Of a DNA stretch of 64,000 nt, positions 1-64,000 are shown piece by piece (the first letter of the stretch is position 1; each line of letters starts with the position of its first letter). A model generated the notes under the pieces. The model saw nothing but the letters and a program-made list of their open reading frames with translations, did no database searches and was not told the DNA's origin. This DNA is from Xenophilus sp. Marseille-Q4582 (lineage in GTDB: Bacteria; Pseudomonadota; Gammaproteobacteria; Burkholderiales; Burkholderiaceae_C): assembly GCF_916700565.1 (NCBI RefSeq), contig NZ_CAKAKO010000006.1, forward strand, positions 372,001 to 436,000, written 5' to 3'. The translations under genes and the position numbers were made by a program.

Positions 1-109
1 TCGCCTTGCGCAGCAGGTCGTTCGGTTCCACCTTGCAGTGCCCGAAGCCCTCGCTACGAAGCGGCGAGCCCTTCAAATCCCAGTGGTCGCAGTTGATGCA
101 GGTGCTCAT
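1..109 (-). CDS. Small Cys-rich phage protein, partial
   Basis: The start codon at 109 overlaps the stop of the upstream gene (ATGA arrangement), and the reading frame is open to the window edge, so the C-terminus is missing. The visible 36 residues begin MSTCINCDHWDLKG, followed by a third-turn HC pair near residue 25. The CxxC plus later Cys/His suggests a small zinc-binding fold, common among phage early proteins, but no specific function can be assigned. It is the last visible gene of the leftward early operon that starts at the Cro-like gene. Confidence 0.6.
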   Translation of the reverse strand, partial: MSTCINCDHWDLKGSPLRSEGFGHCKVEPNDLLRKA

Positions 110-564
110 GCCGGCGCGCCCTCCATCACCTGCTGGAAGTCGCTCCAGTTCACATGGCCGAAGCGCAGCTTGAGCTTGAGGTCACAGGCGGCCTCGATCA
201 GGCTGCCGCGGCGCAGCGCGGGCAGAAGCCGCTCGGCGGCCTGCAGGCCAGAGTTGATGGCCGCGCGGCGCGCGTCGTCGATCTCGGGACGGCCTGCCTG
301 CTCGTACAGCGCGTTGCACGCGCCGCGGATGATGCGGCCCTCCGGCACCTCACCATCCACCTCGCCGGCGGCCAGCGCGCCCAGCACCACGTAGAGCACG
401 CGGCCGGCAGCGTTCACGAACTGGTGGCCGTCGTCGCCCAGGATCGCGTGGATCTGAGCGCGCACGGCGGTGTCGTGCCATTCCTTCTCGATCAGCGCGC
501 GCTCGATCAGGCTCAGGCGCTGCGGGCGGTGGCGGCGCGCGGCCGCGCGTTTGCGATCAGCCAT
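106..564 (-). CDS. Hypothetical phage protein (152 aa)
   Basis: Not recognised as a named family. The chosen start (ATG at 564) gives a basic N-terminus, MADRKRAAARRHRPQRLS, followed by a mostly helical protein with no membrane segment or catalytic motif I can identify. The start overlaps the end of the preceding wHTH gene by 8 bp and its stop overlaps the next start, so it is translated as part of the coupled leftward operon. The basic N-terminal stretch would suit nucleic-acid binding; this is only an inference. Confidence 0.6.
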   Translation of the reverse strand: MADRKRAAARRHRPQRLSLIERALIEKEWHDTAVRAQIHAILGDDGHQFVNAAGRVLYVVLGALAAGEVDGEVPEGRIIRGACNALYEQAGRPEIDDARRAAINSGLQAAERLLPALRRGSLIEAACDLKLKLRFGHVNWSDFQQVMEGAPA

Positions 565-745
565 GGGCGGGCACTTCATAGACGCCGCGCTGGGTGTTGC
601 CACGGTAGACGACCTGCCCGGCCTCCACCAACGCGGCCAGGGTCTTGCGCGCGGCGGCGATGGGCCAGCCTGTGCAGGTGACGAACTCACCCAGCGTCAG
701 CGGTCCCAGGCGAAGCAACTGGCGTGCAGCGTATGCGCGGGTCAT
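557..745 (-). CDS. Small winged-helix-like protein (62 aa)
   Basis: The whole product looks like one winged helix-turn-helix unit. Helices cover roughly residues 5-15 and 19-27, a recognition-type helix follows (AAARKTLAALVEAGQV, about 31-46), and a short beta wing (VVYRGNTQRGVYEV) closes it. Such units are common as small DNA-binding regulators in phage replication modules. It overlaps its upstream gene through an ATGA junction at 742-745. Target and role are unknown; it could equally be a structural wHTH in a replication accessory protein. Confidence 0.6.
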   Translation of the reverse strand: MTRAYAARQLLRLGPLTLGEFVTCTGWPIAAARKTLAALVEAGQVVYRGNTQRGVYEVPAHG

Positions 746-957
746 GCTGGTACCGCCTCCATCGCGGGATCGTTGGCGGGCTGCAGCGCGGCGAAATGCT
801 CGGCGCACACCGCGAGCCTGGCGCGCTGCACCGCCGCATACCGGGCCAGCGTTTGGCGCGGGCCCGCCGGCACCTGCGGCGAGCGGGCGACATCGTTGGC
901 CTGCATCAGCTCGCGCTGAGCATCGACGGCCACGTCGGCGATCTGTCGGATCAGCAT
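742..957 (-). CDS. Hypothetical phage protein (71 aa)
   Basis: Short helical product starting MLIRQIADVAVDAQREL; no recognised domain. The ATG at 957 lies 7 bp inside the end of the preceding P-like gene, and the stop forms an ATGA overlap with the next start. Position and coupling make it a believable gene of the leftward early operon despite its size. No function is proposed. Confidence 0.5.
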   Translation of the reverse strand: MLIRQIADVAVDAQRELMQANDVARSPQVPAGPRQTLARYAAVQRARLAVCAEHFAALQPANDPAMEAVPA

Positions 958-1406
958 GCTGCGCCTCCCCTGCCGGCCGCGTCGCGCGCCATCTCCAGCA
1001 CCGCGGGCGTGATGCGTGCGCCGCCCTCGTGGCGCGACAGGATCCGGTGCGCCCACGCGCGGTTGTTCGCACTGGCCGGCGGCCGTGCCAGCGTCGGGCC
1101 CAGCTTGCGCAGCTCAGCGGCCACGCGCTCCGGGCTCGCCGGCTGGTGCTCGATGCGCGGCGCGTCCTCCACCGGCGCGCGGCGGCAGAGGTTGCGAAAC
1201 ACGATCACGTTGGGCACCTGCTCGGGCAGGTTCTCCAGCGCCCAGGCGATCAGACCCAGCCGATCCGAGAAGCCGGCCAGCTCGTGTGCCCACGCGGCTT
1301 TCACGTCGCCGAGCGGCGCAGCGCCGAGGCTGCGGTCCCACGCGGCGCCGTAGGTGGCGGCCATGCGGATGAAGATGCGGTCGACGGCTTGGATGGGCAG
1401 GCTCAT
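951..1406 (-). CDS. Replication protein P-like (helicase-loader type), putative
   Basis: The 151-aa product begins with a segment of the sort seen in lambda-P-like loaders: an N-terminal DRIFIRMAATYGAAW helix, then KAAWAHELAGFS, then an AL..LP..VPN...FR.LC pattern ending near residue 75. It directly follows a DUF1376-type replication gene, the usual pairing of initiator/primosome protein with loader in phages of this group. It would recruit the host DnaB helicase to the phage origin. No Walker motif is visible and the assignment rests on pattern and context. It overlaps the upstream gene by 4 bp. Confidence 0.55.
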   Translation of the reverse strand: MSLPIQAVDRIFIRMAATYGAAWDRSLGAAPLGDVKAAWAHELAGFSDRLGLIAWALENLPEQVPNVIVFRNLCRRAPVEDAPRIEHQPASPERVAAELRKLGPTLARPPASANNRAWAHRILSRHEGGARITPAVLEMARDAAGRGGAAC

Positions 1407-2293
1407 GGGGCCTCCAGGCGTTGGTGTGTGGGGGTGATGTCGATGACGGCGGCGCCGCCCGGCTGACGGTCGGGGTGTACGCGGCCCGTCATCTCCTCCC
1501 AGCGGGCCATGCTGGCGTCGCGGTCACGCTCGGCAAAGGACTGCGCGTTGGCCGCCGAGCGGCGGGCGGCGGGCAGAGGCGCCACGGCGGCGTCGCGTCG
1601 GCGGCCCTCGGCTGTCGCCAGGGCGTAGGCGAACGGTTTGCCGATGGCCACCGCATCGCGGGCCGCGTCGACCAGTTCCGGCAGGGTGATGCCGGCCTCC
1701 AGCAGCGCCAGCAGCTTCGGGCTCGATGGGCTGACCACGGCCATGCCCGCGCCCTTCATCGCGATGCAGGCCTCACCCGGCGTCGGGCGCGCGCTACCTT
1801 CCGCACGAAGTGTGGAAGGTAAGGTTCCGGTTCCGGTTCCGGTGTCGGGCGTACCGGTGGTGTCCGGTGCATCTCCCGCGTTTGTCCCGCGGGACATTGG
1901 CGGGACAGGCGATGGCTTCACGCGGTTCCGATTGCGGCGTTCCGCCTCCTTCCGGCGGTACTCCAGCATCTCGCCCACGCGCTTCACGATGGTGTCGTGG
2001 TACAGCCGGCCGTCCTCGGCCTGCCACCAGCCGCGCATCAGCACGGGGCGCATGGCGGGCCACAACTTCGCAGGGATGCGGCACTTCGCGCGGATGATGT
2101 CTTCGTCGGCCGGCAGCGAGCCGCAGGGCACCTGCGTCCAGGCAGTCATCCACATGAACAGCAGCGCGTGCTGGGCCATGGGCACCTCCGATGCCACGTC
2201 CCAGGTGTCGCTCTGCTCCACCTGCTCGTAGTCGATCTCGAAGCGCCAGCCCTTGGCGCGCACGTCGGCGGGGTATGGGATGGGTCGTGTCAC
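1403..2293 (-). CDS. DUF1376 (YdaU-type) phage replication protein
   Basis: Residues about 10-100 show the DUF1376 pattern: an aromatic-rich start, a helix with AQHALLFMWMTAW, an LPADEDIIRAKCRI segment, and a DGRLYHDTIV strand near residue 95. A Pro/Thr/Gly-rich linker (TGTPDTGTGTGT around 155-165) leads to a C-terminal helical domain. The family sits in phage replication modules, usually next to a helicase loader, as here. GTG at 2293 was chosen because it forms a GTGA overlap with the upstream stop; an ATG at 2326 would overlap by 37 bp. Expected role: replication initiation on phage DNA in the cytoplasm. Confidence 0.75.
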   Translation of the reverse strand: MTRPIPYPADVRAKGWRFEIDYEQVEQSDTWDVASEVPMAQHALLFMWMTAWTQVPCGSLPADEDIIRAKCRIPAKLWPAMRPVLMRGWWQAEDGRLYHDTIVKRVGEMLEYRRKEAERRNRNRVKPSPVPPMSRGTNAGDAPDTTGTPDTGTGTGTLPSTLRAEGSARPTPGEACIAMKGAGMAVVSPSSPKLLALLEAGITLPELVDAARDAVAIGKPFAYALATAEGRRRDAAVAPLPAARRSAANAQSFAERDRDASMARWEEMTGRVHPDRQPGGAAVIDITPTHQRLEAP

Positions 2294-2802
2294 GCCACCT
2301 CCGACTGCAGCGCTGGCATCTGCCATCCCTTCACGACAGGCCCGAGGCCAGAACTGTGCAGCGCCCGCACGTTGTCGTGGCCGTAGGCCACCAGGCAGAT
2401 CGGCGCGCCACTGTTGGCCGCAGCGCGAGCTCCGTCCACGAAGTGGAAGTGGGGGCGGCCCAGCATGAACAGCACAGCATCAGCACGCGCCCACACGTAG
2501 TCGCGGAACATTGCCGTCTCGGTGCGCGCGGGGATCAGCGCCACGCCGTTGCCGTGATCCGCGAGGCGCGCCAGCCACTTCGAGGCCTCGCGGCCAAAGG
2601 GCGGGTTCAGCCACACACGTCCGCGCCAGGCTTGCGCCAATCCGTCATCTTCACGGGTGAAGTGCACGCCGGCCGTCGGCCATGGCCGAACAACAGGAGA
2701 ACAAGGATCTGTGTCGAATGGGCCGAGCGCGCGGACGATCTCAGGCGGCGTCAGCCACTCATCGTTCTTCATCCGCGCCGACTGGTGGGAACTGAGGCCC
2801 AT
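2290..2802 (-). CDS. Phage DNA N6-adenine methyltransferase (Dam-type)
   Basis: The product has the phage Dam hallmark start DEWLTPPEIVRALG (about residues 14-27) with DTDPCSP, followed by VWLNPPFG near residue 68, the catalytic (D/N)PP(Y/F) motif of N6-adenine methylases. At 170 aa it has the usual length for this family. It would methylate phage DNA, probably to evade host restriction or to time replication. ATG at 2802 forms a TGATG overlap with the upstream stop. An internal ATG at 2772, directly before the conserved block, is an alternative start. Confidence 0.88.
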   Translation of the reverse strand: MGLSSHQSARMKNDEWLTPPEIVRALGPFDTDPCSPVVRPWPTAGVHFTREDDGLAQAWRGRVWLNPPFGREASKWLARLADHGNGVALIPARTETAMFRDYVWARADAVLFMLGRPHFHFVDGARAAANSGAPICLVAYGHDNVRALHSSGLGPVVKGWQMPALQSEVA

Positions 2803-3089
2803 CACGACCCCGCTTTCCTCATGTAGCCCGCGGCGGTCTTCGTGGCTGAAGCCATCTCGCGCTTGATCTGCTTCATCGTCAGACCCACGATCGTGCTGTT
2901 GTCGCGGCCCTGGCGGCGCAAGCGCTCGACGGAGCGGGTGCTCCGGCGGCGGGCGCGCTCGGTGATCTCCAGCTCGCCGCCGATCACGCTGCCGTCCTGG
3001 GACTGGAAGAAGGCGCTGCGCGCAGATGCCGGGCGGCCGGCGGGCCAGCGTGGGTCAGCGCCCACGGGGAGGATGTGGCGAACGGTCAC
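2802..3089 (-). CDS. Hypothetical phage protein (95 aa), basic C-terminus
   Basis: Not recognised. GTG at 3089 overlaps the stop of the DUF4406 gene in a GTGA junction. The protein has an N-terminal part with WPAGRPASARSAFF and a very basic helical middle and end (TERARRRSTRSVERLRRQG, about residues 43-61; TMKQIKREM near 72-80), suggesting nucleic-acid contact. Coupling to the Dam-type gene downstream supports its being real. Confidence 0.55.
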   Translation of the reverse strand: MTVRHILPVGADPRWPAGRPASARSAFFQSQDGSVIGGELEITERARRRSTRSVERLRRQGRDNSTIVGLTMKQIKREMASATKTAAGYMRKAGS

Positions 3090-3418
3090 GCTGGCACCTC
3101 CGCGCGCGGGCTGCCCGCGCCCTCCAGGTGATAGGCCACCAGCTGCAGCCCGAGCTCCTGGGCGATGTGCGCCTCCAGCCTTGCGCCGCGAGACTTCTCC
3201 CAGCCCGGCAGCAGCAGCACGGCGTCGCACGTCACCAGGCGCGCGATGTCGGCCTTCATGCAGTCTTCCCACTTGGCCTTCGGATCGGCGTTGATCTCGG
3301 CGGGGTTCTCCACCTCGAAGCCAGCGGCGCGCAGCTCGGCGGCCCGCGCATGGAAGGCGGGGAAGTTCAATTCGGGCAGCCCGGTCATCGGGCCAGCGAT
3401 GTACCAGCGGGCCGTCAC
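3086..3418 (-). CDS. DUF4406 nucleoside deoxyribosyltransferase-like protein
   Basis: The 110-aa product carries the DUF4406 signature: YIAGPMTGLPELNFPAF at residues 6-22, NPAEIN near 39-44, W..CM..DI..L..CDAV in the middle, and LLPGWEKSRGARLEA near 70-84. The fold resembles nucleoside 2-deoxyribosyltransferases; the phage role is unknown but could involve nucleotide metabolism or base modification. GTG at 3418 overlaps the upstream HNH gene stop (GTGA). Assignment to the family is firm; activity is inference. Confidence 0.85.
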   Translation of the reverse strand: MTARWYIAGPMTGLPELNFPAFHARAAELRAAGFEVENPAEINADPKAKWEDCMKADIARLVTCDAVLLLPGWEKSRGARLEAHIAQELGLQLVAYHLEGAGSPRAEVPA

Positions 3419-4086
3419 GCGTCGTCCCCCCGCACGTACAGCTTCCCGCCACTGGTGCCGGCAGCATCAGCGAACGCCCAGCGATATCCGCCATGCGTCT
3501 TCTGAGTGCCTTGACAGCATTCGGTAATGCACGAGGCCCGGAACCCGACCGCCACTGCATCAGCCTGGCAGGCATAGATTTCGAGCAGCTCACCCGCCAG
3601 CGAGTAGCGGGCCACGGGCTTGGCATTTGGATTCGCCACCCCTCGCATCACCGGCGGGCGGAAGCCCAGCACATGCACCGCATGCTTCCGGTTCTCGCTT
3701 GGCGTCACCATCTCCAGGTTCGCCAGTGCGTTGTTCAGCTTGTCGCCGTCCTTGTGATTTACTTGCAGTGCGGGATCAGTGCCCTTGGGGAGAAATGCGC
3801 CTGCTACTAGGCGATGCACAAACAATCCGCGGCCCTTGTTTTGCGCCCACAAGCTCACGTACAGGTAACCGCTGTTGCTGATCTGCTGAGCAATGAGGCG
3901 CCCTGACCTGATGGAACGAACGTGGCCTCGCTCGGAGACGTCGTAGCGCCCTTCGTAGCCAAGCACGGCGGCCCAGCGCGGATCGTTTGCCGCGCTTGCG
4001 TAGAACTCGGCCGCGTTGGCGGCCTCAGTGCTGAGCTTGCGCGCCGTGGCAGCGCGCTGGGCGTGGGGGAGCGGATACGCGGCCAT
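3415..4086 (-). CDS. NUMOD4/HNH endonuclease (homing-type)
   Basis: The 223-aa protein contains a NUMOD4-like segment (DPRWAAVLGYEGRYDVSERG then VRSIRSGRL, about residues 34-63) and an HNH core (VHRLVAGAFLP, then LQVNHKDGDKLNNALANLE with the H-K-D and N residues, about 90-130). A NUMOD-like C-terminal region with ARYSLAGELLEIY and a CITECCQGTQKTHGGYRWA block follows. Such proteins are usually selfish free-standing endonucleases that spread between phages. It is inserted in frame-coupled fashion in the early operon, and parts of the gene look less G+C-rich than its neighbours. It probably nicks or cuts DNA near its own locus. Confidence 0.88.
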   Translation of the reverse strand: MAAYPLPHAQRAATARKLSTEAANAAEFYASAANDPRWAAVLGYEGRYDVSERGHVRSIRSGRLIAQQISNSGYLYVSLWAQNKGRGLFVHRLVAGAFLPKGTDPALQVNHKDGDKLNNALANLEMVTPSENRKHAVHVLGFRPPVMRGVANPNAKPVARYSLAGELLEIYACQADAVAVGFRASCITECCQGTQKTHGGYRWAFADAAGTSGGKLYVRGDDA

Positions 4087-4343
4087 CACTTCGCCACCAG
4101 TTCGCAGCGCGTGCGCAGGAAGCGCAGCGTGAGGCTGTATTCCCCGGCGGCCATCTCGCCGTCGAAGTTGACGTTGCGCACCACGACCTCGGGGTTGCGG
4201 TCGCCGGTGATCTTGCGCAGCTCCACGATCTGGCCGCTCGGCAGCCGGAACCATGAGTACAGGCTGATGGGCTGGGCCGCGCGCGCGGGGATCTCGGCCG
4301 GCAGCGGCTGGTCGAGGTGGATGGTTCGGATCGCTTCGGCCAT
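4086..4343 (-). CDS. Hypothetical phage protein (85 aa)
   Basis: Not recognised. The product is rich in beta-type stretches (SLYSWFRLPSGQIVELRKI, VVVRNVNFDGEMAAGEYSLT), suggesting a small beta-sandwich or barrel. ATG at 4343 (or the in-frame GTG at 4346) overlaps the preceding stop, and its own stop overlaps the HNH gene start. Translational coupling at both ends supports a real gene; no function can be named. Confidence 0.55.
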   Translation of the reverse strand: MAEAIRTIHLDQPLPAEIPARAAQPISLYSWFRLPSGQIVELRKITGDRNPEVVVRNVNFDGEMAAGEYSLTLRFLRTRCELVAK

Positions 4344-4627
4344 CACGACAGCGCCCCCAGGCCCGTCGGCCCCGTGTCAGACGCGCCGCCGACCATGGCG
4401 AGCCGGCGTTCCTGCACCATGCGGACATGCGCTTTGCCGAACACGTCCACAGTCACGAGGGTTTCGAGGTATTCGGACTCCGAGCCGAAGCCCAGGTCCA
4501 CCCAGCGGCGGCGCACCGCCTCCTTCACCTCATCGCTGATGCGTGCCTCCAGCTTGGACGTTTTCTTGCCGCCGAGGATGGAGCGGGCAAACGCTGGGAG
4601 GTCACCGTCTTGGTCACTCTGGTTCAT
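4343..4627 (-). CDS. Hypothetical phage protein, possible ribbon-helix-helix (94 aa)
   Basis: The middle (KLEARISDEVKEAVRRRW, about residues 25-42, then GFGSESEYLETLV) has a strand followed by two helices, as in ribbon-helix-helix DNA-binding proteins. The tail is Gly-rich. Nothing identifies a target. It starts at ATG 4627, 27 bp after the preceding small gene, and couples to the next gene. A regulator of the early operon is one possibility; confidence in that is low. Confidence 0.5.
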   Translation of the reverse strand: MNQSDQDGDLPAFARSILGGKKTSKLEARISDEVKEAVRRRWVDLGFGSESEYLETLVTVDVFGKAHVRMVQERRLAMVGGASDTGPTGLGALS

Positions 4628-4654
4628 GGGGAACTCGTTTGGCAGGGGGATGGG

Positions 4655-4831
4655 TCAAGCCGGCTGCAGCTCAGCAGCGCGGGCCTGGAATGCGTCGTTG
4701 AAGGTGCGGTGGCGCCAGCAGTCCGGGGGGAACGGGTTGGCGCGCTGGTGGTGGTCGCCGCGGTCTGCAGCCGCGGCGGCCAGTTCCACGACTTCGGCGT
4801 GGGTGAGCGCGGTCAGGGGGCGGATGTGCAT
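4655..4831 (-). CDS. Hypothetical phage protein (58 aa)
   Basis: Very small product, MHIRPLTALTHAEVVELA followed by a short helix and a basic segment. ATG at 4831 overlaps the stop of the Cro-like gene as TGATG, which is the main support for it. No domain is recognised. Confidence 0.45.
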   Translation of the reverse strand: MHIRPLTALTHAEVVELAAAAADRGDHHQRANPFPPDCWRHRTFNDAFQARAAELQPA

Positions 4832-5142
4832 CAGGCCGCCTCCTTCATGCCGGCAGACGCGAAGTCCAGAACAGGGCGGCCCTTCGGGTGAGGCCAGGAC
4901 TTGTCGGGAATGCGGCGCCACGGCTCACCCTGGCACAGGTCCTCGCATGGAACGAGCTCACCCCGGGCGTGCGTCGCCAGCTCCACCGCAGGGCAGTACT
5001 CCGGCGGAATGCGGCCGACCTTGAGCCAGTGCGAAACGTGGCCCTGCGCTTTTCCGCAGGCCTGCGCCAGCGCGGTTTGGCTGCCGAGCACCTTCACGGC
5101 GCGGTCGATGGCCGTTCGAGGGGGGTGGGATGTGGTGTCCAT
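4831..5142 (-). CDS. Cro-like / YdaS-type HTH regulator, first gene of leftward early operon
   Basis: The 103-aa protein has a helix-turn-helix at about residues 20-45 (SQTALAQACGKAQGHVSHW, then a helix and IPPEYCP), the pattern of YdaS/Cro-like regulators. It is divergent from the CI-like gene with a 71-bp operator region between, the standard Cro position. It is expected to bind the same operators and shut off repressor synthesis in lytic growth. ATG at 5142 is preferred to 5160, since 5160 would lie inside the likely -10 element. With 5142 the transcript would be almost leaderless. The C-terminal 50 residues are of unknown role. Confidence 0.8.
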   Translation of the reverse strand: MDTTSHPPRTAIDRAVKVLGSQTALAQACGKAQGHVSHWLKVGRIPPEYCPAVELATHARGELVPCEDLCQGEPWRRIPDKSWPHPKGRPVLDFASAGMKEAA

Positions 5143-5150
5143 ACAAGCCG

Positions 5151-5203
5151 GTTTGTACATGACTACAAACCAATTTGCAACCCCGGCAACAAACGACTTT
5201 GTA
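5151..5203. promoter_or_regulatory. Divergent cro/cI promoter-operator region (OR-like)
   Basis: A perfect inverted repeat GTTTGTA (5151-5157) / TACAAAC (5164-5170) has a 6-nt spacer, and a second, ACAAA (5189-5193) / TTTGT (5198-5202), has a 4-nt spacer. The self-complementary TTGCAA at 5175-5180 could serve as -35 both ways. Leftward it is 17 nt from TACAAA (complement of 5152-5157), rightward 17 nt from the weaker TTTGTA at 5198-5203. Repressor or Cro bound at the repeats would cover both -10 elements. Operators are seen directly; promoter assignment is inference. Confidence 0.65.
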
Positions 5204-5213
5204 GCATCAGGCC

Positions 5214-5933
5214 ATGTCCCTGACCCTGCTACTTCCCGATGGCACGCCCGATTGGTCTTCGCTGGCCGGCCGGCTGCGGTGGGCCATGGACAAGGCCAAC
5301 AAGACGAATCAAAGCGCCTTGGCGCGAGAGATCGGCGTCAAACCGCAGGCGATCCAGCATCTCATCGATGTCGCCAAGGCCGCCACCGGCAGCAAGCACG
5401 TCGCCGCATTGGCCTCAGCGCTCAGAGTGAATTCCGTTTGGCTGGCCACCGGAGAGGGAACGCCGGATGCGATCGACACAGCGCCGCCCGCGCCGGATGA
5501 CTTAACCGAGGTCGCGCCGCCTCCGATTCAGGTGCGGCGCATCCCTATCGTGGGGACAGCAAAGATGGGCGACGACGGCTTCTACGAAGAGATCAGCGAC
5601 ATCCCAGGCGCAGGAGACGGTCACATCGAAATCGCAACGGCGGATCCGAACGCCTACGGGCTACGGTGCCGCGGCATGAGCATGTTCCCGGCAGTGCGCG
5701 ATGGCTGGTATGTGGTGGTCGAGCCGAACCGCCGGCCGACAGAGGGGGAGTACGTCCTCATCAAGCTACGCGACGGCCGAAAGATGCTGAAGGAACTGCT
5801 GTTCGAGCGACCTGGCAGCTTCGAAGTCATGTCGGTGAATGAAGCCAAAAGGTTCACGGTTGAGAAGGCTGATCTCGACAGCATCCAGGCCGTGGGCCCT
5901 ATCGTGCCGCCCAGCGCGTGGCGCCCAGTTTGA
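5214..5933 (+). CDS. CI-like S24 (LexA-fold) phage repressor
   Basis: At 239 aa, an N-terminal HTH (about residues 33-52, SALAREIGVKPQAIQHL) is followed by an acidic/Pro linker (80-105) and a C-terminal S24 self-cleavage domain. Its catalytic Ser is in GMSMFPAV (S156) and its Lys in MLKELL (K193). It would hold the prophage silent by binding the TACAAA-type operators at 5151-5203 and 6604-6667, and be inactivated through RecA in the SOS response. A textbook Ala-Gly cleavage pair is not obvious; the matching region reads VGTAKMGDDG (113-122). It is followed closely by two lipoprotein genes and a terminator, forming a lysogeny operon. Confidence 0.92.
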   Translation: MSLTLLLPDGTPDWSSLAGRLRWAMDKANKTNQSALAREIGVKPQAIQHLIDVAKAATGSKHVAALASALRVNSVWLATGEGTPDAIDTAPPAPDDLTEVAPPPIQVRRIPIVGTAKMGDDGFYEEISDIPGAGDGHIEIATADPNAYGLRCRGMSMFPAVRDGWYVVVEPNRRPTEGEYVLIKLRDGRKMLKELLFERPGSFEVMSVNEAKRFTVEKADLDSIQAVGPIVPPSAWRPV

Positions 5934-5954
5934 AACCCAAGAATGGAGAAGAGC

Positions 5955-6230
5955 GTGCGTAAGAGCATGATCATCGCGGCCGTGGCCCTGGGCCTCGCAG
6001 GCTGCGCCAGCAAGACCGGCATCGTCCCCATCGGTGACGGCCTCTACATGGCGTCCAACATGGATTACATGGCTTGGTCGTCGGGCGGCATCAAAGCCGA
6101 GCTGTTCAAGGAAGCCAACGAGTTTTGCTCCAAGCAAGGCAAGGCGCTCAAGCCGGTCAACTCCAAGGGCGAGGACGCGACGCTGTCCGGTCGCTACGCC
6201 TCTGCCGAAGTGCAGTTCAGGTGCGAATGA
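5955..6230 (+). CDS. Small lipoprotein in the cI operon
   Basis: GTG at 5955 is preferred because GGAG (5945-5948) sits 6 nt upstream and the product then opens with a compact lipoprotein signal, MRKSMIIAAVALGLAGC, with the lipobox LAGC. An ATG at 5943 is the alternative. The mature part of about 75 residues has GDGLYMASNMDYMAW and two further Cys residues (EFCSKQG, FRCE) that could form a disulfide. It follows cI by 21 bp, so it should be expressed in the lysogen. Its position equals lambda rex; a surface or exclusion role is inference. Confidence 0.75.
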   Translation: MRKSMIIAAVALGLAGCASKTGIVPIGDGLYMASNMDYMAWSSGGIKAELFKEANEFCSKQGKALKPVNSKGEDATLSGRYASAEVQFRCE

Positions 6231-6231
6231 A

Positions 6232-6543
6232 ATGAAGGCTCTCGCACCGTTGCTTGCAGTTGCCGCGCTGGCTGGCTGCGCCACTTCCACCCCGACCTAC
6301 GGTCCGAGCGGCAAGCAAGCCCACAGCCTCACCTGCCACGGCGCCGCACGCAGCTGGGCGACCTGCTATGAGAACGCGGGAGCCGCATGCGGCTCAGCGG
6401 GCTACGACGTGATCTCCCAGAACGGCAGCGTGACGCCATTCGGCGTCTCCAACGGCTATGCGAACGCGTCAGGCGCAGCTGTTTCCGCCACTGCGGGCGG
6501 TCTAGTGAGCCGCAACCTATTGATTCAGTGCCGCGGGCAATGA
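6232..6543 (+). CDS. Second small lipoprotein in the cI operon
   Basis: The 103-aa product starts MKALAPLLAVAALAGC, a clear lipoprotein signal with lipobox ALAGC, and is predicted to be anchored in the envelope. The mature part has four Cys residues (LTCHGAARSWATCYENAGAACG, then a C near the end), typical of small disulfide-stabilised periplasmic proteins, with a Gly/Ser/Ala-rich stretch. It starts 1 bp after the previous stop and is followed by a terminator at 6559-6584, so it is the last gene of the lysogeny operon. No known family is recognised. Confidence 0.75.
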   Translation: MKALAPLLAVAALAGCATSTPTYGPSGKQAHSLTCHGAARSWATCYENAGAACGSAGYDVISQNGSVTPFGVSNGYANASGAAVSATAGGLVSRNLLIQCRGQ

Positions 6544-6558
6544 GCCCACTCTGACCAG

Positions 6559-6584
6559 AACGCCCGCAACACGAGGGCGTTTTT
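6559..6584 (+). terminator. Rho-independent terminator of the cI-lipoprotein operon
   Basis: AACGCCC (6559-6565) pairs with GGGCGTT (6575-6581) around a 9-nt loop and is followed by a run of five T (6580-6584). It lies 16 bp after the last lipoprotein stop and separates the lysogeny operon from the recombination operon promoter. Confidence 0.85.
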
Positions 6585-6603
6585 GTAGCTCAGCCGGCTT
6601 CCT

Positions 6604-6667
6604 CTACAAACGGTTCTGCATTTCTACAAATCTTCTTGTTGACACCGGATACAAGTTGATTTGTAAT
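6604..6667 (+). promoter_or_regulatory. Second early promoter with operator half-sites (OL/pL-like)
   Basis: TTGACA at 6639-6644 is 17 nt from TGTAAT at 6662-6667, a strong sigma-70 match. Around it lie TACAAA half-sites at about 6605 and 6625 and an inverted pair TACAA (6650-6654) / TTGTA (6661-6665) that overlaps the spacer and -10. The same half-site occurs in the cro/cI operator. The arrangement indicates that CI represses this promoter, which should drive the recombination-integration genes starting at 6706. Confidence 0.75.
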
Positions 6668-6705
6668 TCGCTCCAGGCCACCAAACGGCCCTCAAGGAGC
6701 GCAAG

Positions 6706-7170
6706 ATGCAGCAACCCCATGGGCCCAGCGCCCACATCCACCCGGCATTCCTGCCGGCGCTGACCGCGATCAGCGGCGAAGCGCAGGTGGTTCCCCATCC
6801 CCGTGTCGCGGCCAACGATGAGCGTGCCGCCGGCTTCCGTGCGATGTGCGCGGAGGCTCAGGGCATGGCCGACGAGATCAAGGCTCGTGGCGCCGCGAAG
6901 GCCCGCGCCGCCGCGGCCGCGCGCCCTGCTCCGGCTCCGGCGCGCGTGCTGCACAGCACAGTAGCCACCGAAGCCGAATACCGCGCCGCGCTGGCGGTGC
7001 ATGACTGGCACTTCGAGCGCTCCGACGATCACGGTGTCTGGACCGCCGGCGTGAACTCGCTGGGCCGCCTGCAGGCCATGCGAAAGCGCCTGGACACGGA
7101 CGGCGCGATCTGGAACGAGTACGCACCGGTGGAGTTCCGCCTGGGGCTGCTGGCTGGGAGCGCAGCGTGA
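6706..7170 (+). CDS. Hypothetical phage early protein (154 aa)
   Basis: First gene behind the pL-like promoter, with a good ribosome site (AAGGAG, 7 nt before the ATG). The middle is Ala/Arg-rich (about residues 60-80) and the C-terminal part has ATEAEYRAALAVHDWHFE then DHGVWTAGVNSLGRLQAMR, which reads as a small mixed alpha/beta domain. Not recognised. Immediate-early genes at this position in lambdoid phages often act against host functions or as antiterminators, but nothing here proves either. Confidence 0.65.
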   Translation: MQQPHGPSAHIHPAFLPALTAISGEAQVVPHPRVAANDERAAGFRAMCAEAQGMADEIKARGAAKARAAAAARPAPAPARVLHSTVATEAEYRAALAVHDWHFERSDDHGVWTAGVNSLGRLQAMRKRLDTDGAIWNEYAPVEFRLGLLAGSAA

Positions 7171-7562
7171 GCGCCCGTCGTCCACCGCTGGGACCTTCCC
7201 CCGAGCACTTCGAGCTGATGCGCGGCGCACTGGAGCACATCGCGAAGGCCGCGCGTCAAAGTCGCAGCCAGACACGCCGCCTGCGCTGGATCGAACTGCG
7301 GGCGGACCGCGCAGTGCGCGGCGAGCCCTACGAAGAACAGGCAGTCCAGCTTCCCAAATCAGCGGGCCCGAACACGCCTGAAAAGCTCAGTCGCAAGATC
7401 GCCCACCTCAGCAGCGAGCGCAAGGAACTGTTGAGCGCCTTGTCGGCAGCCGAGGAGCTGATCGCTCGTCGATGGGGCTACCCCGATGACGCATCGAGCC
7501 GGGCCAGCGTCCTTGCCGACCTGCGGGCCGCCATCGCCAAAACCACCGGGAGCGCTGCATGA
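7167..7562 (+). CDS. Hypothetical phage protein, helical (131 aa)
   Basis: GTG at 7167 overlaps the upstream stop (GTGA). The product is basic and helical, with a likely coiled-coil from about residue 75 to 110 (LSRKIAHLSSERKELLSALSAAEELIARR). No catalytic motif or family is recognised. Tight coupling in the pL-like operon supports a real gene. Confidence 0.6.
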   Translation: MSARRPPLGPSPEHFELMRGALEHIAKAARQSRSQTRRLRWIELRADRAVRGEPYEEQAVQLPKSAGPNTPEKLSRKIAHLSSERKELLSALSAAEELIARRWGYPDDASSRASVLADLRAAIAKTTGSAA

Positions 7563-7912
7563 ACACCCTCGCCCGCCGCTCCTTTGTGCAGCAGCCCGCG
7601 CGTCGCCTTCCCAACGGCGCCATCGTCTGCGCCGACTACGCGCCGCCCACCCCCAAGGGCCGCGGCCTGGAAACCTGCAGCGGTGCGCTGATCGTAGGCA
7701 CCCCTGAGCAGCCGGCCGACGACATCGGCCTCCACGCTGAGCGTCTGCAGGCCGCGCTGCTGGCCCGCCGGCGCACGCCCGAGTTCTACGACGCCAGCCC
7801 CGTGCTCGCCGTGCTCTTCGGCGCCATCGCCGCCGCCGGCGCAGCGCTGGTCTTTTTCTGGCCCGAGGCCACCAACTTCTTCTCCATCGCCCTGCCCTTC
7901 ACCAACGCCTGA
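7559..7912 (+). CDS. Hypothetical phage protein with one C-terminal membrane segment (117 aa)
   Basis: ATG at 7559 overlaps the preceding stop. The first 80 residues are soluble; a hydrophobic stretch near residues 83-101 (SPVLAVLFGAIAAAGAALVF) looks like a single transmembrane helix followed by a short tail. The N-terminal part would therefore face the cytoplasm as a tail-anchored type protein. No family is recognised. A membrane role in exclusion or host takeover is possible but unproven. Confidence 0.6.
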   Translation: MNTLARRSFVQQPARRLPNGAIVCADYAPPTPKGRGLETCSGALIVGTPEQPADDIGLHAERLQAALLARRRTPEFYDASPVLAVLFGAIAAAGAALVFFWPEATNFFSIALPFTNA

Positions 7913-7914
7913 CC

Positions 7915-8895
7915 ATGAACGCCACCACGCAATCCGAAAACAACGCGCTCGCCGTCGCGCCGCGGCAGCAGTTCGACCTGAGCCCGCAGACCTTCGACCA
8001 GGCGCTGACCTTCGCCAAATACCTCGCCGACAGCGAGATGGTGCCCAAGGCCTACCGAAACAAGCCCGGCGACTGCCTGATCGCGATGCAATGGGGCTTC
8101 GAGGTCGGGTTGAAGCCGCTGCAGGCCCTGCAGAGCATCGCAACGATCAACGGCAAGCCCGGCCTCTACGGAGACGCAGGCAAAGCGCTGCTGTTGTCGG
8201 CAGGATGCGTCATCGAAGAGGACGACATTGCAGTGGTGGAGAGCAACGGCCGCGCCCGATGCAAGATCACGCGCCCAGGCCGCCCCCCTACCGAGCGCAC
8301 GTTCTCGGTCGAGAACGCCAAGACCGCCGGCCTCTGGAACAAGGAAGGTCCGTGGCGCAACTATCCGTGGCGCCAGATGGCTTGGCGCGCCTTCTGGTTC
8401 GCGGCCCGTGATGCCGCCAGCGACCTCCTGCGCGGCCTGCCCGGTGCCGAAGAGGTCATGGACATTCCGGTCGAGCGAAACATGGGGACGGCCGATGTCG
8501 TCGGTGCGCCGACGGCGCCGGCCGCCAGTTACGACCAGGCCCAGTTCGATGCCAACTTCGCCAAGTGGTCCGAGGTGATCGCCGGTGGCCGTAAGAAGCC
8601 GGCCGACCTCATCCACTTCATCGAGGCCAAGGGAAACCCGCTCACCGAAGAGCAGAAGGCGCGCCTGCTGTCGGTGAAGGTGCGGCCTGCCGATCAGCCC
8701 ACGGACGCCGTGGTCAAGAACGCAGCGCCCGCGCTGACGTTCGCGCAGATCGCCGCGCGCATCAACGCCGCCCAGAAGCACGCCGAGCTGGACGACCTGG
8801 CCGAGCACATCGGCGCCGTGCCCGACGCGCAGCAGCGCCAAGAGCTGGCCGCCCTGGTCAACCAGCGCCGCGACGAGCTCCCCGCCTTCGACTGA
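7915..8895 (+). CDS. RecT-family-like single-strand annealing protein
   Basis: The 326-aa product has the RecT core pattern in its first 90 residues: FAKYLADSEMVPKAYRN, DCLIAMQWGFEVGLKPLQAL, then SIATINGKPGLYGDA. It is followed 10 bp later by a YqaJ-type exonuclease gene, the standard phage recombinase pair. Together they would resect double-strand ends and anneal single strands during phage recombination and replication. The C-terminal third (from about residue 200) is less conserved and ends in a small helical domain. It starts 2 bp after the previous stop. Confidence 0.8.
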   Translation: MNATTQSENNALAVAPRQQFDLSPQTFDQALTFAKYLADSEMVPKAYRNKPGDCLIAMQWGFEVGLKPLQALQSIATINGKPGLYGDAGKALLLSAGCVIEEDDIAVVESNGRARCKITRPGRPPTERTFSVENAKTAGLWNKEGPWRNYPWRQMAWRAFWFAARDAASDLLRGLPGAEEVMDIPVERNMGTADVVGAPTAPAASYDQAQFDANFAKWSEVIAGGRKKPADLIHFIEAKGNPLTEEQKARLLSVKVRPADQPTDAVVKNAAPALTFAQIAARINAAQKHAELDDLAEHIGAVPDAQQRQELAALVNQRRDELPAFD

Positions 8896-8905
8896 GCCTA
8901 CCACC

Positions 8906-10741
8906 ATGAAGACCATTCAACTGATCCAGGGCAGCGCCGAGTGGCACGCCCACCGCGCGCAATTCCTGAACGCCAGCGATGCGCCGGCCATGATGGGCTG
9001 CAGCCCCTACAAGACCCGCGCCGAGCTGGTGCGCGAGCGCGCGACCGGCCTCGCCGCCGAGGTGGATGCATCGCAGCAGCGCCGCTTCGATGTGGGCCAC
9101 CGCGCCGAGGCGCTGGCCCGCCCGCTGGCCGAGCAGATCCTGGGCGAAGACCTGTCACCTCTGGTGGGCGTAGCCGACGAAGGCCCCTACTCGGCCAGCT
9201 TCGACGGCCTGACGCTGATGGAAGACCAGGCGTTTGAACATAAGGCGCTGAACGACACGCTGCGCGCCGCCATGGTCGAAGGCTGCATCGGCGCCGACCT
9301 TCCCATGCCCTACCAGGTGCAGATGGAGCACCAGTGCATGGTGTGCCCGAGCATCGAGCGCGTGCTGTTCATGGCTTCGAAGTGGGCCGACGACGGCACG
9401 CTGATCGAAGAGCGCCACTGCTTCTACGAGCCCAACTTGGCGCTGCGCGCGCGCATCGTTGCCGGCTGGGAGCAGTTCGAGCAGGACGTGGCCGCCTACG
9501 CGCCGGCGCCGGCCGCAGCGCCCGCCCCCGTCGCCAAGGTCGTCGCCAGCCTGCCCGTGGTTCTGGACATGCGCGTCGAAGGCCGCCTGATCTCCTGCAA
9601 CCTGGAGCAGTACAAGCCCGCCGCCCTGGCCTACATCGCCGCGATCAACACCGACCTGATCACCGACCAGGACTTCGCCGACGCGGACGCCGATGCCAAG
9701 TTCTGCCGCGAGTCGGCCTCGAAGCTGAAGCTGGCGATCGAGCAGGCCATGGGTCAGATGGGCGACATCAACACCGCCATCAGCACGGTGCGCGAGATCG
9801 CCACGGCGTTCGATGCGAAGGGCCTGGCACTGGAGAAGCTGGTGAAGTCGGAGAAGGAGGCCCGCCGCGATGCCATCGTGCACCGTGCGATCGCCGCGCA
9901 GCGCGAGCACGCCGCAGCGCTGGTGAAGCGCCTGGGCGGCGACTACCTGCCGGCCCTGCCCGCCGACTTCGCCGGGGCGGTGAAGGGCAAGCGCAACCTG
10001 GAGAGCATGCAGGACGCCGTGGGCACGGTGCTGACCCAGTACAAGATCGCGGCGAACCAGGCCGCCGACGGCATCGACGCGAATCTCAAGCTGCTGGCAG
10101 AGCACCAGGAGTTCGCGGGTCTGTTCCCGGACGTGAAGGCGCTGGTGCAGAAGCAGATTGACGACCTGCGCGCCGTCATCTCGTCGCGCATCGCTCAGCA
10201 CGAGGCAGAGCAACGCGCGGCGCAGGAACAGCTGCGCGCCCGCATCGCGGCCGAGGAGCGTGCCAAGGCCGAAGCCGCCGCGCGCGCTGAGCAGGACCGC
10301 ATCAATGCCGCGGCCGAAGCAGAGCGCCAGCGCCAACTGGAAGCCGACCGCGCCCGCATCCGCGCCGAAGAAGAGGAGCGCGCCCAGCGCACGCAGCAGG
10401 CCATCGACGCCGAGCGCCGCCTGACCGCGCAACCGGCCGCGCCAGCGCCGGCCCCGGCGCTACAGCCCGCCCCCTTGCTGCAGCCCGTGGCCGCCGCAGC
10501 GCCTGCCTCCAACGATCTGCCCTCGGCCGGCGCCGTGCCCACCCTGCGCATCGGCGACATCGCCAACCGTCTGGGCTGGACGATGACCGCCGAGCAGCTG
10601 CGCGGCCTGGGCATCGAGCCCGCCGCCAAGGAGCGCGGCGCCACGCTCTTCCACGAGCACCAGTTCCCGCAAATCTGCGCCGCCATCGCGCAGCGCGCCA
10701 CCGAAGCCGCCGCCGCGCACGCGCAGCGCATGGCCGCCTGA
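8906..10741 (+). CDS. YqaJ-family (lambda-exonuclease fold) recombinase with long C-terminal extension
   Basis: Residues 1-220 form the exonuclease: IQGSAEWHAHRAQFLNASD at the start, then RRFDVGHRAEALARP, and the catalytic D...ExK set in SASFDGLTLMEDQAFEHKAL (about 92-111). It degrades DNA ends for annealing by the adjacent RecT-like protein. At 611 aa it is nearly three times a bare YqaJ domain. A helical middle (about 230-420) may be DUF1351-like, a charged coiled coil spans about 425-505 (RAEQDRINAAAEAERQRQ), then comes an Ala/Pro linker, and last an HTH-like domain (LRIGDIANRLGWTMTAEQL, about 546-564). Confidence 0.85.
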   Translation: MKTIQLIQGSAEWHAHRAQFLNASDAPAMMGCSPYKTRAELVRERATGLAAEVDASQQRRFDVGHRAEALARPLAEQILGEDLSPLVGVADEGPYSASFDGLTLMEDQAFEHKALNDTLRAAMVEGCIGADLPMPYQVQMEHQCMVCPSIERVLFMASKWADDGTLIEERHCFYEPNLALRARIVAGWEQFEQDVAAYAPAPAAAPAPVAKVVASLPVVLDMRVEGRLISCNLEQYKPAALAYIAAINTDLITDQDFADADADAKFCRESASKLKLAIEQAMGQMGDINTAISTVREIATAFDAKGLALEKLVKSEKEARRDAIVHRAIAAQREHAAALVKRLGGDYLPALPADFAGAVKGKRNLESMQDAVGTVLTQYKIAANQAADGIDANLKLLAEHQEFAGLFPDVKALVQKQIDDLRAVISSRIAQHEAEQRAAQEQLRARIAAEERAKAEAAARAEQDRINAAAEAERQRQLEADRARIRAEEEERAQRTQQAIDAERRLTAQPAAPAPAPALQPAPLLQPVAAAAPASNDLPSAGAVPTLRIGDIANRLGWTMTAEQLRGLGIEPAAKERGATLFHEHQFPQICAAIAQRATEAAAAHAQRMAA

Positions 10742-10766
10742 CCCCGCCACCACCAGGAGCACCAGC

Positions 10767-11081
10767 ATGCCCAAGCAGTACGCCGCCCCCGCGCCCTACG
10801 ACAAGCCCGAGGACTACCGCGACATCCCCATGACGCCCGTGCAGTCCAACCAAATCAAAGCCATCGGCCACGACCCGGCCACCGAGACGCTGGCCGTCAC
10901 CTTCAACCACGGCGTGGGCGCCGTCTACCACTACTCCGGCGTGACCAAGGAGCTGCACGCGGCCTTCATCAGCGCCGAGTCCATCGGCAAGTTCTTCGGC
11001 ATGCACATCCAGAAGCTGCCGTTCAAGAAGTTCGCGCCGCCTGCCGCCGCGCCGGCGCCGGAAGCCGCGGCAGCCGAGTGA
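10767..11081 (+). CDS. KTSC domain protein
   Basis: The 104-aa protein carries a KTSC-type domain from about residue 27 to 88. The phage variant reads VQSNQIKAIGHDPATETL, then VTFNHGVGAVYHYSGV and the final FIS..SIGKFFGMHI pattern. KTSC domains are small and often found near or fused to nucleic-acid enzymes; their activity is unclear. Good ribosome site (AGGAG) before the ATG. It lies 25 bp after the exonuclease gene in the recombination operon. Confidence 0.8.
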   Translation: MPKQYAAPAPYDKPEDYRDIPMTPVQSNQIKAIGHDPATETLAVTFNHGVGAVYHYSGVTKELHAAFISAESIGKFFGMHIQKLPFKKFAPPAAAPAPEAAAAE

Positions 11082-11118
11082 GCGCTGCACCTCCCCCCAA
11101 CCACCCTGAAAGGTGACC

Positions 11119-11490
11119 ATGTCCGAAGCACTCAAGTCCCCCACGCCGCAAGCGAAGCGCAAGAGCTTCGCCGAGACCCTGGCCATGCTCGGCTACGGCG
11201 AAGTCGAGATCGAAGCCACCAACGAGCTGAACGAACTGGTGCACGCCTGCACCGAGACCGGCAAGGCCGGCGAGCTGACCCTGACGCTCAAGTTCAAGCC
11301 GGTCGGCAAGGGCTCGCAGATCGAAGTCACCAACGACCTCAAGGTGAAGAAGCCGAAGCCGGTGCGCGAGGTGCAGATCCTGTTCGCCACCACCGACAAC
11401 AACCTGCAGCGCGAAGACCCCCGCCAGCGCTCGCTGGACGGCGTGAAGTCTGTCGCCGAAGAGCAGCGCGCCTTGCGGACCGTCTCCTGA
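11119..11490 (+). CDS. Conserved-looking phage protein (123 aa) before DUF2303 gene
   Basis: ATG at 11119 is chosen over the in-frame GTG at 11113, since AAAGGTG lies just upstream. The product has ETLAMLGYGEVEIEATNELN then a beta-rich half with ELTLTLKFKPVGKGSQIEV and NDLKVKKPKP, suggesting a small alpha/beta fold. No named family is recognised. It sits immediately before the DUF2303 gene, and the two may act together. Function unknown. Confidence 0.65.
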   Translation: MSEALKSPTPQAKRKSFAETLAMLGYGEVEIEATNELNELVHACTETGKAGELTLTLKFKPVGKGSQIEVTNDLKVKKPKPVREVQILFATTDNNLQREDPRQRSLDGVKSVAEEQRALRTVS

Positions 11491-11541
11491 GCCCTGGCCC
11501 CCGCCAGCCCATCCACCTCCCGCAACGAACCTCAGACCCCA

Positions 11542-12375
11542 ATGAGCAACGACAAGACCATCCTGACCGGCGACGTACAGGCAGCCATCGACGCTGGCAG
11601 CGCCATCGCCGCACTGCAGTCGATCAGCCCCGAGAAGCTGGCGATCGACGGCGCCCTGCCTGTGGCCGTTTTGCCCGCGGGCTACAAGGTCGAGGCGCTG
11701 GAAAAGCACCTGCCCGTGCCCCTGCGCAAGCGCGGCCGCACGACGCTGAACGACATGGTCAGCTTCATCGCCGTGGTCAACGACCAGAAGAAGGACGAAA
11801 CCCGCCTCTACTCGACGGTCAACCCACCGACGTTCCTGGCGGTGTTCAACGACAACGCGACCATCGCCGGCTGGCGTGATCACCAGGCCGTCTACAACGC
11901 GCCCCTGTCGCCGGAATGGCAGACGTGGCTGGGCCAGAGCGGCAAGGCGCAGACCCAGTCCGACTTCGCGCAGTTCATCGAAACGAACCTGCCGGACATC
12001 GCCGAGCCCAACGGCGCCGACGTGCTGGAGGTGTCCCGCACGCTGGAAGCGAAGAAGAAGGTGAACTTCGCCAGCAGCGTCCGCCTGTCCGACGGCGCGA
12101 CCCAGTTCACCTACGAGGAGGACATCCAGGGCACCGCACAGAAGGGCGCGCTCAAGGTGCCCGAGATCTTCGTGCTGGCCATCCCGGTGTTCGAGAACGG
12201 CGACCTGTGGCGCGTGGAAGCCCGCCTGCGCTACCGCATCGCCGACGGCGGCAAGCTGAGCATCTGGTACGAGCTGGTGCGCCCCGCCAAGGTGATCGAA
12301 GCCGCGGTGAAGGACCTGCGCGAAAAGATCGCCGCCGGCACCGGTCTGTCCATCCTGGTCGGCCAGCCGAGCTGA
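11542..12375 (+). CDS. DUF2303 (YfdQ-type) phage protein
   Basis: The 277-aa product matches the DUF2303 pattern. It has an N-terminal helix, VAVLPAGYKVEALEKHLP near 40-57, RTTLNDMVSFIAVVNDQ around 68-84, and TFLAVFNDNATIAGWRDHQA near 97-116. A C-terminal part with VSRTLEAKKKVNFASSV, an acidic EEDIQGTAQKG and a beta-rich end follow. Members lie in phage recombination modules, as here, but their activity is unknown. It is translated from ATG 11542 and overlaps the next small gene through TGATG. Confidence 0.85.
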   Translation: MSNDKTILTGDVQAAIDAGSAIAALQSISPEKLAIDGALPVAVLPAGYKVEALEKHLPVPLRKRGRTTLNDMVSFIAVVNDQKKDETRLYSTVNPPTFLAVFNDNATIAGWRDHQAVYNAPLSPEWQTWLGQSGKAQTQSDFAQFIETNLPDIAEPNGADVLEVSRTLEAKKKVNFASSVRLSDGATQFTYEEDIQGTAQKGALKVPEIFVLAIPVFENGDLWRVEARLRYRIADGGKLSIWYELVRPAKVIEAAVKDLREKIAAGTGLSILVGQPS

Positions 12376-12557
12376 TGAACGCCGCCGCCGTGCTCATCAA
12401 CCCACGCCTGCGGGCGCGGCGGCTCGCGGCCCTGCGCCGGCGGCTGGCCCACCTGGACCAGCGGCTGGCCAGCGACACCGCAGGCAAGCACCACCGCGAC
12501 CGCGCAGAGGCAGCCGCCCTGCGCTGGGCGCTGGAAACCATCGAGGCGAGGGCGTGA
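12375..12557 (+). CDS. Small basic phage protein (60 aa)
   Basis: ATG at 12375 overlaps the DUF2303 stop. The product is Arg/Ala/Leu-rich and wholly helical (LRARRLAALRRRLAHLDQR, about residues 12-30), probably one long helix or helical hairpin. It is the last rightward gene before two opposed small genes. Coupling supports it; the biased composition lowers confidence. No function is proposed. Confidence 0.5.
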   Translation: MNAAAVLINPRLRARRLAALRRRLAHLDQRLASDTAGKHHRDRAEAAALRWALETIEARA

Positions 12558-12586
12558 AGCGAAACCTAGACGCACCCCGCTCTGGG

Positions 12587-12829
12587 CTACTGTGGCGCAG
12601 GCCCGTGCTCTGTCCCCGGATCAAACTCGAACTTCGCGTACACGTCGTTCTGAGCCCGGAAGTGCGCTGCTGTCCAGAGATGCCGGGTCGTGATACCCAT
12701 GATGCCCTGGCCCGACGCGTTTTGTGGGAACGGCTGAAAGCGATTCTCGGCGTCGTAGTCGGGCTGAGCTTCAAGTGCAGCATTCAGCTCAGCCACCATG
12801 CGCTCCGCGGTGATCGGGGTTCTAGCCAT
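12587..12829 (-). CDS. Small hypothetical phage protein, opposite strand (80 aa)
   Basis: AGGAG lies 6 nt before the ATG at 12829, a strong translation start. The product (MARTPITAERMVAELNAALE, then a segment with NASGQGIMGITTRHLW) has no recognised domain. It runs against the recombination operon, 29 bp from the end of the rightward small basic gene, and follows another leftward small gene. The pair may be lysogen-expressed or tune integrase expression; neither is shown. Confidence 0.6.
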   Translation of the reverse strand: MARTPITAERMVAELNAALEAQPDYDAENRFQPFPQNASGQGIMGITTRHLWTAAHFRAQNDVYAKFEFDPGTEHGPAPQ

Positions 12830-12886
12830 GAAGGGCTCCTAAAGAATGGAATGCAAGTTGACCGACGCGTGCCAGCCGCCGCGCAG

Positions 12887-13129
12887 TCAGTCCGTGTCCA
12901 TGTCGAATTCGAGCTGGGTCTGCTTGATGACGCGCGCCACGTCGAGCCGGTAGTCCTCCCGCTGCACGCCCACCGGCACGTACCAGTTGGGGTTGCCGGG
13001 CTCGGCATCGACCCAGCGCACGCCCCCGGTGTGCACGTCCGTGATCTGGCCGCGCATGCCGGGGAGCGCTTCAATGCGCTCGATCAGGATTTCTTTCAGC
13101 TGTCTCGCTGTACGGGTCGGCTTTGCCAT
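12887..13129 (-). CDS. Small hypothetical phage protein, opposite strand (80 aa)
   Basis: The product, MAKPTRTARQLKEILIERIE with an HTGGVRWVDAEPGNPNWYV middle and an acidic end, is compact and plausible as a folded alpha/beta protein. The start at 13129 lies only 11 bp from the excisionase start on the other strand, so the two are divergent. No clear ribosome site is seen. No family is recognised. A role next to the integrase-excisionase switch is suggested only by position. Confidence 0.5.
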   Translation of the reverse strand: MAKPTRTARQLKEILIERIEALPGMRGQITDVHTGGVRWVDAEPGNPNWYVPVGVQREDYRLDVARVIKQTQLEFDMDTD

Positions 13130-13140
13130 GGGGGGCAAGT

Positions 13141-13449
13141 ATGCCCGCAGCCCAGTTGACCCCGTCGGCCACGGCCGTGCCCCAGGGCCTGGCCGTCGGC
13201 GAGGTCCAGACGATGCCCGCGGCGCTGCGCCAGCGCGAGGCCGCCAACGGCCCACTGCTGGCCGTCAACGCGTCGCGCTTCGTCACGATCAAGCTGGCCG
13301 CCCACATCACCGGCCTGACCGTCCGCGCCATCGAGGGCAAGATCGCCCGCGGCGTGTGGCTGGAAGGCAAGCATTTCCGCCGCAAGGACGGCGGCATCTT
13401 CATAGACATCAAGGAATACGAAAAATGGGTCGAGAAGGCCGCGGGGTAG
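13141..13449 (+). CDS. xis: Excisionase (DUF1233-type)
   Basis: The C-terminal two thirds (about residues 40-100) match small phage excisionases: FVTIKLAAHITGLTVRAIEG is a winged-helix recognition segment, followed by GVWLEGKHFRRKDGGIFID and EYEKWVEK. It would bend attachment DNA and direct the integrase to excision. ATG at 13141, behind a G-rich stretch, is preferred to an in-frame TTG at 13123. It overlaps the integrase start by 25 bp, so the two are co-translated. The first 38 residues are a low-complexity Ala/Pro region. Confidence 0.82.
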   Translation: MPAAQLTPSATAVPQGLAVGEVQTMPAALRQREAANGPLLAVNASRFVTIKLAAHITGLTVRAIEGKIARGVWLEGKHFRRKDGGIFIDIKEYEKWVEKAAG

Positions 13450-14627
13450 AACTGCGAGAGAAGTCCATCCGGGTGAATTTCACCCTCGACGGCAAATGGC
13501 AGCGCGTGCGCCTGCCGCTCCCACCCACGCCGGCGAACGAGCGCTACGCCGAGAAGCTGGTCGACCGCGTTCGCAAGGCCGTGGCACGCGGCACCTTCGA
13601 GTGGGCCGACTACTTCCCCGACTCGCCCCAAGCCAAGAAGACGAAGCCGGCGCACAGCTTCGGCGAGTGGTGCGACCTGTGGCTCAAGACCAAAGGACGG
13701 CTGGCCAAGAACACCCTCGCCCAGTACAGGAACGCGCTCGAGATTTGGAAGGAACTGCTGGGCAAGGACAAGCCGATGGAGCAGCTGACGCACGCGGTCA
13801 TCGCCGCGGCGGTGGGCGACCACCCATGGAAGTCGGCGAAGTTGCTGAACAACTACCTGATCCCTCTGCGAGGGGTGTTCGCACTGGCCGGCCGGGAGCT
13901 CAATCTGGCTCGCGATCCGATGGAAGGAATCGAGAACAGCAAGCACCAGCCCCCGCCGCCTGATCCGCTCAGCCTGACGGAGATGGCAGACATCCTGTCG
14001 TACATGCGCCAGAACTTCGACCCCCGCGTCCACGCCTACTTCGCGTTCGCGTTCGCGACGGGACTACGCCCCGAGGAAATGATCGTGCTGCGCTGGGGCG
14101 ACGTGGACTGGAACCACCAGACCATCCGCGTCGAGCGCGCGCGCACCAAGAACGAGGTGAAGGACCTCAAGACGTACAACGCCCGGGACGTCGATCTCGT
14201 GCAACTGGCCCGGGAGGCGCTGTTGGTCATGAAGCCCTGGACGCAGCTGGGCGGGGAGACGAAGGAGGATGAGCTGATGGGCCGCTATGTGTTCCAGAAC
14301 CCGGTGACGAACCGGCCATGGAACGACGAGCGCAGCCAGCGGGACCACTACTGGGCGCCTACCCTGCGGCGCCTGGGCATCCGGCACCGGCGCGCATACC
14401 AGACTCGGCACACCTACGCCGCCACGGCGCTGATGGCCGGCGCCAACCCGGCGTACATCGCGCGGCAGATGGGGCACAAGAATGCGAAGATGCTCTTCAC
14501 CGTCTACGCGAAGTGGATCGACGGGGCCGACCGGGGCCGCGAGCGCGCCAAGATCGAGGCGGCGCTGAAAAAAGAAAACCCGGCGCAAGGCCGGGCTATC
14601 TCCCACAAATCTCCCGCCAGATCCTGA
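13425..14627 (+). CDS. int: Tyrosine-recombinase phage integrase
   Basis: The 400-aa protein has an arm-binding N-terminus (about 12-60), a SAM-like core-binding domain (75-170, SFGEWCDLWLKTKGRLAKNT) and a catalytic domain. Catalytic residues are Arg in FATGLRPEE (R215), Arg-His in YQTRHTY (R328/H329; the usual box-II His is Tyr here, as in many relatives), GH at 350-351 and the nucleophile Tyr in FTVYAKW (Y361). ATG at 13425 is chosen as start; longer reading runs through the excisionase gene. It recombines phage and host attachment sites at tRNA-Val, whose 3' end lies 25 bp downstream. Confidence 0.95.
   Translation: MGREGRGVELREKSIRVNFTLDGKWQRVRLPLPPTPANERYAEKLVDRVRKAVARGTFEWADYFPDSPQAKKTKPAHSFGEWCDLWLKTKGRLAKNTLAQYRNALEIWKELLGKDKPMEQLTHAVIAAAVGDHPWKSAKLLNNYLIPLRGVFALAGRELNLARDPMEGIENSKHQPPPPDPLSLTEMADILSYMRQNFDPRVHAYFAFAFATGLRPEEMIVLRWGDVDWNHQTIRVERARTKNEVKDLKTYNARDVDLVQLAREALLVMKPWTQLGGETKEDELMGRYVFQNPVTNRPWNDERSQRDHYWAPTLRRLGIRHRRAYQTRHTYAATALMAGANPAYIARQMGHKNAKMLFTVYAKWIDGADRGRERAKIEAALKKENPAQGRAISHKSPARS
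14567..14595 (-). terminator. Intrinsic terminator for tRNA-Val, inside the integrase 3' coding end
   Basis: Read on the minus strand, CCCGGC (complement of 14590-14595) pairs with GCCGGG (complement of 14579-14584) around a 5-nt loop, followed by TTTT C TTTTTT (complement of 14568-14578). It lies about 60 bp downstream of the tRNA 3' end and would stop transcription entering the prophage. The same bases encode the C-terminal part of the integrase on the plus strand. Confidence 0.8.
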
Positions 14628-14652
14628 GGCTGGTTTCCTCAGAGGGGAAATT

Positions 14653-14700
14653 TGGTAGGCGCGATTGGACTCGAACCAACGACCCCCACCATGTCAAGGT
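14653..14700. other. Inferred prophage attachment site (3' half of tRNA-Val)
   Basis: Tyrosine integrases that end beside a tRNA normally recombine within its anticodon-to-3' segment. The other copy should be outside the window on the left, so core length and exact crossover cannot be read here. Confidence 0.5.
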
Positions 14701-14729
14701 GGTGCTCTAACCAGCTGAGCTACGCGCCT
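14653..14729 (-). tRNA. tRNA-Val (anticodon GAC)
   Basis: The minus strand folds as a tRNA: acceptor AGGCGCG pairs with CGCGCCT, discriminator A, CCA encoded (complement of 14653-14655). The D arm is GCTCAGCTGGTTAGAGC, the anticodon stem CCACC/GGTGG holds loop TTGACAT with anticodon GAC, and the T arm includes GGTTCGAGTCC. Length is 77 nt with CCA. It reads Val codons GUC/GUU. The integrase gene ends next to its 3' end, so the prophage uses it as attachment site and restores its 3' part. Confidence 0.96.
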
Positions 14730-14748
14730 GCATTCATTCGAGACCGCA

Positions 14749-14757
14749 ATGATAGCA
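14749..14757 (-). promoter_or_regulatory. Likely extended -10 element of the tRNA-Val promoter
   Basis: On the minus strand TGCTATCAT ends about 19 bp upstream of the tRNA 5' end: TATCAT (complement of 14749-14754) is a five-of-six -10 match preceded by TGn. No convincing -35 is visible, fitting an extended -10 promoter. It lies between the end of relA and the tRNA. Confidence 0.45.
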
Positions 14758-14784
14758 GAGAAACGACGGCTCCCTGAAATTTGT

Positions 14785-16980
14785 TCAGCGCCTTCTCGCG
14801 GAACGCACGCCGGCCACGCCGGACACGGTGTCGAGCACCTGCGCCAGCCGCCCCGTGTGCCCCACTTCCACGGTGAAGGTCATCCAGGCCGTGCCTTTCA
14901 CGGACTGGGTCTGCACGCCGATCACGTTCATCTTCTCGCGCGCGAACACTTCGGAGATGTCGCGCAGCAGGCCCTGCCGGTCAGCCGCCTCCACGGCCAC
15001 CTCCACGGCGTACACCGCGTCGGCACCGTCCTTGGGACGCCCCCATTCCACCTCGATCACGCGTTCGCCCTCGCGCGCGGCCATCTGGCGGAAGTTGCTG
15101 CAATCCGCACGGTGGATGCTCACACCATGGCCGCGCGTGACGAAGCCGCGGATGGCGTCCGGCGGCGCAGGCCGGCAGCACTTGGCGAGCTGCGTCAAGA
15201 GCGACGACACGCCCACCACCAGCACCCCCCCGCGCGCCGCCGCGTCCTTGGACGGCTTGCGGATCAGCGGGGCTTCGTGGACCGGGCTCGGCGCTTCCTG
15301 CGGGCGCAGCAGGTTCTCGATGTTGCGCAGCGAGAACTCGTCCTTGCCCACCACTTCGAACAGGTGGTCCGCCGAGCGGAAGCCCAATTGGCCGGCCAGG
15401 TCCTCCAGCTTGATGGCCGTGCGGCCTTCGCGCTGCAGCAGCTTCTCGACCGCTTCGCGTCCGCGCGCGATCGTTTCGTGCGTGGCCTGCGCATTGAACC
15501 AGGCACGCACCTTCGCGCGTGCCCGATGGCTGGCCAGGTAGGCGAGGTCCGGGTTGAGCCAGTCGCGCGACGGTCCGCCTTCCTTGGCCGCGATGATCTC
15601 GATGGTCTGGCCGTTCTGCAGGGGCGTGTTCAGGGGCACCATGGCGCCGTCCACGCGCGCGCCGCGGCAGCGGTGCCCCAGCTGCGTGTGCACGGTGTAG
15701 GCAAAGTCCACGGGCGTGGCGTTCTGCGGCAGCTCGACGATGGCGGCATCGGGCGTGAGCACATAGATGCGGTCCTCGAACAGGCCCTGGCCCTGACGCG
15801 AATGCGAAAGGTCGCGCTCCCAGGCCAGCAGTTGGCGCAGCACGGCGATCTTCGCGTCGTATTCCCCGCCTGCCCACACGCCGGCATAGCCGCGCGTGCC
15901 GGCCTCCTTGTAGGCCCAGTGCGCCGCCACGCCATGCTCGGCATGGTCGTGCATCTCCTCGGTGCGGATCTGGATCTCGATGGGCCGCTCGGGCCGGCCG
16001 CTTTCCACGTCGCGCACCACGGTATGGAGCGACTGGTAGCCGTTGGCCTTGGGCCGCGCGATGTAGTCGTCGAACTCCTCCACGATGGGCAGGAAGTGCG
16101 AATGCACCCAGGCCAGCACCGCGTAGCAATCCTTCACGTCGGGCACGATCACGCGCAGCGCCAGGATGTCGAAGACCTGGCCGAAGTCCAGCGACTTGCC
16201 GCGCATCTTCTTGACGATGCTGTAGATGTTCTTGGGCCGGCCCTGCACGGTGGCATGGATGCCCTGCGCCTTGAGGTCGGACTCCAGCCGCGTGCGCAGA
16301 TGCGCCACGTAGTCCTCGCGCTCGATGCGCTTCTCATCGAGCAGGCGGGCGATGAGCTTGTAGGTCTCGGGCTCCAGGAAGCGGAAGGACAGGTCTTCCA
16401 GTTCCCACTTCACCTGCCAGATGCCCAGGCGGCTCGCGAGCGGCGCGAACACTTCCAGCGATTCGCGCGCCACACTCTCGATCACGGGCTGCTTGACCGC
16501 CGCCGCGTAGCGCAGCGTCTGCAGCCGCGACGCCAGCCGCAGCATCACCACGCGCAGATCGCGGGAGAAGGCCAGCAGCATGCGGCGCACGCTTTCCGTC
16601 TGGGCGCCCGCGCCCTCGCCCGAATGGGCGGCGCGGGTCTGCTTCTGGACCTGGATCAGCTTGGTGGTTTCCACCGCCAGCAGCGCGAAGTTCTGGCCGA
16701 AGGCCTTGGCGATCACCTCCTGCGGCCGGTTCAAGTGATGGCAGGCATAGACCAGGTAGCTGGCCGCCTGCATGGCCTCGGAGCCGCCCATGGCCGCGAC
16801 GATGCCCGCCACGGCATCGGCATGCGCCAGGGTGTTCTCGCCGCTGTCCAGCGTCTCGTCCGCGATCAATGGCACGGCGAAGGCACGCGCCTTCTCCAGC
16901 ATGCGGTCGGTCACGGGCGCGGACGCCGTCGCGACCGAGAGGGCGTGCGTGGCAGCTGCAGGTTCGGAAATCTCGGACAC
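14785..16980 (-). CDS. relA: RelA-type GTP pyrophosphokinase ((p)ppGpp synthetase)
   Basis: The 731-aa length and order fit long RSH proteins: degenerate HD region (about 30-200), synthetase (about 235-350; RPKNIYSIVKKM, KANGYQSLHTVV, EIQIRTEEMHDHAEHG), TGS (RIYVLTPDAAIVELPQNATP, about 405-465), then regulatory domains ending in ACT. The hydrolase HD pair is missing: YACHHLNRPQ stands where active enzymes have LLHDxxED, so this is RelA rather than bifunctional SpoT. It makes ppGpp from ATP and GTP/GDP when uncharged tRNA stalls ribosomes. Start is GTG 16980. It follows the hydrolase gene by 21 bp on the same strand. Confidence 0.93.
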   Translation of the reverse strand: MSEISEPAAATHALSVATASAPVTDRMLEKARAFAVPLIADETLDSGENTLAHADAVAGIVAAMGGSEAMQAASYLVYACHHLNRPQEVIAKAFGQNFALLAVETTKLIQVQKQTRAAHSGEGAGAQTESVRRMLLAFSRDLRVVMLRLASRLQTLRYAAAVKQPVIESVARESLEVFAPLASRLGIWQVKWELEDLSFRFLEPETYKLIARLLDEKRIEREDYVAHLRTRLESDLKAQGIHATVQGRPKNIYSIVKKMRGKSLDFGQVFDILALRVIVPDVKDCYAVLAWVHSHFLPIVEEFDDYIARPKANGYQSLHTVVRDVESGRPERPIEIQIRTEEMHDHAEHGVAAHWAYKEAGTRGYAGVWAGGEYDAKIAVLRQLLAWERDLSHSRQGQGLFEDRIYVLTPDAAIVELPQNATPVDFAYTVHTQLGHRCRGARVDGAMVPLNTPLQNGQTIEIIAAKEGGPSRDWLNPDLAYLASHRARAKVRAWFNAQATHETIARGREAVEKLLQREGRTAIKLEDLAGQLGFRSADHLFEVVGKDEFSLRNIENLLRPQEAPSPVHEAPLIRKPSKDAAARGGVLVVGVSSLLTQLAKCCRPAPPDAIRGFVTRGHGVSIHRADCSNFRQMAAREGERVIEVEWGRPKDGADAVYAVEVAVEAADRQGLLRDISEVFAREKMNVIGVQTQSVKGTAWMTFTVEVGHTGRLAQVLDTVSGVAGVRSARRR

Positions 16981-17001
16981 CGGTGATCGTTCTTCTTGTG
17001 T

Positions 17002-17949
17002 TCAGTTCAGGAGGAAGGCGCTCACGGCGTCCGACTGCGCGGGTGGCACGAAGGTGGGCGCATGGCCCACGCCTTCGAACTCGACGAGCCGGGCCCGGGG
17101 CCCGCGCTCGCGCATCGCCGCCGCCGTGGCTGCCGACAGAAGGTCGGATTCGGCGCCGCGAATCAGCAAGGTGGGGGCGGAGATGGCGTCGTACAAGGCC
17201 CAGGCCGCCTGTTCGGCCTGCACGATCGCTTCGGGCGTGAGGGCGTGCAGCGGCACGGCGAGCGCCGGGTCGTAGTGCAGGCGCACGCGCGTGTCGCCCG
17301 GTACCGGGGCCTGCCGCGTGCGGCCATCGGCCGAACGCGCCGAAGCCGGCACCACCATCGGCGCGCTGAGCGCCAGCCATTGCGCCGGGGTGTGCGGCCC
17401 GAACCCGGTGGAGAGGGTCCACATCGCCGCCGCCGCGGCTTCGAGGCTCTCGTAGACCGCGCCCTGCCCCACATAGGCCGAGATGCGCGCGATCGCCGCC
17501 GCCTGGATGGCCGGCCCCACATCGTTGAGCACCAGGCGCCGCACCGACACGGGCAGCGGCAGCTCGCGATGGCCGGCCAGCACCATGCCGATCAGCCCGC
17601 CCATGCTGGTGCCCACATGGTCCAGCTGCGCGATGGGGTGGCGCGCGTGAAGCTGCTGCAGCAGGGCCACCATGTCGCTCGCATACTGCGGCACCTGGTA
17701 GGCCATGGGATCGGCCAGCCAGTCGCTGCGCCCGCGGCCCACCACGTCGGGGCAGATCACGCGCAGCGGATGCGGCGCATCGGCCACCAGGCGCTGCGCC
17801 AGCACGTCGAAGTCGCGCCCCTGGCGCGTGAGCCCATGCACGCACAGCACGGCATGCGCCGCGTCGGGCGCGCCCCATTGCCAGAAAGCCATCCGGTGGC
17901 CGCCCGCCGCGTCCGGGCACTGCACGAAATCAAGCACGGGATCGGTCAT
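17002..17949 (-). CDS. Alpha/beta hydrolase
   Basis: A 315-aa cytoplasmic enzyme with the alpha/beta-hydrolase set: oxyanion HG in LCVHGLTRQG (about 39-48), nucleophile elbow GTSMGG, an acid in IRGAESDLL near the C-terminal third, and the His in GVGHAPTF close to the end. Substrate cannot be told; relatives are esterases, lactonases or C-C hydrolases. ATG at 17949 is taken as start, with an in-frame GTG at 17961 possible. It lies just upstream of relA and divergent from 3-hydroxybutyrate dehydrogenase. Confidence 0.85.
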   Translation of the reverse strand: MTDPVLDFVQCPDAAGGHRMAFWQWGAPDAAHAVLCVHGLTRQGRDFDVLAQRLVADAPHPLRVICPDVVGRGRSDWLADPMAYQVPQYASDMVALLQQLHARHPIAQLDHVGTSMGGLIGMVLAGHRELPLPVSVRRLVLNDVGPAIQAAAIARISAYVGQGAVYESLEAAAAAMWTLSTGFGPHTPAQWLALSAPMVVPASARSADGRTRQAPVPGDTRVRLHYDPALAVPLHALTPEAIVQAEQAAWALYDAISAPTLLIRGAESDLLSAATAAAMRERGPRARLVEFEGVGHAPTFVPPAQSDAVSAFLLN

Positions 17950-18015
17950 GGAAGACGGCACGCGGCTGCAGATAATGGTCCTGTCTCATCCTAATTGATT
18001 GGAACAAGGGTCATC

Positions 18016-18786
18016 ATGCTCAAAGGAAAAACGGCACTCGTCACCGGCTCCACCAGCGGGATCGGGCTGGGCATCGCCAAGGCGCTGGCGCAGCAGGGCG
18101 CCAACATCGTGCTCAACGGTTTCGGCGACGCGAAGGCCGCGCAGGCCGAAGTGGAGGCCCTGGGCGTGAAGACCGCGTACCACGGGGCCGACATGAGCAA
18201 GCCGGACCAGATCGAAGACCTGATGAAGACCGCCGCGCAGGCCTTCGGCCGGGTCGACGTGCTGGTCAACAACGCCGGCATCCAGCATGTGGCGCCGGTC
18301 GAGGACTTCCCGGTCGAGAAGTGGGACGCCATCATCGCCATCAACCTGACCAGCGCTTTCCACACCACGCGCCTGGCGCTGCCCGCCATGCGCGCGGCCA
18401 ACTGGGGCCGCATCATCAACATCGCCTCGGCGCATGGGCTCGTGGCGTCGGCCCAGAAGTCGGCCTACGTGGCGGCCAAACACGGCATCGTGGGCCTGAC
18501 CAAGGCGGTGGCGCTGGAAACGGCGACCACCGGCGTGACGGCCAATGCCATCTGCCCGGGCTGGGTGCTGACGCCGCTTGTGCAAAAGCAGATCGACGAC
18601 CGCGCCGCGCGCGAGGGCATCAGCCTGGCGCAGGCCAACAAGGAGCTGCTGGGCGAGAAGCAGCCCTCGCTGCAGTTCACCACCGTGGAACAGCTGGGCG
18701 GCCTGGCCGTGTTCCTGTGCTCGCCGGCGGCCGATCAGGTGCGCGGCGTGGCCTGGGCCATGGACGGCGGCTGGACGGCCCAGTAA
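18016..18786 (+). CDS. bdhA: 3-hydroxybutyrate dehydrogenase (SDR family)
   Basis: The 256-aa short-chain dehydrogenase has the NAD site TGSTSGIGLGIA (about 10-21), NNAG near 88-91, catalytic Ser in NIASAHG and YVAAK at about 153-157. The C-terminal GEKQPSLQFTTVEQLG block is typical of 3-hydroxybutyrate dehydrogenases. It oxidises (R)-3-hydroxybutyrate to acetoacetate with NAD, which serves use of polyhydroxybutyrate breakdown products. ATG at 18016 behind AAGGG is the start; an upstream TTG in frame is unlikely. It is divergent from the alpha/beta hydrolase. Confidence 0.9.
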   Translation: MLKGKTALVTGSTSGIGLGIAKALAQQGANIVLNGFGDAKAAQAEVEALGVKTAYHGADMSKPDQIEDLMKTAAQAFGRVDVLVNNAGIQHVAPVEDFPVEKWDAIIAINLTSAFHTTRLALPAMRAANWGRIINIASAHGLVASAQKSAYVAAKHGIVGLTKAVALETATTGVTANAICPGWVLTPLVQKQIDDRAAREGISLAQANKELLGEKQPSLQFTTVEQLGGLAVFLCSPAADQVRGVAWAMDGGWTAQ

Positions 18787-18909
18787 GCGCGCTGCCGGCC
18801 TGCCCTCTGTGCGGCCGGCAGACCGGCACGCGTCCTGGACGGGCCTGGACGGAATGCAGCCCGGCGACGCGCTTCAGGGCACCGCCGGGCCTCTCGAATC
18901 ACGAAGCGT

Positions 18910-19617
18910 TCAGCGCAACTGCACCGAGCCCGAGACGGTGACCACCACGGTGGTCTTGCCCGCTTCGACCGGCACCGGCGCATCCGCGGCGAAGGACTTG
19001 GCCTGCGCCGCCGCCATCATGCGCGGACGGCCGATGCTGTCCTGGCTGTCGCTGACCGACACCTCGCGCAGCGTGTAGTCGGCAAAGCCGAAGCCGCGTG
19101 CCAGCTCCTGCGCCTTCTGGCGGAAGCTGTCGATGGCCAGCTTCTGCGCTTCGGAGGCCGAGCGCTGGCGCTGCTCGCGGCTGAGATCGAAGCCCACGTG
19201 CTCCACGTTCAGCGTGGTGATGCGGCCCGCCGCCTGCGTGATGCGCGGGAAATCGCGCCCTTCCAGCACCAGCTCGGCGCGCCCCTGCCAGCCATTGATC
19301 TTGCCCTCGCGCGTGTAGCGCGGCGACAGGTTGAAGTTGCCCGTACGCACGTCCATCTGGCCGGCCTGCGCCTGCTTCTTGGCTTCCTGCAGCGCGGCGT
19401 CGAGCGCGCCCTTGAGCTGCGACTGCACCACGGCCGCATCGGCGCCATCGCGCGTCGCGACCAGCGTCATCTGCAGCAGGTCCTGCTGCACCTCCACACT
19501 CCCCTGCGCCGACAGCTGCAGCACGTTCTGCGGCACGGGGGCGGCCCCGTTCTGGGCCAGGGCCGAGCCCGCCACCACCATGGCGACACCGGCAACGATG
19601 AGCTTCAGAACATTCAA
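18910..19617 (-). CDS. SIMPL (DUF541) domain periplasmic protein
   Basis: The product opens with a Sec signal (NVLKLIVAGVAMVVAGSALAQ) and continues with a SIMPL domain: VLQLSAQGSVEVQQDLLQMT, then YTREGKINGWQGRAELVLEG and AQELARGFGFADYTLREVS. Such proteins are periplasmic, 230-240 aa long, as here (235). Function is unclear; some relate to oxidative-stress resistance. The only in-frame start near the signal peptide is TTG at 19617, preceded by GGGAGAG, while nearby ATGs are out of frame. It is convergent with bdhA. Confidence 0.83.
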   Translation of the reverse strand: MNVLKLIVAGVAMVVAGSALAQNGAAPVPQNVLQLSAQGSVEVQQDLLQMTLVATRDGADAAVVQSQLKGALDAALQEAKKQAQAGQMDVRTGNFNLSPRYTREGKINGWQGRAELVLEGRDFPRITQAAGRITTLNVEHVGFDLSREQRQRSASEAQKLAIDSFRQKAQELARGFGFADYTLREVSVSDSQDSIGRPRMMAAAQAKSFAADAPVPVEAGKTTVVVTVSGSVQLR

Positions 19618-19727
19618 TGCATCTCTCCCAAGAAAAAATGAAAACACCGGACTGTGCCCGCGCGGCACACCCATGTGCGCAGTCCGGCCGGCACAGGTCG
19701 GTCCGGATGGCGCAGGCCCGGCAGGAC

Positions 19728-20096
19728 CTAGCGGCCCCAGGGCAGGATATCGCGCCAGGACCAGCCGGTCTTCTGCGCCGTGGCGGCGGGCGGCGGCTCG
19801 GGCAGCGGCGCCGCGGTCGGCCGCTGCGCCCACTCCTGGCGCAGCTGTTCGCGCAGTTCGGCGCGTTCCGCGGGCGTCAGGCGCCGTCCGGCCAGGGCTT
19901 CATCCCGCTGGATCTGTTCCTGCTCGGCGGCCCGATGGAGCTTCACCGCCTCGCGCAGTTGCTCGCGCGTGGGCGGCGGCTGGCGCCGGGACGAGTCCTG
20001 ACCCAGCGCCTGCGCCGTGGCGGGCACGGCCAGGACGCCACTGACCACCAGGCAGGTGGTCCAGGCCAGAAAGGGGGATACGCAGCGCTTCGACAT
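19728..20096 (-). CDS. Small exported protein, Arg/Glu-rich (122 aa)
   Basis: A signal peptide (FLAWTTCLVVSGVLAVPATA, ending near residue 30) precedes a charged helical mature part with PPPTREQLREAVKLHRAAEQ and LTPAERAELREQLRQEW, then a Pro/Ala stretch and an aromatic C-terminus (GWSWRDILPWGR). Small proteins of this kind occur beside regulatory genes in Burkholderiales but have no assigned function. ATG 20096 is used; an upstream in-frame GTG at 20108 is possible. It is divergent from ompR, separated by 166 bp. Confidence 0.65.
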   Translation of the reverse strand: MSKRCVSPFLAWTTCLVVSGVLAVPATAQALGQDSSRRQPPPTREQLREAVKLHRAAEQEQIQRDEALAGRRLTPAERAELREQLRQEWAQRPTAAPLPEPPPAATAQKTGWSWRDILPWGR

Positions 20097-20262
20097 CACG
20101 GGCTGCACTGTGCCACCGCTTCATGTCGTTCCGTCTGTCCTTGAGCGAGCGAGAGCAAGTTCTGTAACTTAGTGTCAGACAACCGCTCTTTTGCAGAGTT
20201 TCGGCTTTCAACCGGTCCAGAATCTGTCGCTGTTACAAATTCCTGGCATCCGTGCTGACCCA

Positions 20263-20994
20263 ATGACACAAACACCTGCCCGCACCGACAAGATCGTGAT
20301 CGTCGATGACGACGCCCGCATCCGCGACCTGCTGCGCCGCTACCTGACCCAGGAAGGCTTCGAGGTGATCGTGGCCGAGGACGGCAAGGCGCTCAACCGC
20401 ATCCTGCTGCGCGACACGGTCGACCTGATCGTGCTGGACCTCATGATGCCCGGCGAGGACGGCCTGTCCATCTGCCGCCGGCTGCGCGCCGCCAACGACC
20501 GCACGCCCATCATCATGCTCACCGCCAAGGGCGAGGACGTGGACCGCATCGTGGGCCTGGAGGTCGGGGCCGACGACTACCTCGGCAAGCCCTTCAACCC
20601 GCGTGAACTGCTGGCGCGCGTGCATGCGGTGCTGCGCCGCCGTCCGCCGCAGGAGGCGCCCGGCGCCCCCTCCACCGAGAACGAGACGGTGAGCTTCGGC
20701 CCCTTCGAATTCGACCTCGGATCGCGCACGCTCAAGAAGGACGGCGAGGAGCTTTCGCTGACCACCGGCGAGTTCGCGATGCTCAAGGCGCTGGTGCGCC
20801 ACCCGCGCCAGCCGCTGTCGCGCGAAAAGCTCGCGCAGCTCGCCCGCGGCCGCGAATTCGAGCCCTTCGACCGCAGCCTGGACGTGCAGGTGTCGCGCCT
20901 GCGCAAGCTGATCGAATCCGACGCGGCGGCCCCGCGCTACATCCAGACGGTGTGGGGCGTGGGCTACGTCTTCGTACCGGACGGTACGGCCTGA
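20263..20994 (+). CDS. ompR: OmpR-family response regulator
   Basis: The 243-aa protein has a receiver domain (acidic DDD at about 14-16, phospho-acceptor Asp in VLDLMMPGEDG near 59, Thr in MLTAKGE, Lys in LGKPF) and a winged-helix effector from about 140 (EELSLTTGEFAMLKAL, RSLDVQVSRLRKLIE, GVGYVFVPDG). The sequence is closest in style to OmpR itself. It is phosphorylated by the adjacent histidine kinase, which starts 4 bp downstream, and would control envelope genes. ATG 20263 aligns with the usual OmpR N-terminus. Confidence 0.93.
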   Translation: MTQTPARTDKIVIVDDDARIRDLLRRYLTQEGFEVIVAEDGKALNRILLRDTVDLIVLDLMMPGEDGLSICRRLRAANDRTPIIMLTAKGEDVDRIVGLEVGADDYLGKPFNPRELLARVHAVLRRRPPQEAPGAPSTENETVSFGPFEFDLGSRTLKKDGEELSLTTGEFAMLKALVRHPRQPLSREKLAQLARGREFEPFDRSLDVQVSRLRKLIESDAAAPRYIQTVWGVGYVFVPDGTA

Positions 20995-20998
20995 GCGG

Positions 20999-22537
20999 GT
21001 GACTGCCACCGCCACACGGGACACGACGCAGCCCAGCCCGCTCGAGGAAGACGGCGGCTCGGTCACGCTCGCGAGCCCGCTGGAATCGGGCACCGGCGCG
21101 CACCGCCGCGGCTGGTGGTGGCCGCGCGTGGCCTTCAGCCTGTTCTGGCGCACTTTCTTCCTGCTGGCCCTGTTGCTGATGGTCTGCATCTTCGGATGGC
21201 TGCAGACCTTCCGCGCGTTCGAGGACGAGCCGCGCGCCGTGCAGACCGCGCACCAGATCGCCTCGCTGGTCAACCTGACCCGCGCGGCCTTGCTGTATTC
21301 GGACGCCATCACGCGCGTGTCGCTGATCAAGACGCTGGCCGACCAGGAAGGCGTGCGGATCCTGCCGCGCGAGCCGGGTGACCGCTTCGAGCCCTACACC
21401 AGCGGCACGCTGGACCGGCGCGTGACCGAAGAGCTGGTCGACCGGCTCGGCGAAGGCACGACCATCGCGAGCCAGGTCAATGACGAGCCAGGCCTGTGGA
21501 TCGGCTTCAACATCGACAGCGACAACTACTGGCTGCTGCTGGACCCGACGCGCTTCTCGCGCGTGGGCGGGCGCACCTGGCTGACCTGGCTGGTCACGGC
21601 CATCGTGCTGTCGATGGCCGGCTCGGCGTTGATCACGCGCTTCATCAACCGGCCGCTCAAGCAGCTGTCGCGTGCCACCACGCAGGTGCGCGAAGGCGAG
21701 TACGAGGCGCACCGGCTCGACGAGCATGCGCGCACCAACGAGATCCGCGCGGTGAACATCGGTTTCAACCGCATGGCGGACCAGCTGGCCAAGATCGAGC
21801 AGGACCGTGCCGTGATGCTGGCCGGCATCTCGCACGACCTGCGCACGCCGCTGGCCCGGCTGCGGCTGGAAACCGAGATGAGCGTGGCCGACGAGGACGC
21901 GCGCGCCCACATGGCGGCCGACATCCAGCAGTTGGACGCGATCATCGACAAGTTCCTGGACTATGCGCGGCCCGACCACGTGAAGCTCACGCCGGTGCGG
22001 CTGCGCGATGTGGTGAATTCCTGCGCCTATGCCGTGCAGGACCATGACGACGTTGTCATCACGGTGGACATGCCCGACTCGGTGGCCGTGCAGGCCGACG
22101 AGGTGGAACTGACGCGCGTGATCTCGAACCTGCTGGAGAACGCGCGCCGCTACGGCCGCACGCCCGGCACCGATCAGGCCGAGCTGATGATCCATGCCCA
22201 TGCGCACGGCGACGCGGTGCTGATCAAAGTGCGCGACCATGGCCCGGGCGTGGCGCCGGCCACGCTGGCCCAGCTCACCAAGCCCTTCTTCCGCGGCGAC
22301 GTGGCGCGCACCTCGGCGGCCGGCGCCGGACTGGGCCTGTCCATCGTGGCCAAGAACGTGGAGCGCATGGGCGGCACCTTCGCGCTGACCAGCACGCCGG
22401 GGCGCGGCTTCGCGGCCCACATCCGGCTGCAGCGCGCGGCCGACATGCCGCTCGAGGCCAGCGAGTCGCAGCCGCAGCCGCTGGCAGCCGCCGGCCCCGG
22501 CGCGGAGCCGGCGGACGGCGAGCCCTCGCACGCCTGA
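20999..22537 (+). CDS. envZ: EnvZ-type sensor histidine kinase
   Basis: The 512-aa inner-membrane kinase has TM1 near 47-65 (LFWRTFFLLALLLMVCIFGW), a periplasmic domain, TM2 near 198-216, a HAMP segment, and the phosphorylated His in MLAGISHDLRTPLARLR (about 271-287). The ATP-binding domain has an N box (NLLENARRYG), DHGPGV, and GAGLGLSIVAKNVERMGG. The start is GTG 20999, 4 bp after ompR, so the two are co-translated. The N-terminal 40 residues and the C-terminal tail are longer than in E. coli EnvZ. Confidence 0.92.
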   Translation: MTATATRDTTQPSPLEEDGGSVTLASPLESGTGAHRRGWWWPRVAFSLFWRTFFLLALLLMVCIFGWLQTFRAFEDEPRAVQTAHQIASLVNLTRAALLYSDAITRVSLIKTLADQEGVRILPREPGDRFEPYTSGTLDRRVTEELVDRLGEGTTIASQVNDEPGLWIGFNIDSDNYWLLLDPTRFSRVGGRTWLTWLVTAIVLSMAGSALITRFINRPLKQLSRATTQVREGEYEAHRLDEHARTNEIRAVNIGFNRMADQLAKIEQDRAVMLAGISHDLRTPLARLRLETEMSVADEDARAHMAADIQQLDAIIDKFLDYARPDHVKLTPVRLRDVVNSCAYAVQDHDDVVITVDMPDSVAVQADEVELTRVISNLLENARRYGRTPGTDQAELMIHAHAHGDAVLIKVRDHGPGVAPATLAQLTKPFFRGDVARTSAAGAGLGLSIVAKNVERMGGTFALTSTPGRGFAAHIRLQRAADMPLEASESQPQPLAAAGPGAEPADGEPSHA

Positions 22538-22631
22538 AAGCCGCAGCGCCTGCACGCAGGAATGCCTGCAGGCGGATGTCCGCTGCCGCGCGCACCGGCG
22601 CGGCGCACTTCATCCCCGTGCGGCCGTGCGC

Positions 22632-23144
22632 TCAGCGGTGCAGCAGGGCGATGGCGCGCGCTTGCATCGCCCGGCCCTCGCCCACCGGGCCCAGCTTCTC
22701 GGCCGTCTTGGCCTTGACGTTGACCTGCGCCACGGGCAGGTCCAGCGCCTGCGCGATGCGCGCGCACATGGCCGGAATGTGCGGCGCCAGCTTGGGCGCC
22801 TGCGCGATCACCGTGCTGTCCACATTGCCGATCTGCCACCCCTGGGCGCGCACGCGGCGCGCCGCCTCGGCCAGCAGCACGGTGGAATCGGCGCCGCGGA
22901 ACTGCGGATCGGTGTCGGGAAAGTGGCGGCCGATGTCCCCCAGCCCCGCCGCGCCCAGCAGCGCGTCGGTGATCGCGTGCAGCAGCACGTCCGCGTCCGA
23001 ATGGCCGAGCAGGCCCACGGTGTGCGGAACCTCGACCCCGCCGAGGATCAGCTTGCGGCCGGCGGCCAGTTGGTGAACGTCCCAGCCCTCCCCGACGCGG
23101 ATGGCAAAGGAAGGCGAGGAAGAGGTGTGGGAAGCAGTGGCCAT
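22632..23144 (-). CDS. ispF: 2-C-methyl-D-erythritol 2,4-cyclodiphosphate synthase
   Basis: The product has all IspF marks: metal ligands in GEGWDVHQL (about 18-26), [31 protein letters not shown], and the C-terminal [11 protein letters not shown]. The 170-aa length is normal with a 13-residue Ser/Thr-rich N-terminal addition. It forms MEcPP in the non-mevalonate isoprenoid pathway. It starts 7 bp after ispD ends and is co-transcribed with it. Confidence 0.96.
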
Positions 23145-23151
23145 GGCGAAG

Positions 23152-23916
23152 TCAGCGGACGCAGGCGCCCGCCGCCTGCCGTGCCTGCAGCACGGCCTCG
23201 GCCAGGGCGAAATCGTCGGGATAGGTGATCTTGAAATTGCGCGCGCTGCCGGGCACCAGCAGCGGCGCCAGGCCCAGGCCTTCGACGGCGCTGGCCTCGT
23301 CCGTCACCGGCAGGCCCGAATGCTGCGCCGCGTCCAGCGCCCGCGCGAGCAGGCCGATGCGGAACATCTGGGGCGTCTGGGCCAGCCATTTCCGTTCGCG
23401 GGGCAAGGTGGCGGCCACGCGCTGCTGCGCGTCAGCCTGCTTGAGCGTGTCGGGCAGCGGCAGGGCCAGCAATCCGCCCACAGGATCCGGCAGACAGGCA
23501 GCAATCAGCGCGCGGATCTGCGCGGGCGTCACGAGGCAGCGCGCCGCGTCATGCACCAGCACCCAGTCTTCGGCCGCCGCGCCCCGCGCCTGCAGTGCCG
23601 CCAGCCCCTGGCGCACGCTGTCGGCGCGCGTGGCGCCGCCGGCGCGCAGCAGCAGTTCCTCGCAGCAGCCCGCCTGGACCTGGGCGGTAGCAGGAAAGCC
23701 CGGCAGCGCGTGGCCCGCCTGGGCGTCTTCGGGCGCCACCACCAGCGCCAGCGTGCTCAGTTGCGCCCCCAGGGCGCGAAAGGCGTCCAGCGTGTGCGCC
23801 ACCAGCGCGCGGCCGGCCAGCGGCTGGTACTGCTTGGGGCCGTGGCCGCCCGCGCGCGCACCCACGCCGGCAGCGGGAATCAGCACATGGAGACGGGGGG
23901 ATGCGGCAGGGGACAC
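23152..23916 (-). CDS. ispD: 2-C-methyl-D-erythritol 4-phosphate cytidylyltransferase
   Basis: Nucleotidyltransferase motifs fit Isp[20 protein letters not shown] (about 12-30), [22 protein letters not shown] and KITYPDDF near the C-terminus. It couples CTP to MEP to give CDP-ME, two steps before IspF, encoded 7 bp downstream. GTG at 23916 gives 254 aa, a slightly long but reasonable N-terminus; no ATG lies nearby in frame. Confidence 0.95.
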
Positions 23917-24029
23917 GGCGGGAAGGCGGCGCGGCGCTGCGGCGCGGCCACAAGGAACAATGGGGCCGGTGCCGCAACACAAGCGCGGCCCCGGCGGGGG
24001 GCGCCATTCTAGGAGCGCGAACGCCAGGC

Positions 24030-25160
24030 TCAGTCGGCCGCGCGGTCCTGCACGCGGCGGTTCACGTAGCTGGCATTGCCCAGCCCCGTGCCGATGGTCA
24101 GCACCGCCCAGCGCTTGACGTCGCGCATGAAGGGCACTTCGCTCAGGCCCTGCACCACCGCGTCGTTGTGCATCAGCACCTGGGTCGCGTGGCCGTCGAT
24201 GACGGGCAGCGCATCGCGCAGCGCCGTGGGCAGGTGGAAGCTGTCGGCGGCCCAGTTCCCGGGCAGGTTCTGCGCACCGCGCGCAATGCTGCCGTCGGCG
24301 CGGATCAGGCCCGGGCAGGCGATGCCCACGAAGGGCGCCAGGCGCAGCTTGTGGCGCTGGGCCCAGGCGATCTGTTCCTCCAGCAGACGCACCAGGCCCG
24401 CGACCAGGCCGGTGCGGCTGGGGTCGTCGTCGGCATGGCGCCATTTCACCCGGCGCTCCACGCGGGCGCGCGAGAAGTCCGCGGCCTTGTGGCGGCGAAA
24501 GCTCACGATGCCGCAGCGGGCATTGGTGCCGCCCAGGTCGACGGCCAGCAGCGCGTCATGGTGCTCGGTGATCGTGGGCGGCGCGAGATGCACCCAGCCG
24601 ATCAGGCCGCCGTCGTCCACGTCGTGCCGCAGCCGCGCCAGATGCACGGGCAGCTCCGCCGCCTCGCACAGCGCCGCCGCCTGCAGGATGGCGCGCTCGC
24701 CCACGTCGCTTTCCGGAAAGCCGCCGCCGATCACGATGCGCTTGACGCCCTTCCAGCTCTTCTGGCGCATGAAGCGCTGGATGACCTGCGCGAGCTCGAC
24801 GGCGAACTCCTCGATCGCGCCGTGCACGATGTCCGCCGCGGGCGACGCCTTCCTGGCCGCGATGGCCTTGTCGAGCACCTTCTTGCCCAGGGCCGAGGAC
24901 GGGCGCTTGCCCAGCGGGTCGGGCCGGCCTTTCTCGCGATAGCGCCGGCGCCACTCGTCGAGTAAGGCGCGAAAGGCGGTCTGGCTCGCGCGGTCGCCGA
25001 TGAAGCCGTCGGCATCCTCCACTTCCAGGTTGTAGCCCGCGATCTGCACGTGTTCCAGTTCGGTGGCGCCGTGGTGCGCACCCACGATGCTCGGCGGAGG
25101 CGGGGCACGCCGGTTGCGTCTGGCGGCGGCGGGGGGTGCGGGGGCAGCGGTCCTGGGCAT
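24030..25160 (-). CDS. ROK-type sugar kinase with circularly permuted motif order
   Basis: All ROK/ASKHA motifs are present but rotated. The segment that normally ends ROK kinases comes first (HGAIEEFAVELAQVIQRF at 113-130, IVIGGG at 142-147, DGGLIGWVHLAP at 183-194). It is followed by the normal start DLGGTN (208-213), CPG (282-284), NLPGNW (298-303), catalytic HND (331-333) and GTGLG (357-361), where the protein ends. No CxCGxxGC zinc motif is seen. It should phosphorylate a sugar with ATP; glucose is a guess. Start is uncertain: ATG 25160 (376 aa) or 25172. It lies upstream of ispDF. Confidence 0.8.
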   Translation of the reverse strand: MPRTAAPAPPAAARRNRRAPPPPSIVGAHHGATELEHVQIAGYNLEVEDADGFIGDRASQTAFRALLDEWRRRYREKGRPDPLGKRPSSALGKKVLDKAIAARKASPAADIVHGAIEEFAVELAQVIQRFMRQKSWKGVKRIVIGGGFPESDVGERAILQAAALCEAAELPVHLARLRHDVDDGGLIGWVHLAPPTITEHHDALLAVDLGGTNARCGIVSFRRHKAADFSRARVERRVKWRHADDDPSRTGLVAGLVRLLEEQIAWAQRHKLRLAPFVGIACPGLIRADGSIARGAQNLPGNWAADSFHLPTALRDALPVIDGHATQVLMHNDAVVQGLSEVPFMRDVKRWAVLTIGTGLGNASYVNRRVQDRAAD

Positions 25161-25419
25161 TGGCCGCAGCATGCCAGCGCCCGCGGCCCCGGCCCGACGG
25201 GGCTCGAGCACGCCGCGCATCGGCACGCACCGGCAGCGTCTGTAGGCGCACGCCCTTCCAAGTACCCACGGTGCGCAAGGCTGTGTCATGCGCGCGGGGC
25301 CCGGGCTGCGCAGAATGGCCGCCACACCACGCCGTGTGGTCCCCTTTCTTGACGCCGCCCCGCGTCCGCACCGCGCCATGCGCGCGTGCAGCGCGGCGCG
25401 CTCCCTGCCGGAGAGCCCC

Positions 25420-26352
25420 ATGCGCCCACATCTCCTCCTTCGCCGCCAGGCGCTGTTGCGCCTGGGCCGGCTCGGCAGTCTGGCCGCCGCAACTGCGCTG
25501 CCCGTACCCGCCCTGGCGCAGCTGCGCGAGCCCGGCCATGGCGGCAGCTGGGAGCCCACGCGGGGCCAGGCCGGCAAGGACGTGATCTGGATTCCCACGC
25601 CCGACGCGCTGGTGCAGCGCATGCTGCAGATGGCCGAGGTGCAGGCCGACGACCATGTGTACGACCTGGGCTCGGGCGACGGCAAAATCGCCATTGCCGC
25701 CGGCCGCGCGGGCGCCCTGGCCACGGGGCTGGAGTTCGATCCGCGCATGGTCGAGCTGTCGCGCCGCCTGGCACGCGAGGCCGGCGTGCACGAGCGCGTG
25801 CGCTTCGAGAAGGCCGACATCTTCGAAGCCGATTTCTCGAAGGCCACGGTGGTCACGCTCTACCTGCTGCCCGAACTGAACCTGCGCCTGCGCCCCCGGC
25901 TCTTCGAGCTGCCGCCCGGCACACGCGTGGTCTCGCATTCCTTCGGCATGGGCGAATGGCAGCCCGACGAGCGCTCGCGCATCGGCAGCGGCGAACTCTT
26001 CCTGTGGCGCATCCCGGCCAATGTCTCAGGCCACTGGCGCTTCAACGCCGCGGCCGGCAGCGGCCTGCCGCAGTCGATGCAGGTGCGCCAGACCTTCCAG
26101 AAGCTGCAGGCCGAGGCCAGCGACGGCTCGCTCACGGCCGCGCTCATCGAGCCGCGCATCGACGGCCGCACCCTGCAGTTCGGCCTGCGCGACAGTGCCG
26201 GCCGCGCGGTGAAGCTGCGCGCCGAAGTGCAGGGCAACCGCCTGCGCGGCAGCTACCAGCGCGGCACGGCGCCGCCGCAGCCTTTCGAGGCCGAGCGCAC
26301 GGGCCCGCCCGACACCATCGTCGGCAGCGCCTACGTCGAGGGCGGCACATGA
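25420..26352 (+). CDS. Class I SAM-dependent methyltransferase with export signal
   Basis: Residues 1-33 look like a signal peptide with twin-arginine-like start (LLRRQALLRLG), hydrophobic core and a cleavage site ALA-Q. Then comes a Rossmann methyltransferase with motif I YDLGSGDGKI (81-90), acidic LEFDPRM, and KADIFEADF (motif II/III region). The C-terminal third (from about 200) is beta-rich. A domain needing SAM with an export signal is odd; the leader may be a membrane anchor or not used. ATG 25420 follows GGAGAG. Substrate unknown. It is divergent from the ROK kinase gene. Confidence 0.78.
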   Translation: MRPHLLLRRQALLRLGRLGSLAAATALPVPALAQLREPGHGGSWEPTRGQAGKDVIWIPTPDALVQRMLQMAEVQADDHVYDLGSGDGKIAIAAGRAGALATGLEFDPRMVELSRRLAREAGVHERVRFEKADIFEADFSKATVVTLYLLPELNLRLRPRLFELPPGTRVVSHSFGMGEWQPDERSRIGSGELFLWRIPANVSGHWRFNAAAGSGLPQSMQVRQTFQKLQAEASDGSLTAALIEPRIDGRTLQFGLRDSAGRAVKLRAEVQGNRLRGSYQRGTAPPQPFEAERTGPPDTIVGSAYVEGGT

Positions 26353-26377
26353 GGCCGCGCCCAGGCGGTATGGCCGG

Positions 26378-27853
26378 ATGAGCGCCTGGCGCGGCCGCCC
26401 GCCCGCTGCGTCCTGCGATGCGCATTCCGCACCCGGCGGCAGCCCGCTCGGGCTGTGGCATGCGATTGCCATCATCCTGGGCGTGGCCATCGGCGCGGGC
26501 ATCTTCAAGGCGCCTTCGATGGTCGCGGCCCACGTGCCCTCGGCGGGCTGGCTGTTCGCGGTCTGGCTGGCCGGCGGGCTCTTCAGCATCATCGGCGCCC
26601 TGTGCTATGCGGAGCTGTCCACCACCTACCCCAGCCAGGGCGGCGAGTACCACTTCCTTTCGCGCGCCTTCGGCCGCGCCACCGCCCTGCTCTATGCCTG
26701 GGCGCGCTTCTCGGTCATCACCACGGGCTCCATCGCGCTGCTGGGCTTTCTCTTCGGCGACTACATGGCGCAGCTGCTGCCGCTGGGCCCGCACGGACCG
26801 GCGGTCTACGCGGCCGCGGCCGTGCTGGTGCTCACGGCGCTCAACGTGCGCGGGCTGCGCGAAGGCGCACGGGCGCAGACCTGGCTCACCTCGCTCGACG
26901 TGGCCGGGCTGGCGCTGATCGTGGGCGCCGGCGCCTGGCTGTGGCTGGGCGGCGGCACGGACGCCCTCGCGGCCACGGCATCGGCCCCGTCCGGCCCGGC
27001 GGCGCCGCCGTGGGCCGGCGGCCAGGGCAGCAACCCGAGCGTGCCGCTGTCCCTCGCGGGCATCGGCATGGCCATGGTCTTCGTGCTGCTCACCTTCGGC
27101 GGCTGGAACGACGCCGCCTACATCAGCGCCGACCTGCCGCACCGCCGCGCCATCGCCTGGGCGCTGCTGCTGTCGGTGGGACTGATCACCGTGCTGTACC
27201 TGCTGGTGAACTGGGCCTACTGGGCCACGCTGGGCCTGGACGGCATGGCCAGCGCCGATGCGGTGGCGGCCGAGATGCTGGCGGTGAGCCTGGGCCCCGT
27301 GGCGGGCCAGCTGATCGCGCTGCTGGTGGCGGTCGCCGCACTGGCCTCGATGAACGCCACGCTGATCGTGGGCGCGCGCACCGCCTGCGCCATGGGCCGC
27401 GACTGGCCCGCGCTGCGCGTGCTGGGCGCCTGGTGTCCCGAACGCCGGGTGCCGCGCAACAGCTTCGTGCTGCAGTGCGCGCTGGCGCTGGTGCTGATCG
27501 CGCTGGGCGCCGTCTACGACGACGGCTTCACGGCCATGGTGGAGTACACGGCGCCGGTGTTCTGGCTGTTCCTCTTTCTCACCGGCCTGGCGCTGTTCCG
27601 CCTGCGCCGGCTGGAGCCGCATGTGCCCCGCCCTTTTCGCGTGCCGCTCTATCCGTGGGTGCCGCTGCTGTTCTGCGCCAGCAGCCTGGCCATGCTCGGG
27701 GCCAGCCTGGCCTTCGTGGGCAGCCACCAGGTGGCCGGCCTCAACGCGGCCTGGGTCGGCGTGGGCGTGCTGGCCAGCGGCCTGCTGCTCATGCGCCTGA
27801 TGGGCAGGCCGGCAGCGCCTTCGCAGCCGCTGCCGCGGGACACGCCGCCGTGA
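26378..27853 (+). CDS. APC-superfamily amino acid permease
   Basis: The 491-aa integral membrane protein has about twelve hydrophobic segments. The first carries the APC signature (IAIILGVAIGAGIFKAPS, about 28-45), then ALCYAELSTTYPSQGGEY near 75-92, and a conserved FGGWNDAAYISADLP around 240-254. Such proteins import or exchange amino acids or amines driven by ion gradients. Start is ATG 26378, 25 bp after the methyltransferase gene. The next gene, a receptor-permease fusion, begins within or just after its end, so they may share a transcript. Substrate not evident. Confidence 0.87.
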   Translation: MSAWRGRPPAASCDAHSAPGGSPLGLWHAIAIILGVAIGAGIFKAPSMVAAHVPSAGWLFAVWLAGGLFSIIGALCYAELSTTYPSQGGEYHFLSRAFGRATALLYAWARFSVITTGSIALLGFLFGDYMAQLLPLGPHGPAVYAAAAVLVLTALNVRGLREGARAQTWLTSLDVAGLALIVGAGAWLWLGGGTDALAATASAPSGPAAPPWAGGQGSNPSVPLSLAGIGMAMVFVLLTFGGWNDAAYISADLPHRRAIAWALLLSVGLITVLYLLVNWAYWATLGLDGMASADAVAAEMLAVSLGPVAGQLIALLVAVAALASMNATLIVGARTACAMGRDWPALRVLGAWCPERRVPRNSFVLQCALALVLIALGAVYDDGFTAMVEYTAPVFWLFLFLTGLALFRLRRLEPHVPRPFRVPLYPWVPLLFCASSLAMLGASLAFVGSHQVAGLNAAWVGVGVLASGLLLMRLMGRPAAPSQPLPRDTPP

Positions 27854-27888
27854 AGGTGCGGGGGCGCGCCGCCCCCTACACTGCCGCG

Positions 27889-29430
27889 ATGCGCGGAACG
27901 CTCCTGCTCCCGGCCCGGCCCCTCCTGCGGCGCTGGCTGCAAAGGCTGGCCCTGCTGCTGGCCGTCCTGGCCGCGGGCGGCGCCTTCGCCGACGAAGGCC
28001 CGCTGCGCATCGGCTCCAAGCGCTTCACCGAGTCGTACATCCTGGCCGAAGTGCTGGCGCAAACGGCCGCGCCGCACCTGCGCCAGCCGCCTGTCGTGCG
28101 GCAGGGCCTGGGCAACACGGCCATCGTCTACGAGGCGCTGCGCAGCGGCAGCATCGACCTGTACGCCGAATACACCGGCACGATCGCGCTGGAGATCCTC
28201 AAGAGCCCGCAGCCGCTGACGCGCGAGGCGATGCAGGCTGCCCTGCGGCCGCTGGGCCTGGGCCTGGCGGTGCCGCTGGGCTTCAACGACGGCTATGCCT
28301 TCGCCATGCGCGCCGCCGAGGCCAGGCGCCTGGGCATCCGCACGCTGAGCGACCTGGCAAGGCACCCCGGGCTCAGGCTGGGCCTGAGCAACGAGTTCAT
28401 CGGCCGCGCCGACGGCTGGCGCGGCGTGGCGGCGCGCTATGGCCTGCCGCAGACGCCGACCGGGCTGGACCATGGCATCGCCTACGACGCCATCGCGGCC
28501 GGCCAGGTGGACGTGATCGACATCTACACCACCGACGCGAAGATCGGCCATCTGGGCCTCACCGTGCTGGAGGACGACCTCGCCCACTTCCCGCGCTATG
28601 ACGCGGTGGTGCTGCACCGGCTCGACCTGCCCCGGCGCCTTCCGCAGGCCTGGGCCGCCTTGCAGAAGCTCGAAGGCCGCATCGACGAAGCCGCGATGAT
28701 CGGCATGAATGCACGGGCCGAACTGCAGGGCGCGGGCTTCGCGGCCATCGCGCGCGATTTCCTCGCCGCAGGCGGCGCGGCGCCGGCGGCCCCTGCGGGC
28801 GCCTCGGCCGGCTTCGTGGCCAAGCTGCTGGGGCCCGACCTGCCGCGGCTCGCGCGCCAGCACCTGATGCTGGTGGCGGCCTCGGTGGGCCTGGCGACCC
28901 TGATCGGCGTGCCGCTGGCCATCGGGGTCTTTCCGCACCTGCGGCTGCGCGCCTTCGTGCTCGGCCTCACGGGCCTGCTGCAGACCGTGCCCTCGCTCGC
29001 GCTGCTGGCCGTCCTCATCTCGCTGCTGGGCGCCATCGGCACGCTGCCCGCGCTGATCGCGCTCACGCTGTATTCGCTGCTGCCCATCATGCGCAACGCC
29101 GTCACCGGACTGGCCGAGGTGCCCGGGGGCGTGAAGCAGGCGGGCACGGCGCTGGGCATGACGCGGCGGCAGAACCTGCGGCTGGTGCAGCTTCCGCTGG
29201 CGCTGCCCACGCTGGTCGCGGGCATCCGCACCGCCACGGCCATCGCCATCGGCACCGCGACCCTTGCGGCCTTCATCGGCGCGGGCGGCTTCGGGGAGCG
29301 CATCGTGACCGGGCTCGCGCTCAACGACCGCGCCCTGCTGCTGGCCGGCGCCCTGCCGGCCGCTGCCCTGGCACTGCTGAGCGAACTCCTGTTCGAGGGG
29401 CTGGAAGCCCTGCTGCGGCGCGCGCGTTGA
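27889..29430 (+). CDS. Receptor-permease fusion of osmoprotectant (OpuC/ProXW-type) ABC transporter
   Basis: The N-terminal half after a signal peptide (LLLAVLAAGGAFA, to about 37) is a ProX/OpuCC-type receptor: IGSKRFTESYILAEVLAQ (43-60), GLGNTAIVYEALRSGSIDLY, AEYTGT. From about residue 330 comes a permease domain with five or six helices and an EAA-type loop (VKQAGTALGMTRRQNLRLVQ). Substrates would be quaternary amines or related compounds. In the fusions I know (OpuABC type) the permease comes first; here the receptor does. No ATPase gene is adjacent. ATG 27889 starts the signal peptide; a GTG at 27850 overlapping the upstream stop is possible. Confidence 0.85.
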   Translation: MRGTLLLPARPLLRRWLQRLALLLAVLAAGGAFADEGPLRIGSKRFTESYILAEVLAQTAAPHLRQPPVVRQGLGNTAIVYEALRSGSIDLYAEYTGTIALEILKSPQPLTREAMQAALRPLGLGLAVPLGFNDGYAFAMRAAEARRLGIRTLSDLARHPGLRLGLSNEFIGRADGWRGVAARYGLPQTPTGLDHGIAYDAIAAGQVDVIDIYTTDAKIGHLGLTVLEDDLAHFPRYDAVVLHRLDLPRRLPQAWAALQKLEGRIDEAAMIGMNARAELQGAGFAAIARDFLAAGGAAPAAPAGASAGFVAKLLGPDLPRLARQHLMLVAASVGLATLIGVPLAIGVFPHLRLRAFVLGLTGLLQTVPSLALLAVLISLLGAIGTLPALIALTLYSLLPIMRNAVTGLAEVPGGVKQAGTALGMTRRQNLRLVQLPLALPTLVAGIRTATAIAIGTATLAAFIGAGGFGERIVTGLALNDRALLLAGALPAAALALLSELLFEGLEALLRRAR

Positions 29431-29535
29431 GCGGGCGGGGCTGCGCGACCGGCCTGCCTTGCGCGTGCGGGCTTGGCCTACGCCGCCGCGCGCGCCGGCG
29501 TGCCTAGGATCGGGCCCAACACCCTGGAGGATGCA

Positions 29536-30000
29536 ATGGCCGCCATCCGGCACGAGCTTTGGATCGATGCGCCCGTCGAGCAAGTCTGGGCGCTGCTGGG
29601 CAGCGCCGAGGGGGTGAGCTGCTGGTGGGACCACCAGTCCGAGCGCGAAACCCCGGAAGGCACGGTGTGGGAACACACCCCCGGCCCCGCGCACGGCACG
29701 GTGCGCATGCGGGTGGTGGCCCGCGAGCCGAACACGCTGCTGCAATGGACATGCATCAGCACCCACGATGCGGCGACGCCGGCTTCCGAATGGACCGGCA
29801 CCACGATCAGCTTCCGCCTGGGCCCCCGGGAATCCTCGCCGGCCGCGCGCGCCGACTGGGCCCGGCGCATCCCGGTACAGACCGTGCTGAGCTTCACGCA
29901 CGAGGGATGGCCGCAGGGCTCGAGGTTCCTGGCCTTCTGCACCACCGCCTGGGCCGGCGTGCTGCAAAAGCTCGCCGACTGTGCGGTGAAGGCGGATTGA
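29536..30000 (+). CDS. SRPBCC (AHSA1-like) domain protein
   Basis: The 154-aa protein has the SRPBCC/START-like pattern: IRHELWIDAPVEQVWALLGS at the start, WWDHQSERETPEGTVWEH, and a C-terminal helix beginning GSRFLAFCTTAWAGVLQKL. These proteins form hydrophobic ligand cavities; ligand unknown. ATG 29536 is preceded by GGAGG at 5 nt spacing. It stands between the receptor-permease fusion and an MFS carrier, all on the plus strand. Confidence 0.82.
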   Translation: MAAIRHELWIDAPVEQVWALLGSAEGVSCWWDHQSERETPEGTVWEHTPGPAHGTVRMRVVAREPNTLLQWTCISTHDAATPASEWTGTTISFRLGPRESSPAARADWARRIPVQTVLSFTHEGWPQGSRFLAFCTTAWAGVLQKLADCAVKAD

Positions 30001-30055
30001 TGGCGCGGGCCGGCTTGCCGCGCGTGTGGCCCCGGCCCCAGGCCTGCACGTCCCC

Positions 30056-31516
30056 ATGACCGCCGGCGCGCGCTTGGCGGATGCCGCCGCCGTCCTGCAT
30101 TCCGACATCCCGGCCCGGCTGGACCGCCTGCCCTGGTCGGCCTGGCACTGGCGCGTGGTGCTGGCGCTGGGCACAGCCTGGGTGCTCGACGGGCTGGAGG
30201 TCACGCTGGTCGGCTCGCTGGGCGGCGTGCTGGAGCGCGGCGACACCCTGGCGCTGAGCGCCAGCCAGATCGGCCTGGCCGGCTCGCTCTACGTGGGCGG
30301 GGCCGTGCTGGGCGCGCTGCTGTTCGGCCGCATGGCCGACCGCTGGGGCCGCAAGCGGCTGTTCATGATCACGCTCGCGCTCTATGCGGCCGCCACCTTC
30401 GCCACGGCCTTCTCGCCGGGCTTCGCCTTCTTCGCCGCCTGCCGCTTCCTCACCGGCCTGGGCATCGGCGGTGAATACGCCGCCATCAACTCGGCCATCG
30501 ACGAGCTGGTGCCGGCGCGCGTTCGCGGGCGGGTGAGCCTGGCGATCAACGGCAGCTTCTGGCTCGGCGCCGCGCTGGGGGCGGGCCTGAGCCTGGTGCT
30601 GCTGGACCCGGCCGTGCTGGGCCCCGTGTGGGGCTGGCGCGCCGGCTTCGCGCTCGGCGCGCTGCTCGCGGTGGCCATCGTGCTGGTGCGCCGGCACGTG
30701 CCCGAAAGCCCACGCTGGCTGCTGATGCACGGCCGCGCGGAGGAAGCCGAGCGCATCGTCTCGGCCATCGAGGCCGAGGTCGGCCGCGAACGCCGGCCGC
30801 TGCCACCGGCCGGCGGGCGGCTGTCGCTGCAGTCGCGCGCCGCACCGTCGGTGCGCGAGATCGCCCGCGTGCTGTTCACGCACTACCGCCAGCGCAGCGC
30901 CGTGGCCCTGGCGCTGATGCTGTCGCAGGCCTTCTTCTACAACGCCATCTTCTTCACCTACGCGCTGGTGCTCACGCGCTTCCATGGCGTGCCCGACGCG
31001 CGGGTGGCGCTGTACATCTTCCCGTTCGCGCTGGGCAATGTGCTGGGGCCCCTGCTGCTGGGCCCGCTGTTCGACCGTGTGGGCCGCCGTCGCATGATCG
31101 CGCTGACCTACGTCGGGGCCGGCCTCGGGCTGGGCCTCACCGGCTGGGCCTTCATGGCCGGACTGCTGGACGCGCGCAGCCAGGCGCTGGCCTGGTCGGC
31201 GGTCTTCTTCCTGGCCTCGGCGGCGGCCAGCTCGGCCTATCTCACGGTGAGCGAGGTGTTCCCGCTGGAGATGCGCGCCCTGGCCATCTCGCTCTTCTAC
31301 GCGGTGGGCACGGGCGCTGGCGGCTTCGCGGCGCCCTGGCTCTTCGGCGCGCTGATCGAGACCGGCAGCCGCGGCGCGGTGGCCGTGGGCTACGCGATCG
31401 GCGCGGCGCTGGTGATCGCCGCGGGCCTGCTGGCGCTGCGCTTCGCGGTCAATGCCGAGCGGCGCGCGCTGGAGGACATCGCGCCGCCGCTGGGCATGCA
31501 CCGGCCCGGCAACTGA
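30056..31516 (+). CDS. MFS transporter (SV2/sugar-porter-like)
   Basis: A 486-aa carrier with about twelve membrane segments. The first-loop motif GRMADRWGRKRLF lies near residue 90, RFLTGLGIGGEYAAINS near 130-146, RRHVPESPRWL at about 211, and a second-half repeat in GPLFDRVGRRRM. The motif style is that of metabolite:H+ symporters for sugars or aromatic acids. ATG 30056 is used, with an in-frame GTG 30 bp upstream. Substrate cannot be read from sequence. Confidence 0.88.
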   Translation: MTAGARLADAAAVLHSDIPARLDRLPWSAWHWRVVLALGTAWVLDGLEVTLVGSLGGVLERGDTLALSASQIGLAGSLYVGGAVLGALLFGRMADRWGRKRLFMITLALYAAATFATAFSPGFAFFAACRFLTGLGIGGEYAAINSAIDELVPARVRGRVSLAINGSFWLGAALGAGLSLVLLDPAVLGPVWGWRAGFALGALLAVAIVLVRRHVPESPRWLLMHGRAEEAERIVSAIEAEVGRERRPLPPAGGRLSLQSRAAPSVREIARVLFTHYRQRSAVALALMLSQAFFYNAIFFTYALVLTRFHGVPDARVALYIFPFALGNVLGPLLLGPLFDRVGRRRMIALTYVGAGLGLGLTGWAFMAGLLDARSQALAWSAVFFLASAAASSAYLTVSEVFPLEMRALAISLFYAVGTGAGGFAAPWLFGALIETGSRGAVAVGYAIGAALVIAAGLLALRFAVNAERRALEDIAPPLGMHRPGN

Positions 31517-31555
31517 AGCAGCGGGCGGGTGCGCGCTGGCCGCGCCCGGCCCGCC

Positions 31556-32146
31556 TCAGTACGGCGGCGCCTGCACGGCGCGCTGTGCGCGGGCGGCCTG
31601 CGTCCACCAGGCCAGGTCGTCGGCCCAACGCGGAAAGGCGCGCTTGAGGCTGCCGCCCGCATCGCCCGTGGGCTCGCCCTGCGCATCGAGGGTCTGCGAG
31701 ATCGGGCCCACCGCGAGCGTGCTCGACACCACCACCATGCCCATTTCCGAGAGGATCGAATGCCAGGCCGTGCCCGCGCGCACGCCCGAGAAGCGGCCCG
31801 CCGAATAGCTCGCGATGGCGGCCGGCCGCCAGAACCATTCCTCGAGGAAATGGTCGGTGAGGTTCTTCAGGCCCGGCTGCACGCCCCAGTTGTATTCGCC
31901 GGTGACGAAGACGAAGGCATCGGCCGCGCGGATCTTGCCCGCCAGGGTCTCGAGCGCCTCGGGCGCGCCGCCCTTCGGATACTCCTTGTACATGCGGTCG
32001 AGCATGGGCAGGTTGACGGCTTTGGCGTCGATGAGCTCCGGCTCGGCGCCGCGCGCCTGCAGGCCCTTCACGATGAAGTCCGCCAGGCGGATGCCCATGC
32101 GGTCGGCGCGGTACGAACCGTAGAAGACGAGGATCTTGTCGGGCAT
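31556..32146 (-). CDS. NADPH-dependent FMN reductase family protein
   Basis: The 196-aa flavodoxin-like protein begins ILVFYGSYRADRMGIRLADF, with the phosphate-binding loop GSYRADR of NADPH-dependent FMN reductases, and has VFVTGEYNWGVQPGLKNLTD in the middle, the usual flavin-contacting segment. It probably reduces FMN or a quinone/azo substrate in the cytoplasm. AGGAG lies 6 nt before ATG 32146. It ends tail to tail with the MFS gene and lies downstream of the aldarate operon on the same strand, 67 bp after its last gene. Confidence 0.86.
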   Translation of the reverse strand: MPDKILVFYGSYRADRMGIRLADFIVKGLQARGAEPELIDAKAVNLPMLDRMYKEYPKGGAPEALETLAGKIRAADAFVFVTGEYNWGVQPGLKNLTDHFLEEWFWRPAAIASYSAGRFSGVRAGTAWHSILSEMGMVVVSSTLAVGPISQTLDAQGEPTGDAGGSLKRAFPRWADDLAWWTQAARAQRAVQAPPY

Positions 32147-32212
32147 GCGGGCTCCTGGAAAAAGGAAGGGCCCGATCATCCCTGATCGGGCCCCGGGGCG
32201 GGTGCGGCGGAA

Positions 32213-33649
32213 TCAGGCCTGCGTGTAGGCCGTCTTCACCGTGGTGAAGAACTCCTGCGCGTACCGGCCCTGCTCGCGCGGGCCGTAGCTGCTGCCCTTG
32301 CGGCCGCCGAAGGGCACGTGGTAGTCCACGCCGGCCGTGGGCAGGTTCACCATGACCATGCCGGCCTGGCTGTGGCGCTTGAAGTGCGTGGCGTACTTCA
32401 GGCTGGTGGTGGCAATGCCCGCGGACAGGCCGAACTCGGTGTCGTTGGCCGTGGCCAGCGCTTCCTCGTAGTTCTTCACGCGGATCACGCTGGCCACCGG
32501 GCCGAAGATCTCCTCGCGGTTGATGCGCATGGTCTTGGCGCTTTCGCTGAACAGCGCCGGGCTCATGTAGTAGCCCTCCGTCTCCAGCTTCAGCCGCTCG
32601 CCGCCGACGGCCAGCGTGGCGCCCTCGTCCTTGCCGATCTGCACGTACGCCAGGTCCTGGTCGAGCTGGCTCTGGCTGGAGACCGGGCCGATGTCCGTGC
32701 CCTGCGCCAGCGCGTCACCGACCTTGATCCTGGCCATTCGGGCCTTCATCGCCTCGATGAACTTCGGGTAGATGCCTTCGGTGACGATCAGGCGGCTCGA
32801 CGCCGTGCAGCGCTGGCCCGTGGAGTAGAAGGCGCTCTGTACGCTCAGCTCCACGGCCTGGTCCAGGTTGGCGTCGTCCAGCACGACCTGCGGGTTCTTG
32901 CCGCCCATCTCCAGCTGCACCTTCTTGCCACCCTTGACGCATTCCAGCGCCAGCGCACGGCCCACGCCCACCGAGCCCGTGAAGCTGATCGCGTGCACGC
33001 CCGCATGCTGCACCAGCGCATTGCCAATCACGCTGCCGCGGCCCATGACCAGGTTGAAAACGCCCGCAGGGATGCCCGAGCGGCTGATGATCTCCGCGAG
33101 CGCCCAGGCGCAGCCGGGCACGAGGTCGGCGGGCTTCAAGACCACGCAGTTGCCGAAGGCCAGCGCCGGCGCGATCTTCCAGGCCGGAATGGCGATCGGA
33201 AAGTTCCAGGGCGTGATGAGGCCCACCACGCCGACCGGCTCGCGCGTGATCTCCACGCCGATGCCCGGGCGCACCGAAGGCAGCGTCTCGCCGGCCAGGC
33301 GCAGGCATTCGCCCGCGAAGAACTTGAAGATGTGGCCGGCACGGGTCGCTTCGCCGATGCCTTCGGCGCGGGTCTTGCCCTCCTCGCGGGCCAGCAGCGT
33401 GCCCAGCTCTTCCTTGCGGGCCAGGATCTCGGTGCCGATCTTGTCCAGCGCGTCGCTGCGCGCCTGCACCGAGCCCGTGGCCCAGGCCGGGAAGGCGGCG
33501 GCGGCAGCGGCCACGGCCGCATCGACCTGCGCCGCGTCGCCCTGCGCGTACTGGCCCAGCACGTCGGCCAGGTTGCTGGGGTTGACGTTCGGGCTGTAGC
33601 TCTTGCCGGCGACCCATTCGCCGTTGATCAGGTTCTTGAATTCACTCAT
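32213..33649 (-). CDS. 2-oxoglutarate semialdehyde (2,5-dioxovalerate) dehydrogenase, probable
   Basis: An aldehyde dehydrogenase of 478 aa with TPWNFPIAIPAWKIAPAL (about 146-163), the glutamate motif LEMGGKNP (about 247-254) and catalytic Cys in GQRCTASSRL (about 279-288). Family membership is firm. The specific substrate is inferred from context: it sits in an operon with kdgD and gudD, where the last step to 2-oxoglutarate needs 2-oxoglutarate semialdehyde dehydrogenase (EC 1.2.1.26). It is the last gene of the leftward aldarate operon, 42 bp after the exported SMP-30 gene. Confidence 0.85.
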   Translation of the reverse strand: MSEFKNLINGEWVAGKSYSPNVNPSNLADVLGQYAQGDAAQVDAAVAAAAAAFPAWATGSVQARSDALDKIGTEILARKEELGTLLAREEGKTRAEGIGEATRAGHIFKFFAGECLRLAGETLPSVRPGIGVEITREPVGVVGLITPWNFPIAIPAWKIAPALAFGNCVVLKPADLVPGCAWALAEIISRSGIPAGVFNLVMGRGSVIGNALVQHAGVHAISFTGSVGVGRALALECVKGGKKVQLEMGGKNPQVVLDDANLDQAVELSVQSAFYSTGQRCTASSRLIVTEGIYPKFIEAMKARMARIKVGDALAQGTDIGPVSSQSQLDQDLAYVQIGKDEGATLAVGGERLKLETEGYYMSPALFSESAKTMRINREEIFGPVASVIRVKNYEEALATANDTEFGLSAGIATTSLKYATHFKRHSQAGMVMVNLPTAGVDYHVPFGGRKGSSYGPREQGRYAQEFFTTVKTAYTQA

Positions 33650-33691
33650 CGGAAGGATCCTTGAAGGTTGCAGTGATCAGAGTCCGCCTGC

Positions 33692-34795
<1,104 letters not shown>

Positions 34796-34850
34796 GGCTC
34801 TTGTCTCCTTCTGTTGTTGATCTTTTTCCGATGCCGCCGCGCGCGGATCT

Positions 34851-36188
34851 TCAGCGCACCATGCAGGGCCGCTTGTTGTCGAACTTCCAGCCCGGGATCA
34901 GGGATTGCATCGCGATGGCGTCGTCGCGCGCGCCCAGGCCGTGCGCCAGGTACAGCGCATTGGCGCGCTTGAGCGCCTCTCGGTCCACCGTCACGCCCAG
35001 GCCCGGCGTTTGGGGCACGTCGATGAAGCCGCCGCGGATCGGGAACGGGTTCTTCGTCAGGAACTGGCCGTCCTGCCAGATCCAGTGCGTGTCGATGGCC
35101 GTGACCTTGCCGGGCACGGCGGCGGCCACGTGGGTGAACATGGCCAGCGAGATGTCGAAGTGGTTGTTCGAATGCGAACCCCAGGTCAGGCCCCAGTCGC
35201 GGCAGGTCTGGCCCACGCGCACCGAGCCGGCCATGGTCCAGAAATGCGGGTCGGCCAGCGGGATGTCCACCGACTGCAGCGCGAGCGCATGCGTCATCTG
35301 CCGCCAGTCGGTGGCGATCATGTTGGTGGCCGTGGGCAGGCCCGTGGCGCGGCGGAACTCGGCCATCACCTCGCGGCCCGAGAAGCCGCCTTCGGCACCG
35401 CATGGGTCCTCGGCATAGGCCACCACGCCGCGCATGCGCTGGCCCAGGCGGATCGCGTCCTTGAGCAGCCAGCCGCCATTCGGGTCCAGCGTGACGCGGG
35501 CCTGCGGAAAGCGCTCGTGCAGCGCCACCACGGCATCGACTTCCGCATCGCCGGCCAGCACGCCGCCCTTGAGCTTGAAATCGCTGAAGCCGTAGCGCAC
35601 ATGCGCCGCCTCGGCCTGGCGCACGATGGCTTCGGGTGTCATGGCCATCATGTGGCGCACCTGCGTCCAGTCGTCGGTGCCGGTGGCATCCTCGCCGGGC
35701 TGGAGGTAAGGCAGACCGGTCTTGTCGCTCGGTCCCACGAAGAACAGGTAGCCCAGCACTTCCACGCGCTCGCGCTGCTGGCCCTCGCCCAGCAGCGCCG
35801 CCACGGGCACGCCCAGGTGCTGGCCCAGCAGGTCCAGCAGCGCCGACTCGATGGCCGTCACCGCATGCACGCCGATGCGCAGGTCGAAGGTCTGCAGGCC
35901 GCGCCCGCCCGGGTCGCGCCCGGCCAGGGCCTGCTGCACGCGCTGCAGCAGTTGCAGGTGCGTGCCCACCGATTGGCCGACGAGCAGCGGCCGGCTGTCT
36001 TCCAGCGCCTGGCGGATGCCCTCGCCGCCCGGCACCTCGCCCACGCCCGTGCGGCCGGCGCTGTCGTGCACCAGCAGCACGTTGCGCGTGAAATACGGGC
36101 CGTGCGCGCCGCTCAGGTTCATGAGCATGCCGTCGCGGCCGGCCACGGGAATGACTTCGATCTGGGTGATGGTGGGCGTGTGGGACAT
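34851..36188 (-). CDS. gudD: Glucarate dehydratase (enolase superfamily)
   Basis: At 445 aa the protein has the usual GudD length and motifs. The catalytic Lys pair is in FKLKGG (about 205-210), metal ligands in TLDPNGGW and [15 protein letters not shown], and the catalytic His-containing [13 protein letters not shown] lies near 335. It dehydrates D-glucarate (and possibly L-idarate) to 5-dehydro-4-deoxyglucarate, which KdgD encoded two genes upstream consumes. ATG 36188 gives the family N-terminus. It lies in the leftward operon between a gene-fusion remnant and the Tat-exported lactonase. Confidence 0.94.
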
Positions 36189-36234
36189 GGTCGGATCCAG
36201 GGGTGTACAGGGGGCAGGCATCATCGCTGCCGGG

Positions 36235-36420
36235 TCATTGGGCGGCGGACCCGGGCACTTCGGCCTCGGGCCGGCCGGTGGCCAGGAAGGATGCGAGCTT
36301 GCGCAGCACCAGGTCAGCCATGGCGCGGCGCGTCTCGTGCGTGCCGCCGGCCACGTGCGGGGCCAGCAGCACGTTCTCCAGCGTCAGCAGTGCGGGCCGC
36401 GGGCGCGGCTCATCCTCGAG
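36235..36420 (-). pseudogene. 3' remnant of a D-isomer 2-hydroxyacid dehydrogenase gene
   Basis: The last 61 codons keep the C-terminal end of this family: [18 protein letters not shown], then [20 protein letters not shown] and a normal stop. The 5' three quarters, with the NAD-binding GxGxxG and catalytic Arg/Glu, are absent. Directly upstream (36421-36463 on) begins the 5' part of a Bug receptor gene, so one deletion joined the two. A short open frame of 79 codons spans the joint but cannot make a working dehydrogenase. Confidence 0.85.
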
Positions 36421-36808
36421 CTGGGGCAGCGGCAGCTTGCCATGCTGTGCCGTCGAAATCCTGGGTCGCGTCATAGGCTACGCCCTTGAGCAGGTGCGAC
36501 GTGACCACGAAAGCGCCCAGCGAGGACACGAGCAGCGTGTAGCCGTCGGGCGCCGCGCGCTTGACCATGCCGGCGCCCAGCGTGCCGGTGGCGCCGGGCC
36601 GGTTGTCGACCACGAAGCTCTGGCCCAGCTGGTGGCCCATTTCCTGCGCCAGGGCACGCGCCACCATGTCGGTGGAGCCGCCCGCCGGGAAGGGCACGAC
36701 GATGGTCACGGGCTTTTCGGGCCAGCGGCCCTGCGCCTGCGTGATGAAAGGAACGGCCAGCGCCAGGGCCGCCGCCAGCGAGGCCAGGCCTGCGGTGCGT
36801 CGTTGCAT
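36421..36808 (-). pseudogene. 5' remnant of a Bug/TctC-type receptor gene
   Basis: The first about 115 codons match Bug receptors: a signal peptide (LAAALALAVPFITQAQ), then WPEKPVTIVVPFPAGGSTDM, NRPGATGTLGAG and AAPDGYTLLVSS. The match stops after a segment reading YDATQDFD, where intact family members run on for some 200 residues. The frame reads about 15 unrelated codons into the dehydrogenase remnant and stops at 36410. It was probably the receptor cotranscribed with kdgD and gudD before the deletion. Confidence 0.88.
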
Positions 36809-36874
36809 GTCTTGTCTCCGGTGGATGGGCGCAGCCGGCTCGGACGCCGGCCGCTTTCCTCTTGGCGGCGCGGC

Positions 36875-37792
36875 TTACTGCGGGCCGAGCTTCTCGATCA
36901 GCGCCGCCAGTTCCTGGCTTTCCGCGTCGCTCAGGTCCGACAGCGGCGGGCGCACCGGGCCCGCGCCGTGGCCGACGATCCGGGCGCCGGCCTTGACGAT
37001 GCTCACGGCATAGCCCTGCTTCCTGTTGCGGATGTCCAGGTAGGGCATGAAGAAGTCCTTGAGCAGGCGGTGCTGCGTCGGCAGGTCGTCGTCGCGCACG
37101 GCTTCGTAGAACTTCATCGCCGTCCTGGGGATGAAGTTGAAGACGGCCGAGGAATACACCGGCGTGCCCAGCGCCTTGTAGGCCGCGGCATAGACCTCGG
37201 CCGTGGGCAGGCCGCCCAAGTAGCTGAAGCGGTCGCCCATCTTCTGGAACACCGAGACCATGGCCTCGATGTCGCCCACGCCGTCCTTGAAGCCGACCAG
37301 GTTGGGACAGGCCTCGGCCAGGCGGGCCAGCGTGTCGGGCTTGTACCTGGCCTGGGCGCGGTTGTAGACGATCACGCCGAACTTGACGCTGTCGCACACC
37401 GCCTTCACGTGGTGGAACAGGCCTTCCTGGCTGGCCTCGGTCAGGTAGTGCGGCATCAGCAGGATGCCGTGCGCGCCGGCCTTCTCGGCCGCCTGGGCAT
37501 AGGCGATGGTCTGGCGCGTGGGGCCGCCAGCGCCGGCAATGATGGGCACCGTGCCGCGGCACACGTCCACCGCCGTCTGGATGATCTCGGGGTATTCCTC
37601 GGGCGTGAGCGAGAAGAATTCGCCCGTGCCGCCGGCGGCGAACAGCGCGCTGGCGCCGTAGGGGCCCAGCCACTCCAGGCGCCTGACGTAGCCGTCGCGG
37701 TCGAAGTCGCCGTGGGCATCGAAGTCCGTGATCGGGAAGGACAGCAAGCCGGAGCTCATGATGGACTTGAGTTCCTGGGGGGTGAAGCTCAT
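36875..37792 (-). CDS. kdgD: 5-dehydro-4-deoxyglucarate dehydratase
   Basis: A DHDPS-fold lyase of 305 aa with [18 protein letters not shown] (about 54-71), the Tyr in VIVYNRAQ and the Schiff-base Lys in [11 protein letters not shown] (about 180-190). These motifs and the length fit KdgD (EC 4.2.1.41), which dehydrates and decarboxylates 5-dehydro-4-deoxy-D-glucarate to 2-oxoglutarate semialdehyde. It receives product from both GudD and GarD. It is read leftward, 63 bp after a Bug receptor gene. Confidence 0.94.
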
Positions 37793-37855
37793 GGGGGTGT
37801 TCCGTGAAAGGTTTCTTGAAAGGGGAGCCAAGGGCGCCGACGGACGCCCCGGGTT

Positions 37856-38845
37856 TCAGTCGATGCGCAGGTTCGCGTCCTTCACCAGCTGCGCCCAGCG
37901 GGCGCGTTCCTTGTGGAAGAACTGCTCTTCCTCGGCCGGCGCCATGGTCACGACCTCGGCGCCCTGCCCCGCCAGGCGCGAGCGGATGTCGGCCGAGCGG
38001 ATCACGGCGATCAGTTCGCGGTTCAGGCGGTTGACGATGGCGTCGGGCGTGCCACGCGGTGCCCGCACGCCCTGCCAGGTGCCGGACTCGAAGCCGGGCA
38101 CGCCCTGCTCGGCGATGGTGGGCACGCTGCCGATCAGCGGCATGCGCGTGGCCTTGGACACGCCCAGCAGCTTGAGCTTGCCGCTCTGCACATGGGGCAA
38201 GGTGGCCAGCATGCCGTTCATCAGCACCTGCGTCTGGCCCGCCACCGTGTCCTGGATGGACTGCACGCCGCCCTTGTAGGGCACGTAGACCCACTTGGCG
38301 CCCGTGGCGCGCTCCACCGCCACACCGGCCAGATGCGGCGCACTGCCGGTGGCCGTGACGGCGAAGTTCAGGTCGCTGCTCCTGGACAGCGCCACCAGCT
38401 CCTGCAAATTGTTGGCCTTGACCGAGGGATGTACCACCAGTAGGTGCGGCGAGTACGCGAGCATGGTCACGCCGCGCAGGTCCTTGGACGGGTCGAAGGA
38501 CAGCTTGGTGTAGATCGAGGGGCTGATGGCCAGCGCGCCCACGTCGCACAGCAGCAGCGTGTAGCCATCGGGGGCCGACTTGGCGACGAAGTCCGCGCCC
38601 AGGTTGCCGTTGGCGCCGGGCTTGTTGTCGATCACGATCGGCTGCTTGAGCGCGTCCGAAAGCGGCTGGCTGATCGCGCGCGCAATGATGTCCGAGGAGC
38701 CGCCCGGCGGGTATGGCACCACGATGCGGATCGGCTTGCTGGGCCAGTTGTCGGCCGCCTGTGCGGCCCACGGCGCGGCCACGGCGGCGGCGCCCACGGC
38801 ACCGCCCAGCGCGCGGCCCAGCAATTGGCGTCGGTTCAGAGTCAT
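37856..38845 (-). CDS. Bug-family (TctC-type) periplasmic receptor
   Basis: The 329-aa receptor has a signal with a twin-arginine-like start (LNRRQLLGRALGGAVG) and cleavage near AAQAADN. It then shows WPSKPIRIVVPYPPGGSSD, NKPGANGNLG, AAPDGYTLL-type (SAPDGYTLLLCD) and VPYKGG, all standard for Bug proteins. Ligands of the family are usually carboxylates; here an aldarate or uronate is likely from context. No TctA/TctB membrane genes are in the window. It is the first structural gene after gntR in the leftward operon. Confidence 0.9.
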   Translation of the reverse strand: MTLNRRQLLGRALGGAVGAAAVAAPWAAQAADNWPSKPIRIVVPYPPGGSSDIIARAISQPLSDALKQPIVIDNKPGANGNLGADFVAKSAPDGYTLLLCDVGALAISPSIYTKLSFDPSKDLRGVTMLAYSPHLLVVHPSVKANNLQELVALSRSSDLNFAVTATGSAPHLAGVAVERATGAKWVYVPYKGGVQSIQDTVAGQTQVLMNGMLATLPHVQSGKLKLLGVSKATRMPLIGSVPTIAEQGVPGFESGTWQGVRAPRGTPDAIVNRLNRELIAVIRSADIRSRLAGQGAEVVTMAPAEEEQFFHKERARWAQLVKDANLRID

Positions 38846-38902
38846 TGCCTTGTCTCCAGTTGTCGGGTGGAACTGAGCAGCGCAACCGCCACTCATTGTC
38901 AG

Positions 38903-38913
38903 TCATCGTACAA
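38903..38913. promoter_or_regulatory. Possible GntR half-operator upstream of the receptor gene
   Basis: TCATCGTACAA shares nine of eleven positions with the palindrome at 39868-39878 read on the other strand (TTGTCGTACAA), with a perfect right half CGTACAA. It lies about 60 bp upstream of the receptor start, where a regulator could act on the leftward operon. Confidence 0.35.
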
Positions 38914-38946
38914 CCAGGAACGACCCTTTGCCAAGCCCCTGCACAT

Positions 38947-38976
38947 GAAAAAACGCCCAGGCCGCCCGGCGCGGGC
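38947..38976 (-). terminator. Probable terminator after gntR
   Basis: On the minus strand CGCCC (complement of 38972-38976) pairs with GGGCG (complement of 38953-38957) enclosing a G+C-rich loop with further pairing, and is followed by TTTTTT (complement of 38947-38952). It lies just after the gntR stop, so the leftward catabolic operon likely has its own promoter. Confidence 0.6.
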
Positions 38977-38984
38977 GGGAACGT

Positions 38985-39842
38985 TCAGCGCGCCGCCGAC
39001 GCCGAGCCGCCCGGCGCACCCTCGCGTTGCGCGGCCTCCTGCGCCAAGCGCAGGCGCTCGCGGCTGTTGGTCAGGTGGATGCGCATGGCCGCGCGGGCCG
39101 AATCGGGGTCGCGCCGTGCGATGGCGGCGAAGATCTCCTCGTGCTCGCGGTTCACGCGACTCAGGTATTCCCCGCCCCGGTGGTGGTTGCGGATGGCGTT
39201 GACGCGGGTGCGCGGAATGAGGGTGGTCCCCAGGTGCGTCATGATGTCCGCGAAATACGGGTTGCCCGTGGCCTGCGCGATCTGCAGGTGGAAACGGAAG
39301 TCGGGCGACACGGTGTCGCCGGCCGCCGCCACGTTGCGCTCGAACTCGTCCAGCGCCTCCCGCATGCCCAGCAGGTGCTCTTCGGTGCGGCGCAGCGCGG
39401 CCAGCCCGGCGGATTCGGTTTCCAGGCTGATGCGCAGTTCCAGCACGGCGAGCACGTCCACCGTGGCGGCGATGTCCGCCGCCTCCAGCCTGAACATGCC
39501 GGCCATGCCGCCGCCGCGCGGCTGCAGCACGAAGGTGCCGATGCCATGGTGCGTTTCGACCAGCCCGGCCGCCTGCAGTTTGGAGAGCGCCTCCCGGACC
39601 ACGGTGCGGCTGACGCCGTAGCTCTGCATGATGGCCGATTCGGTGGGCAACTTGTCGCCGGGACGCAGTTGCTGGCCGCGGATCTTGTCGCCCAGGTCCT
39701 CCACCAGGCCCTGCGCCAAATTGCGGCCACGGCGCCGGGGCATTCCACCGGGCGCGCCCGCAGAGGCCGCCGGGCGGACCGGACCGGACCAGGCCTCGCC
39801 AGATTCGGGGGGCGGGGGCATCCCCGTTGACACGCTGGACAT
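38985..39842 (-). CDS. GntR-family regulator, FCD (FadR-type) domain
   Basis: The protein has a winged-helix N-domain (LAQGLVEDLGDKIRGQQLRP, LPTESAIMQSYGVSRTVVRE, then AGLVETHHGIGTFVL) and an FCD effector domain. The latter's metal/ligand residues are in ELRISLETES, DFRFHLQIAQATGNPYF, and EHEEIFAAI..RDPDSARAAM.IHL. Such regulators usually repress until a substrate-derived acid binds. It is divergent from udh and overlaps the udh promoter, so it most likely controls this aldarate/uronate cluster. ATG 39842 gives 285 aa; ATG 39866 (293 aa) is possible. Confidence 0.9.
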   Translation of the reverse strand: MSSVSTGMPPPPESGEAWSGPVRPAASAGAPGGMPRRRGRNLAQGLVEDLGDKIRGQQLRPGDKLPTESAIMQSYGVSRTVVREALSKLQAAGLVETHHGIGTFVLQPRGGGMAGMFRLEAADIAATVDVLAVLELRISLETESAGLAALRRTEEHLLGMREALDEFERNVAAAGDTVSPDFRFHLQIAQATGNPYFADIMTHLGTTLIPRTRVNAIRNHHRGGEYLSRVNREHEEIFAAIARRDPDSARAAMRIHLTNSRERLRLAQEAAQREGAPGGSASAAR

Positions 39843-39856
39843 GGGCTCATCATAAT
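39827..39856 (+). promoter_or_regulatory. Predicted sigma-70 promoter of udh
   Basis: TTGACA at 39827-39832 is 18 nt from CATAAT at 39851-39856, an excellent -35 and a five-of-six -10. Transcription would begin near 39863, some 50 nt before the udh start and inside the gntR 5' end. Confidence 0.65.
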
Positions 39857-39867
39857 CGCCGCGCATG

Positions 39868-39878
39868 TTGTACGACAA
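39868..39878. promoter_or_regulatory. Predicted GntR/FadR-type operator
   Basis: TTGTACGACAA is a TTGT-N3-ACAA palindrome, the form bound by many FadR-subfamily regulators. It lies 5 to 15 nt past the predicted udh transcription start and next to the longer gntR start, where bound regulator would block udh transcription and its own. Confidence 0.65.
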
Positions 39879-39913
39879 CCGATGACGTACAGCCAGAACA
39901 CCGGAGACTTCTC

Positions 39914-40759
39914 TTGCCCGCCCCGCTTCCTCCCGCAGCGCCCGCCGACGCCCTGCCCTCGCCCATCCCCCGCCTGCTGCTGACCGGCGCCGCCGGCGGC
40001 CTGGGGCGCGTGCTGCGCGAACGCCTGCCGGCCTTTGCCCGCGTGCTGCGTGTCTCCGACATCGCCGCGCTGGGCGAAGCGCGCGGCGCACACGAGGAAG
40101 TGATGCCCTGCGACCTGGCCGACAAGCAGGCCGTGGATGGGCTGGTCGCGGGCTGCGACGCCATCGTGCATCTGGGCGGCGTGTCGGTGGAGCGGCCCTT
40201 CGAGGAAATCCTGGAGGCCAACATCAAGGGCGTCTTCCACATCTACGAGGCGGCGCGCCGCCGGGGGGTGAAGCGCGTGGTGTTCGCCAGCTCCAACCAT
40301 GTGACCGGCTTTCACCGGCAGACCGAGAGACTGGACGCCCACGCCCCGCGCAGGCCCGACGGCTACTACGGCCTGTCCAAGTCCTTCGGCGAGGACATGG
40401 CCCAGTTCTATTTCGACCGCTACGGCATCGAGACCGTGAGCATCCGCATCGGCTCGTCCTTCCCCGAGCCGGCCAACCGCCGCATGATGAGCACCTGGCT
40501 CAGCTACGACGATCTGACGCAGCTGGTCCAGAAGTCGCTGTTCACGCCCGGCGTGAAGCACACGGTGGTCTACGGCATGTCGGCCAACGCCGAAGTCTGG
40601 TGGGACAACCATGCCGCCGCGCATCTGGGCTTCGTGCCCAAGGACAGCTCCGAGCCCTTCCGCGCGCGGGTCGAAGCCCAGCCGCCCGTGGCCGCCACCG
40701 ATCCGAACGCCATCTACCAGGGCGGCGCCTTCACCGCGCAAGGCCCCTTCGGCGACTGA
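39914..40759 (+). CDS. udh: NAD-dependent uronate dehydrogenase
   Basis: The 281-aa extended short-chain dehydrogenase has TGAAGGLGRVLRE (about 18-30), HLGGVSVERPFEEILEANI near 80-98, SSNHVTGFH and the catalytic YYGLSKSFGED (about 150-160). These patterns match uronate dehydrogenases, which oxidise D-galacturonate and D-glucuronate to aldarolactones with NAD. TTG at 39914 with GGAGA seven nt upstream is the start; no ATG fits. It heads the rightward operon, behind the operator-controlled promoter. Confidence 0.9.
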   Translation: MPAPLPPAAPADALPSPIPRLLLTGAAGGLGRVLRERLPAFARVLRVSDIAALGEARGAHEEVMPCDLADKQAVDGLVAGCDAIVHLGGVSVERPFEEILEANIKGVFHIYEAARRRGVKRVVFASSNHVTGFHRQTERLDAHAPRRPDGYYGLSKSFGEDMAQFYFDRYGIETVSIRIGSSFPEPANRRMMSTWLSYDDLTQLVQKSLFTPGVKHTVVYGMSANAEVWWDNHAAAHLGFVPKDSSEPFRARVEAQPPVAATDPNAIYQGGAFTAQGPFGD

Positions 40760-40776
40760 ACGCCAAGGAAGTCCGT

Positions 40777-41658
40777 ATGGCGGAACTCGTGCTCGATGCG
40801 CGCAACGGCACCGGCGAAAGCCCGGTGTGGCATGCCGCCGAACAGGCGCTGTACTGGGTCGACATCCCCGGCCGCGCCATCCATCGCTGGTCCCAAGCCG
40901 AGGGGCACCGGCACTGGGCCACCGAAGAAATGCCGGCCTGCCTGGCCGCCACGGCCACGCCCGGGCGCTGGCTGGCAGGCATGGAAAGCGGGCTGTTCGA
41001 GCTGAGCCTCGGGCAAGAAAGCCGTGCCCGCGCCACGCGGCGCGCCGCGGTCGCGCATGCCGCGCCCGCCATGCGCTTCAACGATGGCCGCTGCGACCGC
41101 CAGGGCCGCTTCTGGGCCGGCACCATGAGCCTGGACATGGCGGCCGGCATCCGCGCGGGGGCCTGGTACCGCTTCGGCGCCGGCGACAGCGCCCTGCCCG
41201 CACAACTCGACGACTTCATCGTGCCCAACGGCCTGGCCTTCAGCCCCGACGGCCGCACGATGTATGTGTCGGACTCGCATCCCAGCGTGCAGGCCATCTG
41301 GGCCTTCGACTACGACACGGACAGCGGCACGCCGAGCAACCGCCGCCTGTTCGTCGACATGAATCCGTTGCCCGGCCGCCCCGACGGCGCCGCCATCGAC
41401 GTGGACGGCGGCTACTGGATCTGCGGCAACGACGCCGGGCTGGTGCACCGCTTCACGCCCGACGGCCGGCTCGACAAGTCGCTGCCCGTGCCCGTGAAGA
41501 AGCCCGCCATGTGCGCCTTCGGCGGCCCCCGGCTGGACACGCTCTACGTGACGTCGATCCGCCCGGGCGGCGACCTGAGCGACCAGCCGCTGGCCGGCGG
41601 CGTGTTCGCGCTGCGGCCGGGCACGCAGGGGCTGCCCGAGCCGGCCTTCGCGGGCTGA
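40777..41658 (+). CDS. SMP-30/gluconolactonase-family lactonase (cytoplasmic)
   Basis: The 293-aa protein lacks a signal peptide and has the classic SMP-30 pattern: GESPVWHAAEQALYWVDI (about 13-30), MRFNDGRCDRQGRFWAGTM (about 98-116), VPNGLAFSPDGRTMYVSDS and RPDGAAIDVDGGYW. The conserved Glu, Asn and Asp metal ligands are present. Placed 17 bp after udh, it should open the galactaro- or glucarolactone made by Udh to the free aldarate. AAGGAAG precedes the ATG. Confidence 0.88.
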   Translation: MAELVLDARNGTGESPVWHAAEQALYWVDIPGRAIHRWSQAEGHRHWATEEMPACLAATATPGRWLAGMESGLFELSLGQESRARATRRAAVAHAAPAMRFNDGRCDRQGRFWAGTMSLDMAAGIRAGAWYRFGAGDSALPAQLDDFIVPNGLAFSPDGRTMYVSDSHPSVQAIWAFDYDTDSGTPSNRRLFVDMNPLPGRPDGAAIDVDGGYWICGNDAGLVHRFTPDGRLDKSLPVPVKKPAMCAFGGPRLDTLYVTSIRPGGDLSDQPLAGGVFALRPGTQGLPEPAFAG

Positions 41659-41715
41659 GCGGCTCCCGAGAGAAGAAAACATCCACACCACCAAGAGAAA
41701 GAGGACGACAAAGCC

Positions 41716-42681
41716 ATGTTCAAGACCACTCTGATGGGCCTGGCCGCCGCCGCGTGCTGCCTGGGCGTGCAGGCGCGCGATTTCCGCTCCGCCGACGTGC
41801 ACAACAGCGACGACTACCCCACGGTGGCCGCCGTCAAGCACATGAGCCAGCTGCTCGAGCAGCGCAGCAACGGCAAGTACAAGATCAAGGTCTTCAACAA
41901 GAGCGCGCTGGGCTCCGAGAAGGAGACGCTGGACCAGGTGAAGATCGGCGCGCTGGAGATGAACCGCGTGAACATCAGCGCGCTCAACTCCATCTGCCCG
42001 AAGACGCTGGTGCCCACCATGCCCTTCCTCTTCGACTCGATCGCCCACATGCGCAAGACGCTGGACGGCCCGATCGGCGACGAGATCTTGAAGGGCTGCG
42101 AGCACGAAGGTCTGGTCGGCCTGGCCTTTTACGACTCGGGCGCCCGCTCCATCTACGCCAAGAAGCCGGTCAAGACCGTGGCCGACACCAAGGGCCTGAA
42201 GATCCGCGTGCAGCAGTCCGACCTGTGGGTGGCGCTGGTCACCGCCATGGGCGCCAACGCCACGCCCATGCCCGCCGGCGAGGTCTACACCGCGCTCAAG
42301 ACCGGTCTGATCGACGCCGCCGAGAACAACATCCCCTCCTACGAAGGCTTCAAGCACTACGAGGCGGTGAAGTTCTATTCGCACACCGAGCATTCGATGG
42401 CCCCCGAGGTGCTAGTGATCTCGAAGAAGGTGTTCGACAAGATGTCCCAGGCCGACCAGGACTTGTTCCGTGCGGCCGCCAAGGAATCGGTGACCTTCCA
42501 GCGCCAGAAGTGGGACGAGCAGGAAGCCAAGGCGCTGGACATCGTGGTCAAGGCCGGCTCCACCATCGTCAAGGACGTGGACAAGGCCTCCTTCAAGGCC
42601 GTGATGACGCCGGTGTATGACAAGTTCATCACCACGCCCGACCTCAAGCGGCTGGTGAAGGCCGTGCAGGACAACAAGTGA
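41716..42681 (+). CDS. TRAP transporter substrate-binding protein (DctP family)
   Basis: A 321-aa periplasmic receptor with a Sec signal ([15 protein letters not shown]), [35 protein letters not shown], the ligand-gripping Arg in [11 protein letters not shown] (about 171-181) and [20 protein letters not shown]. Clustered with uronate oxidation genes, the ligand is probably a hexuronate or aldarate. The DctQ and DctM membrane genes follow directly, with a GTGA overlap at the next start. Confidence 0.92.
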
Positions 42682-43238
42682 CCCATCCCATCGAGGAACT
42701 GGCGGCCGGGCTCACCGAGCCGGAGTCGTTGCGGCCCACGGCGCGCCATGCCTACACGCGCCTGTGTGCCGCCCTGTCCAAGGCCAGCCTGGTGCTCGCG
42801 GTGGTGATGCTGATCGCCATCATCCTCGCCGTGCAGTACCAGGTGGTGGGCCGCTACATCTTCAACGACACGCCCACCTGGGCCGAAGGCTTGGCGCTGC
42901 AGCTGGTGCTCTACGTCACGGCGCTGGCCGTGGCGGTGGGCGTGCGGGACGCGGGCCACATCGGGCTCGAATCGCTGGTCTCGCTGCTGCCCGAGGGCCT
43001 GCGGCTGAAGCTGGAGGTGCTGATCCACGCGCTGGTGGCGCTCTTCGGCGCCATCATGGTCGAAAGCGGCTGGGAGTGGACCGTGCTCAAGTGGAGCGAC
43101 ATGAAACCCATGATGCACGTGCCCGTGGGCATGGACTACCTTGCGCTGGTGGTAGCCGGCGCGCTGATCGTGATGTTCTCCATCGAGCACATCGTGGCGC
43201 TGCTGCGCGGCGAGGACGTCGAGCCGTCCTGGCATTGA
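42678..43238 (+). CDS. TRAP transporter small permease (DctQ family)
   Basis: The 186-aa protein has four hydrophobic segments, the first around 36-56 ([20 protein letters not shown]). It shows the family pattern [20 protein letters not shown] followed by [17 protein letters not shown] 42678 overlaps the receptor stop. It forms the small membrane subunit of the TRAP system with the DctM product, powering uptake from a sodium or proton gradient. Confidence 0.92.
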
Positions 43239-43286
43239 TCACCCCTTCCGTACCGATAACAAAAGACAAGACGCGGAGACATTGCA

Positions 43287-44588
43287 GTGGAACTGGCAAT
43301 CCTTGCCCTGAGCTTCCTGGCCCTTCTGGTGCTGGGCGTGCCGGTGGCCTTTTCGATCGGGCTGGCCTCGGTGGCCACCGTGCTCTATGCCGACCTTCCG
43401 GTGGCGGTGGTGTTCCAGAAGATGGTCGGCGGCATGCAGATCTTCTCCTTCCTGGCCATCCCCTTCTTCGTGTTCGCGGGCGAGCTGATGCTCTACGGCG
43501 GCATCGCGCAGCGCATCGTGCGCTTCGCCAACAGCCTGGTGGGCCATGTGCGCGGCGGCCTGGGCATGAGCAACGTGGTGGGCTGCACCCTGTTCGGCGG
43601 CGTGGCGGGCTCGCCCGTGGCCGACGTCTCGGCCATGGGCTCCGTGATGATCCCGCTGATGAAGAAGGAGGGCTACGACGCCGACTACGCGGTGAACGTG
43701 ACCACGCACGCGGCTCTGGTCGGCGCGCTGATGCCCACCTCGCACAACCTGATCATCTTCACGCTCGCGACCACGGGCATCGCCTCGGTCAGCATCCTGA
43801 GCCTGATCCTCGCCGGGCTGGTGCCGGCGCTGCTGCTCACGGTGTGCAACCTGGCGGCCGCCTACTGGGTGGCCATCCAGCGCGGCTACCCGATCCGCGG
43901 CGCCTTCCCCGGCTGGGGCGAGGTGCTGGCGGCCTTCATCGCCGCGCTGCCGGGGCTGCTGATCGTGGTCATCATCCTGGCCGGCATCCTGTCGGGCGTG
44001 TTCACGGCCACCGAGTCGGCCGCCACGGCCGTGATGTGGGCCTTGCTGGTCACGGTGCTGGTCTACCGCTCGCTCTCGTGGAAGGACTTCCTCAAGGCCT
44101 GCGCCAAGGCCTGCAAGACCACCGGCGTGGTGCTGCTCCTGATCGGCATCAGTTCCGCCTTCGGCTATTTCATGGCGCTGTACGAAGTGCCGCAGAAGAC
44201 CGGCGAGCTGATGACCAGCGTCTCCAGCAGCCCCTGGGTCATCTTCCTGATGATCAACGTGCTGCTCTTCCTGCTGGGCACCTTCCTGGACATGGCGGCC
44301 ACGATCCTGATCTGCACGCCCATCTTCCTGCCCATCGCGATGGAATTCGGCATGAGCCCGGTGCAGTTCGGCATCGTCATGCTCATCAACTGCGCGCTGG
44401 GGCTGAACACGCCGCCCGTGGGCACCACGCAGTTCATCGGGTGCGCGATCGGCGGCGTGTCGGTGGGCGAGGTGATGCGCTCCATCCTGCCCTTCTACGG
44501 CGCGCTGATCGTGTGCCTGATGCTGGTCACCTACGTGCCGCTGTTCTCCACCTGGCTGCCCACGCTCCTGAACGCTCCGCTGAAGTAG
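43287..44588 (+). CDS. TRAP transporter large permease (DctM family)
   Basis: The 433-aa polytopic protein has a dozen hydrophobic segments and the DctM marks [19 protein letters not shown] (about 57-75), [20 protein letters not shown] near 91-110, [20 protein letters not shown], and [12 protein letters not shown] near 371-382. GTG 43287 follows GGAGA. It is the transport channel subunit of the TRAP system encoded just upstream. Confidence 0.94.
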
Positions 44589-44631
44589 CTGCGCACGCCT
44601 TCCACCCTCGCCATCCACCCCCGTTCCCCCG

Positions 44632-46209
44632 ATGCGCAGCGCCCCGCTTTACATCACCATGCACCCGGCCGACAACGTGGCCATCGTCGCCAACGACGGC
44701 GGCCTGCCGGCCGGCACGGTGTTCCCGGACGGCCTGACCCTGGTCGACAAGGTGCCGCAGGCGCACAAGGTCGCGCTGCAGGACATTCCCGAGGGCGGCG
44801 CCGTGCGGCGCTACAACGTGACCATCGGCTACGCCAACAAGCCGCTGCCGCGCGGCAGCTGGGTGCACGAGCGCCTGCTGACCCTGCCCGAGGCGCGCGC
44901 GCTCGAAGGCCTGCCCATCGCCACCGTCAAGCCCGAGCCGCAGCCGCCGCTGGAAGGCTACACCTTCGAGGGCTACCGCAACGCGGACGGCTCGGTCGGC
45001 ACGCGCAACATCCTGGCCATCACGCAGACCGTGCAGTGCGTGGCCGGCGTGACCGACTTCGCGGTGCAGCTCATCAAGGCCGAACTGCTGCCCAGGTACC
45101 CGAACGTGGACGACGTGGTGGCGCTCGCGCACACCTACGGCTGCGGCGTGGCCATTGACGCGCCGGACGCGATCATTCCGATCCGCACGCTGCGCAACAT
45201 CAGCCTGAACCCGAACTTCGGCGGCGAGGTGATGGTGGTGAGCCTGGGCTGCGAGAAGCTGCAGCCCGAACGACTTCTTCCCCCGGGGTCGATTCCCATC
45301 GTGGACGAGCGCAACGTGGCCGACGTGGGCGACACGGCCGAGGCCAAGCTCGACGTGGTCTGCCTGCAGGACGATGCGCACGTGGGCTTCATGTCCATGG
45401 TGCAGTCCATCATGCGCCAGGCCGAGGAGCACCTCGAGCGCCTGAACGCGCGCCGGCGCGAGACCGTGCCGGCCAGCGAGCTCGTGGTCGGCGTGCAGTG
45501 CGGCGGCAGCGATGCCTTCAGCGGCGTGACCGCCAATCCGGCCGTGGGCTACTGCACCGACCTCTTGGTGCGCGCCGGCGCCACCGTGATGTTCAGCGAG
45601 GTGACCGAGGTGCGAGACGGCATCGACCAGTTGACCTCGCGCGCCAGCACGCCCGAGGTGGCCGAAGCCATGGTCCGCGAGATGGCCTGGTACGACGCCT
45701 ACCTCGACAAGGGCCGCGTGGACCGCAGCGCCAACACCACGCCCGGCAACAAGAAGGGCGGGCTGTCGAACATCGTCGAGAAGGCCATGGGCTCCATCGT
45801 CAAGAGCGGCTCCTCGCCGATCTCGGGCGTGATCGCGCCGGGCGAGAAACTCCAGCACAAGGGCCTGATCTACGCCGCCACGCCCGCATCGGACTTCATC
45901 TGCGGCACGCTGCAGCTGGCCGCCGGCATGAACCTGCACGTGTTCACGACGGGCCGCGGCACGCCCTACGGCCTGGCCGAGGTGCCCGTCATCAAGGTGG
46001 CTACGCGCGACGACCTGGCGCGCCGCTGGCACGACCTCATGGACATCAACGCCGGCACCATCGCCACGGGCGAGAAGACCATCGCCGACGTGGGCTGGGA
46101 GATGTTCCAGCTCATGCTGGACGTGGCCAGCGGCCGCAAGAAGACCTGGGCCGAGCAGTGGAAGCTGCACAACGCCCTCGTGCTGTTCAACCCGGCGCCC
46201 GTGACATGA
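44632..46209 (+). CDS. garD: Galactarate dehydratase
   Basis: The 525-aa protein has an N-terminal SAF-like domain (about 10-95; [38 protein letters not shown]) and the large UxaA/GarD domain. Motifs include [57 protein letters not shown], and the C-terminal [18 protein letters not shown] with its metal-ligand neighbourhood. Length and [11 protein letters not shown] favour galactarate over altronate dehydratase. It dehydrates galactarate (meso) to 5-dehydro-4-deoxyglucarate, feeding KdgD. It follows the TRAP genes by 43 bp. Confidence 0.9.
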
Positions 46210-46446
46210 GACGGCCGCAGTCCCTCGGCCCTCGCAGCGCTGTTCGCACCGCGCGCGCGCCCTCGCGCGGGGTCACGCCCGCGCGACGGACGCGTGCCCC
46301 CGCGCCAACACACGCCCCTGCATGCGCCCCCGTCCCCACGCGCCGCCACAAGGAAGACACCTGGAAACCCTGAAGTCCATGCACTGAGTTGCCCCCCTCT
46401 TTCGTCACGCGTTCCCCAGATTCACAACCCCAAGAGAGACAAAACC

Positions 46447-47433
46447 GTGAGCATCCCCTCCCTTCGCTTCGCACCGGCCCGCCGCGCCGTCCTGCTGGCC
46501 GCCCTGGGCCTCGGCCTGGGCTTGACCTTCGGTGCACAGGCCCAGAGCACCTTCCCCAGCAAGCCCATCGAACTGCTGGTGCCCTACCAGCCCGGCGGCG
46601 GCACCGACGGCCTGGCCCGTGCCTTTGCCGACGCCAGCCGCAAGCACATCGACCAGAGCATCGTGATCGTCAACCGCCCAGGCGCCGGCGGCGCCATCGG
46701 CTGGCAGGAAGTGATCAACGCCCGGCCCGACGGCTACAAGCTGGCCGTGCTCACGGTGGAACTGCTGACGCTGCCGCACCTGGGCCTGGCCAAGTTCAAG
46801 TACGACGACTTCCAGCCCATCGCGCAGCTCAACGCCGACCCGGCCGCCGTGACCGTGAAGGCCGACGCGCCCTGGAACACGATCGAGGAGTTCCTGGCCG
46901 ATGCGAAGAAGAAGCCCGAGCAGATGCGCATCGGCAACTCGGGCAACGGCTCCATCTGGCACCTGGCCGCCGCGGCGCTGGAGGACAAGACCGGCACCCG
47001 GTTCAACCACATCCCCTTCCAGGGCGCGGCGCCCGCCGTGCTGGCGCTGCTGGGCGGCCACATCGAGGCCGTGACGGTGAGCCCGGCAGAGGTCACGACC
47101 CATGTGCAGTCCGGCAAGCTCAAGACGCTGATGGTGATGGCCGACAAACGCGTGAAGGGCTTCGAGAAGGTGCCCACCGCCAAGGAAAAGGGCATCGACC
47201 TGGCCATCGGCACCTGGCGCGGCCTGGGCGCGCCCAAGAACACGCCGCCCGAGGTGATGGCGCGCCTGCGCGAGATCACGGCCAAGACCGCCGCCGAGCC
47301 GCTGATGCACGAGGTGATGGACAAGCAGAACCTGGGCTATGTCTACACCGACGGCGCGATCTTCAAGGACACGCTGGCCAAGGACGACGTGTACTTCAAG
47401 GGCCTGATCGGCAAGCTCAACCTCAAGCCCTGA
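46447..47433 (+). CDS. Bug-family (TctC-type) periplasmic receptor
   Basis: GTG 46447 with GAGAGAC upstream begins a Sec signal (ARRAVLLAALGLGLGL, cleavage near AQAQ). The mature protein carries FPSKPIELLVPYQPGGGTD, NRPGAGGAIGWQEV and ARPDGYKLAVL. The 328-aa length is typical. It differs from the commoner Bug subgroup in having GGGTDGLARAFADA and ends with a YFKGLIGKLNL tail. Ligand unknown; context suggests a carboxylate related to aldarate use. No TctAB partner is nearby. Confidence 0.9.
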   Translation: MSIPSLRFAPARRAVLLAALGLGLGLTFGAQAQSTFPSKPIELLVPYQPGGGTDGLARAFADASRKHIDQSIVIVNRPGAGGAIGWQEVINARPDGYKLAVLTVELLTLPHLGLAKFKYDDFQPIAQLNADPAAVTVKADAPWNTIEEFLADAKKKPEQMRIGNSGNGSIWHLAAAALEDKTGTRFNHIPFQGAAPAVLALLGGHIEAVTVSPAEVTTHVQSGKLKTLMVMADKRVKGFEKVPTAKEKGIDLAIGTWRGLGAPKNTPPEVMARLREITAKTAAEPLMHEVMDKQNLGYVYTDGAIFKDTLAKDDVYFKGLIGKLNLKP

Positions 47434-47564
47434 AAGCCGCGCCCGCACGGCCCGAACGGCCGTGCAAGGGCGAATCCCGGTCCGCGCGCCGCCGACTCCA
47501 ACGACAACAGGCCCGCGCGGCATGCGCCCTTCGGGGTCCTTCTTCTTTCAATCTGGAGACCTTC

Positions 47565-48569
47565 ATGCAACGCCGTACCCTCCTCCAACGCGCCCTCGTC
47601 ACGGGCACCCTGATGGCCGCGGCCGCCCTGCCGGCCACGACCGCCTTCGCCCAGGGCAGCTGGCCCACGGGCAAGGCCATCACCTACATGGTGCCCTTCC
47701 CGGCCGGCGGCACCACCGACGTGCTGGGCCGCCTGATCAGCCAGAAGCTGGGCACGGCGCTGGGCACCAGCGTGGTCATCGACAACAAGGGCGGCGCCGG
47801 CGGCAGCGTGGGCTCCGAGATCGCCTCGCGCGCAGCGCCCGACGGCTACACGATGCTGGGCGGCACCGTCAGCTCGCATGCCATCAACGTGAGCCTGTAT
47901 CCCAAGATCGGCTACGACCCGGTCACCTCCTTCGCGCCCGTGACGCTGATCGGCACCAACCCCACGGTGCTCGTCGTGCCGGCCAACAGCCCCTACAAGA
48001 CGCTCAAGGACGTCGTCGAGGCCAGCAAGGCCAAGGCCGGCGGCCTGTCCTCGGCCTCGGCCGGCATCGGCACCTCGCAGCACCTGTCGCTGGAACTGCT
48101 GGCCTACAAGTCGGGCGTGAAGTTCAACCACGTGCCGTACAAGGGCAGCGGCCCGGCGATCCAGGACGTGATCGGCGGCCAGGTGGACATGATGTTCGAC
48201 ACCACCGTCGTCGCCGCGCCGCACATCGCCAGCGGCAAGCTGCGCGCCATCGCCGTCACCTCCCCCAAGCGGCTGGAGTCGCTGCCCGACGTGCCGACCG
48301 TGGCCGAGTCCGGCGTGCCGGGCCTGGCGGACTATTCGGTGCTGTCTTGGCAGGCGATCTTCGTGCCGGCCGGCACGCCGGCGCCGATCGTCGACCGCCT
48401 GCACAAGGAGATCCGCACCATCCTGGCCCAGCCCGACATGCAGGAGCGGCTCAAGAGCTTCGGCATGCAGCCGGCCGACATGACGACGGCCGAGATCGCG
48501 GCGTTCCAGAAGGCCGAGGTGGCCAAGTGGGCGCAGGTGATCAAGGCGGCGAACATCAAGCCTGAGTAA
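47565..48569 (+). CDS. Bug-family (TctC-type) periplasmic receptor
   Basis: The 334-aa receptor opens MQRRTLLQRALVTGTLM (Tat- or Sec-type leader, cleavage near AFAQG), then has WPTGKAITYMVPFPAGGTTD, NKGGAGGSVGSE, AAPDGYTMLGGT, VPYKGSGPAIQDVIGGQVDM, all firm Bug marks. It is the last gene of the rightward aldarate cluster, 131 bp after another receptor of the same family. Two receptors side by side suggest different ligands. No membrane partner is encoded in the window. Confidence 0.92.
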   Translation: MQRRTLLQRALVTGTLMAAAALPATTAFAQGSWPTGKAITYMVPFPAGGTTDVLGRLISQKLGTALGTSVVIDNKGGAGGSVGSEIASRAAPDGYTMLGGTVSSHAINVSLYPKIGYDPVTSFAPVTLIGTNPTVLVVPANSPYKTLKDVVEASKAKAGGLSSASAGIGTSQHLSLELLAYKSGVKFNHVPYKGSGPAIQDVIGGQVDMMFDTTVVAAPHIASGKLRAIAVTSPKRLESLPDVPTVAESGVPGLADYSVLSWQAIFVPAGTPAPIVDRLHKEIRTILAQPDMQERLKSFGMQPADMTTAEIAAFQKAEVAKWAQVIKAANIKPE

Positions 48570-48663
48570 GCGGCAGGGCGCCCGGCCGCGCGGCACGGCC
48601 ATGGCGCCCGCGGCGGCCTCCTAGAATCGCAGGCCGTCCGTCCTGCCCCTGCCTGGAGCCTTC

Positions 48664-49539
48664 TTGTCCGATCGCCTCGCCGTCCTGCCGCAGTACCTCT
48701 ATCCCAAACAAGCCCTCACGGCCTTCGCCGGATGGGTGGCACGCGGCGAACGCGGTGCGCTGACCACCTGGATCATCGAGCGCTTCATCGCCCGGTACGG
48801 CGTGGACATGGCCGAGGCGGTGCACCCCGAGGCCGCGCACTACACCAGCTTCAACGACTTCTTCACGCGCGCCCTCAAGCCCGGCGCGCGGCCCATCGCC
48901 GAGGCGCCCTTCGTGTGCCCGGTCGACGGCGCCATCAGCCAGTTCGGCGCGCTCACGGGCGCGGCGGGCGACCAGGTCTTCCAGGCCAAGGGCCACCACT
49001 ACAGCACGACGGCGCTGGTGGGCGGCGACGCGCAGCTGGCGGCGCGCTTCGCCGGCGGCAGCTTCGCCACGCTGTACCTGAGCCCGCGCGACTACCACCG
49101 CATCCACATGCCCTGCGACGGGCGGCTCATGCGCATGGTCTACGTGCCGGGCGAGCTGTTCTCGGTCAACCCGGTCACGGCGCGCGGCGTGCCGGGCCTG
49201 TTCGCGCGCAACGAGCGCGTGGTCTGCGTCTTCGAATCCGCGCGCGGGCCCTTCGTGCTGGTGCTGGTGGGCGCCACCATCGTCGGCAGCATGGCGACCG
49301 TGTGGCACGGCGTGGTCAACCCGCCGCGCACGGGCCAGTTGCGCGACTGGCGCTATGACGCCGCCGGCCAGGCGCCCATCGTGCTGCGCCAGGGCGAGGA
49401 AATGGGCCGCTTCCTGCTGGGCTCCACGGTGGTGATGCTGTTCCCGCGCCCGGCGCTGGCCTTCCATCCCGACTGGGCGCCCGGCCGCGCGATCCGGCTG
49501 GGCGAGGCCATGGCCTACGACACGCAGCTGCCCGCCTGA
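48664..49539 (+). CDS. psd: Phosphatidylserine decarboxylase proenzyme
   Basis: A 291-aa protein with the Psd pattern: HYTSFNDFFTRALKPGARPI (about 60-79), CPVDGAISQFG, YLSPRDYHRIHMPCDG and the C-terminal FLLGSTVVMLF, whose LGST is the self-cleavage site that makes the pyruvoyl group from Ser. It converts phosphatidylserine to phosphatidylethanolamine at the inner membrane. Start is TTG 48664, preceded by TGGAG; no ATG lies upstream in frame. Confidence 0.95.
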   Translation: MSDRLAVLPQYLYPKQALTAFAGWVARGERGALTTWIIERFIARYGVDMAEAVHPEAAHYTSFNDFFTRALKPGARPIAEAPFVCPVDGAISQFGALTGAAGDQVFQAKGHHYSTTALVGGDAQLAARFAGGSFATLYLSPRDYHRIHMPCDGRLMRMVYVPGELFSVNPVTARGVPGLFARNERVVCVFESARGPFVLVLVGATIVGSMATVWHGVVNPPRTGQLRDWRYDAAGQAPIVLRQGEEMGRFLLGSTVVMLFPRPALAFHPDWAPGRAIRLGEAMAYDTQLPA

Positions 49540-49654
49540 GCGGCAGCCCAGCGCGGCGAGACCGGCCGCCCCGCAGGACCGCGCGCCCCGGGGCCGTGTC
49601 CGGCGCTCCCGCGGCGGGGATAGACTGGCGCACGCGTCTTCGCAAGGACTGGCC

Positions 49655-50002
49655 ATGAGCTCCAAGGACAACGCTGCGATCAGTGCCCTGTTCGCCCTGC
49701 TCGAAGCGCGCTATGCGCTGCGTGTGCTCTGGGCCTTGCGCGACAGCCATGCCCAAACCTTCCGCCTGCTGCAGGACAGCGTAGGCGGCATCACGCCCAA
49801 CACGCTCAACACCCGCATCAAGGAACTGCGCGCCGCCGGGCTGCTGACGCGGGCGCCCGACGGTTACGTGCTCACGCCGGCGGGGCTGGACCTGGCCCGG
49901 CGCCTGTCGGACCTGCCGGCCTTCGCCACCCGCTGGCGGGCCAGCCAGCCGGCGGGGCCCGCGGCGGCACCCGGTGCGCCCCCGCCCGGGCGGCCGGACT
50001 GA
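49655..50002 (+). CDS. HxlR-like winged-helix regulator
   Basis: The 115-aa protein reads as a small wHTH: AISALFALLEARYALRVLWA (helix 1), FRLLQDSVGGITPNTLNTRI, KELRAAGLLTRAPDGYVLTP (recognition and wing), ending in an Ala/Pro-rich tail. The order is that of HxlR-type regulators, without the usual N-terminal Cys. Target genes are not evident; it stands alone between psd and the FKBP gene. AAGGA lies before ATG 49655. Confidence 0.75.
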   Translation: MSSKDNAAISALFALLEARYALRVLWALRDSHAQTFRLLQDSVGGITPNTLNTRIKELRAAGLLTRAPDGYVLTPAGLDLARRLSDLPAFATRWRASQPAGPAAAPGAPPPGRPD

Positions 50003-50135
50003 AGCCCGGCAGGTGCGCGCCGCGGCTGCCGAGCCCGCGGCGCCTGCCGCCCCGGAACACCCTCGTTACACTGCCCGGCCTTGCGGCGCGCCGACGGTGT
50101 GCCCGCCTCTTTCCCATCTTCCCTGAGGAGCTTCC

Positions 50136-50486
50136 ATGCCCACCACTTCTTCCGGCCTGCAGTACGAAGACACCGTCGTCGGCGAAGGCGCCGAGGCGCA
50201 AGCCGGCCACCATGTGCACGTGCACTACACGGGCTGGCTCTACAACGACGGCCAGCAGGGCGCCAAGTTCGACTCCAGCCGGGACCGCGGCCAGCCCTTT
50301 TCCTTCCCGCTGGGCGCGGGCCATGTGATCAAGGGCTGGGACGAGGGCGTGGCCGGCATGAAGGTGGGCGGCCAGCGCACGCTGATCATCCCTGCCGCCC
50401 TGGGCTATGGCGCCCGCGGGGCCGGCGGCGTGATTCCGCCGAACGCCACGCTCAAGTTCGACGTCGAGCTGCTCGACACGCACTGA
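50136..50486 (+). CDS. FKBP-type peptidyl-prolyl cis-trans isomerase
   Basis: The 116-aa single-domain FKBP has VHVHYTGWLYNDG (about 27-39), KFDSSRDRGQPFSFPLGAGH, VIKGWDEGVAGMKVGGQRTL and AALGYGARGAGGVIPPNATL, with all active-site aromatics (Tyr, Phe, Trp) present. No signal peptide, so it acts in the cytoplasm on proline bonds in folding proteins. It lies 214 bp before grpE but is separated from it by a heat-shock promoter. Confidence 0.94.
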   Translation: MPTTSSGLQYEDTVVGEGAEAQAGHHVHVHYTGWLYNDGQQGAKFDSSRDRGQPFSFPLGAGHVIKGWDEGVAGMKVGGQRTLIIPAALGYGARGAGGVIPPNATLKFDVELLDTH

Positions 50487-50640
50487 CGCCCTGCCGCGCC
50501 TGGGCCGGGCGCGGCCCCCGGGTGGCAGGCCGCAGGGCCCCTGCGGGCTGCCCGGCCCACCGCGCCTTCCATGGATCCCGGAATTGATCGCCAAGCAGCG
50601 ATCGATTGAGAATTTCTTGTGCCCGGAACGATCGCCCTGT

Positions 50641-50668
50641 CTTGAAAAGGGCTTTCAGGGCCCTAGCT
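50641..50668 (+). promoter_or_regulatory. Sigma-32 (heat-shock) promoter of grpE
   Basis: CTTGAAA at 50641-50647 is a perfect -35 core; 13 nt later CCCTAGCT at 50661-50668 resembles the sigma-32 -10 CCCCATnT. It sits 33 bp before the grpE start, in front of a chaperone operon, as expected. Confidence 0.75.
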
Positions 50669-50683
50669 GCGAGGCAGCTTTTT
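50665..50683 (+). terminator. Terminator-like hairpin overlapping the grpE promoter
   Basis: AGCTGC (50665-50670) and GCAGCT (50674-50679) form a 6-bp stem with a 3-nt loop, followed by TTTTT (50679-50683). It could stop read-through from the upstream FKBP gene just before the heat-shock start site. Confidence 0.5.
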
Positions 50684-50700
50684 CCCATTGACTCAAGGAC

Positions 50701-51282
50701 ATGTCGGAGAACCCCATTCCCCCGAGCCAAACGGACGCCCTGACCGGCGCCCCCAGCCCCGAAGAACTCGAAGCCGCGGCCGCCGCGAGCGCGGCCGATG
50801 CCGCAGCCAGCCAGGCCCAGGCGCAGAACCTCGAAGCCGAACTGGCCGCCCTGCAGGCGAAGAACGCCGAACTGTCGGACCAGTACCTGCGCGCGCAGGC
50901 GGACGTGCAGAACGCGCGCCGCCGCGCCGACGAGGAGGTCAGCAAGGCCCGCAAGTTCGCGCTCGAAGCCTTCGCCGAATCGCTGCTGCCCGTGCTGGAC
51001 AGTTTCGAGGCCGGCCTCGCCGTGCAGGAAGCGACGGTGGAACAGCTGCGCGAAGGCTCCGAAGCGACGCTGCGCCAGCTGCAAAGCGCGCTGGAGCGCA
51101 ACAAGGTGCTGGCCGTGAGCCCGGCCGTGGGAGACCGGTTCGATCCGCACCAGCACCAGGCCATCGCCGCCGTGCCCTCCGAGCAGGAAGCGAACACCAT
51201 CGTGTCTGTGCTGCAAAAGGGCTACACCATCGCCGAACGCGTGCTGCGCCCCGCGCTGGTCACGGTCAGCGCGCCCAAGTGA
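50701..51282 (+). CDS. grpE: Nucleotide exchange factor GrpE
   Basis: The 193-aa protein has a disordered Ala-rich N-terminus, a long coiled coil (about 40-90, AELAALQAKNAELSDQYLRA), the GrpE pattern NARRRADEEVSKARKFALEA and the beta domain VGDRFDPHQHQAI, ending VLQKGYTIAERVLRPALVTV. It releases ADP from DnaK, encoded 114 bp downstream. Expression is likely under the sigma-32 promoter at 50641. Confidence 0.96.
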   Translation: MSENPIPPSQTDALTGAPSPEELEAAAAASAADAAASQAQAQNLEAELAALQAKNAELSDQYLRAQADVQNARRRADEEVSKARKFALEAFAESLLPVLDSFEAGLAVQEATVEQLREGSEATLRQLQSALERNKVLAVSPAVGDRFDPHQHQAIAAVPSEQEANTIVSVLQKGYTIAERVLRPALVTVSAPK

Positions 51283-51396
51283 GGCCCGCGCCCCGCTCGC
51301 AGAAACACACAGGAAGTCCCCGCTCGATCCCTTGAATCCGGCGGACTTATCCACACGTTAAGCACAAGATTCTTTGCAGATTCAGGAGTACACAAC

Positions 51397-53337
51397 ATGG
51401 GCAAGATCATCGGCATCGACCTGGGCACGACCAACTCGTGCGTGGCGATCATGGAGGGCAACAACACCCGCGTGATCGAGAACTCGGAAGGCGCGCGCAC
51501 CACGCCTTCGATCATTGCGTACCAAGAAGACGGTGAGGTGCTGGTCGGCGCCTCGGCCAAGCGCCAGGCCGTCACCAACCCCAAGAACACCCTCTATGCG
51601 GTCAAGCGCCTGATCGGCCGCAAGTTCGAAGAGAAAGAGGTGCAAAAGGACATCGACCTGATGCCCTACACCATCACCAAGGCCGACAACGGCGACGCCT
51701 GGGTGGAAGTGCGCGGCAAGAAGCTGGCGCCGCCGCAGATCAGCGCCGAGGTGCTGCGCAAGATGAAGAAGACCGCCGAGGACTACCTGGGCGAGCCGGT
51801 GACCGAGGCCGTGATCACGGTGCCCGCGTACTTCAACGACAGCCAGCGCCAGGCCACCAAGGACGCGGGCCGCATCGCCGGCCTGGACGTCAAGCGCATC
51901 ATCAACGAGCCCACGGCGGCCGCGCTGGCCTTCGGTCTGGACAAGCAGGACAAGGGCGACCGCAAGATCGCCGTGTATGACCTGGGCGGCGGCACCTTCG
52001 ACGTGTCGATCATCGAGATCGCCGACGTCGACGGCGAGAAGCAGTTCGAGGTGCTGTCGACCAACGGCGACACCTTCCTGGGCGGCGAGGACTTCGACCA
52101 GCGCGTGATCGACTACATCATCGGCGAGTTCAAGAAGGAACAGGGCGTGGACCTGTCCAAGGACGTGCTCGCGCTGCAGCGCCTGAAGGAAGCGGCCGAG
52201 AAGGCCAAGATCGAGCTGTCCAACAGCGCGGCGACCGACGTGAACCTGCCCTACATCACGGCCGACGCCACGGGTCCGAAGCACCTGAACATCAAGCTGA
52301 CCCGCGCCAAGCTGGAGTCGCTGGTCGAAGACCTGATCGAGCGCACCATCGCCCCCTGCCGCACGGCCATCAAGGACGCCGGCGTGAGCGTGAGCGAGAT
52401 CAGCGACGTGATTCTGGTCGGCGGCCAGACCCGCATGCCCAAGGTGCAGGAGAAGGTCAAGGAGTTCTTCGGCAAGGAGCCGCGCAAGGACGTGAACCCG
52501 GACGAAGCCGTGGCCGTGGGCGCGGCCGTGCAGGGCCAGGTGCTGTCGGGCGACCGCAAGGACGTGCTGCTGCTGGACGTGACCCCGCTGTCGCTCGGCA
52601 TCGAGACGATGGGCGGCGTGATGACCAAGATGATCACCAAGAACACCACGATCCCGACGAAGTTCGCGCAGACCTTCTCGACGGCCGACGACAACCAGCC
52701 GGCCGTGACGATCAAGGTGTTCCAGGGCGAGCGCGAAGTGGCCGCGGGCAACAAGCTGCTGGGCGAGTTCAACCTCGAGGGCATCCCGCCGGCGCCGCGC
52801 GGCACGCCGCAGATCGAGGTGAGCTTCGACATCGACGCCAACGGCATCCTGCACGTGGGCGCGAAGGACAAGGCCACGGGCAAAGAGAACAAGATCACCA
52901 TCAAGGCCAACTCGGGCATCTCCGAGGAGGAAATCCAGAAGATGGTGAAGGACGCCGAGCTCAACGCCGCCGAGGACAAGAAGAAGGTCGAGCTGGCCCA
53001 GTCGCGCAACCAGGGCGAGGCGCTGGTGCACAGCGTGCGCAAGTCGCTCACCGAGCACGGCGACAAGCTGTCGCCGGCCGAGAAGAGCGAGATCGAGACG
53101 GCCGCCAAGGAGCTGGAAGACGTGCTCAAGGGCGATGACAAGGCCGCGATCGACGGCAAGACCGAGGCGCTGATGACCGCCAGCCAGAAGCTGGGCGAGA
53201 AGATGTACGCCGACGCCCAGGCCGCGGCCGGCGCGGCAGGCGATGCGGCCGGTGCATCGGCCGGCGCGCAAGCCGCCAGCGCCCCCGCGGACGACAACGT
53301 CGTGGACGCCGAGGTCAAGGAAGTGAAGAAGGGCTGA
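51397..53337 (+). CDS. dnaK: Chaperone DnaK (Hsp70)
   Basis: The 646-aa Hsp70 has [18 protein letters not shown] at the start, the ATP-site motifs [11 protein letters not shown] and [27 protein letters not shown], and the substrate domain from about 390 ([18 protein letters not shown]). The C-terminus is Ala-rich and ends in the EEVD-like acidic [14 protein letters not shown]. It binds unfolded proteins in an ATP cycle driven by DnaJ and GrpE, encoded on both sides. Confidence 0.98.
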
Positions 53338-53356
53338 CGGCCCGGCCCGGACGCGA

Positions 53357-53393
53357 GGCTGGAGCACCTGCAGGGGCGCTCCGGCCTTTCGTC
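53357..53393 (+). terminator. Partial terminator/attenuator between dnaK and dnaJ
   Basis: GGCTGGAGC (53357-53365 region) pairs with GCTCCGGCC (53378-53386), nine pairs including one T-G wobble, with a 12-nt loop and a T-rich but interrupted tail (TTTCGTCTTTG). Such a weak terminator would lower dnaJ expression relative to dnaK. Confidence 0.5.
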
Positions 53394-53457
53394 TTTGTGC
53401 TCCCTCTGTTTCTGCCTCGGCCCGAGGCATTGCTGACCGCCCTTCACAGGCAAATCC

Positions 53458-54591
53458 ATGGCAACCAAACGCGACTACTACGAAATCCTGGGTGTGCCCA
53501 AGAACGCCTCGGACGACGAAATCAAGAAGGCCTATCGCAAGCTGGCCATGAAGTACCACCCGGACCGCAACCAGGGTGATGCGGCCAAGGACGCCGAGTC
53601 CAGGTTCAAGGAAGTCAAGGAAGCGTACGAGATGCTTTCTGACGGCCAGAAGCGGGCCGCCTACGACCAGTACGGCCACGCGGGGGTGGACCCGAACATG
53701 CGCGGCGGTCCCGGCGCGGAAGGTTTCGGCGGCTTCGCCGAGGCTTTCGGCGACATCTTCGGCGACGTGTTCGGCGGCGGCGCCCGCCGCGGCGGCGGAC
53801 GCCAGGTCTACCGCGGCAACGACCTCAGCTATGCGATGGAGGTCACGCTCGAGGAAGCCGCCGAGGGCAAGGACGCGCAGATCCGCATCCCGAGCTGGGA
53901 CGACTGCGGCACCTGCCACGGCAGCGGCGCCAAGCCCGGCACCAAGCCCATCACCTGCACCACCTGCCACGGCGCCGGCGCGGTGCAGATGCGCCAGGGC
54001 TTCTTCAGCGTGCAGCAGACCTGCCCGCAGTGCCGCGGCACCGGCAAGATCATTCCCGAGCCCTGCACCACCTGCCACGGCCAGGGCAAGATCAAGAACA
54101 CCAAGACCCTGGAAGTGAAGATCCCGGCCGGCATCGACGACGGCATGCGCATCCGCAGCACCGGCAATGGCGAGCCCGGCACCAATGGCGGGCCGCCGGG
54201 CGACCTGTACATCGAGATCCGCATCAAGAAGCACGAGGTCTTCGAGCGCGACGGCGACGACCTGCACTGCGTGGTGCCCGTGAGCATGACGACGGCCGCG
54301 CTCGGGGGCGAGATCGAGGTGCCCACGCTGGGCGGGCATGCGGCCATCGACATTCCCGATGGCACGCAGAGCGGCAAGCAGTTCCGCCTGCGCGGCAAGG
54401 GCATCAAGGGCGTGCGCTCCAGCTACCCGGGCGACCTGTACTGCCACATCCGCGTGGAAACGCCGGTGAAGCTCACCGAGCACCAGCGCAAGCTGCTCAA
54501 GGAACTGGACGAATCGCTGAAGAAGGGGGGCACGAAGCACAGCCCCAACGACAAGGGCTGGTTCGACAAGGCGAAGGAGTTCTTCAGCTGA
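53458..54591 (+). CDS. dnaJ: Chaperone DnaJ (Hsp40, type A)
   Basis: The 377-aa protein has a J-domain with HPD ([10 protein letters not shown], about 29-38), a Gly/Phe region ([20 protein letters not shown]), and four zinc repeats: [24 protein letters not shown] and CTTCHGQG (about 144-205). The two C-terminal substrate domains follow. It stimulates DnaK ATP hydrolysis and delivers clients. It lies 120 bp after dnaK and ends before a strong terminator. Confidence 0.98.
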
Positions 54592-54647
54592 CCCCGCCGC
54601 CTGCCGGGGCTTGCGGCCGCATGGCCGCCGGCTTCGCGCCCCGCATG

Positions 54648-54672
54648 GAGACCGCCGCGGCGGTCTCTTTTT
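54648..54672 (+). terminator. Strong Rho-independent terminator after dnaJ
   Basis: GAGACCGCC (54648-54656) and GGCGGTCTC (54659-54667) make a perfect 9-bp stem with a 2-nt loop, followed by TTTTT (54668-54672). It ends the grpE-dnaK-dnaJ unit. Confidence 0.93.
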
Positions 54673-55347
54673 CTTTGGGCCCGCGGCTGCCGCTTTTGCG
54701 GCAATCCTTTCCGCCGGCCCATGCGGCCAATTGGCGCGCCCGCCCCGGCCGCCCGGCGCGCACGCGCGGCCAATTGGCCCCAGCGCCCCCGCTGCCGCCG
54801 GAATTGGGCGATCCTCCTACGCGCCTTGTCGGAGCGTCCAATCCATGGGCATAGGCCAAACCCGCGAAGCAAATCAATTTCATCCGGATTGTTTTTCTTC
54901 TAGCCGGGTAATATTCGGTAACATCAAATCGGCGGGTTTCTGAGCAGGCCCGCCGCGAACGCGCTCCGGGGCCCCCTGCCATTGGGCGGCGAGGCCCCGC
55001 CAGCGCCGCCCGGCGGCCTTTTGCACCGAATTGCACGGCGCGCCGGCTGCAGGTTTGGAACCCGCCATTTGTAACCCGGCACGTCTTTTGCTGCCGATGG
55101 TGGGATGCAGAGCGTTGGCGCCGGCGTGAAATCGGATTTGTAAATTCGCAAATCACGCCAACGGCCAATGACACTGCCGCGTTATTTGTCTTATGCTGGG
55201 CTCACCAAATCTGCAGATGGGGAGTTCATCCGGGGGACAGGCCGCCGCCACACGCTGCTTTTCGGAGCGCGTGCTCTCGCCAGAGTCGACGCGGCAGCCC
55301 GACACCGGACCCGGCGCAGAGCCTTGTTGACCCGATGGAGGTGCCCT
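54673..55347. other. Gene-free region between dnaJ terminator and prkA, A+T-richer
   Basis: I find no convincing gene here: open frames on either strand lack ribosome sites and family patterns. The stretch 54860-55170 is clearly richer in A+T than its surroundings. It holds a 7-bp hairpin (CGGCGGG 54930-54936 / CCCGCCG 54949-54955) and the nested inverted repeat at 55113-55163. It should contain the promoter and control sites of the prkA-yeaH-spoVR operon, but no clear sigma-54 or sigma-70 site could be assigned. Confidence 0.6.
55113..55163. repeat. Nested inverted repeat upstream of prkA
   Basis: CGTTGGCG (55113-55120) is the exact complement of CGCCAACG (55156-55163). Inside, GATTTG (55135-55140) is the complement of CAAATC (55149-55154). 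The two perfect arms share one axis closely enough to form a branched hairpin or a double operator, about 185 bp before prkA. No T-run follows, so it is not a normal terminator. Confidence 0.6.
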
Positions 55348-57270
55348 ATGGATGTCATCAGCAACTTCGCAGCGCGTTACGAGCGCACCCGTGAAGAGGT
55401 TCTTTCGCTCCAGGAGTACCTGGACATCTGCAAGCGGGACGCCACGGCCTACGCCACGGCGGCCGAGCGCATGCTCCAGGCCATCGGCGATCCCGAACTG
55501 GTCGACACGCGCAACGATCCGCGCCTGTCGCGCATCTTCGCCAACAAGGTCATCAAGCTCTACCCGGCCTTCCGCGAGTTCTACGGCATGGAAGACGCGA
55601 TCGAGCAGGTGGTCTCGTACTTCCGCCATGCCGCGCAGGGCCTGGAGGAGAAGAAGCAGATCCTCTACCTGCTGGGCCCGGTGGGCGGCGGCAAGAGTTC
55701 CATCGCCGAGCGCCTGAAGCAGCTCATGGAGCAGGTGCCCTTCTACGCGCTGCAGGGCTCGCCGGTGAACGAGTCGCCGCTGGGCCTGTTCGACCCCGCC
55801 GAGGACGGCGAGATCCTGGAGAAGGAATACGGCATCCCGCGCCGCTACCTGCAGCGCATCCTCTCGCCCTGGGCCGTGAAGCGGCTGGAAGAGTACGGCG
55901 GCGACATCCGCCAGTTCAAGGTGGTCAAGCGCTACCCCTCGGTGCTGCGGCAGATCGCGGTGGCCAAGACGGAGCCCGGCGACGAGAACAACCAGGACAT
56001 CTCCTCGCTGGTCGGCAAGGTGGACATCCGCAAGCTGGAGACCTATGCCCAGGACGACCCCGACGCGTACAGCTACTCGGGCGGCCTGTGCCTGGCCAAC
56101 CAGGGCCTGCTGGAATTCGTGGAGATGTTCAAGGCACCGATCAAGGTGCTGCACCCGCTGCTGACGGCCACCCAGGAAGGCAACTTCAAGGGCACCGAGG
56201 GCTTCGGCGCCATTCCTTTCGACGGCATCGTGCTCGCGCACAGCAACGAAAGCGAATGGAAGGCCTTCCGCAACAACAAGAACAACGAGGCCTTCCTCGA
56301 CCGCATCTACATCGTCAAGGTGCCCTACTGCCTGCGCGTGTCCGAAGAGATCCGCATCTACGACAAGCTGGTGCGCAACTCTTCGCTGTCGGCCGCGCCC
56401 TGCGCCCCGGGCACGCTGAAGATGATGGCCCAGTTCTCGGTGCTCACGCGCCTGAAGGAACCCGAGAACTCCAACCTCTTCAGCAAGATGCAGGTCTACG
56501 ACGGCGAGAGCCTCAAGGACACGGACCCGAAGGCCAAGTCGCTGCAGGAGTACCGCGACTACGCGGGCGTCGACGAAGGCATGAGCGGCGTGTCCACGCG
56601 CTTCGCCTTCAAGATCATCTCCAAGGTCTTCAACTTCGACAGCTCCGAAGTCGCGGCCAATCCGGTGCACCTGATGTACGTGCTGGAGCAGCAGATCGCA
56701 CGCGAGCAGTTCCCGCCCGAGACCGAGCAGAAGTTCGTCGGCTACATCAAGGAGCTGCTGGCGCCGCGCTATGCGGAGTTCATCGGCAAGGAGATCCAGA
56801 CCGCCTACCTCGAGAGCTATTCGGAGTACGGCCAGAACATCTTCGACCGCTACGTGACCTATGCCGACTACTGGATCCAGGACCAGGAGTACCGCGACGT
56901 GGACACCGGCGAGGTCTTCGACCGCGCGTCCCTCAATGCCGAGCTGGAGAAGATCGAGAAGCCCGCGGGCATCGCCAATCCCAAGGACTTCCGCAACGAG
57001 ATCGTGAACTTCGTGCTGCGCGCGCGCGCCAACAACGCGGGCAAGAACCCGCTGTGGACCAGCTACGAGAAGCTGCGCTCGGTGATCGAGAAAAAGATGT
57101 TCTCCAACACCGAGGAGCTGCTGCCCGTGATCAGCTTCAACGCCAAGAGCAGCGCCGACGAGCAGAAGAAGCACGAGGACTTCGTGACGCGCATGGTCGA
57201 GAAGGGCTACACGGCCAAGCAGGTGCGGCTGTTGTGCGAGTGGTACCTGCGCGTGAGAAAGAGTTCGTGA
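55348..57270 (+). CDS. prkA: PrkA serine protein kinase / AAA+ protein
   Basis: The 640-aa protein has an N-terminal AAA+ module with Walker A GPVGGGKSS (about 105-113) and the PrkA pattern FYALQGSPVNESPLGLF, SYSGGLCLANQGLLEFVEMF, and GIVLAHSNESEWKAF. A C-terminal kinase-like domain follows. Length equals E. coli YeaG (644). In enterobacteria it forms a stress/nitrogen-starvation unit with YeaH and YcgB, as it does here with the next two genes. GGAGGTG precedes ATG 55348. Confidence 0.95.
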   Translation: MDVISNFAARYERTREEVLSLQEYLDICKRDATAYATAAERMLQAIGDPELVDTRNDPRLSRIFANKVIKLYPAFREFYGMEDAIEQVVSYFRHAAQGLEEKKQILYLLGPVGGGKSSIAERLKQLMEQVPFYALQGSPVNESPLGLFDPAEDGEILEKEYGIPRRYLQRILSPWAVKRLEEYGGDIRQFKVVKRYPSVLRQIAVAKTEPGDENNQDISSLVGKVDIRKLETYAQDDPDAYSYSGGLCLANQGLLEFVEMFKAPIKVLHPLLTATQEGNFKGTEGFGAIPFDGIVLAHSNESEWKAFRNNKNNEAFLDRIYIVKVPYCLRVSEEIRIYDKLVRNSSLSAAPCAPGTLKMMAQFSVLTRLKEPENSNLFSKMQVYDGESLKDTDPKAKSLQEYRDYAGVDEGMSGVSTRFAFKIISKVFNFDSSEVAANPVHLMYVLEQQIAREQFPPETEQKFVGYIKELLAPRYAEFIGKEIQTAYLESYSEYGQNIFDRYVTYADYWIQDQEYRDVDTGEVFDRASLNAELEKIEKPAGIANPKDFRNEIVNFVLRARANNAGKNPLWTSYEKLRSVIEKKMFSNTEELLPVISFNAKSSADEQKKHEDFVTRMVEKGYTAKQVRLLCEWYLRVRKSS

Positions 57271-57303
57271 TCCTCTTTCCCTCGCGCGCATCGGGAGATT
57301 GAC

Positions 57304-58596
57304 ATGGCCGTGCTCCAGCAGATCATCGACCGCCGCCTCTCGGGCAAGAACAAGTCGGTGGGCAACCGCGAGCGCTTCCTGCGCCGCTACCGCGTCCAGA
57401 TCCGCGATGCGGTGCGCAAGGCCGTCGCGGGCCGCAACATCCGCGAGCTGGAACAGGGGGAGGACGTCACCCTGCCCCGCCGGGACGTGTCGGAGCCGAC
57501 CTTCGGCCATGCCCAGGGCGGCAACCGCGAGTACGTGCATCCGGGCAACCAGGAGTACGTCAAGGGCGACCGCATCGAGCGGCCCAGGGGCCAGGCCGGT
57601 GGCGGCTCGGGCAGCGGCGAAGCGAGCGACGGCGGCGAAGGCGAGGACGACTTCGTCTTCCGCCTCACGCGCGAGGAATTCATGCAGGTCTTCTTCGAAG
57701 ACCTCGCCCTGCCCCACCTGATCCGCACCCAGCTGGCCGAAGTGCCGGAATGGAAGAGCCACCGCGCGGGCTTCACGAGCGACGGCACGCCCAACAACCT
57801 GCACGTGGTGCGCTCCATGCGCGGCGCACTGGCCCGGCGCATCGCGCTGGGCGGCGAAGACCGCAAGGAACTGCGCCGCCTGGTGCAGCACCTGACGGCC
57901 CTGGAGCTGCACCCGGAGGCCGACAGCCCGCTGCTGCGCAAGGAGCGGCACGAGACCGAGCTGGCCATCGACGAACTGCGCAAACACGCGCGGCACGTGC
58001 CCTACATCGACCCCATCGACCTGCGCTACCGCAGCCGCGTGCGCACGCCGGTGCCCAGCGCCAAGGCCGTGATGTTCTGCCTCATGGACGTGTCGGGCTC
58101 GATGGACGAGGCGCGCAAGGACATGTCCAAGCGCTTCTTCATGCTGCTGTACCTCTTTCTCACGCGGCACTACGAGAAGATCGAGCTGGTCTTCATCCGC
58201 CACCACACGCAGGCGCAGGAAGTCAGCGAGGACGATTTCTTCCACGCCACGGAGACGGGGGGCACCGTGGTGTCGAGCGCACTGGTGCTGATGCGGGACA
58301 TCATCCGCGCGCGTTTCCCCAGCAGCGAGTGGAACATCTACGGCGCGCAGGCCAGCGACGGCGACAACTGGCACCAAGACAGCGGCCGCTGCCGCGAGCT
58401 GCTGGCGCAGGACATCCTGCCGCTGGTGCGCTACTACGCCTACGTGCAGGTGGCCGAGGCCGAGCAGAACCTCTGGCAGGAATACGCGCAGCTCGAGGGC
58501 GAGCACAGGCACTTCGCGATGCGCAAGGTCCACGGCGCGCAGGACATCTACCCGGTGTTCCGCGAGCTGTTCAAGAAGGAAGGGAGCCCCGCATGA
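57304..58596 (+). CDS. yeaH: YeaH/DUF444 family VWA-type protein
   Basis: The 430-aa protein starts IIDRRLSGKNKSVGNRERFL and has the DUF444 signature: a Gly-rich stretch (GGGSGSGEASDGGEG, about 100-114), LALPHLIRTQ, and a VWA-like metal site DVSGSMDEARKDMSKRFF (about 262-279). HHTQAQEVSEDDFF and a TGGTVVSSAL segment follow. Function is not settled; it is the constant partner of PrkA. ATG 57304 lies 33 bp after prkA and its end overlaps spoVR (ATGA). Confidence 0.92.
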   Translation: MAVLQQIIDRRLSGKNKSVGNRERFLRRYRVQIRDAVRKAVAGRNIRELEQGEDVTLPRRDVSEPTFGHAQGGNREYVHPGNQEYVKGDRIERPRGQAGGGSGSGEASDGGEGEDDFVFRLTREEFMQVFFEDLALPHLIRTQLAEVPEWKSHRAGFTSDGTPNNLHVVRSMRGALARRIALGGEDRKELRRLVQHLTALELHPEADSPLLRKERHETELAIDELRKHARHVPYIDPIDLRYRSRVRTPVPSAKAVMFCLMDVSGSMDEARKDMSKRFFMLLYLFLTRHYEKIELVFIRHHTQAQEVSEDDFFHATETGGTVVSSALVLMRDIIRARFPSSEWNIYGAQASDGDNWHQDSGRCRELLAQDILPLVRYYAYVQVAEAEQNLWQEYAQLEGEHRHFAMRKVHGAQDIYPVFRELFKKEGSPA

Positions 58597-60161
58597 GCAG
58601 CGTTCTTGAGCGCCCGCGCGCCTCACAACAAGGGCTGCCGCCCGTCTTCGCCCGCGCGCCGCAGCGCCTGCCCAGCCCGGCGGACTGGAGCTTCGAGCTG
58701 ATCGAGACCTACCACGGCGAGATCGCGCGCACGGCGCGCGCCTTCGGCCTGGACACCTATGCGAACCAGCTCGAGATCATCACGGCCGAGCAGATGATGG
58801 ACGCCTACGCCAGCGTGGGCATGCCCGTGATCTACCGCCACTGGTCCTACGGCAAGCAGTTCATCGCCACCGAGAAGAACTACCGGCGCGGCTTCATGGG
58901 CCTGGCCTACGAGATCGTCATCAACTCCGACCCGTGCATCTCCTACCTCATGGAGGAGAACACGATGGCCATGCAGGCGCTGGTGATCGCGCATGCCGCC
59001 TACGGCCACAACAGCTTCTTCAAGGGCAACTACCTGTTCCGCATGTGGACGGATGCCTCGTCCATCATCGACTACCTGGTTTATGCGAAGAACTATGTGG
59101 CCGAATGCGAGGAGAAGCACGGCATCGACGCGGTGGAGGAGCTGCTGGACTCCTGCCATGCACTGATGAACTACGGGGTGGACCGGTACCGCCGCCCGCA
59201 GAAGCGCTCGCTCGCCCAGGAAATCGCGCTGCGCGAAGAACGCGAGCGGCACCTGCAGCAGCAAGTGAACGACCTGTGGCGCACCGTGCCGCGCGGCAGC
59301 ACCGGCGCCGAGGCCGAGTCCGCCGCGGCCAGGCGCTTTCCCCCCGAGCCGCAGGAGAACCTGCTGTACTTCATCGAGAAGAACGCCGCGCTGCTCGAGC
59401 CCTGGCAGCGCGAGGTGGTGCGTATCGTGCGCAAGATCGCGCAGTACTTCTACCCGCAGCGCCAGACGCAGGTCATGAACGAGGGCTGGGCCACCTTCTG
59501 GCACTACACGCTGCTCAATTCGCTGTACGACCAGGGACTGCTGGCCGACGGGTTCATGGTCGAATGGCTGGCCTCGCACACCGCCGTGGTCTACCAGCCG
59601 CCCGTCGGCCACCGCGCCTACAGCGGCATCAACCCCTATGCGCTGGGCTTCGCGATGTACACGGACCTGCGCCGCATCTGCGAGAAGCCGACCGACGAAG
59701 ACCGCCACTGGTTCCCCGACATCGCGGGCAGCAACTGGGTGCAGACGCTGGACTGGGCCATGCGCAACTTCAAGGACGAGAGCTTCATCGGCCAGTTCCT
59801 GAGCCCGCAGGTGATGCGCGACTTCCGCCTGTTCGCCATCCGCGACCACGAGGACGAGGACGAGCTGGAGGTCTCGGCCATCCACGACGAGGGCGGCTAC
59901 CGCGCGCTGCGCGAATCGCTGTCGCGCCAGTACGACATCGCCAGCCGCGAGCCCGACATCCAGGTCTGGAACGCGGACCTGCGCGGCGACCGTTCGCTGA
60001 CGCTGCGCCACACGGTGCGCGACCGCCGCCCGCTGCATGAGGACACGCCCGAAGTGCTCAAGCACGTGGCGCGGCTGTGGGGCTTCGACGTTCACCTCGA
60101 AAGCGTGGACGCGCAGGGCGTGGCCAGCGCCCGCCGCACCGTGAGTCCCAAGCGCGGCTGA
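58593..60161 (+). CDS. SpoVR family protein
   Basis: The 522-aa product has the SpoVR pattern: WSFELIETYHGEIARTARAF near 27-46, YRHWSYGKQF, YEIVINSDPCISYLMEENTM near 105-124, AHAAYGHNSFFKGNYLF, and NEGWATFWHYTLLN in the middle. The family is called after a Bacillus spore-cortex gene but in proteobacteria it belongs to the prkA-yeaH stress unit (E. coli ycgB). Biochemistry is unknown; the conserved His/Glu residues suggest a metal site. It overlaps yeaH by 4 bp. Confidence 0.93.
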   Translation: MSSVLERPRASQQGLPPVFARAPQRLPSPADWSFELIETYHGEIARTARAFGLDTYANQLEIITAEQMMDAYASVGMPVIYRHWSYGKQFIATEKNYRRGFMGLAYEIVINSDPCISYLMEENTMAMQALVIAHAAYGHNSFFKGNYLFRMWTDASSIIDYLVYAKNYVAECEEKHGIDAVEELLDSCHALMNYGVDRYRRPQKRSLAQEIALREERERHLQQQVNDLWRTVPRGSTGAEAESAAARRFPPEPQENLLYFIEKNAALLEPWQREVVRIVRKIAQYFYPQRQTQVMNEGWATFWHYTLLNSLYDQGLLADGFMVEWLASHTAVVYQPPVGHRAYSGINPYALGFAMYTDLRRICEKPTDEDRHWFPDIAGSNWVQTLDWAMRNFKDESFIGQFLSPQVMRDFRLFAIRDHEDEDELEVSAIHDEGGYRALRESLSRQYDIASREPDIQVWNADLRGDRSLTLRHTVRDRRPLHEDTPEVLKHVARLWGFDVHLESVDAQGVASARRTVSPKRG

Positions 60162-60236
60162 GAGAGCGCGAGGCCGCAATCTCGCGCTCATGTTCACGTG
60201 GCGCATCTGCACCCGGCTCGGCCGGGTGGCACCCTT

Positions 60237-61349
60237 CTATGCCGTCGGCTGCCGGTAGCGCGACCAGGCCGCGTCCGTGGGCGTGGTGCCGGCGCCGGGC
60301 CGCTGCGGCAGCCGGAAGTGGCCGTCCACCACCTCGGCCGGATCGGTGAAGCAGTCCTTGATCCAGGGGATGTATTCCAGCACCTCGCAGGCCGGATGGG
60401 CGTAGCTCAGATGCACGTGCACCTGGCTCATGTCGCCGGCGTGGGGCGCCACGGGCAGGCGGAAGGCATGGGCGGCCTCGCAGACCTGCAGCACCTCCGT
60501 GAGCCCGCCCATGCGCGTGCAATCCGGCTGCACCCAGTGAATCGCCTGCTGCGCAAAGAACTCGCTGAAGGCGTCGGCGGTGTAGAGCTGCTCGCCCAGC
60601 GCGACCGGGATGTGCGTGCTGCGCGCCAGCTGCGCATGGCCTTTGACGTCGTCGTGCCACAGCGGCTCCTCGAACCAGAAGACGTCGAAGGGCGCCGCGC
60701 CGCGGCAGAAGCGCAGGCAGCTCGCCAGGTCCCACTTGCCATTGCCGTCGACGGCCAGCGTCACGTCGGGGCCGATGGCCTCGCGCACGGCGGCCAGGCG
60801 GCGCAGGTCGCGCTCCACCGTGGAGCCGACCTTGATCTTGATGCCCGTGAAGCCCTGGTCCACGGCGCGGCGCGCGCCTTCGACCAGTTGGCCGTCGGCG
60901 ATGCTGAGCCAGCCGATGTCGGTGTTGTAGGCCCGCACCTTCTCGCGCACCTGGCCGCCCAGGAGCTTGCACAGCGGCACGCCCGCGGCCTTGGCCTTCA
61001 GGTCCCACAGCGCCACGTCGATGGCCGCGAGCGACAGCGTGGTGATGCCCGCGCGGCCGATCCACTGCAGCGCCGGGTCTCTCGCGAGCTTGCGCCACAG
61101 GCGATGCACATCATGGGCGTCTTCGCCGATCAAAAGCGGCGCATGGCAGGTCTCGATGCAGCGCGTGATGAGCTGGTCGCTGGGCAGATGTGCATGCGTG
61201 CCGGTGAAGCCATAGCCCGACAGGCCGTCGGCCGTGTCGATCTTCGCGCCCACCACACCCCAGTGGGTGATGCTGTGCGTGCTGTCGGCGATCTGCGAAC
61301 CCGTGACGGGCACGTGCAGGATGAAGGGGGTGACCCGGGTGATCTGCAT
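60237..61349 (-). CDS. Enolase-superfamily acid-sugar dehydratase (mandelate racemase group)
   Basis: The 370-aa protein has an N-terminal capping domain, the catalytic Lys in GIKIKVG (about 169-175), metal ligands in [18 protein letters not shown] and ALGEQLY, and the His in [10 protein letters not shown] near 308. These mark the mandelate-racemase subgroup. Likely reactions are dehydration of a monocarboxylic sugar acid; the exact substrate cannot be told. It is separate from the aldarate cluster but could add another sugar acid to it. The gene ends tail to tail with spoVR and follows the nitronate monooxygenase-like gene. Confidence 0.85.
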
Positions 61350-61400
61350 GGTGTTGTCTCCTTTCTCGTTCTTTGGGGCGCCTGCGGCCTTCGCGCGGCG

Positions 61401-62453
61401 TCAGCGCGGGAAACCCGCGGCCAGCGCATGCACCAGCTGCGCCGCCGGCTGCGGTTGGCAGCCCGAGGCATTCTGCCCCGCCCACATCGAGGTGAAGTCG
61501 CCGCTGCCGGCGGCTTCGGCCTTGGCGCGCAGCGGCGCGATGGCCGCAGTGGCCAGCGGAAACTCGGGCGCGGCCGGGTTCAGCGGCCCCAGCTCGCGCA
61601 TCACGCGGTTGACGATGCCGCGTGCCGGCCGGCCCGTGAACAGCGTGGTCAGGGCCGTGTGGCGCGCCGCTTCGCTTTGCAGCGCGGCGCGATGCAGGGG
61701 GCTGGTCGTGGCCTCGTCGCACAGCATGAAGGCCGTGCCCACCTGCACGCCCGCGGCGCCCAGCGCCAGCGCCGCGGTCACGCCCTGGGCGTCGGCGATG
61801 CCGCCCGCCGCGATGACGGGCACGCGCAGCGCCGCGGCGAGCTGAGGCACGAGCGCGAACACGCCCAGCTGGCGCGTCAGGTCGTGCGACAGGAAATGGC
61901 CACGGTGGCCGCCAGCCTCCAGGCCCTGCGCGATCACGGCGTCCGCTCCGTGCGCCTGCAGCCACAGGCCCTCCTCCACCGTGGTGGCCGAGGCCAGCAC
62001 GCGCGCGCCCCAGGCCTTCACGCGGCGCAGCAGGCCGGCCTCGGGCAAGCCGAAGTGGAAGCTGAGCACGGGCGGGCGGAAGGGCTCGATCAGATCCGCG
62101 ATCTCGGCGCTGAAGGGGTGGCGGCCCGGTCCGGCCGGGATGCTCGCGGCGTCGATGCCATGTTCGGCGTAGTACGGCGCCAGGGCGGCGCGCCAGCCCG
62201 CCTCGCGGCCCGCATCGGGCACCGGCGGCACGTGGCAGAAGAAGTTGAGGTTCCAGGGCAGCTCGCCCAGGCCGGCGCGCAGCGCTTCCAGTTCGGCGCG
62301 CAACGCATCGGGGGCCAGCATGGCGCAGGGCAGCGAGCCCAGTGCGCCCGTTTGCCCGACGGCAATGGCCAGCCGGCTGCCCTGCACGCCGGCCATCGGG
62401 GCCTGGATCAGGGGCAGCTTCACACCCAGCAGGGTGCACAGTTCGTTCGTCAT
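61401..62453 (-). CDS. Nitronate monooxygenase-family (2-nitropropane dioxygenase-like) flavoenzyme
   Basis: A TIM-barrel FMN enzyme of 350 aa with LPLIQAPMAGVQG (about 14-26), LNFFCHVPP, VLSFHFGLP, AQGLEAGGHRGHF (phosphate-binding and catalytic His region, near 185) and VPVIAAGGIADAQGVTAAL. These match class I nitronate monooxygenases, which detoxify propionate-3-nitronate and other nitronates. ATG 62453 fits the family start. It precedes the enolase-superfamily gene by 51 bp on the same strand. Confidence 0.88.
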   Translation of the reverse strand: MTNELCTLLGVKLPLIQAPMAGVQGSRLAIAVGQTGALGSLPCAMLAPDALRAELEALRAGLGELPWNLNFFCHVPPVPDAGREAGWRAALAPYYAEHGIDAASIPAGPGRHPFSAEIADLIEPFRPPVLSFHFGLPEAGLLRRVKAWGARVLASATTVEEGLWLQAHGADAVIAQGLEAGGHRGHFLSHDLTRQLGVFALVPQLAAALRVPVIAAGGIADAQGVTAALALGAAGVQVGTAFMLCDEATTSPLHRAALQSEAARHTALTTLFTGRPARGIVNRVMRELGPLNPAAPEFPLATAAIAPLRAKAEAAGSGDFTSMWAGQNASGCQPQPAAQLVHALAAGFPR

Positions 62454-62604
62454 GACGCGGTCCTTCATCGAATGGGCCCTGAAAGCGTGCACGGGACGCC
62501 CGGGCCGCCCCATTGTCGGCAGGCGGTGCGGCGCCTGCATCGCCATGTAAACAAGGCCTTGGACGACAGGGGCCGCGCCACCGCACCGCGCACAGTCGGG
62601 CACG

Positions 62605-63786
62605 ATGACTTCCTCGTCCCCCTCCACCCGGCTGTGGGAGATCGACGCGCTTCGCGGGCTCATGCTGGTGCTGATGACCATCACGCACGTGCCCAGCCGC
62701 CTGACCGATCCGGTCGGGCAGCCCTTCGGCTTCGTGTCGGCGGCCGAAGGCTTCGTGCTGCTGTCGGCCTTCGTCTCCGGGCTCGTGTACGCGCGCATCG
62801 GCCACCGCGCGGGCCCCGCGGCCATGCGGCGCGCCTTCTGGCGCCGGGCCCTCACCGTCTACATGTGCCAGGCGGCGACGCTGCTCTTCCTGTTCACGGT
62901 GATCACGGCGCTGAGCCTGCGCATCGAGAACCCGGTGGTGCACAAGCTGCTGGGCTTCTACCTCACCCATCCGCGCGAAGGCTTCGTCTATTCGCTGCTG
63001 CTGGTCTACCAGCCGGCGCTGCTGGACATCCTGCCGCTGTACATCCTGTTCATGCTGCTGAGTCCCTGGGTGATGGCCTGGGGCATGGCGCGGGGATGGC
63101 GGGGGCCGCTGGCGGCGAGCGCGCTGCTGTGGGCCCTGGCGCAGTTCGGCTTCACGCCATGGATCTACGAGCAGGCGCGCGGTCTGCTGCGCCTGCCGGT
63201 GCCTTTCGACGAGACCGGCTCCTTCGACACCTTCGCCTGGCAGCTGCTGTGGGTGGTCGGGCTGGCGCTGGGCGCGGGGCGCGAGGCGCCGGATGCGAAG
63301 CCGCTGCCAATCACGCCCCGTCTCGCGCGCGGGGCCTTGGGCATCGCCACCTTCGTTCTCCTGTGGCGCCATCTGGGGCCGACGGGCCAGGCGCCCTTCG
63401 GCGACTGGCAGTCGATGAACCTGCTGTTCGACAAGTGGCGCCTGGGCCCGCTGCGCCTGCTGGACCTGGCGGCCATCGGCATCGTCGCCGTGCACTACGG
63501 CCCGGCGCTCGCGCGGCGCCTGCCCCGGCCGCGTGCGCTCGAAACGCTGGGCCGCGCCTCCCTGCCCGTGTTCTGCGCCCACTTGGTGGTGGTGCTGCTG
63601 GTGCTGCTCGCCTGGGGCGGCGACACGCAGGCCCGGCCCTGGTGGGGCGACGTGCTGCTGATGAGCGCGGTCTTTCTCTCGCTCTATGCGGTGGCCTGGG
63701 CGGTGCTGCGCATGGAGCGCCGCCCGCCCGCCTCGGGCCGGGCCGGACCGCCAGCGCCGCCCGCGCCCTGGGCGGCGGCACGCTGA
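62605..63786 (+). CDS. OpgC-like acyltransferase-fold membrane protein
   Basis: The 393-aa protein has about ten membrane helices and opens with the OpgC pattern LWEIDALRGLMLVLMTITHV (about 10-29), then FGFVSAAEGFVLLSAFVSGL near 41-60, and YQPALLDILPLYILFMLLSP near 137-156. OpgC succinylates osmoregulated periplasmic glucans in other bacteria; members like this one lack direct proof. The C-terminal 30 residues are Pro/Ala-rich. Read divergently from the nitronate monooxygenase-like gene, 151 bp apart. Confidence 0.88.
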   Translation: MTSSSPSTRLWEIDALRGLMLVLMTITHVPSRLTDPVGQPFGFVSAAEGFVLLSAFVSGLVYARIGHRAGPAAMRRAFWRRALTVYMCQAATLLFLFTVITALSLRIENPVVHKLLGFYLTHPREGFVYSLLLVYQPALLDILPLYILFMLLSPWVMAWGMARGWRGPLAASALLWALAQFGFTPWIYEQARGLLRLPVPFDETGSFDTFAWQLLWVVGLALGAGREAPDAKPLPITPRLARGALGIATFVLLWRHLGPTGQAPFGDWQSMNLLFDKWRLGPLRLLDLAAIGIVAVHYGPALARRLPRPRALETLGRASLPVFCAHLVVVLLVLLAWGGDTQARPWWGDVLLMSAVFLSLYAVAWAVLRMERRPPASGRAGPPAPPAPWAAAR

Positions 63787-63810
63787 ACCGTCCGGCGTGA
63801 GGCCGGCCGC

Positions 63811-64000
63811 TCAGGCGGTCATCACGGCCGGCGGCTGGGCGCCGGCGATCTGGCGCAGCGCCCGCTCGAAGACCTCGGGCGGCTGCCCGCCCGAAATGAG
63901 GTGTTGGCGGTTGATGATGATGGCCGGCACCGAATGGATGCCGGCCTGCGTGAACATCGCTTCGTCCTGCCGCACTTGCTCGGCGAATTCATCGCTGTCC
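63811..64000 (-). CDS. DsbA-family oxidoreductase, C-terminal part
   Basis: The visible 62 residues end ...GIHSVPAIIINRQHLISGG, QPPEVFERALRQIA and stop at 63811. The cis-Pro motif SVPAIIIN and the following helix are those of DsbA/FrnE-type thioredoxin-fold proteins. The active-site CxxC lies beyond the window edge. It is tail to tail with the OpgC-like gene. Confidence 0.8.
   Translation of the reverse strand, partial: DSDEFAEQVRQDEAMFTQAGIHSVPAIIINRQHLISGGQPPEVFERALRQIAGAQPPAVMTA

Follow-up and report, generated by a model that had tools for sequence, protein, structure and literature searches.

The window, meaning the whole stretch of 64,000 nucleotides analysed here, holds an open frame on the minus strand at 24030..25160 that translates into 376 amino acids followed by a stop codon. 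The product (P0001) carries the motifs of the ROK family in a rotated order, and its parts are assigned as follows, with the basis of each assignment in brackets.

24030..25160, minus strand: circularly permuted ROK-family protein, presumed kinase (translation; collinear relatives)
24897..25097, minus strand: residues 22-88, which would take the place of the ROK stretch separating GTGxG from the helix ahead of GGG (position and length)
24567..24896, minus strand: residues 89-198, corresponding to the C-terminal part of ROK at profile positions 202-304 of 305 (hhalign)
24720..24731, minus strand: IGGG (144-147), adenosine-type glycine motif (position; conservation of G145-G147)
24597..24617, minus strand: DDGGLIG (182-188) (aligned with the ROK end motif GDSSGVxGAA)
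24078..24554, minus strand: residues 203-361, corresponding to the N-terminal part of ROK (Pfam; hhalign)
24522..24539, minus strand: DLGGTN (208-213), phosphate-1 motif (translation; conservation)
24309..24314, minus strand: PG (283-284) (position; conservation)
24252..24269, minus strand: NLPGNW (298-303), which we take to be a sugar-site type motif (position; conservation)
24162..24167, minus strand: ND (332-333), with D333 as presumed catalytic base (position; conservation)
24078..24092, minus strand: GTGLG (357-361), phosphate-2 motif (position; conservation)

The stop codon lies 15 residues beyond GTGLG. The motifs from IGGG through GTGLG that a preliminary description had read from the translation are all present where it had placed them. 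Residues 22-88, whose counterpart in ordinary ROK proteins would by position and length be the region of the ExGH and zinc motifs, include the conserved pair H30-G31 and the stretch GFIGDRAS (52-59). Two further minus-strand frames follow the permuted gene, an ispF-like frame at 22632-23144 and an ispD-like frame below about 23900.

The ROK family (PF00480) comprises glucokinases, N-acetylmannosamine and allose kinases, and regulators. DxGGT serves as the phosphate-1 motif, GTGxG as the phosphate-2 motif, GGG as the adenosine motif and ND as the catalytic motif, and the zinc knuckle CxCGxxGC and the sugar-site motif ExGH are typical of the family. All four of the former motifs are present in the permuted proteins, and their letters are at least 95% conserved among 57 non-redundant family rows, whose pairwise identity goes down to about 44%, with the exception of T212. 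The same level of at least 95% is reached in these rows by D208, G210, G211, N213, P283, G284, N298, P300, G301 and W303, by N332, D333, G357, T358, G359, G361 and G145-G147, and by D182, G185, L186, G188, H30 and G31. CxCGxxGC is visible in the ordinary ROK rows and in the ordinary ROK consensus, and no cysteine of residues 1-200 reaches 95% conservation in the 57 permuted rows. Of ExGH, the pair H30-G31 was invariant in the first alignment of the family and the glutamate was not conserved; H30 may take the role of the ExGH histidine. Since the conserved residues correspond, by analogy with ROK proteins, to the phosphate loops, the adenosine motif and the base, the protein is predicted to be, most likely, an ATP:hexose kinase that is active.

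Pfam recognises ROK in residues 205-370, which match positions 2-144 of the 294 in the profile at 25.0 bits, above the gathering cut-off of 22.9 bits; thus only the first half of the ROK domain is recognised, and it stands at the C-terminus of the protein. Another family member (L025) falls slightly below the cut-off with 21.4 bits, and among the 59 aligned relatives 57 have a Pfam ROK match with E of at most 0.01. For none of the three Pfam families listed, to E 10, did the best stretch lie within residues 1-200. The NCBIfam model for polyphosphate glucokinase (NF045942) matches residues 205-367 with its positions 3-142 of 242 at 25.1 bits, failing the equivalog cut-off of 250 bits. P0001 is far below the cut-off of both NCBIfam models that it matched. 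Of all NCBIfam models, the one for allose kinase was matched most often, by 56 of 59 members, followed by those for polyphosphate glucokinase with 49, ROK glucokinase with 46 and N-acetylmannosamine kinase with 24; glucose is predicted as substrate with weak preference. A search of the whole genome with PF00480 gave two ordinary ROK genes (L001 and L002) and missed the permuted one. These two belong to the same family in its normal order and have nearly full-length Pfam ROK matches of 203.3 and 137 bits, whereas the permuted gene has a half match. When P0001 was rotated back, its Pfam ROK match extended over positions 2-291 of 294 and rose from 25.0 to 31.4 bits; for the other three of the four family proteins tried, the best stretch of the rotated sequence was still the first half and the gain was only 1.5-1.6 bits.

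The order of the two parts was followed through the family with an ordinary-order ROK HMM built from 53 proteins, in which a match starting beyond position 175 counted as the later part. The test set consisted of 124 family sequences, near-copies and the gene at 24030-25160 itself included. A match to the ROK C-terminal part lay upstream of the N-terminal part in 124/124 sequences, and when the N part was shuffled ten times the rotated order was seen in 0-4 of the 124 each time, with scores that were all negative. Individually the upstream matches are weak, with a median of 5.1 bits, at least 5 bits in 67/124, at least 10 bits in 21/124 and an i-E below 0.01 in 30/124. With default reporting, the rotated order was found in 98 of 110 family ORFs and any match in 105. 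Together with the Pfam half match at the C-terminus, these counts bear out the rotated ROK order that had been claimed for the gene.

Profile-profile comparison of the 57 non-redundant family rows with 53 ordinary ROK rows placed the N half (89-198) on ROK 202-304 of 305 with an hhalign E of 1.7e-7 and a score of 54.3, against a best of 26.6 in 150 column shuffles and 19.4 for the reversed profile. The C half alone corresponded to ROK 5-139 (hhalign E 5.5e-14). Against a doubled ROK profile a single alignment was obtained over columns 89-360 (89-361 in P0001), with E 3.4e-18 and a score of 142.2, running unbroken from the ROK end into the ROK start at about residue 203; taken apart, the two pieces score 94.4 and 55.1. 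In a rotation scan, where the ROK profile was opened every 15 positions, the score was 142.4 at openings 150, 165, 180 and 195, dropped on either side of these and was 94.4 without rotation, which puts the new chain ends after GTGxG and ahead of the helix that precedes GGG. The protein thus shares homology with the C-terminal part of ROK, as seen in the hhalign match and in the 124/124 sequences against 0-4 of 124 shuffled, and it lacks the usual N-to-C order of the ROK parts. Because the order is rotated, the protein is filed as a permuted ROK variant and not as an ordinary member. The proposal of a circular permutation, with the chain opened after GTGxG and the old ends joined near residue 200, is supported by these profiles, in which residues 89-198 lead into the ROK start at about residue 203; a true circular permutation is what the sequence profiles support.

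Some comparisons fit less well. Residues 22-88 aligned with ROK over nine columns only (AS.tAF to SGpAl) at E 0.16. With two small HMMs, rotation raised the score in 59/59 sequences, with a mean gain of just 2.1 and 1.1 bits, compared with means of -1.4 and -3.0 and largest gains of 8.3 and 6.0 for shuffled copies, and one spanning domain was obtained in merely 7/59 and 1/59 rotated sequences. In a shallower first profile comparison the N half scored 35.9 against ROK and 31.5 against ROK together with six rows resembling polyphosphate glucokinase (PPGK-like), where the best of 200 shuffles was 26.9; when only the six PPGK-like rows were used, the N half had no real match (score 20.0, nine columns). 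Searches of solved structures with the rotated profile gave weak matches, most of which cover the first half only. The best of them, with E 0.0028, is 1woq, a polyphosphate/ATP-glucomannokinase of the branch described by NF045942, and its alignment reaches about 20 residues into the moved part. The N half, found by profiles and not by plain sequence, is on the profile evidence a diverged ROK C-terminal part.

The same architecture is found in other genomes and on plasmids, the survey of the family covering Pseudomonadota genomes and plasmid records. By tblastn (E 1e-3, one genome per species) 458 places were found, of which 80 were examined; ordinary ROK genes may be present among the remaining 378. 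In the 80 examined relatives most of the query was aligned in the same order, and collinear relatives of nearly full length occur in Xenophilus, Variovorax, Pseudorhodoferax, Pseudacidovorax, Bradyrhizobium, Rhizobium, Sinorhizobium and others. The first alignment held 20 relatives that are 52-86% identical to P0001 and keep the order. With a 21-row profile the gene was found in 22/398 Pseudomonadota genomes and in 12/289 genomes of the class to which G048 belongs, with G048, G055 and G159 counted in both sets. Two long permuted copies each are present in two of the 22 genomes, G236 (L113 and L133) and G219 (L116 and L134). Matches were obtained in 206 of 72,556 plasmid records, mostly from Rhizobium (111) and Sinorhizobium (79); in 204 of the 206 the match spans 80% of the query or more. 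Among the plasmid rows listed (30 per listing of 206) the annotation was "ROK family protein", "glucokinase" (one record), "hypothetical protein" (two) or missing, the last to be read with the incompleteness of the plasmid gene table in mind. Two copies are probably decayed: a short match of 36% identity at L216:3001-3390 on a Bradyrhizobium barranii plasmid, and L209, with one in-frame stop.

A search for homologues near ispDF in related genomes had been suggested, and by tblastn of the retrieved flanks with queries from the window this arrangement was seen in just 2/126 loci, L003 and L111, the latter being the gene's own locus; the neighbourhood is uninformative in this respect and the ispDF link was dropped. 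Clustering of the neighbours at 110 loci gave phospholipase-D-like (47/110) and MetE-like (31/110) families as the commonest, both labelled by eye from sequence fragments, and no neighbour family common to most of these loci; none is put forward as an operon partner. In 8 of 14 plasmid loci hand-picked from the 206 records (L197, L198, L199, L200, L213, L214, L217 and L218), and also in L128, the kinase gene has a divergent otsB-like (trehalose-phosphatase) gene as its neighbour; such a gene was found in 0/80 genomic contig loci within the retrieved flanks. The eight plasmid loci come from Rhizobium, from Shinella and from one record that bears the name Roseateles. The otsB-like gene of L197 is annotated as haloacid dehalogenase and was recognised by tblastn. 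For this group only, the adjacency is a hint of a role in handling trehalose or glucose. A gene for a PPC-type DNA-binding protein adjoins otsB in L198, L200 and L214.

In a tree of 12 rotated rows, 53 ordinary rows and six PPGK-like rows, the permuted rows formed one clade (100/100, from a rough bootstrap) on a long branch of 1.88 changes per column. A single origin of the permuted rows is the simplest reading; the place of the clade within ROK is unsettled in this tree, as long branches meet there and the bootstrap is rough.

Very likely the product of the gene is a ROK sugar kinase that has undergone natural circular permutation and that would keep the usual ASKHA fold and transfer phosphate from ATP to a hexose. 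An ordinary ROK chain would have been opened after the GTGxG hairpin, within the segment that elsewhere bears ExGH and the zinc knuckle, and the old C- and N-termini would have been joined via a short linker near residue 200. The permuted chain would close into the usual two-lobed ASKHA fold, in which DLGGTN and GTGLG may hold the phosphates and GGG the adenosine, with D333 of ND as the base, presumably, by the roles known from ROK kinases. Glucose, or a sugar closely resembling it, would be the most likely hexose to receive the phosphate of ATP. The comparisons themselves establish that the order is rotated and conserved, that the 12 rows in the tree form one clade and that the motifs are kept; we infer the fold, activity and substrate, as well as an origin by duplication and trimming. 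The wider proposal also appears likely, namely that a whole family of active enzymes of the hexokinase fold, present in several proteobacterial lineages, goes back to one permutation in which the chain ends were moved to the sugar-site loop and the zinc knuckle was lost.

Three other explanations were weighed. A protein in which an unrelated N-terminal domain is fused to a truncated half of a ROK kinase, and which therefore needs a partner, would account for the half ROK domain given by Pfam and for residues 22-88, which are unplaced on ROK. Residues 89-198, however, match the missing ROK C-terminal part, in order and up to the junction, and no further ROK-matching ORF of at least 120 amino acids (E 1e-3), whether as partner or in tandem, was found in the retrieved flanks of 110 loci. 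The fusion was rejected on the match of residues 89-198 ending at the junction, and it is very improbable. Still closer to nil is the probability of an assembly error, a frameshift or a pseudogene. Broken copies do exist, isolated elsewhere in the family (L209 and L216), with no sign of damage in the gene at 24030-25160; against such an artefact, the same order recurs in independent genomes and plasmids, and divergence from L003 by codon position is 0.112, 0.077 and 0.285, the third position being highest. The independent relatives refute this explanation.

Unlikely, though weightier than these two, is a permuted fold that has lost its kinase activity and acts as a pseudo-kinase that senses sugars or nucleotides. 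Regulators do occur among ROK proteins, and neither the glutamate of ExGH nor the zinc motif is conserved here; likewise most loci share no neighbour family, the commonest being that of 47/110. On the other side, D208, G210-G211, N332-D333, GTG and GGG are kept at the level of at least 95% in 57 rows diverged down to about 44% identity, and Pfam reports no DNA-binding domain in the 376-residue protein.

The permuted protein resembles the ROK family in its main motifs and in having alignable sequence on either side of the junction. It is unlike the family in its rotated order, whose new ends fall after GTGxG and ahead of the helix that precedes GGG, in the lack of conserved zinc cysteines, and in its length, which from residue 22 on exceeds the 302 columns of the ROK alignment by about 50 residues. 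The six PPGK-like rows are also without the zinc cysteines, themselves falling below the NF045942 cut-off, and the zinc knuckle is thus not defining for the whole ROK family. The polyphosphate/ATP-glucokinase branch is unpermuted and forms a clade separate from the permuted rows. PMC1079889 gives it as a general rule that circular permutation may relate the families of one kinase fold group to each other. In the matched passages of PMC1079889, PMC2213659 and PMC2876114 no permuted ROK kinase is described, and among the titles and abstract openings listed from open PubMed Central text no description of one was found.

The permuted family is easily mistaken for ordinary ROK members, and some annotations as "ROK family protein" that rest on a half match denote a different architecture. 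Circular permutations are a test of the chain connections that a fold requires. If the present reading is true, a two-lobed, ATP-driven kinase has been rewired by nature and kept in Burkholderiales- and Rhizobiales-type bacteria, and in an ASKHA enzyme, which works by lobe closure, the closure, subunit contacts or regulation may differ. The family would then be a natural experiment on lobe closure, on folding order and on the role of the ROK zinc knuckle.
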